DNA of 64,000 bases from Nitrospiraceae bacterium. GTDB lineage: Bacteria; Nitrospirota; Nitrospiria; Nitrospirales; UBA2166. The position numbers and the translations under genes were made by a program. Position 1 is the first letter of the stretch. Each line of letters starts with the position of its first letter. Location of the stretch: positions 8,608 through 72,607 of the forward strand of contig PBSN01000025.1 of NCBI GenBank assembly GCA_002726235.1, written 5' to 3'. The notes under the pieces were generated by a model, which searched no databases, was not told where the DNA came from, and was given only the letters and a program-made list of their open reading frames with translations. Of the stretch, positions 1-64,000 are shown piece by piece.

Positions 1-1323
1 GGCTCCGAGGGTGCCAAAGGTGATAATTTGCGCGACGTGGTCTTTCCCATACCGGTCAATCACATAGTTAATCACTTCCTCTCTGCGATCCATACAGAAG
101 TCCATGTCGATATCAGGCAGCGTGACACGCTCTGGATTCAAAAAACGTTCGAAGATAAGGTTATAGGTGAGTGGATCAATATCGGTGATTTGAAGCACAT
201 ATGCGACGAGGCTACCAGCGGCAGACCCTCGACCAGGCCCAACTGGAATATTCCTAGACCGAGCGAACTTGATGATATCCCAGACAATCAGGAAATATCC
301 GGCATACCCCATCGACGTGATGATGGCCAGTTCATCGGCAAGGCGCGCAAAATACACGGAGGGCGATTGTGTGCGAGAGGATTCGTGAAGACGTTTCTCT
401 AACCCTTTACGTGCGAGTTGTTCCAGATACTCTTCCCGTGTAAGCCCAGGAGGTGGATTATACTTGGGAAGGCGAGTGTGGGAAAAATCCAACTGCAAGT
501 CACATTGCTCACTAATGGCATAGGTGTTGTGAGTCGCCCCCGGAACGTCAGCAAACGCTGCAACCATTTCCTCAGGTGTTTTCAGATACAACTCATGCGT
601 GTGAAACCGCATACGATTGGGATCATTGACGGTCTTGCCGGTTTGAAGGCACAAAAGAATGTCGTGTGCTTTCGCGTCTTCCTTATTCAGGTAATGGCAA
701 TCATTCGTCCCCACCACGGGGATACCGAGGTTGCGATGAATGTCGAGCAAACCTCGATTGGCAATAGCCTGTTCAGGAAGCCCATTAGCTTGAATTTCTA
801 AGTAATAGCTGCCGTTGCCGAACAGATCTTGATACTGACCGGCCACTCGTGCGGCCTCTTTTGGGTTTTTCTGCCCAATTAAGTGAGGAACCTCTCCGCT
901 CAAGCATCCTGACAACCCGATAAGGCCGGTGTGGTGCTGACTCAGAAGCTCCTTATCGATTCGAGGTTTGTAGTAAAATCCGTCGAGATGTGACGCTGCA
1001 ACGAGTTTGATGAGATTATGATACCCGGTCTTATTTTTCGCGAGGAGTATAAGGTGATGGTATTCATTGTGTGCGAGATGCCCATTGCGATCAAATCGAC
1101 TTCCCGGAGCCATATATACTTCGCACCCAATAATCGGTTTGATCCCGACTCTTGTCGCCGTTTCGTAAAACGAAATTGCTCCAAACAGATTGCCATGGTC
1201 GGTGATAGCTATGGCAGGCATTCCATTCCGCTTCGCTTGTTGCGTCAATTGATCAATTTTTGCAGCACCGTCGAGGAGACTGTACTCAGTGTGCAGATGA
1301 AGGTGGACAAACTCAGAAGCCAT
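1..1323 (-). CDS. dnaE: DNA polymerase III alpha subunit, N-terminal part (cut by window edge)
   Basis: Replicative DNA polymerase catalytic subunit; the first 441 codons are present and the gene continues beyond position 1. The protein starts [19 protein letters not shown], the PHP-domain signature of DnaE, followed by ITDHGNLFG and [12 protein letters not shown]. The palm motif PDIDMDF lies around positions 98-118 (about residues 402-408), matching the two catalytic aspartates of the E. coli enzyme (D401/D403). [12 protein letters not shown] precedes it. The start is the ATG at 1323; its ribosome site is weak. This is DnaE-type, not PolC-type, because PHP leads directly into the palm with no exonuclease insert. 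The finger, beta-binding and OB domains lie outside the window. Confidence 0.96.
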
Positions 1324-1645
1324 TGTGCATACTTTCAGATGATGAGAATGAGAAGAATTGGTTCATTTTAACCAAAGACCATAGCTCCGGCAAGCGCCGA
1401 AATATTGACAAACATTAGGCGTGGGGTATCATGTGGTGCGTGTCAATTCTCTCCGTAGTGCATATATTGAAAAGTCCGCCGACGGCATCTCGACCCACGA
1501 TCGTACTCACGTATTCCGTGTACATTTCGCATGCTAACGATCCTGCGGCCTTGCAGGATAAGCCATTTTGAACACCCCGCATGTGACGAAATTTTAACGA
1601 TCCCACTGACGCATTCTCATCGCGAATTCGGAGCCGGATAACCAT
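1324..1645. other. Gene-free interval between divergent dnaE and nusG-like gene
   Basis: About 320 bp with no convincing coding region. It must hold the dnaE promoter (minus) and the plus-strand promoter listed separately at 1405. The plus promoter would leave a leader of about 200 nt before the nusG-like start, long for a simple mRNA. I recognise no riboswitch or tRNA in it. Confidence 0.5.
1405..1432 (+). promoter_or_regulatory. Sigma70-type promoter for the nusG-like gene
   Basis: TTGACA (1405-1410), 16 bp spacer, then TATCAT (1427-1432). The -35 box is perfect and the -10 box matches 5 of 6. It points toward the nusG-like gene and implies an untranslated leader of roughly 200 nt. Confidence 0.5.
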
Positions 1646-2152
1646 ATGATGGACGCACGCTGGTACGCCGTTTACACCCATGTGCAGAAAGAATGGGTTG
1701 CACGTGACCATCTCGAACGGCAAGGGTTCATGTCGTACCTCCCGGTGTATCACAAAATCATTCGCCACGCACGAAACGTACGAGAGGTCGAACGGCCTCT
1801 CTTTCCACGCTACCTGTTCGTTCGTGTCGCGCTTGAAGGGCGTGCCCATAACCCAATCCGCTCAACCATCGGAGTAAGTGAGATTGTCTGTCATGGAGAT
1901 GTTCCCATCCCCATTCCAAAGGAAATCATCGATTCCCTGAAGAGCAAAGAGGATCCCAAAGGCGTCATTGTGCTGGGAAATGCAATGGTATTCAAGAAAG
2001 GCGATCGAGTGCGTATCACGTCCGGCCAATTCGAGGGAATTGAAGCCATGTTTACTGAAATGAAGGATTCTGATCGTGTGGTCTTGCTATTGAGTATGCT
2101 GCATTCCTCATGGCGCGTGGTGGTCAAGACTGCCGAGGTGGAACGGGCATGA
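1646..2152 (+). CDS. NusG paralogue, RfaH-like transcription antiterminator
   Basis: A 168-residue protein with the NusG N-terminal fold (starts MMDARWYAVYTH, then an EWVARDHLERQGF segment) and a C-terminal KOW domain near residues 115-165 (KKGDRVRITSGQFEGIEAMF). The segment ERPLFPRYLFVRV and the C-terminal tail resemble E. coli RfaH more than housekeeping NusG, and the usual nusG neighbours (secE, rplK) are absent. Such specialised NusG proteins bind RNA polymerase at particular promoters' leader sequences and suppress pausing in long operons, often for polysaccharides. No such operon follows here, so its targets must be elsewhere. The double Met leaves two possible starts (1646, 1649). GGAG upstream supports this region as the start. 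Confidence 0.85.
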   Translation: MMDARWYAVYTHVQKEWVARDHLERQGFMSYLPVYHKIIRHARNVREVERPLFPRYLFVRVALEGRAHNPIRSTIGVSEIVCHGDVPIPIPKEIIDSLKSKEDPKGVIVLGNAMVFKKGDRVRITSGQFEGIEAMFTEMKDSDRVVLLLSMLHSSWRVVVKTAEVERA

Positions 2153-2533
2153 GATGTCTTCATAAACTAAACACAGAGCGACGAACAACCCTGCTGGATA
2201 CTCTGAAGACGAAGTTTGCTAGAAATACAATAGTACATTTGCTGGCCCCTAAGAATCGCTCATGGATGGAGTTGGATTTCACGATGTGGATCTTGAGGCG
2301 TATCGTGAACGATGCACCTATTCTCTTTCTACATCATGTCCTACAAGACATGTTGCTCTTCAGAAGAATGAGAATACGTGATGTTAATCCGTGACTTCGC
2401 GCCTTTCTAAACCGTGGCTAGCAATCAACACTAATACTCTCGCCATCCTTGTCCCTTGTTTTATTAACGGTTACAATTTTACTCGTGCCAGATTTCGATC
2501 CGCTATTCGCTCACTGAGGAAGATCCGTCCTGT
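2153..2533. other. Gene-free interval
   Basis: About 380 bp between the nusG-like gene and hspQ. A weak open frame from 2149 to 2394 has no recognisable motif or ribosome site and I do not call it. A 6-bp inverted repeat (CATGTC/GACATG, 2335-2352) lacks a following T-run, so it is not a convincing terminator. Confidence 0.4.
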
Positions 2534-2872
2534 ATGAAAAATGGAAATCATCACGTGTTCGATTCAAAAGCTCAGTTTTCCATCGGCCAGGTGATCCACC
2601 ACCGGCGTTCTCAGTATCGCGGTGTGATCGTCGACGTTGATCCAAACTTTCAACTCACGGATGAATGGTACGATGATGTCGCGTTGAGTCGACCGCCCAA
2701 AGACAAGCCGTGGTACCACGTCTTGGTCCACAATAGTGACCAGCTGACATATGTTGCTGAACGCCATCTCGAACCTGATCACAGTGGAGAACCGGTCAAT
2801 CACCCTTTTCTTCACCACTGCTTTGATATATTTGATAATGGCAGATATGACCGAAGTGGAGGTGTCAACTAA
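2534..2872 (+). CDS. hspQ: HspQ/YccV family hemimethylated-DNA-binding / heat-shock protein
   Basis: A 112-residue protein matching HspQ through its core: FSIGQVIHHRRSQYRGVIV, then DVDPNFQLTDEW, then KPWYHVLVHN and TYVAERHLEPD. In E. coli HspQ is a small soluble protein that modulates Lon specificity and DnaA stability; YccV was also described as binding hemimethylated oriC DNA. The IGQ..H....Y.GVV.D.DP and PWYHV motifs define the family. The start at 2534 gives a slightly longer N-terminus (about 13 extra residues) than the E. coli protein. It appears monocistronic, with 78 bp to the next start. Confidence 0.85.
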   Translation: MKNGNHHVFDSKAQFSIGQVIHHRRSQYRGVIVDVDPNFQLTDEWYDDVALSRPPKDKPWYHVLVHNSDQLTYVAERHLEPDHSGEPVNHPFLHHCFDIFDNGRYDRSGGVN

Positions 2873-2950
2873 CCTTCTTCAGCTCTCGCACACACCTCGG
2901 TGAAAAATAACCTAATTCCCATTCCGTGTTTTGGCATTGAAAGGACCGGC

Positions 2951-3283
2951 ATGAACTCGACAAAAAAGCAACGTGCGGCCTCCTCGATCATGCTCCTGCT
3001 TGCAGCTAGTGTCCTACTCAGCGCGTGCCTCGCTGTGGGAAAATCATTTCCGGACTATGCAGTGCCGGATATCAAGATTGGCAAAACAACCGAAAGTGAG
3101 ATTCGGAAATTGTTCGGGCCACCATGGCGAACGGGAATGGATGATGGGGACCGAACCTGGACATACGGTCACTACCAATACTCGCTGTTTCAGGCGGCAA
3201 AAACGGAGGATCTCGTCATTCGATTTGACAAGAACAAGGTGGTCAGCTCATACACATTTAACACGACAAATCCTACACCTTGA
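2951..3283 (+). CDS. Small lipoprotein, BamE/SmpA-like fold
   Basis: A 110-residue predicted lipoprotein. The start at 2951 is chosen because AAGGA lies 5 bases upstream and a clean signal peptide follows, with lipobox LLSAC. An upstream start at 2900 would bury the signal peptide. The mature region has the pattern IKIGKTTESEIRKLFGPPWRTG (here split: IKIGKTTESEIRKLFG, then PPWRTG), typical of the BamE/SmpA/OmlA fold in which a helix-turn motif precedes beta strands; the end is rich in Tyr and charged residues. Family members help assemble outer-membrane proteins or act as envelope stress proteins. Which one this is cannot be told from sequence alone. It sits 13 bp before a small conserved gene and glnS. 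Confidence 0.7.
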   Translation: MNSTKKQRAASSIMLLLAASVLLSACLAVGKSFPDYAVPDIKIGKTTESEIRKLFGPPWRTGMDDGDRTWTYGHYQYSLFQAAKTEDLVIRFDKNKVVSSYTFNTTNPTP

Positions 3284-3296
3284 TATCTGAGCTCAT

Positions 3297-3593
3297 ATGA
3301 CGTTGGACTTATTCAAAACCACGCTTGTCGATGATGCCCCTCCGCCCGAGATTGACCAAGCCCTTCTGGCACTCTGGCTAGAGGCTCGGGGGAATTGGGA
3401 TGAGGCCCATAAGATCATTCAAAATATGAATGGCCGGTCTGTGGCGTGGGCTCATGCCTATCTCCATCGGAAAGAGGGCGACCTCACCAATGCTGCCTAT
3501 TGGTACTCCCATGCCAGTCGCAACATCTCTGAGTTGTCCCTGGCCTGTGAATGGGAAGAGATTGCAAAAGCGTTCCTGCCTCGTACGAAGTAA
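3297..3593 (+). CDS. Small conserved hypothetical protein
   Basis: A 98-residue soluble protein with no signal peptide or membrane segment. It is mostly helical, with the pattern [19 protein letters not shown], then [20 protein letters not shown], resembling a pair of TPR/SEL1-like helices. I have seen proteins of this shape as conserved hypotheticals but know no assigned function. It begins 13 bp after the lipoprotein stop and ends 11 bp before the chosen glnS start, so the three genes are probably co-transcribed. Function not assigned. Confidence 0.65.
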
Positions 3594-3604
3594 TACACCC
3601 ACCA

Positions 3605-5320
3605 ATGACCTACCCCGATTCATCCCAACCGTCTGACTTCATTCGCGCCATCATTTCCGAAGACCTTAGAACCAACAAAAATGATGGAAGATTGGTGACC
3701 CGCTTTCCTCCAGAGCCCAATGGGTATCTGCATATCGGACACGCAAAATCGATTTTTCTAAATTTCGGCGTGGCGTCAGAATACAAAGGAGGCATCTGCA
3801 ATCTTCGATTTGATGACACCAATCCGTCCAAGGAAGATGTGAAATACGTTGAATCCATTAAGGAGGATGTGAGATGGCTGGGCTTTGATTGGAATGATCG
3901 CCTGTTCTATGCTTCAGACTATTTCGACACCCTCTACGACTACGCGGTTGAACTGATCAAGAAGGGCAAAGCATATGTCGATAGTTTGAACGCTGAAGAA
4001 ATTAGAGCATACCGTGGCACACTGACTGAACCAGGGAAAAATAGTCCGTGGAGAGATCGTTCTGTCGAAGAAAACTTAAAACTGTTTGAACGAATGCGTG
4101 CTGGCGAGTTTGATGAAGGAGCGCATGTCCTCCGAACCAAGATCGATATGGCTGCGCCGAATATAAACATGCGCGACCCTGCCCTCTATCGAATACTCAA
4201 GGTTCCACATCACCGGACTGGTGACAAGTGGCATATCTACCCCATGTACGACTTTACACACTGCCTTTCGGATTCTATTGAAGGAGTGACACATTCCCTC
4301 TGTACGTTAGAATTCCAGGATCATCGTCCATTGTATGACTGGGTGCTCGACGAGTTGGGCATTCAAAACCATCCGCAACAAATCGAATTTGCTCGCCTCA
4401 ACATCAGTTATACTGTCATGAGCAAGCGCATGCTCCATAAACTTGTAGATCGAGGCGATGTCTCGGGGTGGAATGACCCTCGGATGCCAACACTTCAGGG
4501 GTTACGGCGACGAGGCTATACCGCCAAGTCCATTCGGAACTTTTGCAATCGTATTGGAGTAGCCAAGCGAGATGCCGTAGTTGATATGGCACTACTAGAG
4601 CATTCCGTCCGCGAAGACCTTAATCAACATGCTCCGCGTGTGATGGCGGTATTGCACCCGCTCCGTCTGATCATCGAAAACTATCCGGAAAACCAAGTTG
4701 AAGAACTAGATGCGGCCAACCATCCAAATGATGAGACTATGGGCACACGAAAAATACTCTTCTCACGAGTGTTGTATGTTGACCAAGATGATTTTCGTGA
4801 AACTCCACCGAAAAAATTTTACCGTTTAACTCCTGGCCACGAAGTTCGCCTTCGCTATGCCTACTTGATCACCTGTGTTGGGGTGGTGAAAGATGAACAG
4901 ACAGGTCAAATCATTGAACTTCGCTGCACCTATGACCCCGCAACCCGTGGAGGATCATCGCCAGACGGACGAAAGGTGAAAGCCACCATTCATTGGGTAT
5001 CTGCGACCCATTCACTCCCTGCCGAAGTGCGCTTGTACGACCATCTCTTCGCAACATCCAATCCAAATGCTGTCGAGAGTGGTAAGGATTTCATCTCGAA
5101 CTTGAATCCTGCCTCCCTGAAAACGTTGCGAGATGCTCGAGTGGAACTAAGTCTGAAAGATGCAGTGCCAGGTACTCGCTACCAGTTCGAGCGACATGCC
5201 TATTTCTGTGTCGACCAGGTGGACTCATCCGACGACGCCCTCGTCTTTAACCGAACGGTAGCCCTCAGGGATACATGGGCAAAGGTCCAGCAGATACAAA
5301 CGAAGAGCGAAGACAAATAG
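3605..5320 (+). CDS. glnS: Glutaminyl-tRNA synthetase
   Basis: Class I aminoacyl-tRNA synthetase charging tRNA-Gln, 571 residues against about 554 in E. coli. The nucleotide-binding HIGH motif is in [15 protein letters not shown] near residue 40, and the KMSKS equivalent is VMSKRML near residue 275. GlnRS-specific features include FRFDDTNP-like ([12 protein letters not shown]) and the C-terminal anticodon-binding beta barrels. The start at 3605 ([12 protein letters not shown]) is preferred over an in-frame upstream codon at 3551, which would overlap the preceding gene by 43 bp and add a poorly folding N-terminus. Having GlnRS suggests direct charging rather than only the GatCAB route. Confidence 0.95.
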
Positions 5321-5708
5321 CAACACTTTTACGGTTCCTTCCTAAACAAGTTTTTGATGATCTGGCACGCAACCTTCATCAACAATCCATATAGATTGTG
5401 AACACTGTTGAAACAGATACATGCGGAGAATACGTCATCCCTAGTCTGCTCAAGTCTAGCCGGGCAACAACCTTCATTTGCTCGCCGAAGAAAAACCAGA
5501 GGTTCGAAGGTCCACGAAAGATTAATGCACCTATTTTGCACGAATTTCAGGCCACGAAAAATTCTCCTCAGAAAGCCGGAGCCTCACGCATTTTTTTGGC
5601 AATGCCCATGACTTCCCAGTCAAACTCAGTTTCAATAGCACCGATCAGCGTCTCAGAACCCCGGCAACTTCCATGCCTTCCTCAAACTTGTTTCTGAACT
5701 GGTGCAAC
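5321..5708. other. Gene-free interval, convergent ends
   Basis: About 390 bp between the 3' ends of glnS (plus) and the DUF721 gene (minus). Short open frames occur on both strands but none has a start with a ribosome site or a recognisable family. No tRNA-like T-loop or strong hairpin with a T-run is visible. It could be decayed coding DNA, but I cannot name a parent gene. Confidence 0.4.
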
Positions 5709-6041
5709 CTAGGAGCGTGAGGGAGGCTGGAGTCCAAGTCGAAAGATAATGTCTTTTATAATGTTTTCATTCATGTTGTTCTCGATCTTCCGTATGAGCT
5801 CTGGCTTGAGAAAGGTAAGTTGCTGAAGCCACGCTGAACTATCCACCAACACGTAAAGTGTTCCGAACCGAATCGTATCCGGCCTAGCATGGCTTGATAT
5901 CGGTTCACCCACGATTTCGTCCCAACGGTCCTTGAGCGTGTATTCTCGCAATTTTCCCTCGAGGCCGCAATTCCGGATGAAGTGATTGACGGCAACCGAA
6001 AGCGGCGTGAAGGGAAACAGCATTTTTTTCGATTGCGTCAT
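5709..6041 (-). CDS. DUF721 (DciA-like) protein
   Basis: A 110-residue protein of the DUF721 family. The conserved stretch LKDRWDEIVGEPISSHARP is followed by RFGTLYVLVDSSAWLQQL, where the LxVxVxSSxWxxQL signature ends, then FLKPELIRKIENNM. Some members of this family (DciA) load the replicative helicase in bacteria lacking DnaC; others have no known role. The protein here has the KH-like core only, with no long extension. It lies downstream of radA on the same strand but 356 bp away, so co-transcription is uncertain. Confidence 0.8.
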   Translation of the reverse strand: MTQSKKMLFPFTPLSVAVNHFIRNCGLEGKLREYTLKDRWDEIVGEPISSHARPDTIRFGTLYVLVDSSAWLQQLTFLKPELIRKIENNMNENIIKDIIFRLGLQPPSRS

Positions 6042-6054
6042 CTATCCACTCGAA

Positions 6055-6201
6055 TTAAACACATCCGCTTGGCACGATTGCTCCGGTGGCATCCAGATTA
6101 TTCAGCCTTGAGGTTAGCTCACAAAATCTATTAGCTAGGATATTGAGAAGAAAGACAAGCGCACAGAGGAACGTGGCCACGGCCTCAACCGTATTTTCCA
6201 T
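6055..6201 (-). CDS. Doubtful small membrane ORF
   Basis: A 48-residue open frame (starts MENTVEAVATFL) ending 13 bp before the DUF721 start. It has one hydrophobic stretch of about 17 residues (VEAVATFLCALVFLLNI) and an AGGG six bases upstream of the ATG. No family is recognised, and the C-terminal half looks random. The rest of 6042-6397 shows nothing else I can support. I list it only because position, ribosome site and membrane segment agree; it may be noise. Confidence 0.2.
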   Translation of the reverse strand: MENTVEAVATFLCALVFLLNILANRFCELTSRLNNLDATGAIVPSGCV

Positions 6202-6397
6202 AAACAACCCTGCATGGGATGCGCCTCCTATTTTATTTAGATAATATCGCATAAAATGGTGAACATAATACGGCCAATCCTGCTTGATCGTTTGTCATGG
6301 GATTCATCTCTACTCCCGCAAAAAGTGTGCTAGGAAAATTGACCGCAGAAAACACGAGATAGCCGTTACTCACATAACGCTCGCAATATATCCTGCG

Positions 6398-7753
6398 TTA
6401 CAAGAAGAGAGCATCCTGGGCTTCTCCAACGTGTTTGACGCCTACCAATGCTATGTGCTGTTGATTCTCCAATAAACTAAGGTTCCCTTCAGGGAGCGCG
6501 CATCGTTTAAAGCCAAGTTTTGCCGCTTCCCTTATTCGAATATCGGCGGCGCTAACGGTTCTGATTTCCCCACCTAAGCCGACTTCTCCACACACCAAGG
6601 TCTTAGTATCAATCGGGAGCTCGCGGATGCTCGATATCACAGCCGCCACAATCCCTAAATCACTCGCCGTTTCGTCTATTCGCATTCCTCCAACCACGTT
6701 GATGTACACATCCTGCCCAGAAAGGCGTAGTCCAAGATGTTTCTCGAGTACTGCCAGCAAGATTGAAACTCGATTACTTTCCACGCCTGTAGCGACACGC
6801 TTAGGATTGGCGAAGTGCGTCGGTGCAACGAGGGCCTGAACCTCAACCAAGATAGGCCGGGTCCCCTCCATCATCGCAACCACCACTGATCCAGCGCTCT
6901 CACGCGACCGGTCTTCAAGAAATAGTGCCGATGGATTCCCAACCTCTTGGAGACCAGATTCGGTCATCTCAAATACACCAATCTCGTTGGTGGCTCCAAA
7001 ACGATTTTTCACAGCCCGAAGGATACGATGCGAATGACCACGAGCGCCTTCGAAGTACAAAACAGTATCAACAATGTGTTCCAGGAGCCGTGGTCCGGCA
7101 ATCGCACCTTCTTTCGTCACATGTCCGATGATAAACACCGGAATATCTCGTTGTTTTGCAAAGGCCATTAGTTGTGCCGCAACCTCTTGAACTTGAGTGA
7201 TGCTCCCCGGCGTGGAGGTCAGTTGCGTAGAAAAAGTAGTCTGAATAGAATCAACGACGATCGCGGCAGGATTAAGTTCTTGCGCCGATTGCAAAATGGA
7301 TTCAAGCTCCGTTTCAGAAAGCAGATAGAGAAACGCATTATCGATACCTAACCGATGCCCTCGCATCTTGACTTGAGTCGTCGACTCCTCGCCGGAAACA
7401 TAGAGAACTGCTGAACCTTCCTGAGAGAGCTGAGGAAGTGTTTGAAGGAGCAAGGTCGTTTTCCCGATACCTGGATCTCCCCCGACGAGCGTAACCGAAC
7501 CATACACCACTCCCCCGCCAAGCACTCGGTCAAACTCACTGATGCCGGTGAGGATTCTAGGCTCGACATTAAATTGCAAATCCCTAATGGGTACGGGTTT
7601 TGTCTCCAGATTACTTCTTCCTGATCCACGCCGGTGTGTCGTGGATATTGGCACCTCCTCTTTAAAGCTATTCCAGCTGGCACATTCCGGACACCGGCCA
7701 TGCCAACGCGGCGATTCATGGCCACATTGTTGACACCGAAATACCGCCTTCAT
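6398..7753 (-). CDS. radA: DNA repair ATPase RadA (Sms)
   Basis: RecA-family ATPase that promotes branch migration and processing of recombination intermediates; 451 residues, as expected (about 460 in E. coli). It has an N-terminal four-Cys zinc finger (CQQCGHESPRWHGRCPEC), Walker A GDPGIGKTT, the RadA-specific KNRFG motif (KNRFGATNEIG), and a C-terminal Lon-protease-like domain (VVGGMRIDETASDLGIVAA, CGEVGLGGEIR). The start at 7753 (MKAVFRCQQ) has AAGGG six bases upstream; longer in-frame starts at 7768 and 7873 add residues absent from the family. A 6-bp inverted repeat (6375-6400) spans the stop codon but lacks a T-run. Confidence 0.95.
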   Translation of the reverse strand: MKAVFRCQQCGHESPRWHGRCPECASWNSFKEEVPISTTHRRGSGRSNLETKPVPIRDLQFNVEPRILTGISEFDRVLGGGVVYGSVTLVGGDPGIGKTTLLLQTLPQLSQEGSAVLYVSGEESTTQVKMRGHRLGIDNAFLYLLSETELESILQSAQELNPAAIVVDSIQTTFSTQLTSTPGSITQVQEVAAQLMAFAKQRDIPVFIIGHVTKEGAIAGPRLLEHIVDTVLYFEGARGHSHRILRAVKNRFGATNEIGVFEMTESGLQEVGNPSALFLEDRSRESAGSVVVAMMEGTRPILVEVQALVAPTHFANPKRVATGVESNRVSILLAVLEKHLGLRLSGQDVYINVVGGMRIDETASDLGIVAAVISSIRELPIDTKTLVCGEVGLGGEIRTVSAADIRIREAAKLGFKRCALPEGNLSLLENQQHIALVGVKHVGEAQDALFL

Positions 7754-8158
7754 CTTCGCCCTTGACATGCTTTCAGAGTATGAGATGGATACCAGAAAAT
7801 CAAACACATCGGCGTTCTTCCATGCTGCACACACGCCATGAAACTGGACATAGCCCGTGAGTGTTCGATACAATCGCGTGGTTTATACTCTATATTTTTC
7901 AAATATGTGATGGTGCTATTTGCATTGCATATTTCCATCCCTAGCGGCCAGATATGAGAAATCCCATTCGTAATAAAGGCCGCTATCCGATACATAAGAA
8001 TGCGAATCGGCAACAAGCAGTGGTTTCTACCATAACCCGTTGCGGCTTGTTGGATACGAACTTTACTTTGTGGATGTCATGTTTGATCATTATGTTGACT
8101 CAACCGGCATACTTCGTTGCATCGCTCGCCACACCTGCCCTCAAATGTACCGTTGAAG
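7754..8158. other. Gene-free interval, divergent promoters expected
   Basis: About 400 bp between the divergent radA and TPR-lipoprotein starts. It should hold both promoters. I see no strong consensus boxes, no tRNA, and only motif-free open frames. Confidence 0.4.
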
Positions 8159-9337
8159 ATGCGATCCTTGGAGATTCCTAGCCTCACCACGCATCCCTAT
8201 GGTTTCCCTTCGTTTCTGCCTTGGATTCTTTTTACCGCCATAGCTTTCCTCGCTGCATGTGGAGGGACTGCTCCGTTTCAGAACCTGCCGGAGAAAGTCG
8301 TCAAGCAACCACAGTCTGAGGTTCTTGACCCTATAAAATTTGTCAATGGATCTCTGTGCGATAATGGGGATCAAGTTCTCAAGTCACTCGACAGCAATAC
8401 CCTGACAAGCACTTCATGGGGGGTAGGCCGTGAGGTTGTAGTATCGCTTCCGGTAGGATCCAAACAAAGCGAATTTCACCTCTTTCTTGATAACCGTGAC
8501 AAGCTCGTTGGAATCATCTCTATTACTCGTGACGGATTAGAACTTGGACCGTACCCGGAAATCCGTCGGTGGCTCACACAAACTAAGAAAACTGGCTTTA
8601 TTGTCGAATCGAATGTTGATACATCCGCCGAAGGGATACAACATGCCTCGTATCATCTGGAGCGAGGGGAAAAATACCTTCATAGCGTCGTAGCTTTATC
8701 CCGGACTGCTACACCCATCTTGTACATTGACTCAAGAGTGCTTCCGGGATTCGCAGGCATTCTAGCCGCCAACTCAAAGAGGTTTCTTCAACGCATTGAG
8801 GGCGTCGGCGCATCCACACTCGTAGAGGAACAGGAAGATTTTCTCGCGCTCCAGCAATTTGCTGGCGCGGAAATCGATCGGGTTGGGTTGTGTGATGATC
8901 CGAGTCCAGACCGTGCTGTGGAAGGATACCGAAACGCGCTCAAGATTGGATTTCAGAACACGCTTTATGAGGCCGAATCATATCACCGCACTGGGCTCGC
9001 CTATCGAGACCAAGAAAAATTTTCCCAAGCGATCGCGGCAATGCAAAAGTCGTTAAAAGTTCGTCCAGCCATCGCAGAGGTCCACCATCACATGGGAACC
9101 GTTTACGAGCGCATGAGTGACGCCAAGCGAGCCATTGAGTCCTATTTAACCGCTGTCAGGCTTCGGCCAAACTATCTAGTCGCACGATTTCACTTGGCAA
9201 CTGCGTATGTCGAGGTCGATCCAAAGAGGTCGATTCGAGAATTCGAAACATATCTCGCGCTGGCTGAAAACAGGAAACGTGAGCAAAATCGTCTCCAAAA
9301 AGCCAAAGAACACTTGATACGGTTAAAACAGAATTAG
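8159..9337 (+). CDS. TPR-repeat lipoprotein
   Basis: A 392-residue predicted envelope lipoprotein. The signal peptide ends in the lipobox FLAACGG around residue 34. The middle region (about residues 60-230) has no recognised domain. The C-terminus holds at least two to three tetratricopeptide repeats (about 275-380), for example SYHRTGLAYRDQEKFSQAI, VHHHMGTVYERMSDAKRAIE and ARFHLATAYVEVD, a protein-protein interaction scaffold. The ATG at 8159 gives a normal signal peptide; an in-frame TTG at 8117 would lengthen it unusually. It is transcribed alone. Binding partner unknown. Confidence 0.75.
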   Translation: MRSLEIPSLTTHPYGFPSFLPWILFTAIAFLAACGGTAPFQNLPEKVVKQPQSEVLDPIKFVNGSLCDNGDQVLKSLDSNTLTSTSWGVGREVVVSLPVGSKQSEFHLFLDNRDKLVGIISITRDGLELGPYPEIRRWLTQTKKTGFIVESNVDTSAEGIQHASYHLERGEKYLHSVVALSRTATPILYIDSRVLPGFAGILAANSKRFLQRIEGVGASTLVEEQEDFLALQQFAGAEIDRVGLCDDPSPDRAVEGYRNALKIGFQNTLYEAESYHRTGLAYRDQEKFSQAIAAMQKSLKVRPAIAEVHHHMGTVYERMSDAKRAIESYLTAVRLRPNYLVARFHLATAYVEVDPKRSIREFETYLALAENRKREQNRLQKAKEHLIRLKQN

Positions 9338-9423
9338 GAATCGCCACGAAACAACGAACCCAGTGACCTAAAACAATTGTGGAGTGAAACGTGGTTTTAC
9401 TGAGGGTAGCGTAGAACGTACTC

Positions 9424-9981
9424 TTATCCCAGCCGGATGTTTTCCTTTTCCTCCTCAATCGTTTTACATTCGATACATAGCGTGGTAACGGGTCTGGCTT
9501 TCAATCTCGGGTAAGGAATGGGGTTCTCGCAACTCTGGCAAATGCCATATGTTCCTTGGTTGATTCGCTCAATCGTCTCAACAATTTTGGTGACAAGCCT
9601 CTGTTCCCGCTCTTTGAGTTTCAGCACAAACGCTTGATCGCTTTCCGCAGAAGCCTGGTCTGTGAGGTCTGGGCAACTCCCCACGCGAACGATAGTATTA
9701 TTGGTCACCATCCCAGCCTTGGACAGGAGGGCTTCACGCTGTAGGATGAGCTCTCTCTTGATGTCCTCGAAATGAGAGACATTTTTGGTTTGTTGCTTCG
9801 ATTTTCCCAAAATTTTCGGTTTGGGATTGACAGGGAGCTTGCCCATTGATTTTCCCACCGCCTTGGGCAGTTTCGCTTTGGATTTCACCACCGCCTTGGG
9901 CAGTTTCGCTTTGGATTTCACCACCGCCTTGGGCAGTTTCGCTTTGGATTTCACCACCGCCTTGGGCGCTTTTCTGGCCAT
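9424..9981 (-). CDS. DksA/TraR-type zinc-finger protein with Lys-rich repeat tail
   Basis: A 185-residue protein whose C-terminal part (about residues 75-185) is a TraR/DksA coiled-coil plus zinc finger: CQSC near residue 150 and CIEC near 173, after a helix (VLKLKEREQRLVTKIVETIE). Such proteins act on RNA polymerase through the secondary channel. The N-terminal 60 residues are a low-complexity, strongly basic tail made of four 11-residue units (KAVVKSKAKLP, the last one diverged), resembling histone-H1-like tails. The DxxDxA-type tip of classic DksA is not obvious, so it may be a DksA-like protein with another role, perhaps DNA-tethered. Confidence 0.75.
   Translation of the reverse strand: MARKAPKAVVKSKAKLPKAVVKSKAKLPKAVVKSKAKLPKAVGKSMGKLPVNPKPKILGKSKQQTKNVSHFEDIKRELILQREALLSKAGMVTNNTIVRVGSCPDLTDQASAESDQAFVLKLKEREQRLVTKIVETIERINQGTYGICQSCENPIPYPRLKARPVTTLCIECKTIEEEKENIRLG
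9862..9960 (-). repeat. 33-bp tandem repeat, three perfect copies
   Basis: Three identical 33-bp units at 9862-9894, 9895-9927 and 9928-9960 encode the basic 11-residue unit of the DksA-like protein. A diverged unit precedes (9829-9861) and a partial one follows (from 9961). Because the unit is 33 bp, copy-number change keeps the frame. Confidence 0.9.
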
Positions 9982-10143
9982 AAACGGTCCTCGCTACACA
10001 GAAATAATGAGATGGTCTATACCGAAGAATCGAGGACGATATCAAGTTTTTTGCAAGTAAGTCAATAAGGTGACGATTTTCCGTGCGAGTATGTGGCGAA
10101 GACGGGAACGATTGAACACTGACACTCAAAATAATCTCATTTA

Positions 10144-10947
10144 CTATTGTTGTGCATTTTGACCAGCGAGAAGTGCATCAAATAGTTGGGAAAAACGTGC
10201 AAACGGCTGTGCGCCGCTGATGAGTGTGCCTTGAATCGCGGCTCCCTTTCTTGTCAACCCCAGGAAAAATCCTGGAGTGCCGGTCACTCCGGCGAGTGTT
10301 CCATCCTGATAGTCTTTCTCAACTTCTTTCCCGTATTTCCCTGAGTGAACACATCTGTCCAAACGAGCAACATCCAAGCCGAGGTTATGTCCAAGCCTTT
10401 TGAGATCTGGGAATTCGCTGTCTTTCGATTCAAAAATCAAATCATGCATTTCCCAGAATTTCCCTTGTTCCTGAGCGCAATGCGCCGCTTCAGCTGCCTT
10501 ACGAGCATTCGGATGAATGGCATCAAGCGGATAATCACGGAATACATAGCGTACTTTCCCAGTATCGATATAGGTGGACTTGATTTTTGGAAACGTCTGC
10601 ATGAAAAATCGACGGCAGAACGGACAATGGTAATCGGAAAACTCAATGAGAGTGAGCGGAGCGTTTCGGTTTCCCAGCATGGGATCATCATCAATACTGA
10701 CTGTCGCCTTCACCGACCCTCCTGCAGATCGCTTTCGCGCCCGCTCAAGAATTTTCCGGATTTCCTGTACATCCTGTTTAATGCTATCTAAGTCATGTTT
10801 CATCGTATCCAATTGGCGACGAAGATCATCACTGTCATCAGCCCAAACAGGTGCTACAACACAGAGAATTAAAACGGCAATACTCACCACCATGGCACAC
10901 ACACACACCAACCGCCATTGCAGAGATACGCTTCGCACTTGCTTCAT
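10144..10947 (-). CDS. Membrane-anchored DsbA-family thiol:disulfide oxidoreductase
   Basis: A 267-residue periplasmic protein. An N-terminal hydrophobic segment (about residues 12-37) ends in VWADD and may act as signal peptide or anchor. A coiled-coil of about 35 residues follows (LRRQLDTMKHDLDSIKQDV), then a DsbA-like thioredoxin fold with active site CPFC in FSDYHCPFCRRFF near residue 120 and the cis-Pro region VTGTPGFFLG. This is the architecture of DsbA/Com1-like or BdbD-type enzymes. The start at 10947 has AAGGA upstream; an in-frame ATG at 10965 is also possible. It is divergent from the asmA gene. Its role is likely oxidation or isomerisation of periplasmic disulfides. Confidence 0.85.
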   Translation of the reverse strand: MKQVRSVSLQWRLVCVCAMVVSIAVLILCVVAPVWADDSDDLRRQLDTMKHDLDSIKQDVQEIRKILERARKRSAGGSVKATVSIDDDPMLGNRNAPLTLIEFSDYHCPFCRRFFMQTFPKIKSTYIDTGKVRYVFRDYPLDAIHPNARKAAEAAHCAQEQGKFWEMHDLIFESKDSEFPDLKRLGHNLGLDVARLDRCVHSGKYGKEVEKDYQDGTLAGVTGTPGFFLGLTRKGAAIQGTLISGAQPFARFSQLFDALLAGQNAQQ

Positions 10948-11101
10948 AATAAGTATATCCTTCATCAGCCGGCCACGGTAGCACGCTTCCGCAAACGTGG
11001 TCAATTTGAAAGACTGGTTCTTCAATCAACCTTGACGATACGAGAATGCCCAGGCTGCGATATACTAGTGCACTGTTAAGGCAAGGCACAAAAGATAACT
11101 A

Positions 11102-14100
11102 ATGTCTAAATTTTCAGGTCTCCAGGGATCACTCATAGGTGCGGTTGGATTGTTCCTTTTTGCCGGACTCGCCTTGCTTATCTTGATTATTCTTCCCCGC
11201 CTCATTGGTATTGATTCCTATAAGGCGTATGTATTAGCCAAAATTGAGTCCCAGCTCGATAATGCCCTTCAAGTCTCGGACATTTCTCTCAGTGTGTTTC
11301 CAAGAACACGAGTCGATTTGGAGCACATCGCTCTCCTAGACCCTGTGAGCGCAATACCAGTATTCTCCGCTGATCGCCTCACCCTTGATCTAAGTTTGTT
11401 GTCACTGCTACGCAGGGAAATTGTGGTGAAACGCTTGGAGTTGGATCGTCCACGGCTCAATCTCCATAGCGAGCACCTTGAACACCTTCACTTTTCAGAC
11501 CTTTTTTCTAGTGAAGGTAACGGCAGAACACCCATGGTTAATGTCCTGATGTTTTCCTCAAGTGTGAGGGAGGTGGCGGTCCGAAACGGACAGATCGGTA
11601 TCACGCCACATGGGCAAAACGGCGGCATGCCCGACATACAGATCGACCGGGTAAACCTGACCGTCATCACCCCAAACCCTGGAACGCCATCGAAATTCTC
11701 GATGAGAGGAATTCTGCCGCATGACAATGACCATGCCAAAATCCATGTAACAGGAAAGTTTTCATCAGAGACCATACAGCCATCACCATCCACTGGAGCA
11801 CAACACGAGTACCGGCTGGTCGGGACGACGCGCATCTCGTCGCTAGACCTCGCTCGTCTTCACCCATACCTTGGAACCAATGATGATGAAGAATTCTATG
11901 GCCTAGCTGATCTTGAAGGTACGGTGGCGGGTACCCTCACCTCAACGTCTCGGCGACTGAGTATTCAGGATATCAGCCTTCATTTGAAAACTGGGAACCT
12001 CACCGGATCTATAGCGTTCCAACAGACTAACGACGAACCCTGGACAGTCCAAGGCGAGGTCAATACGTCTCCATTCAATATTCAAACAGTACTCACTGTG
12101 TTTTCACCTCACCTCGATAAGACGACATTCTATGACACAGTGGCTGAATCTGAGGTATCAGGAAACGTGCGTATTGTTCAAGCTTCTGTTTCCAGCGTCC
12201 TAAACATGATCCCCCCATCTGATATCGCAGTGACAGCCGAGTTTGAACTTAAAGACATGCATGGCAGGCTCTTCGAAAAAACATTTGAAAACATCAACGC
12301 ATCGGTGATTCTGCAGGATGACACATTAGAACTTCGGTCGCTTTCTGGACGGTATGGTAAAACTGACGTTCTACGAGGCATTGGAATTGTCACTGCTTTG
12401 CATGACGAGGCAGATATCGACTCAACCATTACGTTCATGGTGCCTACCTCTGAATTTATGGATCATTTGGGAGCAGATGCCCCACGACAAGAAGAACAAG
12501 AAGGGTCCGAGAATATTTGGGAATATGGATCCCCCACAGGCAACGGAATTTTAACATTAGAGATACTGGGATCTCTTCACTCTGATGACCTGGAGTTTGA
12601 AGGAGTGTTTCAAAGTCGAGGCATGGGATTCCATAGCGCCTGGTTGGGATTACCAGTCTCAAAGCTTTTCGGACAATTGTCTTTCTCGCCCGATGGCATC
12701 AAGCTGAAGAAGGCGAAAGGCAGAATAGGACGGTCACGCGTACAGGTCAACGCACATTTTGCCGAAGATGATTCAACTGTTCAACTCCAATCACACGCAG
12801 ACGCAAAAGAACTCGTAAGCTTTCTTCTTTCAAAAACCGGTTTTTCTCCGCTTTCGCCAGACATACTTATCCAAGGGACGACATCTTTAAATCTCAAGAT
12901 GGACCAGCATGCCAATGACACCGTGATCTCCGCGAAGCTCGACTTGAAAAAAACGGGATATCACAGGGAATCCGGCATCAGCAAGCCAGTAGGTGTTGCA
13001 GCGAGTGCTGATGCTGATGTGGTACTACAAGGAGATACACAGGTGAAGATCCAACGAATAAGGTTTGGTCTTGCGCCACTTCTTCTCACGGCTTCGGGCC
13101 ATATCGCGCTCACGGCACCACCTCAGTATTCCTTTTCGGTCGCGAGTAACCCAGTCAGGCTCGATGAATTTCATGAACGAGCCCCGCGTGTCACCGTTCG
13201 AGGCCTTCACCCAGAGGCCGGGTTATTCAAAACAAGGCTGAACATCACAGGAGTTGGAATGGAACGAAAGGCGATGAAAATTGAAGGGAAGGCCTCTTTG
13301 CTTCATGGCCGGATAAGTGTTCCTGAAACACCTGGAGCGAAGCCGCTCACTATTGGGGATGTTAACACCGCCATACAATTTAGCCACAAAGATGACGGCC
13401 GCATAGAAATCAGAGAATTTTCTGCGGCATTCAACAACTCTTCAGTGCATATCACCGGAGAGGTAACGGGGCTTCACACCTTGCCTCGCATTCAGGTGTC
13501 CATTGATGCTCCGCAATTTGACTTTGAGTCAGTCATTCCCCAGAACAAATCATCACCACTTCGAGAACTGATCACCTCGCTCAGTCGCACGACCATTCTT
13601 CAGTCCGATATCCATGTTGAAGAGGCTCAGTACCACGGTGTGGTGTGGAGCGATATACATCTAGCGGCCACTGGGATGGGGGGCGTGATCACTCTCGAAG
13701 TTCGCAAAGCGCAGAGCGGTGACGGAAACCTCCAAGCGCACGCGACTATTCACATGCCGAAGAATGCATCAATTCAAATGAATGGCCACACACAATTCAC
13801 GGCCGTTCCGGCACAGGATATCGTGACACTTCTCGGCGGAAATGAACGCCTGATGTTTGGCCATGCGAATATTAAAGGAGAGCTTGCCGGAAATGGGGGT
13901 CATAAAGATGGCGTGTCAGCGACGCTCGATGGGCAAGTTCACCTCGCGCTTTCCGATGGACGAATTCGAAAATTCACGGCGCTGTCAAAGATGCTGAATC
14001 TTTTGAACCTTCCTCAACTCCTTTCAGGACATGTCCCTGATTTGTCATCGAAAGGATTGGCCTTTGACTCCATTGAATCCACACTGGTCATAAAGAAGGG

Positions 14101-14470
14101 AATCGTGACCATCGAGAACCTCTCCATAAATAGTCCGATCATGAAAATCGGAGGAGTGGGACACTACGACATCCCGAACGACAACGTAAATGTCGTAATG
14201 GCAATGAGTCCGCTCGGATCATATGAGAATATCCTCAATAAAATTCCAGTTCTTAACAAGATCTTTGCCGGTGGAAATCAACGACGCGGGATATTGACAA
14301 CGCTTTTTGAAGTTAAAGGCCCCCTCAACGATCCCCAAGTAACGGTGATGCCAGGCGAGTCGGTAACCTCTGGTCTCACGGGTCTCGGAGAATTAGCATT
14401 CGATATTTTGAGAAATACAATCCTTCTCCCAAAAGAACTCATTGCGCCAACAGTTCCAAGCAAACAGTAG
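11102..14470 (+). CDS. AsmA-family inner-membrane-anchored envelope protein
   Basis: A very long (1122-residue) protein with one N-terminal transmembrane segment (about residues 11-36, LFLFAGLALLILIILPRLIG) followed by an AsmA N-domain (YKAYVLAKIESQLDNAL, then VSDISLSVFPRTRVDLEHI) and a long beta-rich periplasmic part. The C-terminal AsmA_2 region near residues 960-1090 has LSDGRIRKFTALSKMLNLLN and VGHYDIPNDNVNVVMAMSPL. The family forms repeating beta-groove structures thought to move phospholipids between membranes (TamB, YhdP, AsmA). Its 3' end overlaps the convergent TPR lipoprotein by 32 bp. Confidence 0.85.
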   Translation: MSKFSGLQGSLIGAVGLFLFAGLALLILIILPRLIGIDSYKAYVLAKIESQLDNALQVSDISLSVFPRTRVDLEHIALLDPVSAIPVFSADRLTLDLSLLSLLRREIVVKRLELDRPRLNLHSEHLEHLHFSDLFSSEGNGRTPMVNVLMFSSSVREVAVRNGQIGITPHGQNGGMPDIQIDRVNLTVITPNPGTPSKFSMRGILPHDNDHAKIHVTGKFSSETIQPSPSTGAQHEYRLVGTTRISSLDLARLHPYLGTNDDEEFYGLADLEGTVAGTLTSTSRRLSIQDISLHLKTGNLTGSIAFQQTNDEPWTVQGEVNTSPFNIQTVLTVFSPHLDKTTFYDTVAESEVSGNVRIVQASVSSVLNMIPPSDIAVTAEFELKDMHGRLFEKTFENINASVILQDDTLELRSLSGRYGKTDVLRGIGIVTALHDEADIDSTITFMVPTSEFMDHLGADAPRQEEQEGSENIWEYGSPTGNGILTLEILGSLHSDDLEFEGVFQSRGMGFHSAWLGLPVSKLFGQLSFSPDGIKLKKAKGRIGRSRVQVNAHFAEDDSTVQLQSHADAKELVSFLLSKTGFSPLSPDILIQGTTSLNLKMDQHANDTVISAKLDLKKTGYHRESGISKPVGVAASADADVVLQGDTQVKIQRIRFGLAPLLLTASGHIALTAPPQYSFSVASNPVRLDEFHERAPRVTVRGLHPEAGLFKTRLNITGVGMERKAMKIEGKASLLHGRISVPETPGAKPLTIGDVNTAIQFSHKDDGRIEIREFSAAFNNSSVHITGEVTGLHTLPRIQVSIDAPQFDFESVIPQNKSSPLRELITSLSRTTILQSDIHVEEAQYHGVVWSDIHLAATGMGGVITLEVRKAQSGDGNLQAHATIHMPKNASIQMNGHTQFTAVPAQDIVTLLGGNERLMFGHANIKGELAGNGGHKDGVSATLDGQVHLALSDGRIRKFTALSKMLNLLNLPQLLSGHVPDLSSKGLAFDSIESTLVIKKGIVTIENLSINSPIMKIGGVGHYDIPNDNVNVVMAMSPLGSYENILNKIPVLNKIFAGGNQRRGILTTLFEVKGPLNDPQVTVMPGESVTSGLTGLGELAFDILRNTILLPKELIAPTVPSKQ

Positions 14471-14960
14471 CGGGCATCGCATCAAGATGTTCATTGATTA
14501 AACTCTCAAGATCAGGGTGTGTAGTCAAACGCAGTGCCTCTACATAGCTCACACACGCAGCATCCAAGTGTCCTTGATTTTGGAGCAACTCGCCTATGTT
14601 GTTTAGCGCTTGAGCTTTGGTTTCTGGATGCTGTGTCAGTATGAGAACTTCTTCAAATTTCGCCTGAGCAACCATTGTATCGCCAAGTGTAGTGAGCGCT
14701 AATCCTATGTTTCCCAAGGCGGCGGCTTTCATTTCCGGATCCTCTGCGATGCTAAGGACTTCCTCGTACGATCTGATCGCAGCTTCAGGATCCCCACCAA
14801 TATGGAGATTGACTCCACTATCAAGGAGTGCAAGGGCGCGGTTCCCGTCCGCACGTTCAGACCATGTTTCACAACCCGCTCCGAAAAATAGTGGCAGAGC
14901 GACAAACATGCTTGTCGCGAACAAGGAGAACCAATTTGGCATCACGTGCGCGGGAATCAT
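14439..14960 (-). CDS. Small TPR lipoprotein
   Basis: A 173-residue predicted lipoprotein: signal peptide with FGAGC lipobox near residue 29, then three TPR-like units containing EAAIRSYEEVLSIAED, VAQAKFEEVLILTQHPETKA and DAACVSYVEALRLTTHPD. The start is fixed by a 4-bp ATGA overlap with the upstream gene (14957-14960) and a GAGG six bases before it, so translation is coupled. Its 3' end runs 32 bp into the convergent asmA end. Probably an envelope scaffold; partners unknown. Confidence 0.75.
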   Translation of the reverse strand: MIPAHVMPNWFSLFATSMFVALPLFFGAGCETWSERADGNRALALLDSGVNLHIGGDPEAAIRSYEEVLSIAEDPEMKAAALGNIGLALTTLGDTMVAQAKFEEVLILTQHPETKAQALNNIGELLQNQGHLDAACVSYVEALRLTTHPDLESLINEHLDAMPATVCLELLAQ

Positions 14961-15337
14961 CGGAAGCCTCTGCCCCCACCGCCACCGCCAGAGGAAAATC
15001 CGCCTCCACCACCGGAACTAAATCCTCTGCGTGACGATCGGCCTTCCCCGGAGCTTGCACGGCCTCCTCGAAACGATCGGCCGTGTGAACCTCTACTACG
15101 TCCACCATCATGCAAGTGCCCGTAATAGCCATAATAGGGATACCCATAATAAGGATACCCGTAATAGGGATAGTAGGCGTAATAGTCGTGTGGATAATAA
15201 AAATATGGGAAGGACCTTTCAGGGTAGACGGAACGCTCCTCCTTGACCTGCGCGCGCTCGATCAGATGGCACCCCTGAAGCATCATGAGCATTCCGATGA
15301 CGCCTCCTACCCGAAGCCATGTACTGTTCAATGCCAT
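14957..15337 (-). CDS. Tyr/Gly-rich lipoprotein
   Basis: A 126-residue secreted protein with signal peptide and lipobox LMMLQGC near residue 23. The middle has a tyrosine-rich tract with three PYYGY-type repeats (about residues 55-72); the C-terminal 50 residues are Arg/Ser/Gly-rich and end in two glycine runs (GGGGGFSSGGGGGG). No catalytic domain is visible. Low-complexity tails of this type occur in surface or adhesive proteins and in some RNA-binding proteins, but with a lipobox it is more likely an outer-membrane-attached protein. It is translationally coupled to the small TPR lipoprotein downstream and lies 9 bp after the beta-barrel gene. Confidence 0.65.
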   Translation of the reverse strand: MALNSTWLRVGGVIGMLMMLQGCHLIERAQVKEERSVYPERSFPYFYYPHDYYAYYPYYGYPYYGYPYYGYYGHLHDGGRSRGSHGRSFRGGRASSGEGRSSRRGFSSGGGGGFSSGGGGGGRGFR

Positions 15338-15346
15338 AGGACTACG

Positions 15347-16141
15347 TTAGAAGTTCAATCGAAACGCGGCGCTAAATGATGCCTCGTCGATCAGACTGAT
15401 TTCTAGATTAATCCCCGCTTTCTCTTGTTGATCGAAGAACAGCGTGGTGCCTGCAAATAGCCCAAAATTAGAGGTTTCTTCAAGATCTAGTTTTCGCCGA
15501 TCTGCAGTTTCAAAACCGGCCCCGGGGCGAAAGGTAACCGTATCGCTCCCATCAACCCTGGAAAGCCGGATTCCACCATACGGACGATCGAGAACCGGAT
15601 GGACCATAGACACTCCAAGCTTCACTGTATATTCGGTCCATCGAATTTTCTCGTCTGCGACGCGGCGGACAAAACTTTCCTCTCCAGTCGTCCCATCGAA
15701 AACGAAATTGCTTGCAATCCTATCTTCCGCGTTAAACGTCAGTGCGCTAAAATCAGTGAAGGCGGAAAGTCTGGAGGGGCTGGGGGAGGTATACCAATTG
15801 ACCTTCAAGCCACCCCCGAGCATCACATCAACGTCTCCACGAAAATCATCAAATGCAGCCCCCCCTCTCAGATTGACCCCGCCAACGTTTCCATACAATT
15901 GGACCCGATCTCCAAAGGTCCATCCAATTTCTGCAAGGACACGAGTCGAGTCGACGTTACCCTCTTGAACACCCGTTGCCGGATCGACGAGGGTTGTTTC
16001 CCCTTCTGCAGTTAATCCTTCTTCAGCAACGCTACGAGTAGTCACCCCAGCTCCGAATTCGATATAAGGGCCCGCAATGCTATAAGGTGCGCTAAAACAC
16101 AGGAACAGAAGAACGGCAAGCGTAAGATGCATCAATGGCAT
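15347..16141 (-). CDS. Outer-membrane beta-barrel protein
   Basis: A 264-residue protein with a cleavable signal peptide (residues 1-23, FSAPYSIAG) and alternating strands rich in aromatic and Gly residues (YIEFGAGVTTRSV, VQLYGNVGGVNLRGG, NFGLFAGTTLFFDQ), ending in AFRLNF with a C-terminal Phe, the usual BAM recognition signal. The size suits an 8- to 12-strand barrel. No enzyme motif is seen. It is first in a three-gene minus-strand run with the Tyr/Gly lipoprotein and the TPR lipoprotein, suggesting a joint envelope complex. Substrate or role unknown. Confidence 0.75.
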   Translation of the reverse strand: MPLMHLTLAVLLFLCFSAPYSIAGPYIEFGAGVTTRSVAEEGLTAEGETTLVDPATGVQEGNVDSTRVLAEIGWTFGDRVQLYGNVGGVNLRGGAAFDDFRGDVDVMLGGGLKVNWYTSPSPSRLSAFTDFSALTFNAEDRIASNFVFDGTTGEESFVRRVADEKIRWTEYTVKLGVSMVHPVLDRPYGGIRLSRVDGSDTVTFRPGAGFETADRRKLDLEETSNFGLFAGTTLFFDQQEKAGINLEISLIDEASFSAAFRLNF

Positions 16142-16275
16142 GAAAAGGCAACCTAACCCTAGAAAAACTCTAGCAGAGTGCTGTCAGTGGTGTCGATAGG
16201 ACAACGTAACATGGGGATTTGGTTGATCTTTCTGTCCAACCCCAAAAGGGCTTGTGCTGAGTGAAAACGTATTCC

Positions 16276-16304
16276 TTTAACTTCTGATCGTTATCTAGTA
16301 TACT
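16276..16304 (+). promoter_or_regulatory. Candidate promoter for desaturase pair
   Basis: A good -10 box TATACT (16299-16304) with a weak -35 (TTTAAC, 16276-16281) at 17 bp spacing. It would start a transcript about 115 nt before the first desaturase. The rest of the interval between the divergent barrel and desaturase genes shows nothing else. Confidence 0.35.
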
Positions 16305-16428
16305 GACCGGATTTTGCGGTGTGAAACTTTAGGGATTCTCTGCCTCGGCCAGCCTGCCAGCTAGGAGCGAAAGCCTCGCTACTGCCCGTCTGAGATGCCT
16401 ATTTGCTAAAAAATAAGGAAACGAACGA

Positions 16429-17325
16429 ATGCCTGAAAAAGATACACGCTCTGAAAATTACCCGACGCTTATGCAGGCAGCAACAGCGTGTGTCTTTTGG
16501 ACGGTACACCTCACATGTCTTTTAGCCATCTGGGTTGGTGTCAGCTGGGTTGCGGTCGCAGTCTGCCTTGCCCTATACGGCATCCGAATGTTCGCCATCA
16601 CTGGGGGATATCATCGATATTTTTCGCACCGAAGTTTCCAGACAAGCCGTCCTTTTCAATTTGTGTTAGCACTGCTAGGTTGTACATCGGCGCAAAAAGG
16701 CCCAATATGGTGGGCTTCGCATCACCGGCATCACCACAAGTATTCCGATACTGAAAACGATGTCCATTCCCCAAAGGTATCCGGCCTCTATCATGCCCAC
16801 ATGGGTTGGGTACTCAGTAAGCAATACAAACACACGGAAACTGCCCTAGTGAAAGATCTCGACAGGTTCCCAGAACTGCAATTCCTTGGGCGTCTATACA
16901 TGCTTCCACCAATTCTCCTCGCGACCGCCACGTATTATTTAGGGGCGGGGTTGGATAACGCGTTTCCTGCACTTCAGACCTCCGGGCCGCAGATGCTTGT
17001 GTGGGGATTTTTCGTGAGCACTGTACTGCTCTACCATGGGACGTTCTCTATCAACTCGTTCACACATCTGATTGGGAAGCAACGCTTTAACACAAGCGAC
17101 GACAGCCGCAATCATTGGCTGTTAGCATTAATCACATTGGGGGAAGGCTGGCACAACAACCACCATCGATATCCAGGTTCCGAGCGCCAAGGAATGTATT
17201 GGTGGGAAATTGATATGACGCACTATGGACTTGTGGTACTCTCGAAAATCGGGCTTGTGTGGGACCTGCGCTCATATCCACAGATAATATATGCAGAGGC
17301 CGCATCCAATCGACTAGCAGCGTAA
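16429..17325 (+). CDS. Acyl-CoA/acyl-lipid desaturase (delta-9 type)
   Basis: A 298-residue integral membrane di-iron desaturase introducing a double bond into fatty acyl chains. All three histidine boxes are present: HRYFSHRSF (HxxxxH), HHRHHHKYSD (HxxHH), and HNNHHRYPGS (HxxHH). Hydrophobic stretches before box 1 and between boxes 2 and 3 give the usual four membrane spans. AAGGA precedes the ATG. Followed after 21 bp by a second desaturase, so the two are co-transcribed and may differ in substrate or position of desaturation. Electron donor partner not in the window, unless the ferredoxin at 40.7 kb serves. Confidence 0.9.
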   Translation: MPEKDTRSENYPTLMQAATACVFWTVHLTCLLAIWVGVSWVAVAVCLALYGIRMFAITGGYHRYFSHRSFQTSRPFQFVLALLGCTSAQKGPIWWASHHRHHHKYSDTENDVHSPKVSGLYHAHMGWVLSKQYKHTETALVKDLDRFPELQFLGRLYMLPPILLATATYYLGAGLDNAFPALQTSGPQMLVWGFFVSTVLLYHGTFSINSFTHLIGKQRFNTSDDSRNHWLLALITLGEGWHNNHHRYPGSERQGMYWWEIDMTHYGLVVLSKIGLVWDLRSYPQIIYAEAASNRLAA

Positions 17326-17346
17326 TTCAATATGAGGAACGAAAAA

Positions 17347-18468
17347 ATGAACAAACCACCACTTATTGTAACGCGTGCATTGATATTGTTTGGCACACCA
17401 TTATTAGCAGTCACACTTGTCCCGTATTATGGTTTCCACGTCGGATTTGGTGTATTCGAATGGAGCATGGGCGTGCTGTTTGGCATCATGACATTACATT
17501 CTATCTCGGCCGGCTATCACCGTCTGTGGTCCCATAAGGCCTACCAAGCACATGCCATTGTGCGCCTATTCTATGCAATTTGTGGCGCCTGCACCATTCA
17601 GAACAGTATTCTGCATTGGTCCTCCGATCATCGAAATCATCACAAGTTCGTTGATAACCAAGATCGCGACCCCTATGCTGCAACACGGGGATTTTGGTTT
17701 TCACACATGGGGTGGATGATTCGTGATTACAAAAGTGGAAAAGTTGATTTCTCGAACGTGAAAGATTTGGTTCGAGACCCTATCGTGATGTGGCAACACA
17801 AATACTATATCGAACTCGTGCTGGTAACAAACGTTGGCCTTCCGCTTCTACTCGGATACCTGTTTGGATCGGCTTTGGGGGTATTTCTCCTTGCTGGTGT
17901 ATTGCGATTGGTTGTCATACACCATTTTACCTTCCTCATTAACTCCCTTGCCCATATATGGGGAAGTCAGCCCTACTCTGATACAAACTCCTCCCGTGAC
18001 AGTCTGGTCCTCGCACTGTTGACCTTTGGTGAGGGATATCATAACTATCACCACAGTTTTCAAGGTGATTACAGAAACGGGATACGATGGTGGCATTTTG
18101 ATCCGACAAAATGGATCATTACAGCCCTCGCCTGGGTTGGGCTAACCAGCCGATTGAAACGGGCACCTCAGCTCCACATCGAAAAAGCACGCCTGGCGAT
18201 GCAATACAATCATGCCCTGCGAAAGGCGGCACATCTTCAGGAAGCGGACCGATGGTGCCAACATCTCGAGGAGCGATACGCGCAATTTCTAGTTGCCCTA
18301 GAAGAATGGGCAACGTTTAAACGGGAATGGTACCGGAGCAAGAAAGACGAACTCTTAGCCACCATAGAACGTGCGGAATTAAAACAGAGATATGCCGAAC
18401 TCAAACGGAATGTAAAGTTTCAGCGCCAAGAGTGGCACCTCCTTACCTCACAACTTGCCGCAACCTAG
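17347..18468 (+). CDS. Second acyl desaturase with C-terminal coiled-coil extension
   Basis: A 373-residue paralogue of the gene before it. Histidine boxes HRLWSHKAY, HRNHHKFVD and HNYHHSFQGD are intact, so it should be active. The start at 17347 (MNKPPLIV) has GAGG eight bases upstream; an in-frame ATG at 17332 would overlap that ribosome site. Beyond the desaturase core (about residues 1-275) there is a charged, helical extension of about 100 residues (LEEWATFKREWYRSKKDELL and similar) absent from the first copy, predicted coiled-coil and cytosolic. Its role is unknown; it could mediate dimerisation or binding to an electron donor. Confidence 0.88.
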   Translation: MNKPPLIVTRALILFGTPLLAVTLVPYYGFHVGFGVFEWSMGVLFGIMTLHSISAGYHRLWSHKAYQAHAIVRLFYAICGACTIQNSILHWSSDHRNHHKFVDNQDRDPYAATRGFWFSHMGWMIRDYKSGKVDFSNVKDLVRDPIVMWQHKYYIELVLVTNVGLPLLLGYLFGSALGVFLLAGVLRLVVIHHFTFLINSLAHIWGSQPYSDTNSSRDSLVLALLTFGEGYHNYHHSFQGDYRNGIRWWHFDPTKWIITALAWVGLTSRLKRAPQLHIEKARLAMQYNHALRKAAHLQEADRWCQHLEERYAQFLVALEEWATFKREWYRSKKDELLATIERAELKQRYAELKRNVKFQRQEWHLLTSQLAAT

Positions 18469-18507
18469 CGGGGTGGTGAAAAAGGTCCCAGCAGCCTTCT
18501 CACCCCG
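18469..18507 (+). terminator. Hairpin after the desaturase pair
   Basis: CGGGGTG (18469-18475) pairs with CACCCCG (18501-18507), 7 bp, with a shorter AAGG/CCTT inside the loop. It directly follows the desaturase stop. No T-run follows, so termination is only suggested. Confidence 0.35.
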
Positions 18508-18674
18508 TTGTCGTGCGCCAATACCAAGTGTGCTCCACGCACCAACGACCCTACAGCAGTTCTGAGTTTTTAACAGTCTTCTAATCCTCTTCTCGCACTA
18601 CCCCCCGCGTGAGATGAGTTTCACACTCGCATAGATCATCCCATGCATACGAAAGAATGGCATTGGAAAAGAGA

Positions 18675-19043
18675 TTACGTTTTACTCGGAACTTGGCGGC
18701 TAATCAGCGTTGCAATTCCTTCAAAGGTGCCGAAGCAGGGAAATAGGGTAATTGCAAGGTGAGGATATTGATTGGTCAATCGAGCAACAATTTCCGGAAT
18801 ATCTCTCAGTACATGCCTGCCCGAGTTCAAGAAATAGGGCAAGATATATATTGTCGTTGCCCCCTTAGCAATTACATGCTCCACCGTCTCGACGAGTGAC
18901 GGGACCGCAATTTCAAGGAAACAATAGTCAACGAAGTCGTATTTCGCTCCTGCATCGGCTTTCACACTCTTCACCAGTGCAATAAATTCTGCGTTAGCTT
19001 CTCTTCTCCGACTCCCATGAGCAATCATGACTAGGGCTTTCAT
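18675..19043 (-). CDS. Small CbiX/SirB-type sirohydrochlorin chelatase
   Basis: A 122-residue single-domain class II chelatase of the CbiX(S) type, which inserts Co or Fe into sirohydrochlorin for cobalamin or siroheme. The N-terminal VMIAHGSRRREAN holds the first metal-binding His; PYFLNSGRHVLRDIP holds the second. The short length matches the archaeal-type homodimeric enzyme rather than the two-domain SirB/CbiK forms. No other tetrapyrrole gene is adjacent, so whether it serves siroheme (nitrite or sulfite reduction) or cobalamin cannot be decided here. Confidence 0.85.
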   Translation of the reverse strand: MKALVMIAHGSRRREANAEFIALVKSVKADAGAKYDFVDYCFLEIAVPSLVETVEHVIAKGATTIYILPYFLNSGRHVLRDIPEIVARLTNQYPHLAITLFPCFGTFEGIATLISRQVPSKT

Positions 19044-19144
19044 CTGCGCCTCAACTCGACGTACTGCCCCCTACACCATGTACTAGGCACAAGCACAGTT
19101 TCATCGCAGTGGTAGATGTACACACGCCTGCATTGCATTTCGTG

Positions 19145-19996
19145 TTATCCACATCGCGTAGCTTCCCACATCAACATTGCCTTCTTGCGAACCTTCCCCC
19201 ATCGATAGTTTCCAATCGCACCTGTACTTTGAATCACTCTATGGCAAGGAATCAAGAATGACACGGGATTAGCTCCTACCGCATTCCCGACCGCTCGTAC
19301 GGCTTTAGGGTGACCAATCGCGGTTGCGATATGTTGATATGTTACGAGGTGGCCTACTGGAATCCCTAACAATGCCTCCCAAACCTTTAGTTGAAAGTTC
19401 GTCCCCCGAAGAAAAAGGTGTGAGTAAAGTACGTGTTGATTATCGGTTCTCGAAAAGATTCTATGCAGATACGGTTTTGTCTCGTTCATATTTTTCTGCA
19501 ACCTGGCGCAAGGCCATCGTCGTTGCAAATCATGCACTAGTGCCTCTGCGTCGCCATTGTCGGAGAATGATAGGTGAATAATTCTTCTTTTTGTCAGTGC
19601 GAGCAAGCAATCTCCAAATATCGTCGGATACATGCCGTGGGAAATAGCTAATCCTTTTCCTCGTAATTTACACCATCCCTGCGCAGACACGTCGACATTC
19701 ACCATATGGGCATGATGTTCTGAAACTCCAACCGCATATGAGGCATCCAGAACGCTCTGCAATTGGTCACGATAGGGCTCTGCAAAGTTTGGGGGCAGCG
19801 ACGCAAGAACACGCTTCGAACTCACCCCTGCCCATCGCGCAAGCAGATGTTGTGTGTGGAACGGACTCAAAGCCAGCACTCCGGCGATATCGTCAAGGCT
19901 TAGCTAGCCTTTGGCATGGACATCAATCCAGCAGATGATTTGTTCGATACGATCATAATCAGTCCCATCTGAAATTTCGATATGCGAAGTTAGCAT
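19145..19996 (-). pseudogene. Ada/Ogt-type methylated-DNA-cysteine methyltransferase gene split by in-frame amber stop
   Basis: Repairs O6-alkylguanine by transferring the alkyl group to its own Cys. Reading from ATG 19996, the frame runs through a start of an AraC-type HTH (ending DVHAKG), meets TAG at 19904-19906, and continues without frameshift as LSLDDIAGVLALSPFHTQHL, the body of the same HTH. Then come the Ogt N-domain (IFGDCLLAL) and catalytic domain (GIPVGHLVTYQHIATAIG, PCHRV acceptor Cys, GNYRWG). One base change (for example CAG to TAG) explains it. A GTG at 19879 could restart translation and yield an intact methyltransferase domain of 244 residues with a broken HTH. So it may be a pseudogene, a shortened active repair protein, or amber-read-through. 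Confidence 0.75.
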
Positions 19997-20255
19997 GTCC
20001 CAAATTATATCATCGGAAAACTGTTGCTCCCCAAGAACATTCCACAACCTTTTTCTACACCCACAATATCGTTCTGTTCATCGTTCAATTCGCTGTACCG
20101 AAATGCAAAAACCTCATCGAAAGTTTTCGAGTTTCCTAGATAACTCTTTGGGGTGAGGAAAGCGTTGCCGTACACGGCGAAAAGTATGCTCTGAATTGCC
20201 AGATGCAGTACGCTTTGTTAGTCTGGATCGCGTTACGAAAGAAAGGGAAGAGTCT

Positions 20256-21515
20256 GTGATTAAAGCGATTAAAGGAGTCAAAGATATTCTGCCGGATGAT
20301 GCGTTGGTGTGGCAGAAGATCGAGTCTGTCGCACGTGATGTGTTTTATCGATATGGGTATCAGGAGATCCGAATTCCGATCTTCGAACAGACAGAACTGT
20401 TTGCTCGGAGTATTGGGGCTGATACAGATATCGTTGGGAAAGAAATGTACACGTTTCCTGATCGCGACGGCACCTCCTTAACTCTCCGGCCTGAAGGAAC
20501 AGCCAGCGTAGTTCGAGCATACATCGAGCATTCACTTCATCAGCACGCCAGAATGTGGAAGTTGTTCTACTTCGGCCCAATGTTCCGACATGAGCGACCT
20601 CAGGCCGGGAGGCTTCGGCAATTTCACCAAGCTGGAGTGGAGGTATTTGGATATTCAGAACCGCATGTCGATGTTGAGGTTATTGCACTACTTCATCGCT
20701 ACTTCACGCAACTCGGAGTTCCCACATTTCGGACAAATGTGAACAGCTTGGGAGATGAAGCTTGCCGGCCTTCGTATCTGAAAGAGCTGAAAAAGTTTCT
20801 GGAAAAGATCGCAAACCTCTTGTGCGAAAACTGCGCTCGACGAGCCCAAACCAACCCTTTACGTGTGTTGGATTGCAAAGTCGAAAAATGCAAGGCTGTA
20901 CTAACCGATGCTCCAATCATGCTTGACCATTTATGCGAGCATTGCCTGTTTCATTTTGATGCAGTGAAAGCGGGATTGGAGCAGCTTGAGATTCCTTACT
21001 CGCTCAATTCGAGATTGGTGCGAGGGCTAGACTACTACAACCGAACGGCATTTGAAGTGGTCAGTACGAACCTTGGCGCACAAGATGCGGTTGCGGCGGG
21101 CGGACGCTATGATGGCCTGGTCAAAGCGCTTGGTGGCCCTATGATTCCGGGTATCGGGTTTGCCATCGGTCTAGAACGGTTGGCCTTGTTGGTCAGGGAA
21201 ACGGTAAATCATACCTCAAAGGTTGACATCTTTATTGTCGCACTTGGAGAAAACGCTATAAAGGAGATGCTTCCTGTGTTGGATTGGCTACGCACTCAAG
21301 GTGTTGCAACTGATATGGATTATGCTGGCGGCAGCCTCAAGAGCCAAATGAAACAAGCGGATCGTGCGGGAGCGCGTTTGACGGTAATCGTTGGTGACGA
21401 CGAGTTGAAAAAGCGGTCTGTGGTCGTTCGAGACATGCAGACGAAGGAGCAGCAGGACCTTGGTCTTTTGGATTTAGCCGCGACGCTTATCAAACGATGT
21501 GCGGAGTTTCGATAA
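20256..21515 (+). CDS. hisS: Histidyl-tRNA synthetase
   Basis: Class II synthetase, 419 residues as expected. Motif 1 (GYQEIRIPIFE), motif 2 (MFRHERPQAGRLRQFHQ), the HisRS signatures LVRGLDYYNRTAFE and AAGGRYDGL, and motif 3 (GIGFAIGLERL) are all present, followed by the C-terminal anticodon-binding domain (about 325-419). The start is taken as GTG 20256 (MIKAIKGVKDILPDD), with AAGGGA seven bases upstream; an in-frame TTG at 20196 adds 20 non-conserved residues. Likely transcribed alone: a strong hairpin follows about 77 bp after the stop. Confidence 0.94.
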   Translation: MIKAIKGVKDILPDDALVWQKIESVARDVFYRYGYQEIRIPIFEQTELFARSIGADTDIVGKEMYTFPDRDGTSLTLRPEGTASVVRAYIEHSLHQHARMWKLFYFGPMFRHERPQAGRLRQFHQAGVEVFGYSEPHVDVEVIALLHRYFTQLGVPTFRTNVNSLGDEACRPSYLKELKKFLEKIANLLCENCARRAQTNPLRVLDCKVEKCKAVLTDAPIMLDHLCEHCLFHFDAVKAGLEQLEIPYSLNSRLVRGLDYYNRTAFEVVSTNLGAQDAVAAGGRYDGLVKALGGPMIPGIGFAIGLERLALLVRETVNHTSKVDIFIVALGENAIKEMLPVLDWLRTQGVATDMDYAGGSLKSQMKQADRAGARLTVIVGDDELKKRSVVVRDMQTKEQQDLGLLDLAATLIKRCAEFR

Positions 21516-21592
21516 ACATCCTCAGCCTCTCTTGCAAAAGAGGCATTACCGAATGGATTGAATATTGAGCTTCATCAAGGAAACTCCCTACC

Positions 21593-21623
21593 CCACTGCT
21601 CCCTTGGTTCAAGGGAGCAGTGG
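21593..21623 (+). terminator. Perfect 14-bp hairpin between hisS and phoH
   Basis: CCACTGCTCCCTTG (21593-21606), loop GTT, then the exact complement (21610-21623). It is very stable and lies after hisS. There is no U-tract after it, so it could be a non-canonical terminator, a processing site or a leader structure of the phoH operon. Confidence 0.5.
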
Positions 21624-21748
21624 CCCTACTCTTGATTGCCCTGCCCCCTCGTGGTAGCGTTACGTGAGAGGCCCTGCCTATGCTGACATTCCCCGACATA
21701 CATTGCCGATTCACCTCGGCGGTTCAGTAGAAGGAACTTCCTCCAACC

Positions 21749-22756
21749 TTGGACAATACGACCACTCTCAAGGTGAAGCTTCAAGAGGGGACGGATACGG
21801 CCCTCCTCTTCGGCAACCACGATCGTCATCTCAAGGCTATTGAACAGGGCTTGGGAATTCGCATTTCGGCGCGTGGCGAAATGGTCATGCTAAAAGGATC
21901 GCGCACCGCGGTCAATGGAGCCGGGCGACTTATCACTGACTTGAGTGAACTGGTCAATCAAGGGCTTCGTATCGACACCGATGACGTGCACTCTGCAATT
22001 CAGCACATCCGGGATGTTCCAGAGGTCTCACTTCGTTCGCTCTTTTCAGATGGTCCACATATTTCCACGGCGAAACGATCAATCCACCCAAAGTCGATCA
22101 CTCAGCGAACCTATCTTCAAGCCATCGCAAAATCAGATATCGTGGTCGGGATCGGCCCAGCAGGAACCGGAAAAACCTATTTGGCGATGGGTGCAGCTAT
22201 TTCGGCCCTCAACAAAAGACTGGTTCAACGAATCGTCCTCACTCGCCCCGCAGTTGAAGCGGGTGAACGCCTTGGGTTTTTACCTGGCGATTTGAACGCC
22301 AAAATCGATCCCTATCTTCGGCCACTTTATGACGCGTTGTTTGATATGGTCGAGATGGAACAGGCCACTCGCCTCATTGAAATTGGAAATATTGAAATTG
22401 CTCCACTCGCATTCATGCGTGGGCGCACACTGAATGATTCGTTTGTCATTCTAGATGAGGCGCAGAATACCACCTCCGAACAGATGAAGATGTTACTTAC
22501 CCGACTTGGCTTCAATTCCCAATTGGTGGTGACAGGGGATGTGACACAAATTGACCTCCCACGAGATCGCAATTCTGGACTGGAGGAGATCCGGGAGATA
22601 CTGGCCGATATTGAAGGAATTGAATTTGTCCACTTCAGCGATCAAGACGTGGTTCGCCATCAATTGGTGAAGGAGATCATTAAGGCGTACGATAAGCACG
22701 GACGAAAAGCATCCAAGATATGCGATTCACGTCATAAAACATCCCACGAACCATGA
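21749..22756 (+). CDS. phoH: PhoH-like ATPase
   Basis: A 335-residue P-loop ATPase of the PhoH/YbeZ family. Walker A is GIGPAGTGKTYLA near residue 136, Walker B FVILDEAQN near 230, followed by TRLGFNSQLVVTGDVTQIDL. An N-terminal KH-like region (about 1-110) is normal for YbeZ. The start TTG at 21749 is forced: an in-frame TAG lies at 21728-21730 and no other start codon falls between. The 4-bp overlap with ybeY, the usual partner in rRNA maturation, supports the YbeZ role (RNA-linked helicase/ATPase). Confidence 0.92.
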   Translation: MDNTTTLKVKLQEGTDTALLFGNHDRHLKAIEQGLGIRISARGEMVMLKGSRTAVNGAGRLITDLSELVNQGLRIDTDDVHSAIQHIRDVPEVSLRSLFSDGPHISTAKRSIHPKSITQRTYLQAIAKSDIVVGIGPAGTGKTYLAMGAAISALNKRLVQRIVLTRPAVEAGERLGFLPGDLNAKIDPYLRPLYDALFDMVEMEQATRLIEIGNIEIAPLAFMRGRTLNDSFVILDEAQNTTSEQMKMLLTRLGFNSQLVVTGDVTQIDLPRDRNSGLEEIREILADIEGIEFVHFSDQDVVRHQLVKEIIKAYDKHGRKASKICDSRHKTSHEP

Positions 22757-23250
22757 CAATGGTGGGACAGCCATTGGCCGAGCCACTCACCGTCTATCTC
22801 TCCAACCGCCAGCGGACTTTCAGAATACGTTCTCAGTTTCTCATCTCGACAGCGGAAACTATTCTGTGTCACGCGGGACAAACCACAGGAGAGTTGAGCG
22901 TGCTGTTGATCAATGATCGCGCAATGCGGGTGTTGAACGCACAGTATCGAGGAAAGGATCGCCCAACGGATGTATTGTCTTTTCCCCAATCTTCCCCACA
23001 GGGTTGCGCGGAGCAATTAATTGGTGATGTCGTGATTTCGCTCCAGACGGCAACACGGCAAGCGCAAGAACGACAATCGACGCTTCATGGGGAGATTGTC
23101 CGGCTACTTGTTCACGGAATCCTTCATCTCTTAGGATATGACCATGAGCACAGTCCGCAAGAACTCCAACTCATGGAGGACAAAGAACGTATGATTATTC
23201 GATGCCTTATCGCGGAAGGCATCACGGTGAGCGGACCTAAGTCATGGTAG
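22753..23250 (+). CDS. ybeY: Endoribonuclease YbeY
   Basis: A 165-residue single-strand-specific metallo-endoribonuclease needed for 16S rRNA 3'-end maturation and ribosome quality control. The zinc motif HGILHLLGYDHEH (HxxxHxxxxxH) is intact near residues 118-130, with the upstream conserved KDRPTDVLSFP. It starts within the phoH stop (ATGA, 22753-22756) and its end overlaps ftsY by 7 bp, so the three are translated in a coupled way. Confidence 0.94.
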   Translation: MTMVGQPLAEPLTVYLSNRQRTFRIRSQFLISTAETILCHAGQTTGELSVLLINDRAMRVLNAQYRGKDRPTDVLSFPQSSPQGCAEQLIGDVVISLQTATRQAQERQSTLHGEIVRLLVHGILHLLGYDHEHSPQELQLMEDKERMIIRCLIAEGITVSGPKSW

Positions 23251-24176
23251 GGTGGTTTAAACGACTCGGCAAAAAACTGACAAAGGAGCGAGGCACCCTT
23301 GCGGACAATTTAACCCACCTCATACTAGGGAGTCCTAAAATCGATGCCACACTCATCGAAGGACTCGAAGCAATTCTGATCCAAGCAGATTTAGGTGTGA
23401 ATGTGACCAATAGAATTCTTGACCGCATTCAAAAAAATAATACTCTGGCTCTAGGTTATGACGCGAGTGAAGTCCGAGAACTGGTATACGCGGTCATCAT
23501 CGACATTCTCAGACTGAGCCGAGGTTATACCGATGTTGTTCCTCCTCCCGCAGCACCAAGTCCCTATGTCTATATGATGGTTGGGGTGAACGGTGTTGGG
23601 AAAACTACCACTATCGCGAAACTCGCACATCGAGCCCGTGAGGGAGGAAAGGAGGTGTTACTCGTTGCCGCCGATACCTTTCGTGCGGCGGCCATAGAGC
23701 AGCTCGAGATTTGGGGCCAGCGGCTCAACGTCGAGGTGATTCGCCATCGACAAGGTGCTGATCCCTCTGCGGTTATTCACGATGGCCTGACAGCGGCCAA
23801 GAACCGAAAAACCGATGTGGTGATTATTGATACTGCGGGTCGTCTTCAGACCAAACAAAATCTCATGAGCGAACTCGAAAAGATGCATCGGGTAATGGCA
23901 AAGATCCTTCCAGGCACACCTCACGATGTGCTTCTGGTACTTGATGCCACCACCGGACAGAATGCTCTTTCGCAAGCACGCCTTTTTAAAGAAGCAGTGG
24001 GCGTGACCGGCATCGTACTCACCAAACTCGATAGCACTTCAAAGGGTGGAATTGTCGTCGCCATTGTGGAAGAACTCAACATTCCAGTGAAATGGATTGG
24101 TGTTGGAGAAAGCCACGCGGATTTCTCCAGTTTTGATGTCGAAGAGTTTGCAGATAGCTTGGTACAGGCACATTGA
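23244..24176 (+). CDS. ftsY: Signal recognition particle receptor FtsY
   Basis: SRP-type GTPase that docks ribosome-SRP complexes at the inner membrane. It is 310 residues, the NG core without the acidic A domain of E. coli. N domain helices are followed by G1 [15 protein letters not shown], the insertion [12 protein letters not shown]3 DTAGRLQT, G4 [10 protein letters not shown] and G5 GVGESHADF. The start ATG at 23244 lies inside ybeY. The stop overlaps the next start (TTGA, 24173-24176). With PhoH-YbeY upstream it forms a translation and ribosome-assembly operon. Confidence 0.95.
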
Positions 24177-24874
24177 AAACTGATATTACTGCACTTGGTC
24201 CATGGCCTGATTGGGATGATATCGATCACGTCCTTTTGGACATGGACGGCACCCTTTTGAATCTTGGATTTGATAACGAATTCTTCAGTGAGTTTCTCCC
24301 GGCGCAATACGCATTGGCCAACAATATCACCAAGGATGTCGCACAAGAGGACTTGTTTGCGAGGTACAAAGCCGTGGAAGACACCTTGCAGTGGTTTGAC
24401 ATCGAATATTGGGGACGCGAATTGGGGTTGGACGTGGTTAGGCTGACCGAACAACAATCACACAAGGTATCACTGCATCCTGACGCCAATGCGTTTCTCA
24501 AGCACGTGAAAACGCTCGGCAAGCCGGCATCCCTCATCACCAACGCACATCACACCACGCTGAAGATCAAGATAAAGCGTACGGGGATCGATCAGTATTT
24601 GGAAAAGATGCTGTGCTCCAGCGAGGTTGGTGTTCCCAAGCACCATCTCAAATTCTGGGATTATGCACAGAAAAAAATTGGCTACGATCCAGCGCGCACA
24701 TTGTTCATCGACGATTCAGAAAAGGTTCTTTTGGCCGCACGCAAGCACGGTATCCGCTATCTTCTGCACCGGTCCAAGCCCAGTATGACCGACCCCCCAC
24801 GCCCATCCGACAAGTTCCACTCCATCGAAGATTTTCATCCCCTGATGCATCCCCGTCAGTACCCCTGTCTCTGA
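24173..24874 (+). CDS. yrfG: HAD-superfamily nucleotidase, YrfG type (GMP/IMP 5'-nucleotidase)
   Basis: A 233-residue HAD phosphatase. Motif I is LLDMDGTLLNLGFDN, matching E. coli YrfG (LLDMDGTLLDL..DN); motif II is SLITNAHHTT; motif III/IV end in RTLFIDDSEKVLLAA. YrfG dephosphorylates GMP and IMP, and I infer the same here from the shared N-terminal DVDTVLLDMDG-like context and 233-residue length. The TTG start at 24173 overlaps the ftsY stop, so it is the last gene of the phoH operon. No signal peptide, so cytosolic. Confidence 0.75.
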   Translation: MKTDITALGPWPDWDDIDHVLLDMDGTLLNLGFDNEFFSEFLPAQYALANNITKDVAQEDLFARYKAVEDTLQWFDIEYWGRELGLDVVRLTEQQSHKVSLHPDANAFLKHVKTLGKPASLITNAHHTTLKIKIKRTGIDQYLEKMLCSSEVGVPKHHLKFWDYAQKKIGYDPARTLFIDDSEKVLLAARKHGIRYLLHRSKPSMTDPPRPSDKFHSIEDFHPLMHPRQYPCL

Positions 24875-25051
24875 GCTCAAAGACACATTCTTTGCCTCTT
24901 TTTCATACCCAGTCTGCCCCTCCTGTTCAGGGCAGGTCACACAAAGGATCGCATGCCTAACCTCAGAGACAGTCCGTGAAACACTTTCTTCTAAGATCCT
25001 TCGCCTACGCCTCAGAATGACGTTTGCCTACACCGACAACAGGTAGGAAAT

Positions 25052-25648
25052 CTACAAGTCAAAATTCACCACTTGCTGTTGCGGCTGCCGAGTTTTAGCG
25101 TCTAACGAGGGTTGTGGCAATTCCCGTATTGGGGGAAGGTCTTTGAGATTGTTAAGTCCAAAGGTTTTCAAAAAGTCGTTGGTTGTCCCGTAGATCACAG
25201 GGCGTCCCACGCCCTCCCGGCGACCAAGAATCCGAACTAATCTCCGCTCCAGCAGTGTCCGCATCACCCCGCCAGTGTCAACGCCTCGCACGTCTTCAAT
25301 TTCCGGTCGCGTAATGGGCTGCTTATAGGCGACAATAGCCAACACCTCCAATCCAGAACGAGAAAGTTTTGGTTTTCCTGCAACAAAACGTTTTACCCAT
25401 GGGCCACAATCTGGCTGGGTGGTAAAACTAAATCCTCCTGCAACTTCGACGCACTGAATACCGCGTCCAGGCTTGTCGCATTCCTCTTGAATCAATCGAA
25501 TGGCAATTTCGATGTCGCCTAGTGGTGTTCCATCAATCATCTGGCTAATCTGTTTGAGCGACATGGGCTCTGGTGACACGAAGAGCAATGACTCGATGAT
25601 CGCTTTGAGATCCTGTGCTTGCATCTTTGGCGCTGAATTTTCATTCAT
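25052..25648 (-). CDS. scpB: Chromosome segregation and condensation protein ScpB
   Basis: A winged-helix kleisin-interacting subunit of the SMC-ScpAB condensin, 198 residues. Conserved features: IIESLLFVSPEPMSL, then KLSRSGLEVLAIVAYKQPIT, RPEIEDVRGVDTGGVMRTLLERRLV and VGRPVIYGTTNDFLKTFGL (quoted in parts). The start at 25648 (MNENSAPK) is fixed by GGAGGAG seven bases upstream and an ATGA overlap with the PP2C gene; a GTG at 25654 is too close to that ribosome site. ScpA and SMC are not in the window. It is the last gene of the der-side minus-strand run. Confidence 0.93.
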   Translation of the reverse strand: MNENSAPKMQAQDLKAIIESLLFVSPEPMSLKQISQMIDGTPLGDIEIAIRLIQEECDKPGRGIQCVEVAGGFSFTTQPDCGPWVKRFVAGKPKLSRSGLEVLAIVAYKQPITRPEIEDVRGVDTGGVMRTLLERRLVRILGRREGVGRPVIYGTTNDFLKTFGLNNLKDLPPIRELPQPSLDAKTRQPQQQVVNFDL

Positions 25649-26403
25649 TCGCACTCTCCTCCGATAATATCAATAACGATCACGGTGACGTTATCTTCTC
25701 CTCCCATACGATTTGCCTCGTCGACCAAGAGTAATACACACGGCTCAGCCTCTTTGATCTCGGACAATATTGCAGAAAGTTGATTATCGTCAAGCATATT
25801 CCACAGCCCGTCGGAGCAAAATAGCAACCGGTCTTTTGGCTGAATGTTGATCGTTCGCACATCTGCACGAAGTTCCTCCATTATTCCGACCGCACGTTCG
25901 AGCACATAGTGGTTGGGATGACTCATGTCTGCAACGATAGTGTGGTCTGTCGTGAGTTGTCTAAGGGTACCCGCACGCCATTGATACGCGCGGCAATCCC
26001 CAACCTGACCAATAGTCACACGGGAGGTGTGAAAAATAGCGGCTAACAACGTACATCCCATGCCGGTCAGCGCCACATTTTTTTTTGCTTCAGCACGAAC
26101 GATCTCATTCGCTTCGCCCATCGCGTTGAGAACGGCCGTTTCTACGTACCAAGTTTCCGTATCGCAGGAGAGGTCATTGAGGATTGCTAACAATGAATCG
26201 TCGATCGACCCGCAGGCGAGTTGACTCGCAACTTCTCCAGCTACATGACCACCGAGGCCGTCAGCGACGACAAATCCTCCGCGCGATCCATATTGAATAG
26301 AGTACGTATCTTCATTGTGCTCACGTTGTCTTCCACGATCCGTTCCTCCTGCAAATCGAAGCGTGAGCATGAGATTTTCAGCTAGCTGGAAGCTTCCAGA
26401 CAT
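25645..26403 (-). CDS. PP2C-family Ser/Thr protein phosphatase
   Basis: A metal-dependent PP2C phosphatase, 252 residues (or 241 if started at 26370, MLTLRFAGGTDRG, the commoner family start). Motifs: REHNEDTY, VVADGLGGHVAGEVAS, GQVGDCRAY, LLFCSDGLWNML and GGEDNVTVIVID. These supply the metal-binding aspartates. Bacterial stand-alone PP2C enzymes usually pair with a PknB-type kinase, but no kinase gene is in the window. Cytosolic, no membrane segment. Its stop overlaps the scpB start (25645-25648), so the pair is coupled. Confidence 0.9.
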   Translation of the reverse strand: MSGSFQLAENLMLTLRFAGGTDRGRQREHNEDTYSIQYGSRGGFVVADGLGGHVAGEVASQLACGSIDDSLLAILNDLSCDTETWYVETAVLNAMGEANEIVRAEAKKNVALTGMGCTLLAAIFHTSRVTIGQVGDCRAYQWRAGTLRQLTTDHTIVADMSHPNHYVLERAVGIMEELRADVRTINIQPKDRLLFCSDGLWNMLDDNQLSAILSEIKEAEPCVLLLVDEANRMGGEDNVTVIVIDIIGGECE

Positions 26404-26483
26404 GCATTATTGGAAAAAGCATGGAAACTTCCCAAATGAACACTGAACGAGAAACGCACATTGCTTTTTATCTGCCAAACCAC

Positions 26484-27002
26484 TTACATGGGTGGACGAT
26501 GTTTGAGATACCTCTCTGGGCATGTTTCCCATAAACCAATTTTTGATTCACGCGCCACACGCTCAATCTCGATGTACTCTGCCTTCTTATCGGCAGGATA
26601 TTTTCTTGGCACCCATGCATTGCCCCGACGAATAACGTCAGCATTGACATCCTTCCCGTCGATCTCCGCATACACAAGAAGCCGCCCACGACGATCTATT
26701 TTGTCGGCACTATCCCACGTGATGACAATATCTTTATCGAAAATCAAAGACCTCAAGAACTCCGCGGCCTCAAGCGCATAGCACGAGCCTCCATCTTCAC
26801 CCCACCCAGCCGCATCGACTGCCATAAGATTCGCTTCGTAATTTCCTGATTTTCCCGGCAAGGTCACAACAATAGTATCCCCATCAAACACCCAAACAAC
26901 ATGCGCAGTCTGGCGCGTAAAGTCCGCATCCGACACCGACCCATAAGCCTCCAGGCCAACGCTAACTATCGTAAGCATGAAGATCCAAGCTACTTTGTGC
27001 AT
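26484..27002 (-). CDS. Secreted staphylococcal-nuclease-fold protein lacking key catalytic residues
   Basis: A 172-residue protein with signal peptide (about residues 1-22) and an SNase/OB fold. VFDGDTIVVTL and DRRGRLLVYAEIDGKDVNADVI match the nuclease core. In SNase the catalytic set is R35, E43 and R87. Here the region aligned with RLLLVDTPE reads NLMAVDAAG, so R35 aligns with Asn and E43 with Gly; the third Arg appears kept. It may therefore be inactive as a nuclease or use another mechanism. It follows pepF by 12 bp in the same operon and ends with a Cys (TCPE) and Pro-rich tail. Confidence 0.75.
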   Translation of the reverse strand: MHKVAWIFMLTIVSVGLEAYGSVSDADFTRQTAHVVWVFDGDTIVVTLPGKSGNYEANLMAVDAAGWGEDGGSCYALEAAEFLRSLIFDKDIVITWDSADKIDRRGRLLVYAEIDGKDVNADVIRRGNAWVPRKYPADKKAEYIEIERVARESKIGLWETCPERYLKHRPPM

Positions 27003-27014
27003 TTTCTTCTTCTC

Positions 27015-28802
27015 TCAGGAGATGGTATCTTCAAGGGTACCAACCATATCCGCAATGGTATCGAAGCCCGACTGCCAGAAGGTTACCGATCTCATATTAA
27101 TCCCCATCGCCGTGAGAATCGTTTCAGGGCTCTCTGACCCACCCGTTGCGAGCAAGCCCAGATAACGAGGCACAAATGCCTGACCTTCCTGGATGTATCG
27201 TCGATGCAATGCTAGTGCCAAGAGAGTTCCAAAACTATAGGCATAACAATAGAATGGCATATGATAAAAGTGTGGAATAGTGAGCCACTCCCACTGAAAG
27301 TCGTCAGGAACCCCGACCTGTTTTCCAAACTGATCTCGCAAGTCGGCCAGATAGACGCCACAGAGATCTGCCGTCGTTGCGCCCTCTCCAATCATTCGAT
27401 GCGCCTGCATTTCAAACTGTGTAAAAAACGCCTGTCTGAGAACTGTTGCATAGAGATCATCCAGCTGAGAGATCAGCAGTTGTTGTCTGACCGTTGCACT
27501 TCGCTCGTTGGCCAGAAGAAAGTCTGCCAGTAGACGCTCCCCGAAAACCGAAGCGGTTTCAGCTAGTGGCAACGTCGAGTGGAAACTAAGCACCGACTGA
27601 TCTGCCGCCATCATGCCGTGAACGGCATGGCCAAGTTCGTGTGCCACAGTAGCCACATCTCTGGGATCTCCACGAAAATTCAACATCACATATGGGGTAA
27701 TGTCAGGAAGAACGCTGTAGCAGTAAGCACCAGCCATTTTCCCTTGCCGAGTTTCTGCGTCAATATGATTTTCCAAAAACACCTGCTCGGCACGGTCGGC
27801 AAGATCAGGTGAAAAGCTCCGATAGGCTGCCAAGACCATATGTACGGCATCCTGATATCGATATCGCGTGGCAGTTTTCCTGAAAGGGGCATAAATGTGA
27901 AAGCGGTCCATTTTTTTCATCCCACACAATCGCGCTTTGAGTACAAAGTAGCGTTGAAAAATGTGGGCGTTTTTTCGACACACCTTCAGGAGCACGTTGA
28001 CAACATCATCCGGAATGTCGTTGCTCATATTTCTGACCGAAATAGGAGAGCGATGTCTCCGCAGAGATAACTGCTCGTTCTTCCAATCCATAACGCGCGT
28101 TTTATACAACTCGCCAATGACAACACTCTGTCCTGAAAATACCCGGAAGAGTTCTGTGTACGCGCGCACTCGCAAGGAAGGATCAACATGACGCATATAG
28201 CCGGTTAATTCCTCCCGCGTCATTGATGCTTTCGTCTTGCCTTTCCTTTTCAGAAGTTCGAAAGTGAATCCGCTCGTCAGAACATCAAATATCGTGATGA
28301 TGGCGCTCGACCCGGTGATGTTCTTAATGGTCAAAATTTTCTCCTCAGCCTCAGAACGCGTATGAGGCCGGAAGAGCCGAATGGTTTCTAAACGATAGCG
28401 ATGCAAACCAGCAGCATTTAGGAGTTGCCGCGCCTTCAAATCCTCGACCGATTGCCACCAGAGATCAAAGAAGAGCATACGATTAGCGATCTCTGCGCCA
28501 AACTGTTCGACCTTCGCTTTGAAGACTAATGCCCGCTGATTCCCGGTATCCTCAGAGAACCAAAGGTAGCTAAAGGCCTCTAACTTATGGATAAGGCGGG
28601 CTATACGCTCGGCTCGCTGCAACGCCTCGAGGAAGGCCGGTCGAGGACGTGACGATATGAGACGGCTTTGCAAAGACTCAAAGGCCTTAACCTCGCGGAT
28701 GATGGTCCGATTGATGGTCTGAAATTCTCGCCCTGGATTCCGAAGCAAATCCGTCAGGTTCCATTTCATTTCAAGTGCTGGTCGTTTTGTCCGAGTGGAC
28801 AT
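27015..28802 (-). CDS. pepF: M3-family oligoendopeptidase F
   Basis: A 595-residue cytosolic zinc metallopeptidase cutting oligopeptides. The active site is TVAHELGHAVHG (HExxH) near residue 380, with the third ligand Glu about 25 residues on in LPLAETASVFGE. The N-terminal region (LTDLLRNPG, then LEALQRAERIARLIHKLEAF) is the typical PepF N-domain, and YSFGTLLALALHRRY the C-terminal signature. It starts 2 bp after the der stop and ends 12 bp before the nuclease-like gene, so these are co-transcribed. The ribosome site lies inside der. Confidence 0.93.
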   Translation of the reverse strand: MSTRTKRPALEMKWNLTDLLRNPGREFQTINRTIIREVKAFESLQSRLISSRPRPAFLEALQRAERIARLIHKLEAFSYLWFSEDTGNQRALVFKAKVEQFGAEIANRMLFFDLWWQSVEDLKARQLLNAAGLHRYRLETIRLFRPHTRSEAEEKILTIKNITGSSAIITIFDVLTSGFTFELLKRKGKTKASMTREELTGYMRHVDPSLRVRAYTELFRVFSGQSVVIGELYKTRVMDWKNEQLSLRRHRSPISVRNMSNDIPDDVVNVLLKVCRKNAHIFQRYFVLKARLCGMKKMDRFHIYAPFRKTATRYRYQDAVHMVLAAYRSFSPDLADRAEQVFLENHIDAETRQGKMAGAYCYSVLPDITPYVMLNFRGDPRDVATVAHELGHAVHGMMAADQSVLSFHSTLPLAETASVFGERLLADFLLANERSATVRQQLLISQLDDLYATVLRQAFFTQFEMQAHRMIGEGATTADLCGVYLADLRDQFGKQVGVPDDFQWEWLTIPHFYHMPFYCYAYSFGTLLALALHRRYIQEGQAFVPRYLGLLATGGSESPETILTAMGINMRSVTFWQSGFDTIADMVGTLEDTIS

Positions 28803-28804
28803 GG

Positions 28805-30148
28805 TTAAATCGTTCCCTGTTTTCTTCCTTTGGATTTTATTCGAATGCGCACCGGAGTTCCGTCAAACCCCCATTCTTCACGGATACGGTTTTCAAGAAA
28901 ACGAATATACGTTGCGCCAAATGCTTTTGGGTTACCCGTAAAAAGGACAAAGGTCGGCGGCTTCACAGAGACCTGCACCATAAAAGATGCGGTTGCACTC
29001 CCCCCTTTCTTCGCGGGAGGCGGAGTTTTCTCGATAAGATCCTGAAAGAACCGGTTCAGCTGCCCCGTCGAGACTCGCTGCGAATACTTTTCCATCACCT
29101 GATCAATCAACTTGAACACCTGTGGAACCGTTTTTGGTTTCATCCCGGCCCCGAACAAAAACGGTGCCCAGTAGAGAAACGGCATTTGGCGGTGTAAGTT
29201 TTGACGGTACGCGACACGCAACTCTTCCCCAGACTCCTGAAGATCCCACTTATTAATCATCAAGATCATGGCTCGCCCCATACGTAAGGCAAGTCCAGCA
29301 ATCTTGGTGTCCTGCTCAGTCGGACCCTCCATACTATCAAGCACCAGAATCGCGATATCCGCCTGACCTAAACTCTTCAATGCGCGAAGCACACTGTAAC
29401 GTTCGACCCCGCGATCGATGCTCCCACGTCGACGGATGCCAGCAGTGTCAATAAACCGGTAGGACTTTTTGTAATACGTCACTAGGGTGTCGATGGAATC
29501 GCGAGTTGTTCCAGGGAGATCGCTCACTACCATACGATCTTCTCGTGCAATCGTATTGATGAGAGTCGATTTGCCAACGTTTGGCCGGCCAACAATAGCA
29601 ATCTGTGGAATACCATCGTGCCCACCATCGAAATTTTCATCATGGTTTTTGATCAGAGGATATACCTCTTCGAGAAGATCATCGACCCCCAGGCCATGTT
29701 CTGCTGAAACTGGATAGAGCATGTCGACTCCCAACTCGCAAAAATCGGCTACCAGCTCCTCTTTTGCTGGAATATCTATCTTATTCACGACAACAAAGAC
29801 CGGTTTCGGGTTTCCACGCACAATATTCATAATTTCACGATCCGTCGGCGTCAGCCCAGCACGTCCATCCATCAGAAAAATAATCACATCCGCCTCTGCA
29901 ATCGCCAATTCCGATTGCCGTTTGACCAACCCCAACATGCCCTCATCTCGGGTAGGTTCTAGGCCCCCCGTATCCATGAGCTGAAAGACTTTGCCCCGAA
30001 AGGATGCCTCGGCACAAAGCCGATCGCGTGTAACTCCAGCCAAGTCATCAACAATCGCCTTGCGCTTTTCCACAATTCGATTGAACAAGGTCGATTTGCC
30101 AACATTCGGCCGCCCAATGATGGCAATGAGAGGGATTCTAGATTTCAT
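28805..30148 (-). CDS. der: Ribosome-biogenesis GTPase Der (EngA)
   Basis: Double-GTPase protein that helps mature the 50S ribosomal subunit; 447 residues, the usual length. Two G1 motifs GRPNVGKSTL occur near residues 11 and 185; G3 DTGGLEP and DTAGIRRR; G4 NKID and NKWD. The C-terminal KH-like domain ends after FVLFTGNPKAFGATYIRF and GTPVRIRIK. The start is ATG 30148 (MKSRIPLIAI); in-frame TTG/GTG codons up to 30160 would only add four residues. It heads the minus-strand run der-pepF-nuclease-PP2C-scpB. Confidence 0.95.
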   Translation of the reverse strand: MKSRIPLIAIIGRPNVGKSTLFNRIVEKRKAIVDDLAGVTRDRLCAEASFRGKVFQLMDTGGLEPTRDEGMLGLVKRQSELAIAEADVIIFLMDGRAGLTPTDREIMNIVRGNPKPVFVVVNKIDIPAKEELVADFCELGVDMLYPVSAEHGLGVDDLLEEVYPLIKNHDENFDGGHDGIPQIAIVGRPNVGKSTLINTIAREDRMVVSDLPGTTRDSIDTLVTYYKKSYRFIDTAGIRRRGSIDRGVERYSVLRALKSLGQADIAILVLDSMEGPTEQDTKIAGLALRMGRAMILMINKWDLQESGEELRVAYRQNLHRQMPFLYWAPFLFGAGMKPKTVPQVFKLIDQVMEKYSQRVSTGQLNRFFQDLIEKTPPPAKKGGSATASFMVQVSVKPPTFVLFTGNPKAFGATYIRFLENRIREEWGFDGTPVRIRIKSKGRKQGTI

Positions 30149-30298
30149 GATGGACACCAACGATATCGAGACTGGAAATGGGAAACTAGCATAGGGATAG
30201 GCTCATGACAAGGACGTGACAACGAAATACGTCGCCAGTTCTAGCAACCGAGAAATGGCTTCCAAGTAAAAATTGAATCCTTAGCATGGCAACTTTTG

Positions 30299-30326
30299 TT
30301 GACCGCGTAGACATAACAGGTGTAAT
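30299..30326 (+). promoter_or_regulatory. Sigma70-type promoter for pdxJ
   Basis: TTGACC (30299-30304), 16 bp spacer, TGTAAT (30321-30326); each box differs from consensus by one base. It lies about 65 bp upstream of the pdxJ start and is the clearest promoter in the der-pdxJ divergent region. Confidence 0.55.
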
Positions 30327-30391
30327 CCCTTTTACCTTGCGGCGTTTTTCTTCATCTGCAATAATGCTCCCCTGCTAACGTTTTGAATCCT

Positions 30392-31105
30392 ATGGCGAAA
30401 CTCGGCGTCAATGTTGATCACGTCGCAACGTTGCGACAAGCCCGCGGCGGAAATGAACCCGATCCCGTCACCGTTGCGTCTCTCGCTGAACTAGGCGGGG
30501 CCGATGGCATTGTCGTTCACCTTCGCGAAGACCGCCGTCATATTCAGGAACGCGATCTGCATCTCCTCAAGGCGATGGTTAAAACAAAACTGAATATGGA
30601 AATGGCGGCTACGGACGAGATGGCTCACATTGCCATGAACATCCGGCCTGATCTCGTAACCTTGGTTCCAGAACGACGCGCGGAATTGACGACAGAAGGT
30701 GGCGTTGATGTCATCGGACGCAAGGATGATTTTAAGACGATCATCAAGACACTTCACGAATCAGAAATCCCGGTCAGTTTGTTCATTGACCCATCCATTG
30801 ACCAAGTCAAGGCTGCGCACAAAGTTGATGCGGATACCGTGGAAATTCATACCGGCCCGTTTGCCAATACCAGCGACCCGGAATCAGAGAGAACTGAACT
30901 CGATGCGATCGCCAACTGTGTGCGCCTTGCGTACAAGCTACAGCTTGGCGTGAGTGTTGGGCACGGACTCAATTACCACAATATTACGATGCTGACACCT
31001 CTTGAGGAAATCGAGGAATACAACATCGGCCACAGCATTGTCGCTCGTGCAGTTCTCGTCGGTTTCGACCGAGCAGTGGGCGAGATGAAAACCCTGCTTG
31101 TATAG
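30392..31105 (+). CDS. pdxJ: Pyridoxine 5'-phosphate synthase
   Basis: TIM-barrel enzyme joining 3-amino-2-oxopropyl phosphate with deoxyxylulose 5-phosphate to make pyridoxine phosphate (vitamin B6). The start MAKLGVNVDHVATLRQARGG at 30392 is the family N-terminus; an upstream TTG at 30383 adds three residues only. Further signatures: HLREDRRHIQERDL, NMEMAATDEM, VSLFIDPS and VSVGHGLNYHN with the catalytic His. It is 237 residues, normal length. Followed 90 bp later by acpS, a common pairing in bacterial genomes. Confidence 0.95.
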   Translation: MAKLGVNVDHVATLRQARGGNEPDPVTVASLAELGGADGIVVHLREDRRHIQERDLHLLKAMVKTKLNMEMAATDEMAHIAMNIRPDLVTLVPERRAELTTEGGVDVIGRKDDFKTIIKTLHESEIPVSLFIDPSIDQVKAAHKVDADTVEIHTGPFANTSDPESERTELDAIANCVRLAYKLQLGVSVGHGLNYHNITMLTPLEEIEEYNIGHSIVARAVLVGFDRAVGEMKTLLV

Positions 31106-31195
31106 TCTGTTGACACGCAACATCTATCCCATCCAAATGTTAGGCAACATCCCTGTTGCTCCAACGCAAATACCCGGACCCCACGAACGCCTGCC

Positions 31196-31588
31196 ATGAT
31201 CATTGGTATTGGGATCGACCTAGTGCGAATCGATCGCCTTCAAGCTATCGCCACGCGCTGGGAAGATCGTTTTCTCGCTCGCGTGTACACATGCGCTGAA
31301 CGTGATGAATGCTTTGCACGGGCAACTCCGTTTCCCGCACTTGCCGGTCGCTTTGCACTCAAGGAGGCAATGTTCAAAGCCCTTGGCACCGGGTGGAACT
31401 CAGGCATCAGCTGGGTGGAAGTCGAAGTCTTTACCGATGGCACAGGAAAACCAATGATTCGCACATCAGGAAAAGTACACGAGTTGCTAGATTCAAAAAA
31501 AGCATCAACTATCCATGTAACCGCATCACATGATGGGGACTATGCAATTGGTCAGGTCATTCTGACGAAAGATGACTGCGAAAAGTAA
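31196..31588 (+). CDS. acpS: Holo-[acyl-carrier-protein] synthase
   Basis: Transfers 4'-phosphopantetheine from CoA to the serine of acyl carrier protein. A 130-residue protein. The N-terminal metal-binding motif is IIGIGIDLVRIDR; the second conserved region is GRFALKEAMFKALGTGW with the catalytic Glu/Lys; the C-terminus has HVTASHDGDYA. Nine bp to the next start, so operonic with nnr and tsaE. Confidence 0.94.
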   Translation: MIIGIGIDLVRIDRLQAIATRWEDRFLARVYTCAERDECFARATPFPALAGRFALKEAMFKALGTGWNSGISWVEVEVFTDGTGKPMIRTSGKVHELLDSKKASTIHVTASHDGDYAIGQVILTKDDCEK

Positions 31589-31597
31589 CGGTTCTCC

Positions 31598-33181
31598 ATG
31601 AAAGTTGTCACAGCAAAAGAAATGCAGGCACTTGACCGCAAAGCGGTCAAGGAGTGCGGAATTCCGAGTCTTCAACTGATGGAGCGGGCAGGTGAAGGCG
31701 TTGTCCACGCTCTCGAGCAGGCGCACGGACCCATGCGAGAAAAAAGCGTCTCGATCGTCGTAGGGAAAGGCAACAATGGGGGTGACGGACTGGTTGTCGG
31801 ACGCCTTTTGATGAAGCGAGGCGCAAAGGTGCAAGTCCATATACTCGTAGATCCTACAACGTTCATAGGTGACACACTCGCAAACTTCACACGATATCGA
31901 GACCTCGGCGGAATGTTCATTGCTCCCCCACCATTCTCTCCTTCGTATATCCTGACATCACTTAAAGAGAGTGAACTCATCGTCGACGCCATCTTCGGAA
32001 CTGGATTGAGCAAACCCATTGAAGGGATGTTCGCCGAGGTTGTTGAGTCCATAAACGAAAGCCATCGCCCAATTGTGTCTATTGATATTCCCTCCGGCTT
32101 GTCCGGGGATACCGGAACCGTGTTGGGATCGGTCATTCACGCGACTCAAACCGTGACTCTGGCAGTACCAAAACGCGGGCTGTTTCTCGGCCAAGGCATT
32201 ACATGTTCTGGAGATATCGTCGTTGCTGACATCGGCATCCCACCCGTCTATACCGATGAAGCGGTGGTCATGACGCAACTGATCACCGGATCATATGTGG
32301 CTACACAACTTCCCCCTCGGCCACGTGATGCACACAAAGGCACATTCGGACATGTGGGCATTATTGCAGGATCGGTCGGAAAGACTGGAGCCGCAGTTCT
32401 GACGAGCCAGGCAGCGTTGCGTACCGGCGCAGGGCTTGTCTCGCTCGCAACACCGGAAACCCTCAACGATACTCTTGAATCCATGCTGATTGAGGTAATG
32501 ACTGTCCCCATTCCCGATATTCCCATCCGCGCATTTGGGTTGTCCTCTGTCACACCATTGCTTGAATTTGCCAACAAGAAGACAGCTGTGGCAATCGGGC
32601 CGGGTATCGGAACCCATCAAGAAACCATTGCTGTCGTCATGGCACTCATCCCTCAACTCACCGTACCGTATGTGATCGATGCAGATGGACTCACCGCGAT
32701 CGCCATGAATCTTGCCATCCTCAATGCCGCCAGTACACCTATCATCCTCACGCCACACCCCGGAGAAATGGCAAAGCTCCTAGGCTGCACTAATGCCGAT
32801 GTCTCTCACAACCGACTCGGAGCTGCAACGGAACTCTCGCAAAAAACTGAAACAATAGTTATTCTGAAGGGTGCGCGAACGCTGATTGCCTGCCCCGATG
32901 GCTCTGTTGATATCTGCCCTACCGGAAACTCTGGGATGGCGACCGGAGGCACAGGAGATGTGTTGACCGGAATCATTACTGGACTCCTCGGTCAAGGGCT
33001 ATCGCCAAGAACCGCAGCAATGGTCGGCGTCTATCTGCACGGATTAGCCGGTGATATCGCGGCAACGGCCCACGGCTCCTGTGGCATAATTGCAAGCGAT
33101 CTCGTAGCATCAATTCCGCAAGCCATCACCACAGCTAAAACCACAGCGACAGGACCGCTTGGCCAACATATAGGCGAATGA
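31598..33181 (+). CDS. nnr: Bifunctional NAD(P)H-hydrate epimerase / ADP-dependent dehydratase
   Basis: Repairs hydrated NAD(P)H. The N-terminal YjeF_N epimerase domain (about residues 1-215) has VVGKGNNGGDGLVVGR, DAIFGTGLSKP and SIDIPSGLSGDTG. The C-terminal ribokinase-like dehydratase (about 225-527) has HKGTFGHVGIIAGSVGKTGA, GPGIGTHQET, DADGLTAI, LTPHPGEMA and NSGMATGGTGDVLTG. It is 527 residues, normal for the fused enzyme. ATG at 31598 follows the acpS stop by nine bases. Cytosolic. Confidence 0.94.
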   Translation: MKVVTAKEMQALDRKAVKECGIPSLQLMERAGEGVVHALEQAHGPMREKSVSIVVGKGNNGGDGLVVGRLLMKRGAKVQVHILVDPTTFIGDTLANFTRYRDLGGMFIAPPPFSPSYILTSLKESELIVDAIFGTGLSKPIEGMFAEVVESINESHRPIVSIDIPSGLSGDTGTVLGSVIHATQTVTLAVPKRGLFLGQGITCSGDIVVADIGIPPVYTDEAVVMTQLITGSYVATQLPPRPRDAHKGTFGHVGIIAGSVGKTGAAVLTSQAALRTGAGLVSLATPETLNDTLESMLIEVMTVPIPDIPIRAFGLSSVTPLLEFANKKTAVAIGPGIGTHQETIAVVMALIPQLTVPYVIDADGLTAIAMNLAILNAASTPIILTPHPGEMAKLLGCTNADVSHNRLGAATELSQKTETIVILKGARTLIACPDGSVDICPTGNSGMATGGTGDVLTGIITGLLGQGLSPRTAAMVGVYLHGLAGDIAATAHGSCGIIASDLVASIPQAITTAKTTATGPLGQHIGE

Positions 33182-33194
33182 CATTCGTAACGAC

Positions 33195-33629
33195 ATGAAC
33201 TTCGGATCACACGAGACAACAGGCCCTGATCAAACCCGCCACATAGGCAACACACTTGGAAAAACGCTCAGTGGAGGGGAGGTACTCGCAATCACAGGCG
33301 ATCTCGGCGCTGGGAAAACTTGCCTCATCCAAGGTATTGCCCAAGGTTTAGGGATCGCATCCTCTGATATCACGAGCCCAACATTCACACTCATTCACGA
33401 ACATGAAGGGCGAATTCCATTGTTCCACATCGATCTCTATCGCCTTGAGAAACCTACTGAAGTTGAGGCGATCGGACTCGAAGAATATTTTTCACGCGAT
33501 GGAGTCACCGCCATCGAATGGGCAGAACGTGCCACACCCTTGCTCCCGCAGAACAGAGTTGATATTACCCTTTCACACGAGGGTGGAAACAATCGCCGGA
33601 TTACCATTACAAAAAAGGGGGAGCTTTAA
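33195..33629 (+). CDS. tsaE: tRNA t6A synthesis ATPase TsaE
   Basis: A 144-residue P-loop ATPase required with TsaB, TsaC and TsaD to make N6-threonylcarbamoyladenosine at position 37 of ANN-decoding tRNAs. Walker A is GDLGAGKTCLIQGIAQGLG; the family motif SPTFTLIHEHEG follows, then FHIDLYRLEKPTE and AIEWAERA. TsaB is encoded at about 61.8 kb in the same window, so the pathway's parts are scattered. It follows nnr by 13 bp. Confidence 0.94.
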   Translation: MNFGSHETTGPDQTRHIGNTLGKTLSGGEVLAITGDLGAGKTCLIQGIAQGLGIASSDITSPTFTLIHEHEGRIPLFHIDLYRLEKPTEVEAIGLEEYFSRDGVTAIEWAERATPLLPQNRVDITLSHEGGNNRRITITKKGEL

Positions 33630-33631
33630 CG

Positions 33632-33747
33632 GGATGTTGAAACAGCCAGCCCAGCAAGGCCTCAGCAAGCGAGAAGGCAAATCGTACTGCTGTGGGTTGA
33701 GCTTCAGAACGAAGCGAAAACGAAGCTGGCAAAATGGTTCAATATCC
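33632..33747. repeat. Imperfect palindromic repeat element (about 116 bp)
   Basis: Between tsaE and the HIT gene the ends read GGATGTTGAA (33632) and, inverted, GGATATTGAA (33738-33747); further inside, CAGC.AGCCC-type and GCTGGC segments also pair loosely. The overall pattern resembles dispersed REP/MITE-like palindromes I associate with Nitrospira genomes, with an internal CAGCAAGGCC...CAGCAAGCGAG segment. No protein is likely here. Only one copy is in the window, so the call is tentative. Confidence 0.45.
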
Positions 33748-33764
33748 TTTGGCTTAAGAAGATC

Positions 33765-34292
33765 ATGAAACAGATTTGGGCTCCTTGGCGAATGAATTAC
33801 ATCAAAAGCGCGGACACTGCTCCTAGTTGCATTTTCTGCGATAAACCCGGGATGTCACGCTCCAGAGACAAAGAGAGTTATATTTTCCATCGAGGCCAAC
33901 GCGCATTCGTGATGATGAATATTTATCCGTATGCCAACGGACACCTTCTCATCGCGCCCTACCTCCATCTCCCAAGCCTTGAAGATCTCCCTGCGATCGT
34001 CAGCCATGACCTGATGGACCTTACTCGGCACTCTCTTGCAGTATTGCGCGCCACTCTCGCTCCAGATGGATTTAATGTTGGCATGAATCTCGGACATGCT
34101 GCTGGCGCAGGGGTCAAATCCCATGTCCACCTACATATCGTTCCTCGGTGGAAGGGAGATAGCAACTTCATGCCCATCCTCGCCGAAACCCTCGTTGTGC
34201 CAGAGCACCTCAACACAACCTATAATAAGTTGCTACCTTACTTTCGCCGGAAACCGTTCATGCCATCGCCCAAGACCAGAAAAACCTCTTGA
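33765..34292 (+). CDS. HIT-family protein (Ap4A phosphorylase-like)
   Basis: A 175-residue histidine-triad nucleotide hydrolase or transferase. The triad is HVHLHIVPRW near residue 124 (HxHxHxx). N-terminal WAPWRMNYI and IFCDKPG match the Ap4A-phosphorylase-like subgroup seen in many bacteria, as do RAFVMMNIYPYANGHLLIAP and HAAGAGVKSHVH. It likely acts on dinucleoside polyphosphates or AMP-linked substrates. Starts 17 bp after the palindromic element; a C-terminal basic tail (about 160-175) is unremarkable. Confidence 0.88.
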   Translation: MKQIWAPWRMNYIKSADTAPSCIFCDKPGMSRSRDKESYIFHRGQRAFVMMNIYPYANGHLLIAPYLHLPSLEDLPAIVSHDLMDLTRHSLAVLRATLAPDGFNVGMNLGHAAGAGVKSHVHLHIVPRWKGDSNFMPILAETLVVPEHLNTTYNKLLPYFRRKPFMPSPKTRKTS

Positions 34293-34343
34293 GAGTTCAT
34301 CGCCCATACTATACGACACACATTCTTTAACGAAGGGTACATA

Positions 34344-35354
34344 ATGAAAAAACAGTCCCCATGGATGGAGATTCCCGAAGTGCGCACGTTCGAACATCTA
34401 CGTGCCGCCGTAAATGGGTATACATACTCGCGCGTCATTCTCACCGCACTTGATTTAGACCTCTTCAGTGTGATCGGCGAGAAAACATGGACGATACGCC
34501 GACTCGCTCGAACCGTGGATGCTAGTGAACGCGGCATCGACATTCTGTGTCGGAACTTGGCCAGTCTTGGATTGCTTGATAGCCAGAACGGCCGATACAA
34601 AAACTCTCCACTAGGCGCGACGGCCCTCAACAGGAAAAATCCAGAATATCGGGGTGCTTACTTATCCCTCCTTCAGCAACACTGGGATGCATGGTCTGGA
34701 CTGACAAACTCAGTAAGATCAGGCACTCCGCATGATGATGGCGAACCGATCCATCAGGAAGAGTATCGTCGCGCATTCACCTGGGCCATGCATCATCGCA
34801 GTCGCGACATCGCCCCACGCATCGCTAAACACATTGATCTTCGTGGATCCACTACCCTCTTGGATGTCGGCGGCGGCCCAGGTACCTATACCCTGGCCAT
34901 GTTGGCGAGGTGGCCCAAACTGCATGGAACAATTGGGGATCGACCAGCAGCATTACAAGTCGCTCGCGCAGTCGCACGAAAACATCCTGCAGGTAAACGT
35001 CTTTCCTATCTTCCACTCGACTTCATGGCAGAGGACATTTCTGGTAGCTACGACGTGATCTTTCTCTCAAATGTGATTCATATTTATGGACCGGATGAAA
35101 ACATCGAATTATTGAAAAAGATCAAAGCCGCTCTCAATCCTGGCGGACGAATCATTATCCAAGACTTCTTCTTATGGGACAAAAAAGGACTTCGCCCAAT
35201 TGAAACGAACCTCTTTGCCATCACGATGCTCCTGTACACTGATACAGGCAACACCTATACCGCCCAAGAAGTAAAGAAGTGGATGACGAAAGCCGGATTC
35301 CGAGCACTGACGATAATCCAAATGCCAGACGAACCTTTGCTTGAGGGACGTTAG
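34344..35354 (+). CDS. SAM-dependent O-methyltransferase-like protein
   Basis: A 336-residue protein with an N-terminal dimerisation/winged-helix domain (about 10-110, LARTVDASERGIDILCRNLA) and a class I methyltransferase domain. Motif I is LLDVGGGPGTYTLAM near residue 175; the post-motif region has FLSNVIHIYGPDEN and ALNPGGRIIIQDFFL. It resembles the plant COMT/hydroxyneurosporene methyltransferase fold (Methyltransf_2). The substrate cannot be deduced; similar bacterial genes act in quinone, carotenoid or secondary metabolism. It is separated from HIT by 51 bp and has GAAGG upstream of ATG. Confidence 0.75.
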   Translation: MKKQSPWMEIPEVRTFEHLRAAVNGYTYSRVILTALDLDLFSVIGEKTWTIRRLARTVDASERGIDILCRNLASLGLLDSQNGRYKNSPLGATALNRKNPEYRGAYLSLLQQHWDAWSGLTNSVRSGTPHDDGEPIHQEEYRRAFTWAMHHRSRDIAPRIAKHIDLRGSTTLLDVGGGPGTYTLAMLARWPKLHGTIGDRPAALQVARAVARKHPAGKRLSYLPLDFMAEDISGSYDVIFLSNVIHIYGPDENIELLKKIKAALNPGGRIIIQDFFLWDKKGLRPIETNLFAITMLLYTDTGNTYTAQEVKKWMTKAGFRALTIIQMPDEPLLEGR

Positions 35355-35431
35355 TGATAGCTTTATTTCTTACATGCCCCATCGCACAACCGGGGCAGTA
35401 TCCTTAACCATTTCACTCCAAAGGACAACCC

Positions 35432-36007
35432 ATGGCATCGAAGTATTCTGTAATGCTTCCGTTAGGAACCCCGGCTCCGCCGTTTTCGCTGACGGATGTC
35501 GTTTTGGGCCGAATCGTCACCTTGGATGATTTTTCGGGACAGCCCGGCCTCCTTGTCATGTTCATTTGCAACCACTGCCCATACGTCATTCACGTTCGGA
35601 AAACTCTCGCAAAAATCGGAAAAGACTATGTGCCTAAGGACATTGGGATCGTGGCCATTAGCAGTAACGATGTCAACAACTACCCAGATGATTCCCCTGA
35701 GAAGCTGAAGGCAATGGCCGAATCTCTAAAGTTTAATTTCCCCGTCTGCTACGACGAGACCCAAGAAGTTGCAAAAGCATATCGCGCGGTATGCACTCCT
35801 GATTTTTTCCTTTTCGACAAGGAAAGACGGCTAGTATACCGAGGCCAACTCGACGACAGCCGGCCAGGAAACAATAAACCGGTTGATGGAGCATCTCTCC
35901 GGTCGGCCATAGGTGCCGTCCTGACCGGCCACACTGTTGCAGTTAAACAAAAGCCAAGTGTAGGGTGTAGTATCAAGTGGAAACCCGACAACGAACCTGA
36001 CACCTAA
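35432..36007 (+). CDS. Thioredoxin-fold protein, AhpC/TSA-Redoxin type
   Basis: A 191-residue protein without signal peptide. The active-site segment is FICNHCPYVIHVRKTL (CxxC), followed by VAISSNDVNNYPDDSPEKLK and VCTPDFFLFDKERRLVYRGQ, with the cis-Pro in TPDFF. This CNHCPYV type is a widespread thioredoxin-like subfamily of unknown substrate, sometimes called peroxiredoxin-like. It precedes a membrane permease by 10 bp. Function likely cytosolic thiol reduction; not assigned further. Confidence 0.8.
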   Translation: MASKYSVMLPLGTPAPPFSLTDVVLGRIVTLDDFSGQPGLLVMFICNHCPYVIHVRKTLAKIGKDYVPKDIGIVAISSNDVNNYPDDSPEKLKAMAESLKFNFPVCYDETQEVAKAYRAVCTPDFFLFDKERRLVYRGQLDDSRPGNNKPVDGASLRSAIGAVLTGHTVAVKQKPSVGCSIKWKPDNEPDT

Positions 36008-36017
36008 AACCAACGAC

Positions 36018-37106
36018 ATGGGCGAACACACTTCCACAGACATCATGACGACAGGACGATTCTGGGCCAGCGCCGCCCTTACCTTAACAATTGCCCTCTT
36101 CCTAGCAGGACTCTTCTTCACTGTCATGCTGCCTTTTCTTGGTGCAGTTGTGTGGGCAGCAATTCTCGCCGATGCGCTATATCCTGTACACCGCCGTCTC
36201 ACCGCATTGCTCAAAGGTCGAGATGGCTTGAGTGCCTTGCTAACCTGTCTAGGCATGATTCTTTTGATCATCATGCCCGCCGTGTATCTCGCAATGCTCC
36301 TCGGCCAAGAATTACTTCGAGGTATCACGATTTTCCAAGAGGCTCTTCGGACAGGTTCATTCCCTTTGCTTGATTGGTTAAACCAGCAACCCCTTGCGCG
36401 AGAATTTGTATCTCGAGTTGAGGAATACTTTCACCAGACAGGAAAAGACGTTCGCACGGTCATCCTTGACAATGTCAGGCAAGTAGGCGGAACGGCGGCG
36501 GCCATCGTTTCTGCAGCGGTAGGAAATATTGTAATGGGCACGCTGTCACTGGCAATTACGGTCGTCACTGTATTTTTCTTTTTGAGAGATGGAAAAGAAC
36601 TCATGGGCTGGCTGTGTGAAGTGCTCCCATTTCACCAAGAACGCCAACGTCTACTCATGGAAAGGATGCACATGGTCGTGCGTGCAACGGTCTATGGCGT
36701 TGGTATAGTTGCACTCACCGAAGGCCTGCTGGGAGGATTGGCCTTTTGGGCCCTAGGACTACCCACTCCAGTCTTGTGGGGTACGGTGATCACCATCATG
36801 GCCTTTCTTCCCGTGTTGGGAGCATCAGTCGTGTGGGCACCTGCCGCCATCATGCTAGCCATGCAGGGCGCTTATCTCAAAGCGATTCTCCTCACAGTCT
36901 GGGGAATCGTCGCAATAGGGTTCCTCGTTGACTACGTTCTTCGTACCCTACTCATCGGTCGCGGAGCGCAACTGCACGTACTCTTAGTCTTTTTCAGTGT
37001 GTTGGGAGGAATCGCAGCGTTTGGTCTTGTCGGCATCGTCGCTGGCCCATTGATCATGGCGACTGGCCTCGCCTTAATTGAATCGGCAAAATCCGATCCA
37101 GCCTAA
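36018..37106 (+). CDS. AI-2E family permease (YdiK/PerM-like)
   Basis: A 362-residue polytopic membrane protein with about seven to eight hydrophobic segments. The family signature FLPVLGASVVWAPAAIMLA lies near residues 265-283 and the C-terminus has GLVGIVAGPLIMATGLAL. The N-terminal double helix (ALFLAGLFFTVMLPFLGAVV) and the central soluble region (about 110-170) fit AI-2E transporters. Members export AI-2 or act as Na+/H+ antiporters; substrate unknown here. It directly follows the thioredoxin-like gene and converges with the SDR gene 2 bp away. Confidence 0.85.
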   Translation: MGEHTSTDIMTTGRFWASAALTLTIALFLAGLFFTVMLPFLGAVVWAAILADALYPVHRRLTALLKGRDGLSALLTCLGMILLIIMPAVYLAMLLGQELLRGITIFQEALRTGSFPLLDWLNQQPLAREFVSRVEEYFHQTGKDVRTVILDNVRQVGGTAAAIVSAAVGNIVMGTLSLAITVVTVFFFLRDGKELMGWLCEVLPFHQERQRLLMERMHMVVRATVYGVGIVALTEGLLGGLAFWALGLPTPVLWGTVITIMAFLPVLGASVVWAPAAIMLAMQGAYLKAILLTVWGIVAIGFLVDYVLRTLLIGRGAQLHVLLVFFSVLGGIAAFGLVGIVAGPLIMATGLALIESAKSDPA

Positions 37107-37108
37107 CG

Positions 37109-37891
37109 TCAAGCGATTTGTGCCCTGAGCTTCCTCATTCGATGGGCTGCTGCACTTCGCAGCAAGGCCCGAGGAAGAAGTGACATGATGAGTGCATTGA
37201 CTCGATTGATCGCCCCTGGAACACAAATAACTTTGTCTTTCTGAAGTGCACACAGTGATTCATCAACGACCAGTTTCGGATCCATCCAACTAGATAGCTG
37301 ATTGGTCGTGTCGATGCCTGCCTGTTCATGAAACTCAGTGCGTGTTCGGCTAGGGCATAGTGCCTGCACCTTCACTCCCGTCCCTTTGAGTTCCTCATGA
37401 ATTGCTTCGGTGAAGCTCTTTACATATGCTTTGCTCGCGGAATAGGTCGCAAGAAAGGGCACCGGTAACAACGCCACAATTGATGATACATTGATAATCG
37501 CACCCCGTTGCCTAACAACCATTCCATGAATCGCAGCATGGGTCAGTCGCATCAAGGCGAGAATATTAAGCCGAATTTCTTCATCTTCAATATCAAGATC
37601 GAGATCGCCGTAGGCTCCAATCTTTCCAAATCCAGCATTATTCACCAGCAATTCAATGCTGGAATCTTCATGGATTTTTTGCTCGACCGCCTTGAGATCA
37701 GATGAATTCGTTAAATCGGCTGGTAAGACATCAATCGCTACGCCGCATGTATCCCTGAGAACACTTGCAAGTGCTTCAAGTCTCTCACGCCGTCTAGCGA
37801 CCAAAACCACATCATAGCCATCATTGGCCAGGCGCTCTGCAAACGCCTGGCCAATGCCTGATGATGCTCCCGTAATCACAGCACGCTTCAT
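37109..37891 (-). CDS. Short-chain dehydrogenase/reductase
   Basis: A 260-residue classical SDR. The cofactor motif GASSGIGQAFAE is at residue 7-18, with an Arg pair (VARRRERL) suggesting NADP(H). The NAG motif NNAGFGKIG and catalytic Ser/Tyr/Lys in NVSSIVALLPVP and YSASKAYVKS are intact. The C-terminus (RVNALIMSLLPRALLR) is typical of the DltE-like or 'SDR family oxidoreductase' group without clear substrate. It converges on the permease gene and is divergent from the perR region. Confidence 0.85.
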   Translation of the reverse strand: MKRAVITGASSGIGQAFAERLANDGYDVVLVARRRERLEALASVLRDTCGVAIDVLPADLTNSSDLKAVEQKIHEDSSIELLVNNAGFGKIGAYGDLDLDIEDEEIRLNILALMRLTHAAIHGMVVRQRGAIINVSSIVALLPVPFLATYSASKAYVKSFTEAIHEELKGTGVKVQALCPSRTRTEFHEQAGIDTTNQLSSWMDPKLVVDESLCALQKDKVICVPGAINRVNALIMSLLPRALLRSAAAHRMRKLRAQIA

Positions 37892-38130
37892 CTCTCAGCA
37901 CACCTTGAACTCACACAGGGAATCATCCCACACACTTCTCGCAAAGCGACGTATCTGATATTTACTAAACAGGATTGTTGTCCAGAGAAAATTGATGTGA
38001 ACATTCCATTTCCTCACAGCAGATCAATATGCGTAGAAACCGACGTCTCATCATGACAGCATGGCGGTTCCACGACAAACATTTTTTCGACAACTACCCT
38101 CCTCGAATTTCCCTCTTCTCTAGAAAACAT

Positions 38131-38173
38131 TTGACGCCAGATCACATTATGCAGTAAATAGTAATTATTACTA
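38131..38173 (+). promoter_or_regulatory. perR promoter with Per box
   Basis: TAGTAAT-T-ATTACTA (38159-38173) is a perfect 7-1-7 inverted repeat of the Per/Fur-box shape (consensus TTATAATNATTATAA). It lies 15 bp before the perR ATG. A -35 TTGACG at 38131-38136 places the -10 at its left edge, so repressor binding would block transcription. Autorepression by the PerR-like protein, released by peroxide, is the natural reading. Confidence 0.65.
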
Positions 38174-38187
38174 AATTGAGAATTTAA

Positions 38188-38640
38188 ATGACTATTGCCG
38201 CCATCCAAAAACTATTTCGCGAAAAACGTCTTAAGGTAACACCACAACGCTGTGCTATTTATAACATGATGATACATACGCAATCTCACCCGACAGCTGA
38301 AGAAATTATCTCTCACGTGAAGCAGGCACTTCCAATGATTTCACTAAATACCGTCTACTACACGCTCAACGTCTTTGAAACTGCTGGCCTCATCATGTCT
38401 ATTAACAACACACATACCCGTTATGACACCAACCTTGAACCACATCACCATTTAATTTGTGTCTCCTGCCGAAAGATCGAGGACGTGTTTGACGATGCCC
38501 TAAACCAACTACATCTTTCCCAGAAGTCTGACTTTGAAATTAGAGGCTATCGAGTAGAATTTTACGGGCACTGCCTCAACTGCCAAAAGCCTGGAACTTC
38601 AATACGTAGAAATAAGCGACTAGCGATCACGCACCTGTAA
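38188..38640 (+). CDS. Fur-family peroxide regulator, PerR-like
   Basis: A 150-residue metalloregulator. The winged helix ends with HPTAEEIISHVK and SLNTVYYTLNVFETAG (the DNA-recognition helix); the metal region is TRYDTNLEPHHHLICVSCRKI, with an N-x-x-PHHHxxC pattern, and a second CxxC (HCLNCQK) near the C-terminus gives the structural zinc site. The YD in RYDTN and the adjacent peroxiredoxin gene favour PerR over Fur. It is preceded by a Per-box palindrome and followed after 28 bp by the peroxiredoxin. Confidence 0.82.
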   Translation: MTIAAIQKLFREKRLKVTPQRCAIYNMMIHTQSHPTAEEIISHVKQALPMISLNTVYYTLNVFETAGLIMSINNTHTRYDTNLEPHHHLICVSCRKIEDVFDDALNQLHLSQKSDFEIRGYRVEFYGHCLNCQKPGTSIRRNKRLAITHL

Positions 38641-38668
38641 CTTTAAACACAAGAAGGAGATTGAGCTG

Positions 38669-39313
38669 ATGAGCGATGATTACACGGACATTGATGATTG
38701 TTGTACAAATTTTGCAGGTGTATTAGTGACAAAAGAAGCTCCTGATTTTGTGGCACCAACCGTCATGTCTGATGGTACCGTAAAAGAGGATTTTAGACTC
38801 TCTGACTTGAAGGGAAAATACGTAGTGCTCTTCTTCTGGCCTCTTGACTTCACCTTCGTATGTCCTACGGAAATAATCGCCCATGACCATCGCATTGATG
38901 AGTTCAAAAAACGCGGTGTTGAAGTCGTGGGAGTGTCCATCGATTCGCAGTTCACTCATTGCGCATGGCGGAACACGCCTCCAGAGAAAGGGGGCATTGG
39001 TCAAGTCCGGTTTCCGATGGTGGCCGACGTGAAACACACTATCGCCCAAGCATATGGTGTCGAGCACCCAGCAGGCGTTGCTCTTCGAGCGTCATTTCTT
39101 ATTGACAAGGCTGGCATCGTACAACATCAGGTTGTGAACAATCTTCCCCTTGGAAGAAACGTTGATGAGATGCTACGGATTGTTGATGCGTTGCAGTTCA
39201 CCGAAAAACACGGGGAAGTATGCCCTGCTGGATGGAACAAAGACAAAGAGGGTATGAAGGCAACAGCAGAGGGCGTCGCAAAGTATCTCATTGCACACTC
39301 AAAAGATCTTTGA
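38669..39313 (+). CDS. Typical 2-Cys peroxiredoxin
   Basis: A 214-residue AhpC/Prx1-type peroxidase that reduces hydrogen peroxide and organic peroxides. The peroxidatic Cys is in FVCPTEIIA near residue 67, and the resolving Cys in GEVCPAGWNKD near 192. An unusual N-terminal stretch has DIDDCCTNF before the KEAPDF core, adding two cysteines that might bind metal or disulfide. AAGGAG lies 6-8 bases before the ATG. It shares the Per-box promoter with perR, so should be induced by peroxide. Confidence 0.9.
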   Translation: MSDDYTDIDDCCTNFAGVLVTKEAPDFVAPTVMSDGTVKEDFRLSDLKGKYVVLFFWPLDFTFVCPTEIIAHDHRIDEFKKRGVEVVGVSIDSQFTHCAWRNTPPEKGGIGQVRFPMVADVKHTIAQAYGVEHPAGVALRASFLIDKAGIVQHQVVNNLPLGRNVDEMLRIVDALQFTEKHGEVCPAGWNKDKEGMKATAEGVAKYLIAHSKDL

Positions 39314-39373
39314 TTTGGAAAATCCAAATAATAGCCCATCGCAAAATACCAGGGACTAGCAGAATTTAATAAT

Positions 39374-40702
39374 ATGTCTGAACCTCGACTTCTTAAATAT
39401 CGCCACTCCCCTTCTTGGGATATCGATGCCTATGTCAAGAATGGGGGGTACCAGGCCCTACAAACCTGTGTCACTACACTCACCCAGAATGAGATCATCA
39501 CACAGGTGAAACAGGCCGGGCTTCGAGGCCGCGGAGGGGCGGCATTCCCCACTTGGCTTAAATTCGACAAAGTCCTGAACCACGAGACAACTGAACATCA
39601 TTTCGTCTGCAACGCCGGCGAACACGAGCCAGGAACGTTCAAAGACCGGCATCTTCTTCGTACCAATCCACACCAAATCATCGAGGGGTGCGCCATTGCA
39701 GCATACGCGGTAAATGCGACAACGGCATCAGTCTATATCAACAACGACTATGCCGAGGAAATTGGCATTTTCAGAAAAGCATTGGCACTAGCCAAGGACG
39801 GTGGGTATCTGAGAAGGACAGTGTTCGGAAGTGATGCTGATTTGAACATCGAAGTCTTCGTTGGAGCAGGAAGTTACGTAGCCGGCGAGGAAACGGCAAT
39901 GCTGGAATCGATGCAAGGCCGCCCGGCCATACCGCGACAGAAACCGCCATTCTACCCAACAGAATTTGGTCTACACGGAAAACCTACTTTGGTAAACAAC
40001 GTAGAAACCATTTCGAATCTTCCTCATATTATTCAACACGGAGCTGCGTGGTTCTCAAGCGTTGGAACGGCAAAAAACCCCGGCACGATGTTGTTCTCAC
40101 TCAGCGGAGCGGTGAATCGCCCTGGAGTGTATGAACTATCTTTGGGCACACCCCTAAAAACGCTCATTGATGAGTATGGCAACGGCATCCCCGGTGGCCA
40201 CGAGGTCAAAGCGGTCTTTCCGGGCGGACCGTCGTTTGCGATGTTACCCGGCACACAACTGGACGTGCCACTCGACACTGAAGCACTCAAGCAAGCTGGA
40301 TCGGGCTTAGGTTCAGCAGGCGTAATCGTGATTGATGATCAGACCTGCATGATTGATACGATGTTACATTTTATGCGCTTTTTTCAGAGAGAAAGCTGTG
40401 GGCAATGTCCGCCCTGCCGCCTAGGAACGATTAATCTCAAATCGGGCATCCACAAAATTCATTCTGGAAAAGGCAGTGAACGCGATATCGACACCTTAAT
40501 TGAACTCTGCAGATTTGCAAAGGGACAAGGGTATTGTACATTGGTCACGGGAGCAAGCGTTCTGCTGGAAAGTAGCATTCGCTATTTTCGAAATGAATAT
40601 GAAGCCCATATCCATGGGGCACCATGTACCCTTCGCCCCTACTCGCCAGCCACCTCGCACGCTGTTGAAATTGTTGACCAAGCGCAGACCGGCACAGCAT
40701 AA
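39374..40702 (+). CDS. NuoF-like NADH-binding, FMN and 4Fe-4S subunit (orphan)
   Basis: A 442-residue homologue of complex I 51-kDa subunit. The FMN and NADH-binding regions are LRGRGGAAFPTW and ETAMLESMQGR (with GAGSYVAGEE), and the 4Fe-4S ligands lie in ESCGQCPPCRLGT plus a fourth Cys in GQGYCTLV. The usual NADEGEPGTFKDR motif reads NAGEHEPGTFKDR. No NuoE, NuoG or membrane subunits are beside it. Instead a 2Fe-2S ferredoxin follows 5 bp later, suggesting a soluble NAD(P)H-ferredoxin oxidoreductase or electron-bifurcating module rather than complex I. Confidence 0.85.
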   Translation: MSEPRLLKYRHSPSWDIDAYVKNGGYQALQTCVTTLTQNEIITQVKQAGLRGRGGAAFPTWLKFDKVLNHETTEHHFVCNAGEHEPGTFKDRHLLRTNPHQIIEGCAIAAYAVNATTASVYINNDYAEEIGIFRKALALAKDGGYLRRTVFGSDADLNIEVFVGAGSYVAGEETAMLESMQGRPAIPRQKPPFYPTEFGLHGKPTLVNNVETISNLPHIIQHGAAWFSSVGTAKNPGTMLFSLSGAVNRPGVYELSLGTPLKTLIDEYGNGIPGGHEVKAVFPGGPSFAMLPGTQLDVPLDTEALKQAGSGLGSAGVIVIDDQTCMIDTMLHFMRFFQRESCGQCPPCRLGTINLKSGIHKIHSGKGSERDIDTLIELCRFAKGQGYCTLVTGASVLLESSIRYFRNEYEAHIHGAPCTLRPYSPATSHAVEIVDQAQTGTA

Positions 40703-40707
40703 GTGTT

Positions 40708-41019
40708 ATGATGCCACACATTGAATTTGTTCATCCCAACGGCACATCCGGCGAAGTCGAGATGAACATCACGCTTTTGGAAGCAGCTCAACAACTCGGA
40801 TTTCCTCTCAAACACGAATGTGGTGGAAGTGCAGCATGTTCCACATGCCGCGTCGAGGTCAAAGAAGGGGCAGAAAACCTTAATGAGATTGGTTTCGATG
40901 AGCAAGACCTTCTCGACCGTGAGGAAATCGGTGAACCGTGGCGGCTGGGGTGCCAAGCGCGGCTCCTTGGTGATGTGAAAGTCTGTGTCCCAAGCCATGC
41001 GGAGAGCCATATCAGCTAA
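40708..41019 (+). CDS. 2Fe-2S ferredoxin
   Basis: A 103-residue plant/adrenodoxin-type ferredoxin. The cluster ligands are CGGSAACSTC (C-x5-C-x2-C) with the fourth Cys in WRLGCQARL about 40 residues later. The ISC-Fdx-like tail GEPWRLGCQARL is typical of adrenodoxin-like and ISC ferredoxins. The double Met leaves the start at 40708 or 40711. It follows the NuoF-like gene by 5 bp and precedes erpA, so it could serve as electron donor for NuoF-type reduction or for iron-sulfur assembly. Confidence 0.88.
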   Translation: MMPHIEFVHPNGTSGEVEMNITLLEAAQQLGFPLKHECGGSAACSTCRVEVKEGAENLNEIGFDEQDLLDREEIGEPWRLGCQARLLGDVKVCVPSHAESHIS

Positions 41020-41115
41020 TCTCTACCCAAAAACTCACATGATGATTCCCAATATGATATCCTTAACAGCTACGGTGCTGTTGCAGTCTTTAATGCATGG
41101 CAAGGAGAAAAAACC

Positions 41116-41436
41116 ATGGTTACCGTCACTGAAAAAGCCGAACACAAAATTAAGGAATTGATGAATGAAGAAGAAGACATGATTGGCCTTCGCGTGTACG
41201 TCAAAGGGGGAGGATGCCACGGATTCTCATACGGAATGTCATTTGAGTCTGAGCCCACTGATGAGGACAATATTTTCGAGAAAGCCGGCGTCAAAGTCAT
41301 CATCGATCCTCAGAGTTCCCCATTGCTTTTAGGATGTGAGATCGACTATGTTGACAGCCTTCAAGGCTCAGGGTTTTCGGTCAAGAACCCTCAGGCAAAA
41401 ACTACCTGTGGATGTGGGTCGTCATTCGGCGTCTAA
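41116..41436 (+). CDS. erpA: A-type iron-sulfur carrier (ErpA/IscA family)
   Basis: A 106-residue A-type carrier delivering [Fe-S] clusters. It has the three expected cysteines: GGGCHGFSYG near residue 35 and TCGCGSSF near the end (C-x-C). The segment KVIIDPQSSPLLLGCEIDYV matches ErpA. AAGGAG lies upstream of the ATG. In context it follows the ferredoxin and NuoF-like genes. ErpA versus IscA cannot be settled by sequence alone; I chose ErpA because no isc genes are near. Confidence 0.85.
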   Translation: MVTVTEKAEHKIKELMNEEEDMIGLRVYVKGGGCHGFSYGMSFESEPTDEDNIFEKAGVKVIIDPQSSPLLLGCEIDYVDSLQGSGFSVKNPQAKTTCGCGSSFGV

Positions 41437-41474
41437 CCGTTAACGAATACCTAACCCTGCTAAGGACAGCGTTC

Positions 41475-41513
41475 CCACCCCCTGACTGACGACAGTCGGC
41501 CGGTGGCCTTTTA
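41475..41513 (+). terminator. Rho-independent-like terminator after erpA
   Basis: CCACC (41475-41479) pairs with GGTGG (41502-41506), with an inner GACTG/CAGTC stem (41484-41497) around loop ACGA, then a short T-run (41509-41512). It separates erpA from the pterin genes. Confidence 0.5.
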
Positions 41514-41533
41514 CTTCTTGTACGAGCACACGA

Positions 41534-42394
41534 ATGAGTAATGTTTTCCTGACAAAACGGGTCGAGTTCTGCGCATCACACCGCTATTACCAGCCACACT
41601 GGTCTGACGAGCAGAATCTGATCACCTTTGGCCACGCGTACAAGCTACATGGACATGGCCATAACTATCTTCTTGAAGTAAGCGTTGGCGGCCCTGTCAA
41701 CGCAGTGACGGGAATGGTACTCAACATGTACGATCTCAAGCACATTCTCGAAATCGTTCTCTCTGAATTCGACCACAAGGATCTCGATAGAGATACGCCG
41801 TATTTCACAACAACAATCGCGACACCCGAAAACCTTGCATTGGTCCTTAGCAAACGGATTGCATCACACCTACAATGGGCGTATCTTGAGCGGGTTCGCC
41901 TCTTTGAAGATGAGGATCTCTATGTCGATTATCCTAACAATAACGGACGTCAGATGAATACCGTTTTCCTCACGCGGCGCTATCATTTTTCAGCCGCTCA
42001 TCGGCTTCACACTGATCGCCTTTCACCAGAGAAAAATAAAGAAATTTTTGGGAAGTGCAACAACCCAAATGGACACGGACATAACTACACCATTGAAATA
42101 ACCATTTGCGGCCAACCTCACCAAGATACGGGAACCATTTACAATCTTCCGCACCTCGACCAAGTGGTGAATGATACGATTGTGAAGCGCTTTGACCATC
42201 AACATATCAACTATGATCCCGCGTTCCGTGATACCACCACGACCGGTGAGAACCTCTTGGTGCTGATGTGGGACCTTCTCTCCAAAGAGATCCCTGTTGA
42301 AACGTTATACAAAGTTGGCCTCATCGAAACCAGGGACAACTATTTCGAATATTATGGGCAAATCCCCACCCAGTCGGCTACCTCAGCATCCTAG
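41534..42394 (+). CDS. Tandem 6-pyruvoyl-tetrahydropterin synthase-like domains, fused
   Basis: A 286-residue protein with two PTPS/QueD folds, about residues 1-135 and 141-286. The second domain is complete: HFSAAHRL, FGKCNNPNGHGHNY (catalytic Cys, zinc His pair) and FDHQHIN. CNNPNGHGHNY is the motif of eukaryotic-type PTPS. The first domain has zinc ligands (CASHRY, HGHGHNY) but reads FGHAYKLHGHGHNY, so the catalytic Cys aligns with Ala. It is probably a non-catalytic or altered partner domain. folE directly abuts (0 bp), so dihydroneopterin triphosphate made by FolE would feed it. PTPS, pre-queuosine and folate-shunt roles remain possible. Confidence 0.85.
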   Translation: MSNVFLTKRVEFCASHRYYQPHWSDEQNLITFGHAYKLHGHGHNYLLEVSVGGPVNAVTGMVLNMYDLKHILEIVLSEFDHKDLDRDTPYFTTTIATPENLALVLSKRIASHLQWAYLERVRLFEDEDLYVDYPNNNGRQMNTVFLTRRYHFSAAHRLHTDRLSPEKNKEIFGKCNNPNGHGHNYTIEITICGQPHQDTGTIYNLPHLDQVVNDTIVKRFDHQHINYDPAFRDTTTTGENLLVLMWDLLSKEIPVETLYKVGLIETRDNYFEYYGQIPTQSATSAS

Positions 42395-43003
42395 ATGTCA
42401 TCACTCATGGATTCTCTAACGCAAATCACCCTTGACATTCGAACATTAGTTGAGCATTTGCTCATTTCGGTGGGGGAAAACCCCTCCCGCGAGGGGTTAA
42501 AAAAGACCCCGGAACGAGTAGAGAAAGCGTTCCAATTTATGACCAAAGGCTATCAGGAGGACGTCGACGACGTTCTGAACAAAGCCTTATTCCCAATTGA
42601 TTACGATGAAATGGTAATCGTCAAAGATATTGATTTCTACAGCCTGTGCGAGCATCATCTTCTCCCGTTTTTTGGGAAATGTCATGTCGCCTACATTCCC
42701 AACGGAAAAATTGTCGGACTGAGCAAGATTCCTCGGCTTGTTGAGGTCTTCAGCCGCCGGCTACAGGTTCAAGAACGCCTCACCGTGCAAATTGCTGAAG
42801 CCCTAGAAACGCGCCTTCAGCCTCAAGGAGTTGCGGTTGTCGTCGAAGGATTCCACCTCTGCATGATGATGCGAGGAGTACAAAAACAGAATGCGTACGC
42901 CACCACAAGTTCAATGCTTGGGGAATTTCGCAATCAGCAAAAAACACGCGAGGAGTTCTTGCAACTTCTGCGGCACAACGTTCGCCGAGATGTCAGAGAA
43001 TAG
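42395..43003 (+). CDS. folE: GTP cyclohydrolase I, FolE type
   Basis: Zinc enzyme converting GTP to dihydroneopterin triphosphate, first step for folate, pterin and queuosine synthesis; 202 residues. Zinc ligands are in [13 protein letters not shown] and [26 protein letters not shown] and [13 protein letters not shown] are also family-typical. The ATG at 42395 follows the PTPS stop with no gap, indicating translational coupling. Thirty-two bp separate it from phoU. Confidence 0.96.
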
Positions 43004-43035
43004 CCGTCGAAGCTTTTTCGCAGACGGGACTGACA

Positions 43036-43725
43036 GTGACAGCCATCACTTTCAGCCCATGTCAGGAGACAATTGTGCGCCCATTTGATGCTGAGGCACA
43101 GCGGCTAAAAGACCGCCTTCTTTCCATGGGGGAACTCGTGGAGAAGCAAATTGTCCACGCAAAACACGCATTGCTAGAATCAGACAAAGCGCTTGCCAAT
43201 AAAATTATTGCAAACGACCACAAGGTCAATGCGATGGATGTCGAAATTGATGAGGCTGCTCTTCAACTTTTAGCACTTCATAATCCAACTGCACGTGATC
43301 TCCGATCAATCACCACGGCGATGAAAATAGCGACGGAACTCGAACGCATAAGCGACCTCGCAGAAAATATTTGCGAACGTGTCATCGAACTAGCCGATGA
43401 ACCCAAACTGAAACCATATACTGATATTAGCCAGATGGCAGAGTCATCAATTCATATGGTAAAAGGCTCCCTCCAATCCTTTGTCAATGAAGATTCGACA
43501 CTCGCGCGGCAAGTGTGCGACAACGACGACCTCGTCGACAATCTGACAGAACAAGTCTTCAGGGAACTACTCTCATTTATGCTAGAAGAACCCAAAAGCA
43601 TCACACGCGGAATTCGCGTCATGTTTGTGGCCAAGTATATTGAACGCATTGCGGACCATGCAACGAACATTGCGGAATTGGTTGTATATCTTGTTGAAGG
43701 GAAAATTATTCGTCATACAACGTAA
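43036..43725 (+). CDS. phoU: PhoU-family phosphate regulator
   Basis: A 229-residue all-helical PhoU protein with two repeats of a three-helix bundle. The signature ExxxD-type motifs are TAMKIATELERISDLAENI in the first half and MFVAKYIERIADHATNIAEL in the second, which bind iron or link PstB and PhoR. It starts with GTG at 43036. In most bacteria phoU is with pstSCAB-phoBR; here it is alone between folE and rplI, so it likely works with a remote phosphate system. Confidence 0.92.
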   Translation: MTAITFSPCQETIVRPFDAEAQRLKDRLLSMGELVEKQIVHAKHALLESDKALANKIIANDHKVNAMDVEIDEAALQLLALHNPTARDLRSITTAMKIATELERISDLAENICERVIELADEPKLKPYTDISQMAESSIHMVKGSLQSFVNEDSTLARQVCDNDDLVDNLTEQVFRELLSFMLEEPKSITRGIRVMFVAKYIERIADHATNIAELVVYLVEGKIIRHTT

Positions 43726-43744
43726 TGTAATACGGAGAGATAAC

Positions 43745-44200
43745 ATGAAAATTATTCTTCAGGAAGAGGTTGAGAACGTCGGACACATCGGTGACATGAT
43801 TGATGTCTCGAAAGGATTCGCGAGAAACTTTCTCTTGCCCAAAGGAAAAGCGATTGAGGCCACAACTCGCAACCTCAAACAACTTGAACATGCCAAACGC
43901 ATGGTGGCAGATAAGGCAAAAAAAGCGAAGGGAGAGAGCGAATCATTCGCCAGAAAATTAGTTGAAACGCCAGTCACTATCACCGTTGCGGCAGGTCCAG
44001 ACGGAAAACTTTTTGGATCAGTGTCCGGAAAAGATATTACGGATGCCCTTGCCAAACAGGGCATCGAATTGGATAAACGAAAAATTACCATGGAGCATCC
44101 GCTCAAGGAATTGGGAAGTTTCGTTCTCCCAGTGAAATTGCCCAATGATGTGATGGCCTCATTAACCGTCAACGTCGTCCCAGAAACGCCTGAGGACTAA
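43745..44200 (+). CDS. rplI: 50S ribosomal protein L9
   Basis: Structural L9 of the large ribosomal subunit, 151 residues. The N-terminal domain starts [17 protein letters not shown] and has [15 protein letters not shown], a highly conserved signature. A long connecting helix ([20 protein letters not shown]) precedes the C-terminal rRNA-binding domain with [11 protein letters not shown]. The ATG at 43745 has GGAGAG upstream. A frame beginning at 43625 would overlap phoU and is rejected. Ten bp to glyA. Confidence 0.96.
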
Positions 44201-44210
44201 CGGATACATT

Positions 44211-45455
44211 ATGACCTCTCTTTCCCACGTTGATGCTGATGTCCATCAAGCGATCATACGGGAAATTGATCGTCAACAACATCGCCTTATCCTTATTGCA
44301 TCAGAAAACCTCGCCAGCCAAGCCGTGATGGAAGCGCAAGGCTCCCTAATGACGAACAAATATGCTGAGGGATATCCCGGGCGACGATATTACGGGGGAT
44401 GTGAGAACGTCGACATCGTTGAACGCTTGGCTATCGAACGTGCGAAGCAACTGTTTGGCGCCGACCACGTGAACGTACAACCGCATTCTGGCTCTTCTGC
44501 AAACATGGCCGCCTACCTATCCGTTCTTAAACCAGGTGATCCTATTTTAGGAATGGATCTTCCCAACGGAGGACATCTTACCCACGGGCATCCTGTCAAT
44601 TTTTCGGGGATCTTGTTTCAGTCATTCTCGTATGGAGTCGATCGCAACACGCAACTGATTGATTACGATGTGGTGGAACGCATCGCCAAGGAATGTAGAC
44701 CAAAGATGATCGTTGTCGGTGCCAGCGCTTACGCGCAAACCCTTGACTTCAAGCGATTTCGTGCCATCGCAACATCAATCGGTGCCTATCTTCTTGCCGA
44801 TATCGCACACATTGCAGGCTTAGTCGCCGCCGGGTTACACCCCAGCCCCATTCCCCACGCTGACTTTGTCACAACGACGACACACAAAACCCTACGTGGT
44901 CCCCGCGGAGGTATAATCATGTGCCGGCAGGAATTCGCAAAAGCCGTGGACAAAGCCGTTTTCCCGGGATTGCAAGGCGGGCCGCTCATGCACGTGATTG
45001 CTGCAAAAGCAGTTGCACTGAAGGAAGCGCAATCACAGAATTTTCGAGCGTATCAGCAACAGGTGATTACGAACGCAAAAGTGTTAGCCGGAGAACTCCG
45101 GCAAAGAGGCTATACGATCGTCTCCGGTGATACGGACACCCATCTCTTCCTGGTAGACCTGAGCCCAAAGGGCATTTCTGGAAAAGCTGCCGAATTAGCT
45201 TTAGATGCCTCAGGAATCACCGTCAACAAAAACACAATCCCGTATGACCCTCAGCCCCCAGCCATCGCCAGTGGAATTCGCCTTGGAACGCCAATCGTAT
45301 CATCTCAAGGGATGGGTCCATCGGAGATGGCACTGATCGCGGCATTGATCGACCGGGTCATTGGGAACCTCAATGATCCCACGATACATGAAACCGTCAA
45401 ATTAGAAATACAATCACTGTGTGGGAAGTTTCCCAATAAGAGGTTGACCACGTGA
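44211..45455 (+). CDS. glyA: Serine hydroxymethyltransferase
   Basis: PLP enzyme interconverting serine and glycine with tetrahydrofolate; 414 residues. RIIQASENL-type start ([14 protein letters not shown]), [15 protein letters not shown], and the PLP-lysine motif [13 protein letters not shown] are present, with SGxAAE and [10 protein letters not shown] near the C-terminus. The one-carbon link to folE upstream suits the operon. Its TGA lies in the next start (GTGA, 45452-45455). Confidence 0.96.
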
Positions 45456-45904
45456 AATGCCCATTTTGCCATCACCTTGATGACCGCGTCGTTGACTCAC
45501 GACTCGCCAAGGAAGGAGAAGTTATCCGCCGTCGCCGTGAGTGCCTCAACTGCAAACGAAGAGTCACTACCTACGAACGTTTTGATGACGTTCTCCCCAT
45601 GGTAATCAAAAAAGATGGCCGCCGTGAAGCCTACGATCGCCGAAAAGTTATTTCCGGACTTCGTAAAGCCTGCGAGAAAAGGTCCATCAGCCACGCGACC
45701 ATCGAAGGCGTTGCAGACCGCATTGAGAAAAAACTCCAGGAACAAGGAGAATCCGAGATCCCGAGCCAGCCAATTGGGGAATTGGTTATGATCGAGTTGC
45801 ATCACCTCGACCCCGTTGCCTACGTTAGGTTTGCTTCAGTCTACCGAGAGTTTAAGGATATCCAAGAATTTTCTGAGACCATCAGAAAACTCTCAGTAGA
45901 CTGA
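45452..45904 (+). CDS. nrdR: Ribonucleotide reductase regulator NrdR
   Basis: A 150-residue ATP-cone repressor of ribonucleotide reductase genes. The zinc finger [17 protein letters not shown] with [13 protein letters not shown] is at the N-terminus, followed by an ATP-cone domain ([24 protein letters not shown]). Starts with GTG overlapping the glyA stop by 4 bp. Its targets, identified by NrdR boxes, are not in the window. Followed by the histidine kinase 50 bp on. Confidence 0.95.
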
Positions 45905-45954
45905 GAAACAAGCACTAAGGACGTAACCCTCTCCACTCATCGAACGTTATCTGC

Positions 45955-47106
45955 ATGACGCCACAACACGTTCAATCTAAAAAACCAGAGCCCCTCACTA
46001 ATGTGGCCATTATCGGCTGTGGCAACGGCGGCAAGGCCCTGATGGAGATGTTTGCCGGCGATGCACTGGTTCGCATCGTAGGGATAGCCGAAATAAGCCC
46101 AACCGCTATGGGCGTACCTCTCGCAAAAAAATTAGGGATTCCGATACGAAAAAACTTCCGCACGATTCTCAATTCCAGCGACATCGACTTAGTGATCGAT
46201 GTGTCCGGCAACCCCACCGTCGAAGCTGCATTACTCAACGTCAACCGGCCAGACATGGCTATCATCGGGGGACCGAACGCGAAGTATATGTGGCAACTGA
46301 TCGATGCCAGAATCCGTGCGAAGCAAGAAACTGAGCAACAACTGAATAAATACCAGCATCTTGCACGTCTCTATGTAAAAGAGGCAGCTTCTGCCGTCTC
46401 TGAGGAACGTACCCGTATTGCCTGCGACATCCACGACGGCCTGATCCAAACCTTGGTCGGATTGAATTATAAACTTGACTTGTGCCAAGCTCTTGCAGAA
46501 CAAGATAGCGCACAATGCCTTGAGGTGCTCACTGAAATCAAAACTCAACTCAGGAGTAGCATTGAGGAGGCTCGCTATGTAATTTTCAACCTGAGACCGT
46601 TGCTCTCAAGTCAACTCGACATGATCCCAGCAGTCAAAAACTACCTAAAGTCATTTGAGGCGCAGGCGCGCATTAAGACTGTCTTTTGGTCTGAGGGCCA
46701 TGAACGGGCACTCGGCTCCAAAACGAAAATCTTTCTATTCCGCATCATTCAAGAGTCCCTAAGCAACGTACGCAAACATGCAAAGGCAACCCAAGTCAAA
46801 GTGAGCGTTGACATACAGAATCATCGCGTCCTCACCACCATTGAGGACAATGGAATCGGATTCGACGCTGAGATGGCATTTCAAAATGCCTTCACTTGGG
46901 ATTCATTTGGTTTGAGGGCCATTATCGAGCGGGCACGAATCATCGGCGGCGATGCAACCATCGAATCTCAGCACGGAAATGGAACACGAATTACTGTTGA
47001 GAGCCCGATCAGCAGACCACGATCGAAAACCTCAACGCGCAGTTCCCTCCCGATGGTCTCCTCAGTAAAACGCGTGTCAAGAATAAAGAAGAAACACCGT
47101 GGATAG
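45955..47106 (+). CDS. Histidine kinase with N-terminal NAD(P)-binding Rossmann domain
   Basis: A 383-residue cytosolic kinase. Residues 17-115 form a Rossmann-like domain with GCGNGG (residues 21-26) of the GxGxxG type, then EISPTAMGVPLAKKLG and LVIDVSGNPTVEAAL, resembling oxidoreductase NAD-binding domains. After a short helical linker, the kinase part has the phosphoacceptor H160 in CDIHDGLIQTLVGL (HisKA_3), the N box ESLSNVRKHAK and the G box DNGIGF. No membrane segment or PAS. It suggests sensing of NAD(H)/redox or a metabolite. It overlaps the downstream response regulator by 8 bp. Basic Ser-rich tail of about 30 residues at the end. Confidence 0.88.
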   Translation: MTPQHVQSKKPEPLTNVAIIGCGNGGKALMEMFAGDALVRIVGIAEISPTAMGVPLAKKLGIPIRKNFRTILNSSDIDLVIDVSGNPTVEAALLNVNRPDMAIIGGPNAKYMWQLIDARIRAKQETEQQLNKYQHLARLYVKEAASAVSEERTRIACDIHDGLIQTLVGLNYKLDLCQALAEQDSAQCLEVLTEIKTQLRSSIEEARYVIFNLRPLLSSQLDMIPAVKNYLKSFEAQARIKTVFWSEGHERALGSKTKIFLFRIIQESLSNVRKHAKATQVKVSVDIQNHRVLTTIEDNGIGFDAEMAFQNAFTWDSFGLRAIIERARIIGGDATIESQHGNGTRITVESPISRPRSKTSTRSSLPMVSSVKRVSRIKKKHRG

Positions 47107-47800
47107 CCAGGACATCATTAAAGTCCTCATCGTTGACGATCACCACGTCGTTCGAGAAGGCATTTCTTCAATCCTGAACATCGTGGATGGTATCGAGGTA
47201 TCCGGGGAAGCGAAAGATGGGCGAGAGGCGATTGAACAAGCCAGAGCACTGCTTCCCGACGTCATACTGATTGATATCAGCATGCCTCAGATGGACGGAG
47301 TGATAGCCACACGCGCAATAAAGAGCGAGCACCCTCATATAAGCATCATCGCGCTCACCATGTACGAAGAAGAACAGTACATTTATGACATGATCCGTGC
47401 CGGCGCAACAGGATACCTCCTGAAAGACACCGATTCATCTGACCTCATCAAAGCTATCCGAGCGGTCTATCGCGGAGACTCCATGATCAATCCATCGGTC
47501 GCGAGCAAGATATTGTCCGAGTTCTCTCAATTGTCAGAAGAAAAAGGGAAACGGACTCGCGTCGACCACGCCCTCACCGAGCGTGAACTCTCGGTCATCC
47601 GGCTCCTCGCTGAAGGAAAAACAAACAAAGAAATTGCCAATGCCTTAGACCTCAGTGAGAAAACGGTTAAGAATCACGTACGTAATATCTTTCACAAGCT
47701 TCACGCCTACGATCGCACGCACGCCGCCATGCTGGCCCTTCGAAAAGGCTTAATTGATCTAGACGAACTCGACGTTACGCCATATGACGCTGAATCATAG
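47099..47800 (+). CDS. NarL/FixJ-family response regulator
   Basis: A 233-residue regulator paired with the kinase upstream: its GTG start (47099) lies inside the kinase gene. The receiver domain has DD at 13-14, the phosphoacceptor D59 in LIDISMPQMDG, and LLKDTDSSDL. The LuxR-type HTH near residues 165-225 has LTERELSVIRLLAEGKTNKE and LSEKTVKNHVRNIFHKL. Target genes are not identified; no palindromic operator was recognised nearby. Confidence 0.93.
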   Translation: MDSQDIIKVLIVDDHHVVREGISSILNIVDGIEVSGEAKDGREAIEQARALLPDVILIDISMPQMDGVIATRAIKSEHPHISIIALTMYEEEQYIYDMIRAGATGYLLKDTDSSDLIKAIRAVYRGDSMINPSVASKILSEFSQLSEEKGKRTRVDHALTERELSVIRLLAEGKTNKEIANALDLSEKTVKNHVRNIFHKLHAYDRTHAAMLALRKGLIDLDELDVTPYDAES

Positions 47801-47899
47801 GATCGTGTTCCAAGCGCCTTTTCCCACAATTGTCATTTCGAACTCAACCCTTAGCCATTCAGGAAACAACTATTGAGATTTCTGATCGCATGTTTGCGT

Positions 47900-49765
47900 T
47901 TACGGAAGTTCCTCGAGAACTTCTCTCTGCATAATCTGAATTGCCTGAGTAGCTACAGCTGCAAGGTCAGGGTGGGTTGCCGAGAGGAATCGAATTTGCG
48001 AAAGATACTCGATGTTCCGGGCTAATAGACGATAAATATCGCCTTCTGCCATGCTCGTCATTCTACAGAGATCAGCCCACGTCATCGTGGGATCCCCAAT
48101 CCAACGCTCCGGAAGAGCCGCAACATCAGCGCGAAGAAGAGGGAGCTCTTCATAGGCCTCAAGTGAGTGTGCCAATCGCCTCACGTGGATAAAGCGTTCT
48201 GCGAGTTCTTGCCTGATCCTTGGAAATACCGCAGGGCGATCATCATCGAAGGCAATGCTTGCCATAACTCCAGCGAGTATCGGAGGATCCATGCTTTTGA
48301 GCACTTCCGTTCGAATGAGTTCTGTCACCAGCAGTGAAGGGTTAATGCGAATATATCTTGCCCATTCACCGGCATCCGTAAGCTCATAGGTACTGGTCAG
48401 ATACCCGAGATGTTGGAGGACATTCATGCGCTTTTGAAACGTTCTCCACAGACCCGTCTGAAGTTGCTGAATGGAGTTGACGTGGTGATGAAGTTGCGTA
48501 CGATCAGCATATGCGGTCGTGAATTCTACCCCACATGGTTTTTGCGAGGGACACATCGGACAAGGAAAATGCTCACCTAGAGTATGAAACATGTCTGGCG
48601 TCAGCGTTTCCATCAGGTACGGGTTGATATCTAGCGTGATAGCTGGAATTTGCGGTGCAAGAGGTTGAAGCTTCTTTGGAAGCGCTTGTGACTGGGCAGG
48701 TGCGGCTCCCTTCTCGTACTTTCCTGTGGGGATAGGTACGGTCGCATTGATAATTTTTTTGATCGCTCTTACAGGATACTGGGCAATGGTTCCGTCAAAT
48801 CGCATCGCCGTGATCATGGGGGTGTTGTTTCCCCGGGTATAGTACAGGCGCAATACCACGACTCGCCGTTTAGACATCGAGACAACTTGTCCGGGAGTTA
48901 AATAAGGAATTCGCGCGGCAATTTCAGGCGAAGAAGCCCCATGAGGACGAAGTCGCTTGGTGGTGTCAAAGACAGCCTGTTGAAAACTGTGCCACTGATG
49001 GATCCAATCTACACACGGTCTTGGAGCATAGCTGGAGAGAGAATTTTCCAGTGCATCAATTTTTGTCTGCAGGGCTTCGGCTTTGGCATTGAGCTGAAAT
49101 TGCGCGAAGCTTTTATCAAGAATAGTCTGGATGTGGTCTTGAGGGTAGGCTTTGAGAAGATTGAGGACCATGGAATATGAAATTTCGAATTGACTGCGCA
49201 GTGGCTCAGGACAACCAGTCAGTTTCTCCGCCAATCCGACAAGATCGATATACGGAGAAGGAGTTATGATGGCAAACCCAACCTTGTCCTTGCTGCGTCT
49301 CCCAGCGCGGCCTGCGATTTGTTGAACTTCCCCAACCGTAAGGTCGACAAATCCATGACTTTTTCGAATATTGGATTGCGTAATGATGACTGTCCGCGCG
49401 GGGAAGTCGACACCAGCCGCCAACGTGGTTGTTGCAAAAACCGCATCAAGTGCCCCTTTGCGCATCAGTTCTTCGATCACGATTTTCCATGATGGGAGAT
49501 GCCCCGCATGATGAGCGGCCACGCCACACTGAATTACACACTCACGGAACGGATGATTCTGAATGCTAGGATATGTCAGTGTCCACTGATCAATGAGTCT
49601 GGCAATTGCTTCCTGTCGTTTCGGCGAAATGGTTTGAGGACCATGAGTAAACGCCTTCACCGCATTGTCGCAGGAGCGACGTGATGTCAAAAACACAATC
49701 GCGGGAGTCAACTGCTTGGACTTCAGAGTCCGAATCAAATCAATGGGATGAATCGATGGGGGCAT
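47900..49765 (-). CDS. Ski2-like helicase lacking the DEAD ATPase domain
   Basis: A 621-residue protein that is only the C-terminal two-thirds of a Ski2/Mtr4-type helicase. Motif IV-like FLTSRRSCD, the helicase-C segment CGVAAHHAGHLPSW, motif V ATTTLAAGVDFPAR and motif VI QIAGRAGRRSKD are present, followed by winged-helix and zinc-like regions (CPMCPSQKPCG). Walker A and DEAD motifs are absent. Reading upstream in frame gives residues that fit family sequence (PYEISPS) but meets stops at about 49805, so the N-terminus has been lost. The gene is likely a 5'-truncated remnant or a stand-alone helicase-C protein. Confidence 0.65.
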   Translation of the reverse strand: MPPSIHPIDLIRTLKSKQLTPAIVFLTSRRSCDNAVKAFTHGPQTISPKRQEAIARLIDQWTLTYPSIQNHPFRECVIQCGVAAHHAGHLPSWKIVIEELMRKGALDAVFATTTLAAGVDFPARTVIITQSNIRKSHGFVDLTVGEVQQIAGRAGRRSKDKVGFAIITPSPYIDLVGLAEKLTGCPEPLRSQFEISYSMVLNLLKAYPQDHIQTILDKSFAQFQLNAKAEALQTKIDALENSLSSYAPRPCVDWIHQWHSFQQAVFDTTKRLRPHGASSPEIAARIPYLTPGQVVSMSKRRVVVLRLYYTRGNNTPMITAMRFDGTIAQYPVRAIKKIINATVPIPTGKYEKGAAPAQSQALPKKLQPLAPQIPAITLDINPYLMETLTPDMFHTLGEHFPCPMCPSQKPCGVEFTTAYADRTQLHHHVNSIQQLQTGLWRTFQKRMNVLQHLGYLTSTYELTDAGEWARYIRINPSLLVTELIRTEVLKSMDPPILAGVMASIAFDDDRPAVFPRIRQELAERFIHVRRLAHSLEAYEELPLLRADVAALPERWIGDPTMTWADLCRMTSMAEGDIYRLLARNIEYLSQIRFLSATHPDLAAVATQAIQIMQREVLEELP

Positions 49766-50288
49766 ACAGTTCGATGGCGAAATTTCGTATGGATTTCACT
49801 GTATCCAAGCACACACAGCTTACCACAGGGAAAAGATTTGGTGAACGCAGCATTGCTTCACCTGAATGCGTTCTATAAAACAGTTGACTCACGGATTGCA
49901 AATCTCTATTCTCAAAGCATGCTCATTTATTGATGATCCTAGGGGCAAAATACATTAGTCGCTCGAGGGTCAGCGATTCCTAGGTATCGCCATTCCAAGA
50001 CTTCACCCTCCCCTACAAATTGAACAGGTGCAAGAGACACAGTAGCAAGATGCACAAAGGCGGAAAAGGGCGAAGTCGCTTTTTTTATGAGCAAAGACGT
50101 TAGATCGTATTGCTATCACTGCTTCAGATATTCATACCGCATTAGGTAAAAATGCTGTCAAAACTCTAATCCGTGATCATCTGAGCAACTTAGTTCGATA
50201 ATTCCCGCTACCGTTTTTGACTTTTTTCGACAAATGTTTAGTCCAGCGTTACCACCTCTGTTCTCTCCTGCACATAGAGACATCTCTG
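49766..50288. other. Gene-free interval upstream of truncated helicase
   Basis: About 520 bp. The minus strand directly upstream of the helicase continues its frame for a few codons before stops (near 49805), so part may be decayed helicase DNA. A weak terminator-like element GCGA-AG-TCGC followed by seven T (50070-50086) is on the plus strand. Nothing else is recognised. Confidence 0.35.
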
Positions 50289-52328
50289 ATGCGACATGAG
50301 CATACCAATCGACTGATTGACGAAACGAGTCCATACCTCCTGCAACACGCGCACAATCCCGTTGATTGGTACCCATGGGGAGAAGAAGCGCTTGCCCGTG
50401 CAAAAGTGGAAAACAAACCAATTCTTCTCTCGATTGGCTATTCCGCATGCCACTGGTGTCATGTCATGGAGCGAGAATCATTTGAAAACATCGAAACCGC
50501 CACGCTCATGAATGCCAACTTCATCAATATCAAGGTCGATCGTGAAGAACGTCCAGATCTCGACGATATCTACCAGAAAGCAGTCCAAGCATTCATCGGG
50601 AGAGGAGGGGGATGGCCTCTGACAACATTTTTGACTCCAGATCAAGAACCGTTCTACGGTGGAACCTATTTCCCGCCAACACCCCGATACAAAATGCCTG
50701 CGTTTCCAGACCTTCTTGCAGGCATTGCTGAGGCCTATCGCGACAAACAAGCTGATGTGCGACAGAACGTTCGGCAAGTAACGGCCGGGCTACGTCGTAT
50801 AGGAACACCGCGACCCTCCGAAGGGCCTCTCGATACTGCTCTCATTGATGATGCGGTCAAGGGTTTCACGTCGTTTTACGAACCAGTCGATGGAGGATTC
50901 GGCACAGGGCCAAAGTTTCCAACAGCTCAACCCTTTCAACTGCTACTTCGACACCACCATCGCACCAAAACGGAAACATCGCTTGAGATGACGATCCATT
51001 CACTCCGAAAGATTGCGGCCGGTGGGGTCTATGATCACCTCGGAGGAGGCTTCCATCGCTACTCTGTCGATAGCAAGTGGCTGGTGCCACATTTTGAAAA
51101 GATGCTGTACGACAACGCCCAGCTTATCCGGCTCTACCTTGATGGATGGCGCCTAACACAGGCCGTTCGATTCCGCCAGGTCGTTGAAGAAACAATCGAA
51201 TATGTACGTCGTGAAATGATCTCGCCGGAGGGCGGCTTTTATACCGCGCAGGACGCGGACAGCGAAGGGGTCGAAGGAAAATACTTCGTATGGACACCGG
51301 AAGAAATCAATGCAATTCTTGGCCCTGAACTCGGCGCAGAAATGTGTCGCATCTACAATGTGACTGAGAGCGGGAATTTTGAAGGCTCCGCTATTCTCAA
51401 CCGCATTGCAAGTTCGGATTTTGACGAGAACGAAATGGGCAGGATTGAGGCGTTGCTTGCTCCTGCGAGAACACAATTACGTGAAGCGCGTGAGCCAAGA
51501 AGCAAGCCACAACGCGATGAAAAAATCATCACCGGATGGAACGGTCTGATGATTTCTGGAATGCTGGATGCATATCAGACATTGGACAATCAATCCTACC
51601 TCACGATGGCTGAGAACGCGCTCAATTTCTTGCTGGCTGAGGCCTATAAGAATGGCCACTTGTATAGGACGGTCACCAAGGGTCAAGGCAAACTGAACGG
51701 CTACCTTGACGACTATGCGTTCTTGACTGCGGCATTGCTCGATGCGCATGAGTCCACCTTCAACAACACCTATTTAGAGGTTGCTCGAGAACTCACCTCA
51801 GTGATGGTTGAACAATTTTGGGATCCCCAAGTTGGCGGATGCTTCTTTACCGCCAACAACCACGAGACGTTGATTCAACGCATGAAATCCGGAAGCGACG
51901 GGCCGATTCCATCAGGGAACGCCATCGCGGCAATGAATTTCCTTCGCCTCTTTTCGCTGACCGGTGAACAGGCTTATCATGATCGAGCCGAAAAAACGTT
52001 CACTCTTTTTCGCACTGAGATGACCGACAACGGATATGGGAGTGCCGCGATGCTCAATGCGCTGGACTTTTACCTCGAGAAACCCAAAGAAATTGTGCTC
52101 TTCGGGGATCGCATATCCCAAGAAATGAAAGCCCTCCTAACGAGAATTCACGCCACATATGTTCCAAATAAAGTCTTGATTCTCGTAGATGATAAAAATT
52201 CCAACACCCTGCCTCCGATCGCCCAGGGGAAAACTACGCTGGATGGAAAACCTACGGTATACGTTTGCCATAACTTTTCCTGCTCTAGGCCAGTAACGTC
52301 ATGGGCCAACTTGGAACCGCTTCTCTAA
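50289..52328 (+). CDS. YyaL/SPATA20-type protein with N-terminal thioredoxin domain
   Basis: A 679-residue cytosolic protein of the DUF255 family. The N-terminal thioredoxin-like domain has [16 protein letters not shown] (CxxC, residues about 55-60) after [20 protein letters not shown]; the remainder (about 190-679) is an (alpha/alpha)6 barrel-like hydrolase fold with KFPTAQPF and [10 protein letters not shown]. The function is unknown; members are linked to redox or sugar metabolism. The ATG at 50289 gives the family N-terminus; an in-frame start at 50217 adds residues not seen in the family. Ends 152 bp before purH. Confidence 0.88.
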
Positions 52329-52416
52329 TGCCCCCACCCCTAAGACCTAATAGGTAGGAAAATCACGCCGGGAACATTGGATTTGGGAAAGTCAACCGCA
52401 GGAGTTCCTTTCCGAG

Positions 52417-52445
52417 TTGAATTCACCACAGGCGGGTGCTATCCT
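52417..52445 (+). promoter_or_regulatory. Promoter for purH-purD-purE
   Basis: TTGAAT (52417-52422), 17 bp spacer, TATCCT (52440-52445), about 35 bp before the purH start. The -10 is 4 of 6 and the -35 4 of 6. No PUR box or purine riboswitch was recognised. Confidence 0.4.
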
Positions 52446-52480
52446 CTGCCCTCTGTCATTTGGTTTGTCACGGAAATGAT

Positions 52481-54064
52481 ATGGAAAAACTTGAAAAAGC
52501 ACTGATCAGTGTTTCTGATAAGGCTGGGATCGTCGATCTCGCTCAGGGTTTACACAACCTTGGCGTCGAAATCTACTCCACAGGAGGAACTGCCCAGACG
52601 CTACGGTCTGCGGGAATTCCTGTGACTGATGTTGCGTCCTATACCGAATCACCTGAGATTCTCGATGGACGTGTGAAGACGCTACATCCCAGAGTTCATG
52701 GAGGAATTTTAGGTAAAGCCAACAATCTCAAACATCTCGGCGAAATGAAACAGCATAAAATTAGTCAAATTGGACTTGTCGTGGTGAACCTCTATCCGTT
52801 TGAGAAGGCCATAGCACGACCGGAATGTTCTATCGATGAAGCCATCGAAAATATCGATATTGGTGGTGTCGCGTTGCTACGATCTGCCGGGAAAAACCAC
52901 GCATTCGTCACCGTACTTGTCGATCCAGATGATTATCGTGCTGTGATGGAAGAACTGCAGAACGATGGGAAGCAGGTATCCACAGAGACACGTCGCCGTT
53001 TAGCTATCAAGGCGTTTCAGCACACCGCGCACTACGATAGTGTGATCACAAATTATCTCGATCGTGATACGTCCACCAAGGAAAATAATTTTCCGACATT
53101 CCTTCCAGTCCGCTTTGAGAAACTCAATACCCTGCGGTATGGCGAAAATATGCATCAACAGGGAGCGTTTTACCGTGAGATGGGTGCTGCAGGTCCCTCG
53201 ATCGCAACCGCAACGCAACATCATGGAAAAGCCATGTCATTTAACAACGTGTTGGATGCTAACGCCGCCATGGAGCTGGCACTTGAGTTTGCTGAACCGG
53301 CAGCGGCGATCATCAAACATGTGAACCCGTGTGGTGTAGCAGTCAACGGGCGTCTGGTGGATGCTTTCATCAGTGCACGCGACACCGATCCCCTCTCTGC
53401 ATTTGGTGGTGTCATCGGACTCAATCGGTCCGTGGATCTAGAAACCGCCAAGGAAATAACCAGTAACTTTGTTGAAGTAATTGTTGCCCCAGGATTTCAT
53501 GATGACGCGCTAGCTCACTTGAAACAGAAACGTGATCTGCGCGTGTTGGACCTTGGCCTTGAGACAAGTACGACAACGGCGTCAATTCAAGGGTGGTCCC
53601 TTGGAGTAGATGTGAAACGAGTAAAGGGAGGCCTCCTGATTCAGGAATTTGATCCGGCAGTAGATGAAGATTTGAAACACCTCAAAATCGTGAGTCAACG
53701 TACACCCACCGATGACGAATTGTCTGCCCTTCGATTTGCTTGGAGGGTCACCAAGCATGTCCGCTCGAATGCTATCGTTTATGCAAAAGGCACCAAAACG
53801 ATTGGCATTGGAGCTGGGCAAATGAGCCGGGTGGATTCGGTCCAGCTTGCAGGAAAAAAAGCATTACGGTCACTCAAAGGCACTGTGATGGCATCCGATG
53901 CATTTTTTCCGTTCCGTGACGGCATTGACGAAGCGGCAAAGGGTGGCATCACTGCAGTGATTCAACCGGGTGGATCACTGCGTGATGATGAGGTAATTCA
54001 GTCCGTGAATGAACATGATATGGCCATGGTTCTCACCGGTGTCCGGCATTTCCGCCATGCCTAG
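52481..54064 (+). CDS. purH: Bifunctional AICAR transformylase / IMP cyclohydrolase
   Basis: Catalyses the last two steps of IMP synthesis; 527 residues. The IMPCH domain (about 1-190) starts MEKLEKALISVSDKAGI, has STGGTAQTLRSAG and GGILGKANN; the AICARFT domain has NPCGVAVNGR, TDPLSAFGGVIG, LRFAWRVTKHVRSNAIVYA and DAFFPFRDGIDEA. The ATG at 52481 has GGAA upstream; an in-frame codon at 52436 is rejected as it adds non-family residues over the promoter. First gene of the purH-purD-purE operon. Confidence 0.96.
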   Translation: MEKLEKALISVSDKAGIVDLAQGLHNLGVEIYSTGGTAQTLRSAGIPVTDVASYTESPEILDGRVKTLHPRVHGGILGKANNLKHLGEMKQHKISQIGLVVVNLYPFEKAIARPECSIDEAIENIDIGGVALLRSAGKNHAFVTVLVDPDDYRAVMEELQNDGKQVSTETRRRLAIKAFQHTAHYDSVITNYLDRDTSTKENNFPTFLPVRFEKLNTLRYGENMHQQGAFYREMGAAGPSIATATQHHGKAMSFNNVLDANAAMELALEFAEPAAAIIKHVNPCGVAVNGRLVDAFISARDTDPLSAFGGVIGLNRSVDLETAKEITSNFVEVIVAPGFHDDALAHLKQKRDLRVLDLGLETSTTTASIQGWSLGVDVKRVKGGLLIQEFDPAVDEDLKHLKIVSQRTPTDDELSALRFAWRVTKHVRSNAIVYAKGTKTIGIGAGQMSRVDSVQLAGKKALRSLKGTVMASDAFFPFRDGIDEAAKGGITAVIQPGGSLRDDEVIQSVNEHDMAMVLTGVRHFRHA

Positions 54065-54083
54065 ACACCTCTAAGTTACGTCC

Positions 54084-55358
54084 ATGCGGGTTCTTGTAAT
54101 TGGCGGAGGAGGCCGAGAACACGCTATCGTATGGAAAATTGTCCAAAGTTCTCGTGTCACGAACATCTTCTGCGCCCCTGGAAATCCTGGGATTGCGACA
54201 CTTGCCGAGTGTGTTCCGATCCAAGCTGACAATATTCAAGATCTCCTGTCCTTTGCGCAAGATCAAGCCATTGACCTCACCATTGTAGGCCCTGAGGCTC
54301 CACTTGCCGACGGAATCGCTGATCATTTTCGCCAGGCACGCTTGCGTATTTTTGGTCCTGGTCGGATGGCTGCCAGAATCGAAACAAGCAAGGTTTTTGC
54401 CAAAGATCTCATGCGTCGAAGTGGAATTCCTACACCATCGGCAGAAACGTTTACCAATGTCATTCGAGCCCAAGAATACCTCCGCAGACACAACATGCCT
54501 GTAGTCATCAAGGCAGATGGCCTTGCGCAAGGAAAGGGAGTCGTAGTCGCCACAACATTGGCCGAAGCTCAAAAGGCAGTGACGGACCTACTCGAACAGA
54601 ATGTTCTTGGAGCCAGTGGGGCCACCATTATGATTGAGGAATTCGTTGCAGGAGATGAACTAAGTGTGATGGCTTTAACAGATGGAAACACCGTCGTCCC
54701 TTTGCTCGCCTCACGCGATTACAAACGTATTTTTGACAACGATCAGGGGCCAAATACTGGAGGAATGGGCTCGTTTGCTCCGGTAGATTCAGTGGACACT
54801 GCTCTGATGAATCGCATCTTAAACGAGATTCTCCAACCGATCGTCGATGCGCTGTCGTCTCTTGGAAGCCCGTATCGCGGGGTGTTATATGCCGGAATCA
54901 TGTTGGCATCTGACGGACCAAAAGTTCTGGAATGCAATGCGAGATTTGGTGATCCGGAGACTCAAGTTGTACTATCGCTTCTTAAGACGGACCTCGTTGA
55001 TCTTCTCGGGGCCGTGGTGGATCACCAGCTAGATGCCCTTTCGCCAATTGAATGGCATGAAGGCGCGGCGGTATGCGTCGTATTGGCATCCGGCAACTAT
55101 CCTAGTCGTCCCAATGTTGGAAAAATAATTCACGGCGTGGCCAAAGCTGAAAATATCGATGACGTCAATGTATTCCACGCGGGGACAAAAATAGGGGACA
55201 TGGGTTTGATGACAGCGGGTGGGAGGGTGCTTGGAGTCACAGCGACTAGTACTGACCACAGAGGGGCACGTGCAAAAGCGTACGAAGCAGTGGCCCACAT
55301 CATATTTGATGACATGCAATATCGAAGAGATATCTGTCATAAAGGAGTTGAAACATGA
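54084..55358 (+). CDS. purD: Phosphoribosylamine-glycine ligase
   Basis: ATP-grasp enzyme forming glycinamide ribonucleotide; 424 residues. The N-terminus MRVLVIGGGGREHAIVWKI, the ATP-grasp lid and core (VIKADGLAQGKGVVVA, IEEFVAGDELSVMAL), and the GPNTGGMGSFAP and LECNARFGDPETQVVL signatures are all present. It follows purH by 19 bp and overlaps purE by 4 bp (ATGA, 55355-55358). Confidence 0.96.
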   Translation: MRVLVIGGGGREHAIVWKIVQSSRVTNIFCAPGNPGIATLAECVPIQADNIQDLLSFAQDQAIDLTIVGPEAPLADGIADHFRQARLRIFGPGRMAARIETSKVFAKDLMRRSGIPTPSAETFTNVIRAQEYLRRHNMPVVIKADGLAQGKGVVVATTLAEAQKAVTDLLEQNVLGASGATIMIEEFVAGDELSVMALTDGNTVVPLLASRDYKRIFDNDQGPNTGGMGSFAPVDSVDTALMNRILNEILQPIVDALSSLGSPYRGVLYAGIMLASDGPKVLECNARFGDPETQVVLSLLKTDLVDLLGAVVDHQLDALSPIEWHEGAAVCVVLASGNYPSRPNVGKIIHGVAKAENIDDVNVFHAGTKIGDMGLMTAGGRVLGVTATSTDHRGARAKAYEAVAHIIFDDMQYRRDICHKGVET

Positions 55359-55849
55359 GCAACGCGCAGGTCGCCATTTTTATGGGAAGCAAATCGGATT
55401 TGCCATTGATGCGAGAGACTGCCGAGCTGTTAAAGCAATTTGGCGTCTCATATGACATGACCATCACATCGGCTCATCGCACCCCAGATCGCACAGAAAA
55501 ACTCATCAAGGCGTTTGAAGCAAACGGAGGGGAAGTCTTTATCGCAGGCGCCGGAAGCGCCGCCCATCTTGCAGGAGTGATTGCAGCTCGAACTATTCTT
55601 CCCGTGATCGGAGTACCAATTGCCAGCTCTCCGCTTCAAGGCTGGGATGCACTATTGGCAACCGTCCAGATGCCTAAAGGTGTTCCTGTTGCGACTATGG
55701 CGATGGGAAAAGCGGGAGCGAAAAATGCTGGAGTTTTTGCCGCGCAGATTATTGCCCGTAAAGATCCGAAATTGGCAAAGCAACTCATAGCTTACAAAGA
55801 GGAAATGGAAAAAACCGTCATCGCGGATGCTGAGCAGATGGAGACATAA
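55355..55849 (+). CDS. purE: N5-carboxyaminoimidazole ribonucleotide mutase
   Basis: A 164-residue class I PurE. It moves the carboxyl of N5-CAIR to C4. FMGSKSDLPLMRETAELL starts the CAIR-binding region; SAHRTPDRTEKLI has the catalytic His; AGAGSAAHLAGVIAARTILPVIGVP and MPKGVPVATMAMGKAGAKNA complete the signature (quoted in parts). It starts within the purD stop. PurK, its usual partner, is not in the window. Confidence 0.94.
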   Translation: MSNAQVAIFMGSKSDLPLMRETAELLKQFGVSYDMTITSAHRTPDRTEKLIKAFEANGGEVFIAGAGSAAHLAGVIAARTILPVIGVPIASSPLQGWDALLATVQMPKGVPVATMAMGKAGAKNAGVFAAQIIARKDPKLAKQLIAYKEEMEKTVIADAEQMET

Positions 55850-55903
55850 AACTTGCTGCTAAATTCTAAACTGTGTGGCATCTTGGGCTAAAAACAGACA
55901 CCC

Positions 55904-57058
55904 GTGTTTGGACAACCAAGCAAACTCACAAGGCGAGATATACTTATTGGAGGACTTGCCCTCCCATTCTCCCTACAATTTTTACTCACTTCAGGTGCAC
56001 GTGCCTCCACCATTGGGGCCCTCCCGTTTCTTGATGACAAGCGTCATTCAAACACCATCACAGAGGATGAAGACAAGATCGTTCCATTTGATCTCACTCG
56101 GTTAACACATTGGATTACACCCTCAAGTCAGTTCTATATCCGTAATCATTTTGCGGTCCCGCCAGTTTCCGATGCAAACGATTGGATCATCAAAGTTCAA
56201 GGCAACGTTCGGCACCCACAAAACATATCATTTACTCAGTTGGGCAGGTTTTCGCGCGTTGAGCAGGTAGTGACATTGGAGTGTGCGGGCAACTCCAAGC
56301 ACCGAAACCATGGGCTCGTCAGCAATGCGAGATGGGCTGGCGTGCCACTCAAAACCGTGCTTGAGCGTGTGCACTTGGCGCCGGATGCGACGCACGTCGT
56401 GTTTCATGGAGCCGATGCGGCAACAGAAAGCAAACGGCATTTTTCTCGTGCGCTGACCATAGAGCAAGCGACACACCCAGCGGTGATGCTGGCAACGGAA
56501 ATGAATGGTGAGCCTCTTCCTCCAGATCATGGGTTTCCCGTTCGACTCATTGTTCCTGGGTGGTATGGCATGGCGCATGTCAAATGGCTTGAGCGAATCG
56601 AACTTATCAGTCGACCGTTTAATGGGCCGTATCAAACAACATTCTATGTTAATAAACGACGGGTAGGTCGTGGTGACGACGTCATCTGGAAATCCTCTCC
56701 TATTACAAAAATTCCGGTGAAGTCGATCGTTGCACGCATCCAGCGTGATTATCACTCGAAAGGCAATATCTACAAGGTCAGTGGAGCGATATGGGGCGGA
56801 AACAGGCCTATCAATGCCGTGAATGTGCATATCAACGACGACAATCAATGGCACACAGCAACACTCGCAGAAAATAGCGATCCGTTTGCCTGGACACTGT
56901 GGTCATATCAGTGGGATAACCCGTTGCCAGGCCTTCATCACCTTATGTCCCGTGGCATCGATCATTCAGGAAACGTCCAACCCATCAAACGATCTACGCA
57001 TCTCCGCGGCCCCTACCAACATGACGAAGTGATTTTTCGTCGGGTGAACCTTTCCTGA
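55904..57058 (+). CDS. Tat-exported molybdenum enzyme of the sulfite-oxidase family
   Basis: A 384-residue periplasmic protein with Tat signal TRRDILIGG near residue 10. The molybdopterin-binding fold has QVVTLECAGNSKHRN with the Mo-ligating Cys, NARWAGVPLKTVL, GEPLPPDHGFPVRLIVPGWYG and WLERIELI. A C-terminal Mo-co dimerisation domain (about 265-384) follows with WGGNRPINAVNVHI. It is closest in shape to SorA/SoxC-type sulfite dehydrogenases or YedY-like enzymes; the long dimerisation domain favours SorA/SoxC. GTG start at 55904. Substrate may be sulfite. Its regulator candidate (HTH-Mop) and tatC lie near. Confidence 0.88.
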   Translation: MFGQPSKLTRRDILIGGLALPFSLQFLLTSGARASTIGALPFLDDKRHSNTITEDEDKIVPFDLTRLTHWITPSSQFYIRNHFAVPPVSDANDWIIKVQGNVRHPQNISFTQLGRFSRVEQVVTLECAGNSKHRNHGLVSNARWAGVPLKTVLERVHLAPDATHVVFHGADAATESKRHFSRALTIEQATHPAVMLATEMNGEPLPPDHGFPVRLIVPGWYGMAHVKWLERIELISRPFNGPYQTTFYVNKRRVGRGDDVIWKSSPITKIPVKSIVARIQRDYHSKGNIYKVSGAIWGGNRPINAVNVHINDDNQWHTATLAENSDPFAWTLWSYQWDNPLPGLHHLMSRGIDHSGNVQPIKRSTHLRGPYQHDEVIFRRVNLS

Positions 57059-57139
57059 GGGAATAAGAAACGAGATCGATTGAAGGAAGGCGGGGCACAG
57101 TCAAAGAGCACACTTACGCTCAGGTGTGGCAGTATTGCG

Positions 57140-58456
57140 TCACATGGGAACGGGCGATACCCTCCCAATACTCCAATACTGAAAACCCATATTGGCCATA
57201 CGAGTGGGCTGATACACGTTTCGTAGGTCGATGAATATCGGAGTACGTAACTGCTTTTTGATCCGTTCGAGATCGAGATTTCTAAATTGATTCCATTCGG
57301 TTGCAAGAACAATCGCATCGGCATCGTCACTCACTTCATAGCTATCCGAGCATAGCTTCAACTCCGGAAGTTGCTGAGCGGTCTCCTGCATGGCTTCAGG
57401 ATCGTATGCCTGTACATAAGCGCCTTCCGTAAGAAGGAGACGGATGATTGCAATTGATGGTGATTCTCGTATATCGCTGGTATTCGGCTTAAATGAAAGT
57501 CCAAGTACTCCAATACGTTTGTTGTTAATGGTCCCAAGAGCCGTGCGAATTTTCTCAACCATCCGCGTCTTCTGCCGAGCGTTGGCGTCCACGGCAGCCT
57601 GAGCAATGCCCATCTCACAGCGATGTTCTTTTCCAGTTGAGATGATCGCAGCGACATCTTTCGGAAAACACGACCCTCCATAGCCAGGACCGGTATGGAG
57701 AAATTTTGATCCTATTCTTCCATCGAGTCCCATGGCTTTTGCGACCATGCGGATATCAGCTCCAACCTTCTCGCAGAGTACCGACATTTCGTTAATGAAT
57801 GAGATCTTTGTTGCCAGGAACGTATTCGATGCATATTTGATCAGTTCCGCAGTTTCAATCGTTGTGGCCACAATCGGTGTTTCTATCAGATAAAGGGGCC
57901 GGTAGAGATCTTTCAAAATGGCGACACTCTCATCACATTCAGCCCCAATCACAACTCGGTTGGGTCGAATAAAATCCTCAATGGCTGACCCCTCACGAAG
58001 AAACTCAGGATTTGAGACAACATCAAATCGTACTGGCTCTCGCTGGGCACTTTCAATCAAAAATTTGACCCGTTGCCCTGTTCCCACTGGAACGGTGGAC
58101 TTGGTCACGATGACTGTATAGCTGGTCATTGCACGGCCAATACCTGTCGCCACAGCCTCAATCGACGACACATCGACAGAGCCGTCGTCGGTGGATGGAG
58201 TGCCTACAGTGATAAAAACGACGAGTGCCTGATTGACTGCCTGCGCAAGGTCGGTTGTGAAGGTTAGCCTTCCCCCTTGACGGCCTTTCCTTACAAGATC
58301 TTGCAGTCCGGGTTCGTAAAACGGGATCTCTCCGGATTCCATCGCCGCAATTCTTTGAGGGTCCTGATCCATGCAGGTGACCTGAAGCCCAAACTCGGCA
58401 AAACACGCCGCAGTGACCAAGCCGACATAGCCAGAGCCAATGATGCTGATATGCAT
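57140..58456 (-). CDS. ugd: UDP-glucose 6-dehydrogenase
   Basis: Oxidises UDP-glucose to UDP-glucuronate twice using NAD; 438 residues. The Rossmann start MHISIIGSGYVGLVTAACFAEFG (quoted in part: GSGYVGLVTAACFAE), catalytic Cys in GPGYGGSCFPKDV, and FKPNTSDIRESPS match the UDPGDH family. It supplies glucuronic acid for extracellular polysaccharide. Its ATG overlaps the HTH-Mop gene stop by 1 bp (TAATG). It converges with the Mo enzyme gene 81 bp away. Confidence 0.95.
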   Translation of the reverse strand: MHISIIGSGYVGLVTAACFAEFGLQVTCMDQDPQRIAAMESGEIPFYEPGLQDLVRKGRQGGRLTFTTDLAQAVNQALVVFITVGTPSTDDGSVDVSSIEAVATGIGRAMTSYTVIVTKSTVPVGTGQRVKFLIESAQREPVRFDVVSNPEFLREGSAIEDFIRPNRVVIGAECDESVAILKDLYRPLYLIETPIVATTIETAELIKYASNTFLATKISFINEMSVLCEKVGADIRMVAKAMGLDGRIGSKFLHTGPGYGGSCFPKDVAAIISTGKEHRCEMGIAQAAVDANARQKTRMVEKIRTALGTINNKRIGVLGLSFKPNTSDIRESPSIAIIRLLLTEGAYVQAYDPEAMQETAQQLPELKLCSDSYEVSDDADAIVLATEWNQFRNLDLERIKKQLRTPIFIDLRNVYQPTRMANMGFQYWSIGRVSPVPM

Positions 58457-58881
58457 TAACTGCCTTCTTTGAGGACCATGACCTCAGTGGCTTTGATGAG
58501 CGCAATCGCGCTATCTCCAACACGTAGCTTGAGAGCATCAAGACCATCGCGAGTAATGATCGCTGTAAGCTTGTATGGGCCCGCGTCCAGGTTTACCTGA
58601 GCCAAGAGAGAACTTTTCTTGATGCTGGTCACAATACCTGAAATTTTATTTCGGCCGCTGACGTCATCCTCAATATCTTTCCGCCCAAGTGAGCGATCCA
58701 GATTTTTACGGTCAAAGCGCCAGCGCCCTCCAATACGAGAACATGGAATCTTTCCTTGTGCAACATGCCGATATAACGTCGGCAGTGTCAGGCGAAGATA
58801 CGCTGCAGCGTCCTTGGTCGTCATAATATCCTTCAGTACACCCTTGGCTCGTGATTGACGTGGAGGTCGGCTACCTTTCAT
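58456..58881 (-). CDS. HTH plus Mop (TOBE) molybdate-binding regulator-like protein
   Basis: A 141-residue protein. Residues 15-70 form an excisionase/MerR-type HTH (MTTKDAAAYLRLTLPTLYRH, then RWRFDRKNLDRSL), and residues 75-141 a Mop/TOBE domain (NKISGIVTSIKKSSLLAQVNL, GDSAIALIKATEVMVLKEG) of the kind that binds molybdate in MopI or ModE. This resembles ModE with a different HTH. Its neighbours are ugd (overlapping) and, beyond it, a Mo-dependent oxidoreductase, so molybdate-dependent control is plausible. A palindromic site lies 65 bp upstream. Confidence 0.8.
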   Translation of the reverse strand: MKGSRPPRQSRAKGVLKDIMTTKDAAAYLRLTLPTLYRHVAQGKIPCSRIGGRWRFDRKNLDRSLGRKDIEDDVSGRNKISGIVTSIKKSSLLAQVNLDAGPYKLTAIITRDGLDALKLRVGDSAIALIKATEVMVLKEGS

Positions 58882-58945
58882 GACTATCCTTGCACGTTGT
58901 CAGTTGGCAGTCCTGAGCATTTTTTGTCGTAGCTGTATGAAGCAG

Positions 58946-58961
58946 ATGCATGCACATGCAT
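58946..58961 (-). promoter_or_regulatory. Candidate operator palindrome upstream of the HTH-Mop gene
   Basis: ATGCATG-CA-CATGCAT, a perfect 7-2-7 inverted repeat, 65-80 bp before the HTH-Mop start. Suits a dimeric HTH regulator and suggests autoregulation, but no protein has been shown to bind it. Confidence 0.45.
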
Positions 58962-58982
58962 AGTGCGTAATCACAACATCAC

Positions 58983-59663
58983 TTACAATCCGGTTGGTGT
59001 GCTCGAAGCAATTATTCCAATGCCAATGATGAGTTCTTTGGTTCCATTACCAAACAAAATACGCGGTTTCCCAAATCCAACGAAGCGCTCCTTCTGCGTA
59101 AAGCTCAGCTCAAAGCCTTGGCGTGTCAGCTCTCGGCACTCTGCGAATCGCTTTCCGCCTTCGCCAGAAAGGCGATGGCAACTGAGAATGAAGTGCAATT
59201 GTTGGTCTTTGATATACATCTCACCCCACGTCGCCTCTTGGTGTGTTTCGGCCTCTATGCCACTCGGCTTAGTGAGACCGAAGACCACTCGCTCCTGTGG
59301 CGACGCCTGGGAAAACGCATCCTTCACGATCGAGGCAAGTGTTGCAATCTCGTCGGTTTCAAATACGCGATGTTTGTGTACCTCTTCTGCCACGCCTATG
59401 TCTCGCTTCTTCTGTAACATCAAGAGTTGAGGCTGAATTCGTATCGCAGCGAAAATTTTCTGAAGTTGGCCAACCTCGATCTCTGCAGGATGGGTATACC
59501 GATCGGGATCATCTGGTCCCTTGATGCTCGTATCAATATCCAAGCGAACGATCGTTTGCGGATCCTGAACAATGATACGCGACGCGGGGTGCACCCCAGC
59601 ACATCCAGCAACAAGAATGAAGACGAGCGTCAGCACAGCAAACTTGGACAGATTGACAGGCAT
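58983..59663 (-). CDS. Lipoprotein of unknown function
   Basis: A 226-residue secreted protein with lipobox LVAGCAG near residue 21. The middle has an Ile/Glu/Lys-rich helix (VGQLQKIFAAIRI, EEVHKHRVF) and several beta-like stretches (MYIKDQQLHFILS, RLSGEGGKRF). No family recognised. The ribosome site AAGGAGATATG-like (AAGGAG 8 bases before the ATG at 59663) supports the start. It is 101 bp before the HTH-Mop gene, so might be the target or just neighbour. Confidence 0.7.
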   Translation of the reverse strand: MPVNLSKFAVLTLVFILVAGCAGVHPASRIIVQDPQTIVRLDIDTSIKGPDDPDRYTHPAEIEVGQLQKIFAAIRIQPQLLMLQKKRDIGVAEEVHKHRVFETDEIATLASIVKDAFSQASPQERVVFGLTKPSGIEAETHQEATWGEMYIKDQQLHFILSCHRLSGEGGKRFAECRELTRQGFELSFTQKERFVGFGKPRILFGNGTKELIIGIGIIASSTPTGL

Positions 59664-59817
59664 GGCTCATATCTCCTTATTTGTGAAGAGGTTTCGATAT
59701 CCGTGGATGCTTGAGCGTTGTTATCGCGAAGGAAACATTGAGCACTCTCATGTCGTGGTATCTTTATGAGATCGATAGTAATCAGAATCATTTACGTTCC
59801 TGCCCTGCGGTAAGTAT

Positions 59818-60570
59818 TTAGGTCACCGTACGACGTATTCGCTTTACAGGTGATGTCTTCGGTGGCACACCACGTGGTTGTCCCCACAGACGAACGCTCA
59901 CAATGCCCACTTCATAGAGCAGGATCAATGGAACAGCCATGAGAAGGAGGTTAAATGCATCAGGTGTTGGGGTCATGATTGTGGCAAGCAGAAAAAAGAC
60001 AACAATCGCATGCTTCCGAAACTGAACCAAGAGTTTCGCAGAAATCGCACCCATCCGTGCCAGCATCGTCATGATCAGGGGCAACTCAAACGCCACACCA
60101 AACACCAACAAGAACTTTGCATTAAAATCAATATACTGCCCTACCGCCAATGCGGGAAGCAAATTAAGCTTTTCCCCTTGCGCCACAAGATACCCAAGCG
60201 CGAGGGGAAGAATAAGAATATTACAAACCGCCAATCCGCACATGAACAGGAGAGTAGCAATCGCAATATATGGAAGCACGGAGTGTTTCTCGTGGGGAAG
60301 AAATGCCGGCTCAAAAAATTTCCATATCTGATAAATGAGCATTGGCAAGGTGCAGAGGATTGCCGCAAAAAATGCCACCTTAATGGCGGCAAAAAGAGCT
60401 TCGGCCGGTCCGTAAAACACCAGATCTGTTGGAAGTGGGCGACGGAACCATGCAATGAGAATATCTGCGAATACAAATGAAATGGCAAACATCACCGCAA
60501 GAAACCCCAACACTGTATAGACACGTTGTCGAATCGCGGCGATGTGCTGTGTCAGAAAATTGCTCGTCAT
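59818..60570 (-). CDS. tatC: Sec-independent protein translocase subunit TatC
   Basis: A 250-residue six-span inner-membrane protein that recognises twin-arginine signals. IRQRVYTVLGFLA, YGPAEALFAAIKVAFFAAIL, FEPAFLPHEK, AFELPLIMTML and PTPDAFNLLLMAVPLILLYE match the family, with the conserved FE and Pro sites. The C-terminus (KTSPVKRIRRTVT) is basic. Its ATGA overlaps the rimI stop (60567-60570). No tatA/B neighbour. It serves Tat substrates such as the Mo enzyme at 55.9 kb. Confidence 0.94.
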   Translation of the reverse strand: MTSNFLTQHIAAIRQRVYTVLGFLAVMFAISFVFADILIAWFRRPLPTDLVFYGPAEALFAAIKVAFFAAILCTLPMLIYQIWKFFEPAFLPHEKHSVLPYIAIATLLFMCGLAVCNILILPLALGYLVAQGEKLNLLPALAVGQYIDFNAKFLLVFGVAFELPLIMTMLARMGAISAKLLVQFRKHAIVVFFLLATIMTPTPDAFNLLLMAVPLILLYEVGIVSVRLWGQPRGVPPKTSPVKRIRRTVT

Positions 60571-61076
60571 CCGCTGACAGCCTTCGTCATGTGCAACGCT
60601 TTCTGATCATCAATGCTGTGCGTCGCGTTCACGGTATCGAGTGAACGACGTCTCAAAATCATGGCATCTTCAACGGGATTCGAATAGTATCGTTCGCGGA
60701 GCGCAATCTTTTGGAATCCAAACTGCGTATAGAACGCAATCGCAGGCACGTTTGATGCGCGGACTTCCAGCATGGCCTCGTGGACCCCGCAGGCACACGC
60801 GTGTGCGATGGCATGGGTCATCATTGCACTCGCAATCCCGCGTCGGTGATGGGATGGACTGACAGCCAAATTCATGATGTGGAGCTCTTCAAAAATAACC
60901 CAATAACACGCATACCCGACAATCGTTCCTCCCTCCCGGCTCACGAACAGTGACGCAAAAGGATTACCCGCAAGCTCATCGTGAAACATCTTTCGTGTCC
61001 ACGGTACCGAAAATGAGTCCCGTTCGATCCGCACAACGTCGTCTAGATCTGATTCAATCAGGGGGTCAATCGTCAC
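60567..61076 (-). CDS. rimI: Ribosomal protein S18-alanine N-acetyltransferase RimI
   Basis: A 169-residue GNAT acetyltransferase modifying the N-terminal Ala of S18. Core: IEESDLDDVV-like start (VTIDPLIESDLDDVVRIE), PWTRKMFHDELA, MNLAVSPSHHRRGIASAMM (the Q/RxxGxG/A acetyl-CoA motif), VRASNVPAIAFYTQFGFQK and RERYYSN. The GTG at 61076 is chosen because GTGA overlaps the tsaB stop (61073-61076); longer readings upstream run against tsaB. Its end overlaps tatC. Confidence 0.9.
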   Translation of the reverse strand: MTIDPLIESDLDDVVRIERDSFSVPWTRKMFHDELAGNPFASLFVSREGGTIVGYACYWVIFEELHIMNLAVSPSHHRRGIASAMMTHAIAHACACGVHEAMLEVRASNVPAIAFYTQFGFQKIALRERYYSNPVEDAMILRRRSLDTVNATHSIDDQKALHMTKAVSG

Positions 61077-61843
61077 GTCGTAACTCCAGATGACGTATCG
61101 GATCCCACGGCACGATAAGGTAGATTGGGTTTGGCGTCTGGCGGTCTCAGATATATCGGTGTGAGCTTTTCGCCTGCAAGCATACCACGGGCCAAACGTT
61201 CTTTGCCAACGTGCGCCACGCTCAGCGCAGACGGTACACACGCGATCCCTGTGGGAAATACAGCCCGGTTGCCAAATCGCCCTGACAGCATCTGACGGCA
61301 AAGCGAAACGCCATCACCCACGACAATGACAGTACCCTGCACATGTGCCGACAACGCATCGACAGCGTTCTCAATAGAAAGACGTTGTGGGTCCATTACG
61401 CATGTAAGGGAATCGTGTGCGTCCGAAGCTTGCTGTGTGTGCCATACGGCGAGAAACAGTTCGCCACGCTTCGCATCCAATGCGGTGCAAATTGGAAAGC
61501 CAAGACCAGCCACGTTGAACGCAAGAGCATGAAGCGTTGGCACGGCAACCAGCGGTTTGTTTGTACCATATGCCAACCCTTTCATGGTGGCCAGGCCGAC
61601 ACGTAATCCCGTAAATGATCCTGGGCCAATCGAGACAACAAAACCATCGATGTCGCAAAGCGTCACGTTGAGTGCATTCAGCAGTCGGTCAATAGCTGGC
61701 ATGATCGACCATCGATGAGAACGATCCGTCGCGGTAGCTAAAGATCGCGTTTGCTTCACCGCCTCTGTTGCACACAGACCATTCTCGCCTACTACCGCAA
61801 CACTCTGTACGGATGTTGCTGTTTCAACCGCAAGGATCATCAT
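61073..61843 (-). CDS. tsaB: tRNA t6A modification protein TsaB
   Basis: A 256-residue TsaB/YeaZ subunit of the t6A complex, pairing with TsaD and TsaE. The ASKHA N-terminus MMILAVETATSVQSVAV, then SIGPGSFTGLRVGLATMKGLA (quoted in parts: GPGSFTGLRVGLA) and TALDAKRGELFLAVW are the family markers. The start at 61843 lies in an ATGATGA junction with the DUF4292 stop (4-bp overlap). tsaE lies 28 kb away in the window. Confidence 0.93.
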   Translation of the reverse strand: MMILAVETATSVQSVAVVGENGLCATEAVKQTRSLATATDRSHRWSIMPAIDRLLNALNVTLCDIDGFVVSIGPGSFTGLRVGLATMKGLAYGTNKPLVAVPTLHALAFNVAGLGFPICTALDAKRGELFLAVWHTQQASDAHDSLTCVMDPQRLSIENAVDALSAHVQGTVIVVGDGVSLCRQMLSGRFGNRAVFPTGIACVPSALSVAHVGKERLARGMLAGEKLTPIYLRPPDAKPNLPYRAVGSDTSSGVTT

Positions 61844-62886
61844 GGGTGAACCACGCCGGCAAAATGGCCCCACGGATGTTCACCACGGCCGTCCAGCGCA
61901 ACCGCAGTGCGCAAAGAGGCGAGGCGTACCTGTGTGTGAGTGGAAGCCTTACGCGAAACGAAAGCAACGCTGGCGTCCTTTTTAAACATCCTGCTCATAT
62001 CAAATTCTGTCGGTCCCACCTCGGGATTCGGAAGTACCTCTTGGAATATCAACGTATAGTGACTATCCGTTACCACGTCATGAATGGACATATGAAAAGG
62101 GTAGAGAATCTGCCCACGAGGTCCAAGGGAACGATAGTCATCAAATTCAACAGTAATGATCGGATCTCCCGTAGCGCTCAACACCGCGTCTTTAACCACG
62201 TCGAAATTTATTCGCTCGACCCACAATTGGCGTACCGGATGCGATGAATGAGGTGTTTCCATGACCTCAATGCGGTAGAGCAAACCTTCTTCATAGAGCG
62301 TAACGTGATGGCTATCATCAATCGGTGTCGCGAGAACCGTCTTCGACACCGCCGACACCAAGTGAAGGAACCGTTGCCGCATCGACGACATCTCCGAAGG
62401 CGGATCTGCCGAAGTGGCGGAGTGGGTTCCGGCCACAACACGATTTTGTGTCGGGAGGTGCACACGAAACTGCATCTGGTTACTGGTCAGGTCAAACAAG
62501 GTTCGCCCCAATGGATCAAAGGCACGCAATCGAATGAGTGACGGTCTCACATAGGACACCGACATGTTCATCGAGCTGCGAATTGGAATAATTTTCCCCC
62601 GACCATGGAGTTGCACGAGCGCACGCAGACTCTGAATCTGGTCCGAACGTTGGTTGAGCATGGTCATAAGTTCTTCGACGCTGGCTTGCCGCAGTGGCAA
62701 ATCAGGCACTGGCTCCGGAATCCCAGACCGACACCCTGTGAAGAGCACAACCATGGCGGCGAGGCAAAAAAACGCACAGGCTCCCATGGTGATGGAACCC
62801 CATCGAGCGCGCAAACCCAAGCGACAAAGGTCGAAGGCCGCATCCGGCCGAAGAGTTTCGCCGGTAAAGATTTGAGTGTCTGCCAT
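61840..62886 (-). CDS. DUF4292 lipoprotein (LolA/LppX-like fold)
   Basis: A 348-residue envelope protein. An unusual cytoplasmic-looking stretch of about 33 residues precedes the hydrophobic signal (about 34-53) with lipobox LFTGC. The mature part has QIQSLRALVQLHGRGKI and FDPLGRTLFDLTSNQMQFRVHL, the DUF4292 pattern, with further beta strands. Start 62886 has AGGAG eight bases upstream; another start nearer to the signal peptide is possible. It leads the operon DUF4292-tsaB-rimI-tatC. Likely lipid or lipoprotein binding, but unproven. Confidence 0.75.
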   Translation of the reverse strand: MADTQIFTGETLRPDAAFDLCRLGLRARWGSITMGACAFFCLAAMVVLFTGCRSGIPEPVPDLPLRQASVEELMTMLNQRSDQIQSLRALVQLHGRGKIIPIRSSMNMSVSYVRPSLIRLRAFDPLGRTLFDLTSNQMQFRVHLPTQNRVVAGTHSATSADPPSEMSSMRQRFLHLVSAVSKTVLATPIDDSHHVTLYEEGLLYRIEVMETPHSSHPVRQLWVERINFDVVKDAVLSATGDPIITVEFDDYRSLGPRGQILYPFHMSIHDVVTDSHYTLIFQEVLPNPEVGPTEFDMSRMFKKDASVAFVSRKASTHTQVRLASLRTAVALDGRGEHPWGHFAGVVHP

Positions 62887-62923
62887 GGTCCTCACTCCTA
62901 CCATGTGATAATTTTCGCCTTGT

Positions 62924-62952
62924 TTGCCCGCACTATACCTGCTTGTTATACT
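62924..62952 (+). promoter_or_regulatory. Promoter of smpB-ssrA
   Basis: TTGCCC (62924-62929), 17 bp spacer, TATACT (62947-62952). Transcription would start at about 62959, right at the smpB ATG (62960), so the mRNA would be leaderless. No ribosome site precedes that ATG, which agrees. Confidence 0.5.
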
Positions 62953-62959
62953 TCATATT

Positions 62960-63436
62960 ATGGAATCACGAAAGCCGCTCAGAACCGTCGCAACCAATCG
63001 CAAGGCCTACTACGATTACGCGATTGAGGACACCTTCGAAGCCGGTCTGGAGTTGCGCGGGACCGAAGTGAAAGCCTTGCGCGAGGGACGAGTGAATTTG
63101 AAGGAGAGCTTCGCACGCGTCGATCGCAATGAGGTGATATTGCACAATTGCCATATCAATGAGTATAGCCACGGCAACATCATGAATCATATTCCACGCC
63201 GCGAGCGAAGATTGCTGCTTCACCGAAAGGAAATTGATCAACTAGTCGGACAGACCCAACGGAAAGGCCTAACGTTGATTCCTCTGAAGATCTACTTCAC
63301 TGACCGGGGATTGGCGAAACTCCAATTGGCTCTAGCCAAGGGGAAACGCCAATACGACCGGCGTGAGGACATCAAGAAACGCGAAGACACACGGGAAATG
63401 GCGCGTGCCATGAAAGAAGAAAGGAGGGGGCGATAG
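62960..63436 (+). CDS. smpB: SsrA-binding protein SmpB
   Basis: A 158-residue beta-barrel protein that binds tmRNA and enters the A site of stalled ribosomes. Signatures: NRKAYYDYAIEDTFEAGLEL, GTEVKALREGRVNLKES, FARVDRNEVILHNCHI, and RGLAKLQLALAKGKRQYDRR (quoted in parts), with the basic, helical C-terminal tail EDIKKREDTREMARAMKEER needed for decoding-centre entry. The ATG at 62960 is the conserved start (MESRKPLRTVATNRK). Its last three codons and TAG (63434-63436) overlap the 5' end of ssrA by 11 nt. Confidence 0.96.
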   Translation: MESRKPLRTVATNRKAYYDYAIEDTFEAGLELRGTEVKALREGRVNLKESFARVDRNEVILHNCHINEYSHGNIMNHIPRRERRLLLHRKEIDQLVGQTQRKGLTLIPLKIYFTDRGLAKLQLALAKGKRQYDRREDIKKREDTREMARAMKEERRGR

Positions 63437-63780
63437 GCTTCGACGGGAACTAGTGGGTCAGGGCTGCATGTCGAGGTCCTCGGGTCCTCGTAAAACACCT
63501 GGGGAAACATTCAATTGCCAACGATAACTTGGCTCTCGCTGCATAATTAAGTAGCGACGTCCCTCATTCGATGTCTGTGCGAATGATCAGGATGGCATAA
63601 AGCAGGCTGGTCTGACTTCTGGGCTCCAGGGGAGAAAGACGAGACGATACTGGGCTAGCAACCATTCTGAGCCGTGTTGCGGGGCATGGATGGGCGCGAA
63701 CTTCAATACTGCGGCTACACATGTAGATGTCTTGTGCTGACGGTTTTCGGACGCGGGTTCGATTCCCGCCGCCTCCACCA
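63426..63780 (+). ncRNA. ssrA: Transfer-messenger RNA (tmRNA)
   Basis: 355 nt. The acceptor stem pairs GGGGGCG (63426-63432) with CGCCTCC (63770-63777 region), one G-T wobble included, ending in encoded CCA (63778-63780); the T arm GGTTCGATTCCC precedes it. GCTTCGACGGG near the 5' end is the conserved tmRNA D-loop segment. The resume codon GCC at 63517 opens a tag reading ANDNLALAA with TAA at 63544-63546, ending in the ClpXP-type ALAA. tmRNA rescues ribosomes from truncated mRNA with SmpB. No promoter of its own is visible just upstream, so it probably arises from the smpB transcript. Confidence 0.95.
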
Positions 63781-63958
63781 ACAGCCCTCAAGATGAGGCA
63801 TGAAATGCTCCTCAAATTGATGGCACACCATACAATAACATAGTATTATCATATAGTTACGCTTATTTTCCCTTTACTGTTCCACTCTTGACATCCGAGT
63901 CAAATGGGGGCAATATGGGGGGCATCTATATAATACAAAGGATCAGTTGCCCCTCCAT
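63781..63958. other. Junction between ssrA and integrase start
   Basis: 178 bp after the tmRNA CCA. It holds TGGGGGCA (63905-63912) and TGGGGGGCA (63916-63924), a near-direct repeat often found before P4-type integrase genes, and a possible -35 (TTGACA, 63888-63893) followed 17 bp later by CAATAT (63911). The base composition shifts to A/T-rich around 63831-63870. It fits the left end of an element inserted at the 3' end of ssrA. Confidence 0.55.
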
Positions 63959-64000
63959 ATGCCACTTGTAGACACCACCGTTCGTAACGCCTCCCCAGCC
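63959..64000 (+). CDS. Tyrosine recombinase (P4-type integrase), N-terminal start only
   Basis: Fourteen codons before the window ends: MPLVDTTVRNASPA. This is the N-terminal motif of P4-type phage/genomic-island integrases (DUF4102 arm-binding domain; MxLTDTxxRNAKP family). Being placed 178 bp after ssrA, a known integration site, supports the call strongly. No ribosome site at good spacing is seen. The catalytic Arg/His/Tyr domain lies beyond the window. Confidence 0.7.
   Translation, partial: MPLVDTTVRNASPA

Follow-up and report, generated by a model that had tools for sequence, protein, structure and literature searches.

The DNA analysed here, a stretch of 64,000 nt referred to as the window, comes from a small uncultured Nitrospirota bacterium (genome G000; assembly of 1.87 Mb in 27 contigs) and carries smpB followed on the same strand by ssrA (Table 1). 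One tmRNA above the family cut-off and one smpB gene were found in the genome. The SmpB product matches the NCBIfam models NF003843 (211.4 bits, cut-off 130) and TIGR00086 (191.9 bits, cut-off 119.1) and includes the tail through RAMK, and the tmRNA covers the complete RF00023 model (1-374 of 374, 191.3 bits), with the tag ANDNLALAA followed by a stop codon identified by ARAGORN. The tmRNA acceptor stem includes a G3-U70 pair, and an encoded ACCA comes next at 63777-63780. A TTG at 62924, upstream of the smpB ATG, was rejected as a start codon, as it would fall within the predicted promoter and the alignment begins at the ATG at 62960.

Table 1. Features of the smpB-ssrA junction in the window.
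Feature	Position	Strand	Basis
Predicted smpB promoter: -35 TTGCCC (62924-62929), extended -10 TG-T-TATACT (62944-62952)	62924..62952	+	Consensus scan
smpB CDS, 158 aa, ATG to TAG	62960..63436	+	ORF, NCBIfam SmpB equivalog models, alignment
Predicted RNase P cut	between 63425 and 63426	+	tmRNA 5' end by ARAGORN/Rfam and acceptor pairing; smpB frame
ssrA, one-piece tmRNA, 355 nt, CCA encoded	63426..63780	+	ARAGORN; RF00023 191.3 bits, E 1.9e-76
11-nt overlap: smpB end and tmRNA nt 1-11	63426..63436	+	ORF, ARAGORN, Rfam; recurs in G003, G002
tmRNA acceptor stem, 5' strand GGGGGCG	63426..63432	+	Pairing with 63770-63776; Rfam alignment
tmRNA tag frame ANDNLALAA and stop	63517..63546	+	ARAGORN; nt 92-121 of gene
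tmRNA acceptor stem, 3' strand CGCCTCC, then A73 and CCA to 63780	63770..63776	+	Rfam alignment

The first-pass annotation of this DNA had reported an 11-nt overlap between the two genes, with the smpB stop codon inside the tmRNA acceptor stem. The overlap itself was confirmed, the TAG being located at 63434-63436 and the tmRNA start at 63426 by both ARAGORN and Rfam, and GGGGGCG does pair near the tmRNA 3' end, where CGCCTCC provides a 7-bp partner. The wording on the stop codon had to be rejected because TAG occupies tmRNA nt 9-11, directly beyond the 7-bp stem. The whole 5' strand of the acceptor stem falls inside the overlap, though the stop codon does not. On the smpB side, the overlap takes up two bases of codon 156, codons 157-158 and TAG. 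As in Carsonella, the two genes share a strand and the smpB stop codon falls past the start of the tmRNA.

The window genus is represented by four genomes and is the sole genus sampled in its family. Alignment of related junctions found the overlap conserved: the sequence GGGGGCGATAGG, with a spacing of -11 and TAG at tmRNA nt 9-11, is identical in all three congeners that have smpB (G000, G003 and G002), the SmpB proteins of G003 and G002 being 95% and 80% identical to the window protein, respectively. Neither smpB nor a tmRNA gene is present in the assembly of the fourth congener, G001, which is 88% complete. As the same -11 junction occurs in two other species, chance or an assembly artefact at the window junction is ruled out, and the overlap is not an isolated sequencing accident.

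In E. coli, RNase P generates the tmRNA 5' end (PMC3985003). The window genome encodes both components of this enzyme (rnpB RNA, 309.4 bits; rnpA protein, 76.2 bits), and cleavage at the position given in Table 1 would, as previously claimed, strip smpB of its stop codon, along with two bases of codon 156 (AGG) and codons 157-158. After the predicted cut, the smpB mRNA would retain a single base of codon 156 (the first) and no stop codon, and its product would end in ...RAMKEER. The function of the SmpB tail is well supported (PMC3929946). In the alignment, the tail is conserved through RAMK, and the conserved part is wholly upstream of the predicted cut. The SmpB proteins of relatives lacking the overlap end 2-6 residues past R-A-M/L-K, before the point that matches the cut, and hence the truncated SmpB would be as complete as family members normally are. 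ArfB, which the genome also encodes (169.7 bits versus a cut-off of 100), could in principle free SmpB stalled on such an mRNA in a functional form without a tag. The non-stop arfA mRNA of E. coli is made by an RNase III cut (Garza-Sanchez 2011 and Chadani 2011, as reviewed in PMC3985003). The segment at 63380-63450 has no unusually stable RNA structure (z = -1.0), and a hairpin at the end of smpB was therefore rejected, both as an RNase III site of the arfA kind and as any other signal for processing.

The best promoter-like site in the 560 nt upstream of the tmRNA gene is found at the same position in G000, G003 and G002. It consists of an extended -10 element, TGTTATACT, with a -35 element at 17-18 nt, and scores 13.0, 12.2 and 12.1, respectively, relative to a 95% level of 10.6-11.5 for shuffled sequences. 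In the alignment of the three genomes, TTGTTATACT forms a conserved block amid an otherwise variable region upstream of smpB. The last base of the promoter is 7 nt before the ATG, which predicts an smpB mRNA with no leader or almost none.

The first-pass annotation had named a dedicated ssrA promoter within smpB as evidence that would speak against its proposal. In the last 120 nt before the tmRNA, the best promoter score is 1.1 in G000, versus a shuffle median of 2.9, and 1.2 in G003, also under the shuffle median, while G002 has a weak candidate (6.5 versus a 95% level of 7.4) at a position that is not shared. Thus, a sigma-70 type ssrA promoter in the 3' end of smpB was not found in G000 or G003 and is merely weak in G002. 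The premise of the annotation that smpB and ssrA are co-transcribed is favoured by promoter prediction, given the conserved smpB promoter together with the lack of a convincing ssrA promoter. It is rather improbable that ssrA instead has its own, unrecognised promoter inside smpB, such that most smpB mRNA would never be cut. Some relatives do lend themselves to this explanation, as G144 (L109) and G185 (L118), where the spacer is +1, have TGnTAAAAT, a possible ssrA promoter, 56-59 nt before the tmRNA and inside smpB, and a site above 95% of shuffles is present in 17 of 44 junctions with a spacer of at least 20 nt; nothing comparable is seen in G000 or G003, and the weak G002 site lies elsewhere. 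A promoter inside smpB that is not of the sigma-70 type may exist, and this possibility counts against a single unit.

Relatives in the sister family (f2) have spacers of 29 and 88 nt with a TATAAT located 13-16 nt ahead of the tmRNA, and hence a spacer promoter looks to have been lost in the window genus, on the polarity that we infer. The simplest history would be that the window genus lost the spacer and the ssrA promoter together and now relies on the smpB promoter, the junction thus having arisen through loss of elements that the sister-family relatives still keep.

Taken together, it is reasonably probable that smpB and ssrA are one transcription unit in which tmRNA maturation by RNase P produces a non-stop smpB mRNA, with the resulting SmpB either tagged or released by ArfB. 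The unit would be read from the promoter at the smpB start codon, and the primary transcript would consist of the smpB CDS and then the tmRNA, without a leader or spacer. Each transcript could first be translated into full-length SmpB. RNase P would have to act after the tmRNA portion has been completed and has folded, and its cut, 11 nt within the smpB frame, would leave a stopless smpB mRNA. Ribosomes left on the cut fragment would become substrates of tmRNA-SmpB, with their SmpB tagged A-ANDNLALAA. Rescue by ArfB instead would give SmpB minus its last residues, RGR, still full length relative to the family. If the two genes are co-transcribed, as the promoter evidence favours, a non-stop smpB mRNA is what the layout of the junction predicts, and it would likely be a by-product of tmRNA maturation. 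RNase P requires the acceptor stem, and the 3' half of this stem is not made until transcription has gone 344 nt past the smpB stop codon, so that early ribosomes should finish SmpB before cleavage. With pioneer ribosomes outrunning the cut, maybe only a minority of SmpB would be tagged, and it is most natural to expect a modest fraction with the tag.

To survey junctions in the phylum, tmRNA and SmpB were located among 245 Nitrospirota genomes, and junctions were read where the two genes are adjacent, with extra searches in the families of three overlapping genomes; the junctions come from the matches listed and constitute a sample. Overlaps were found in 7 of 74 sampled adjacent junctions (distinct genomes, among the matches listed), spread over four families. 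In addition to the three -11 junctions of the window genus, these are G085 (family f24, -1), G152 and G282 (two different genera of family f29, both -1) and G233 (family f32). The overlap thus originated in at least four families. In the -1 class (L116 in G085, L121 in G152 and L176 in G282), the last G of the smpB TAG doubles as tmRNA G1 (TA/G), and RNase P cleavage would therefore leave an mRNA ending in UA. A scan of 395 genomes with the tmRNA-start pattern TAGGGGGCG returned 21 matches, of which only the three known -1 cases are in frame with a neighbouring smpB.

Searches for bacterial RNase P RNA type A and for RnpA gave no match in G085, G152, G282 or G233. Certain Nitrospirota are known to rely on the protein enzyme HARP alone (PMC8266387, PMC6380272), and HARP may therefore be the cutting enzyme in these four genomes, which are probably HARP-only lineages where HARP would have to mature the tmRNA.

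The spacers of the 74 junctions run through -119, -11, -1, +1, +5, +7, +8, +10 and up without a break, and the overlap is therefore the end of a continuous range. This is what would be expected if the overlap arose by neutral erosion, with the spacer and the ssrA promoter lost by deletion and smpB then ending at the first in-frame stop codon inside the tmRNA. Enough SmpB would be made before cleavage and the non-stop remnant would be cleared by trans-translation, in a phylum where these two genes are tightly packed. We give this explanation an even chance, and it accounts for the anatomy of the overlap equally well. The overlap length varies by family (-11, -1 and -119), which argues against a conserved device, and in the window codons 152-154 (AAA GAA GAA) are one substitution away from upstream stop codons that would end the overlap; with such stop codons available, persistence of the overlap is weak evidence either way. 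Against neutral erosion, the -11 junction has been kept in three species with SmpB differing by up to 20%, but this persistence alone proves little because tmRNA constrains both sides. Similarly, the occurrence of the overlap in four families allows, but does not require, a benefit.

A benefit could take the form of a feedback valve of the ArfA type, with SmpB output falling when trans-translation is active, because SmpB made on the cut mRNA would receive the tag, and rising when it is weak via ArfB-released SmpB minus RGR. All of the parts are encoded in the window genome, including the overlap, RNase P, ArfB and a tag ending in ALAA, and the truncated SmpB would keep the conserved tail. There is also precedent in E. 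coli ArfA, which is controlled through a non-stop mRNA and released in a functional truncated form when trans-translation is weak (PMC3985003), and the same has been proposed for Carsonella (PMC4131195). However, the RF-1-domain matches in G085, G152, G282 and G233 are not ArfB-like by eye, with that of G233 below the ArfB cut-off, and the ArfB branch therefore cannot be general. A regulatory valve is considered unlikely, and the self-limiting SmpB loop put forward in the first-pass annotation would depend, like any regulatory value of the overlap, on the co-transcription, cleavage and tagging predicted above.

The G233 junction (L129/L158, contig G233:C116) differs in that the smpB tail after REIE is gone and smpB lacks a stop codon of its own. 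The frame stays open through the 5' part of the tmRNA and is in frame with the tag, reading ...YTSANNELALAA and then a stop codon. G233 is a single metagenome assembly and the only genome of its genus, and on this one assembly translation of an uncut message is predicted to yield SmpB with the tag, ANNELALAA, already at its end, while a cut message would stop in a partial codon after REIE. A short AAAGG-like sequence is common to the smpB tails and tmRNA starts of relatives, and the fusion in G233 is therefore consistent with a deletion.

The promoter geometry at the window smpB recurs in the phylum. Of 76 smpB genes from Nitrospirota, 52 have an extended -10 element (TGnTAnnnT) located 5-9 nt ahead of the ATG, and 56 have a -10 element of some kind at 3-10 nt, where shuffles predict 12.3 for this second count. 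Several candidate ATGs were permitted per gene in this count, and the shuffles were handled identically. The loci with an extended -10 almost always lack a Shine-Dalgarno sequence (for example L109, L116, L118, L121, L129 and L176). In the window, the geometry is found in 1 of 65 ORFs, smpB itself, and in 2 of 55 comparison loci (L039-L101, mostly Rhodanobacter and its relatives, and other phyla), of which L039 is from Nitrospirota. The counts overstate the evidence because related genomes are not independent, but the motif still recurs in many families, and smpB is predicted to be leaderless over much of Nitrospirota. No report of leaderless smpB in Nitrospirota was found in the literature, represented mostly by titles and abstracts. 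A wider, speculative reading is that in several Nitrospirota lineages a leaderless, spacer-free unit sets the SmpB:tmRNA ratio via tmRNA activity, with ArfB freeing functional SmpB when trans-translation fails and the uncut G233 message giving SmpB with the tmRNA tag; we regard this as quite improbable.

An overlap of smpB and ssrA, with RNase P maturation producing a non-stop smpB mRNA and the same feedback, was previously proposed for Candidatus Carsonella ruddii (Hudson, Lau & Williams 2014, PMC4131195), and the idea is therefore not new. Mao et al. 2009 are credited with noticing the Carsonella overlap, as cited in PMC4131195. As in Carsonella, the smpB CDS in the window enters ssrA on the same strand, and maturation would be expected to yield a non-stop smpB mRNA. 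However, Carsonella is an insect symbiont with a degraded genome, its SmpB is without the central loop and C-terminal tail, and the overlap is present in only half of the strains, whereas the Nitrospirota overlaps occur in four families with genomes of 1.7-2.4 Mb and SmpB is complete in 6 of 7 cases. In the window genus, furthermore, the overlap is fixed and accompanied by a conserved, predicted leaderless promoter. Nitrospirota therefore provide a second, broader occurrence of an arrangement already known, this time with a complete SmpB, a conserved promoter of the predicted leaderless type and repeated origins.

In 2014, a survey of about 2000 genomes detected no overlap outside Carsonella (PMC4131195). 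No later report of one was found in literature consisting mostly of titles and abstracts, and the passages found of the 2025 tmRNA database update (PMC11915505) do not include a smpB overlap. New here are the overlap in four Nitrospirota families, the TA/G junctions and the read-through to the tag in G233, as well as the apparent loss of the ssrA promoter in the window genus and its predicted leaderless smpB-tmRNA transcript. Also new is that the conserved SmpB tail would stay intact after the predicted cut in a genome that encodes ArfB and RNase P. Even if the overlap is neutral, the survey changes the published statement that it is confined to Carsonella, extending it to four families with larger genomes and a mostly complete SmpB.

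The arrangement resembles arfA in that a stop codon would be lost in a programmed way to an RNA-processing enzyme, making expression dependent on tmRNA, and in that the truncated product may still be active. Unlike arfA, the enzyme would be RNase P, the cut would be needed for the tmRNA itself, and the target would be the partner of tmRNA. The window junction would therefore work like arfA but is not an arfA system, because the proposed cut is by RNase P. In Helicobacter, a FtsW/RodA-family gene overlaps a tRNA-Ile gene (PMC4131195, Table 4), and RNase P would likewise remove the upstream stop codon; such CDS/tRNA overlaps are unconnected to ribosome rescue and hence form no loop. If the proposal for smpB holds, ribosome rescue would be self-regulating through the ribosomes that it frees from its own mRNA, and a given transcript could serve tmRNA maturation or SmpB synthesis but not both.

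The natural variants, with spacings of -11, -1, +1, +10 and more than +20, provide material for assessing the cost of a lost smpB stop codon. In one genus (g60; L105-L108 and L110-L115), the spacer is exactly 10 nt in all 10 genomes read and consists of TGA and either TCTTTAACAA or TCTTTTACAA before the tmRNA, and a similar sequence, TCTTTTACAAT, precedes the Desulfopila tmRNA (L043).
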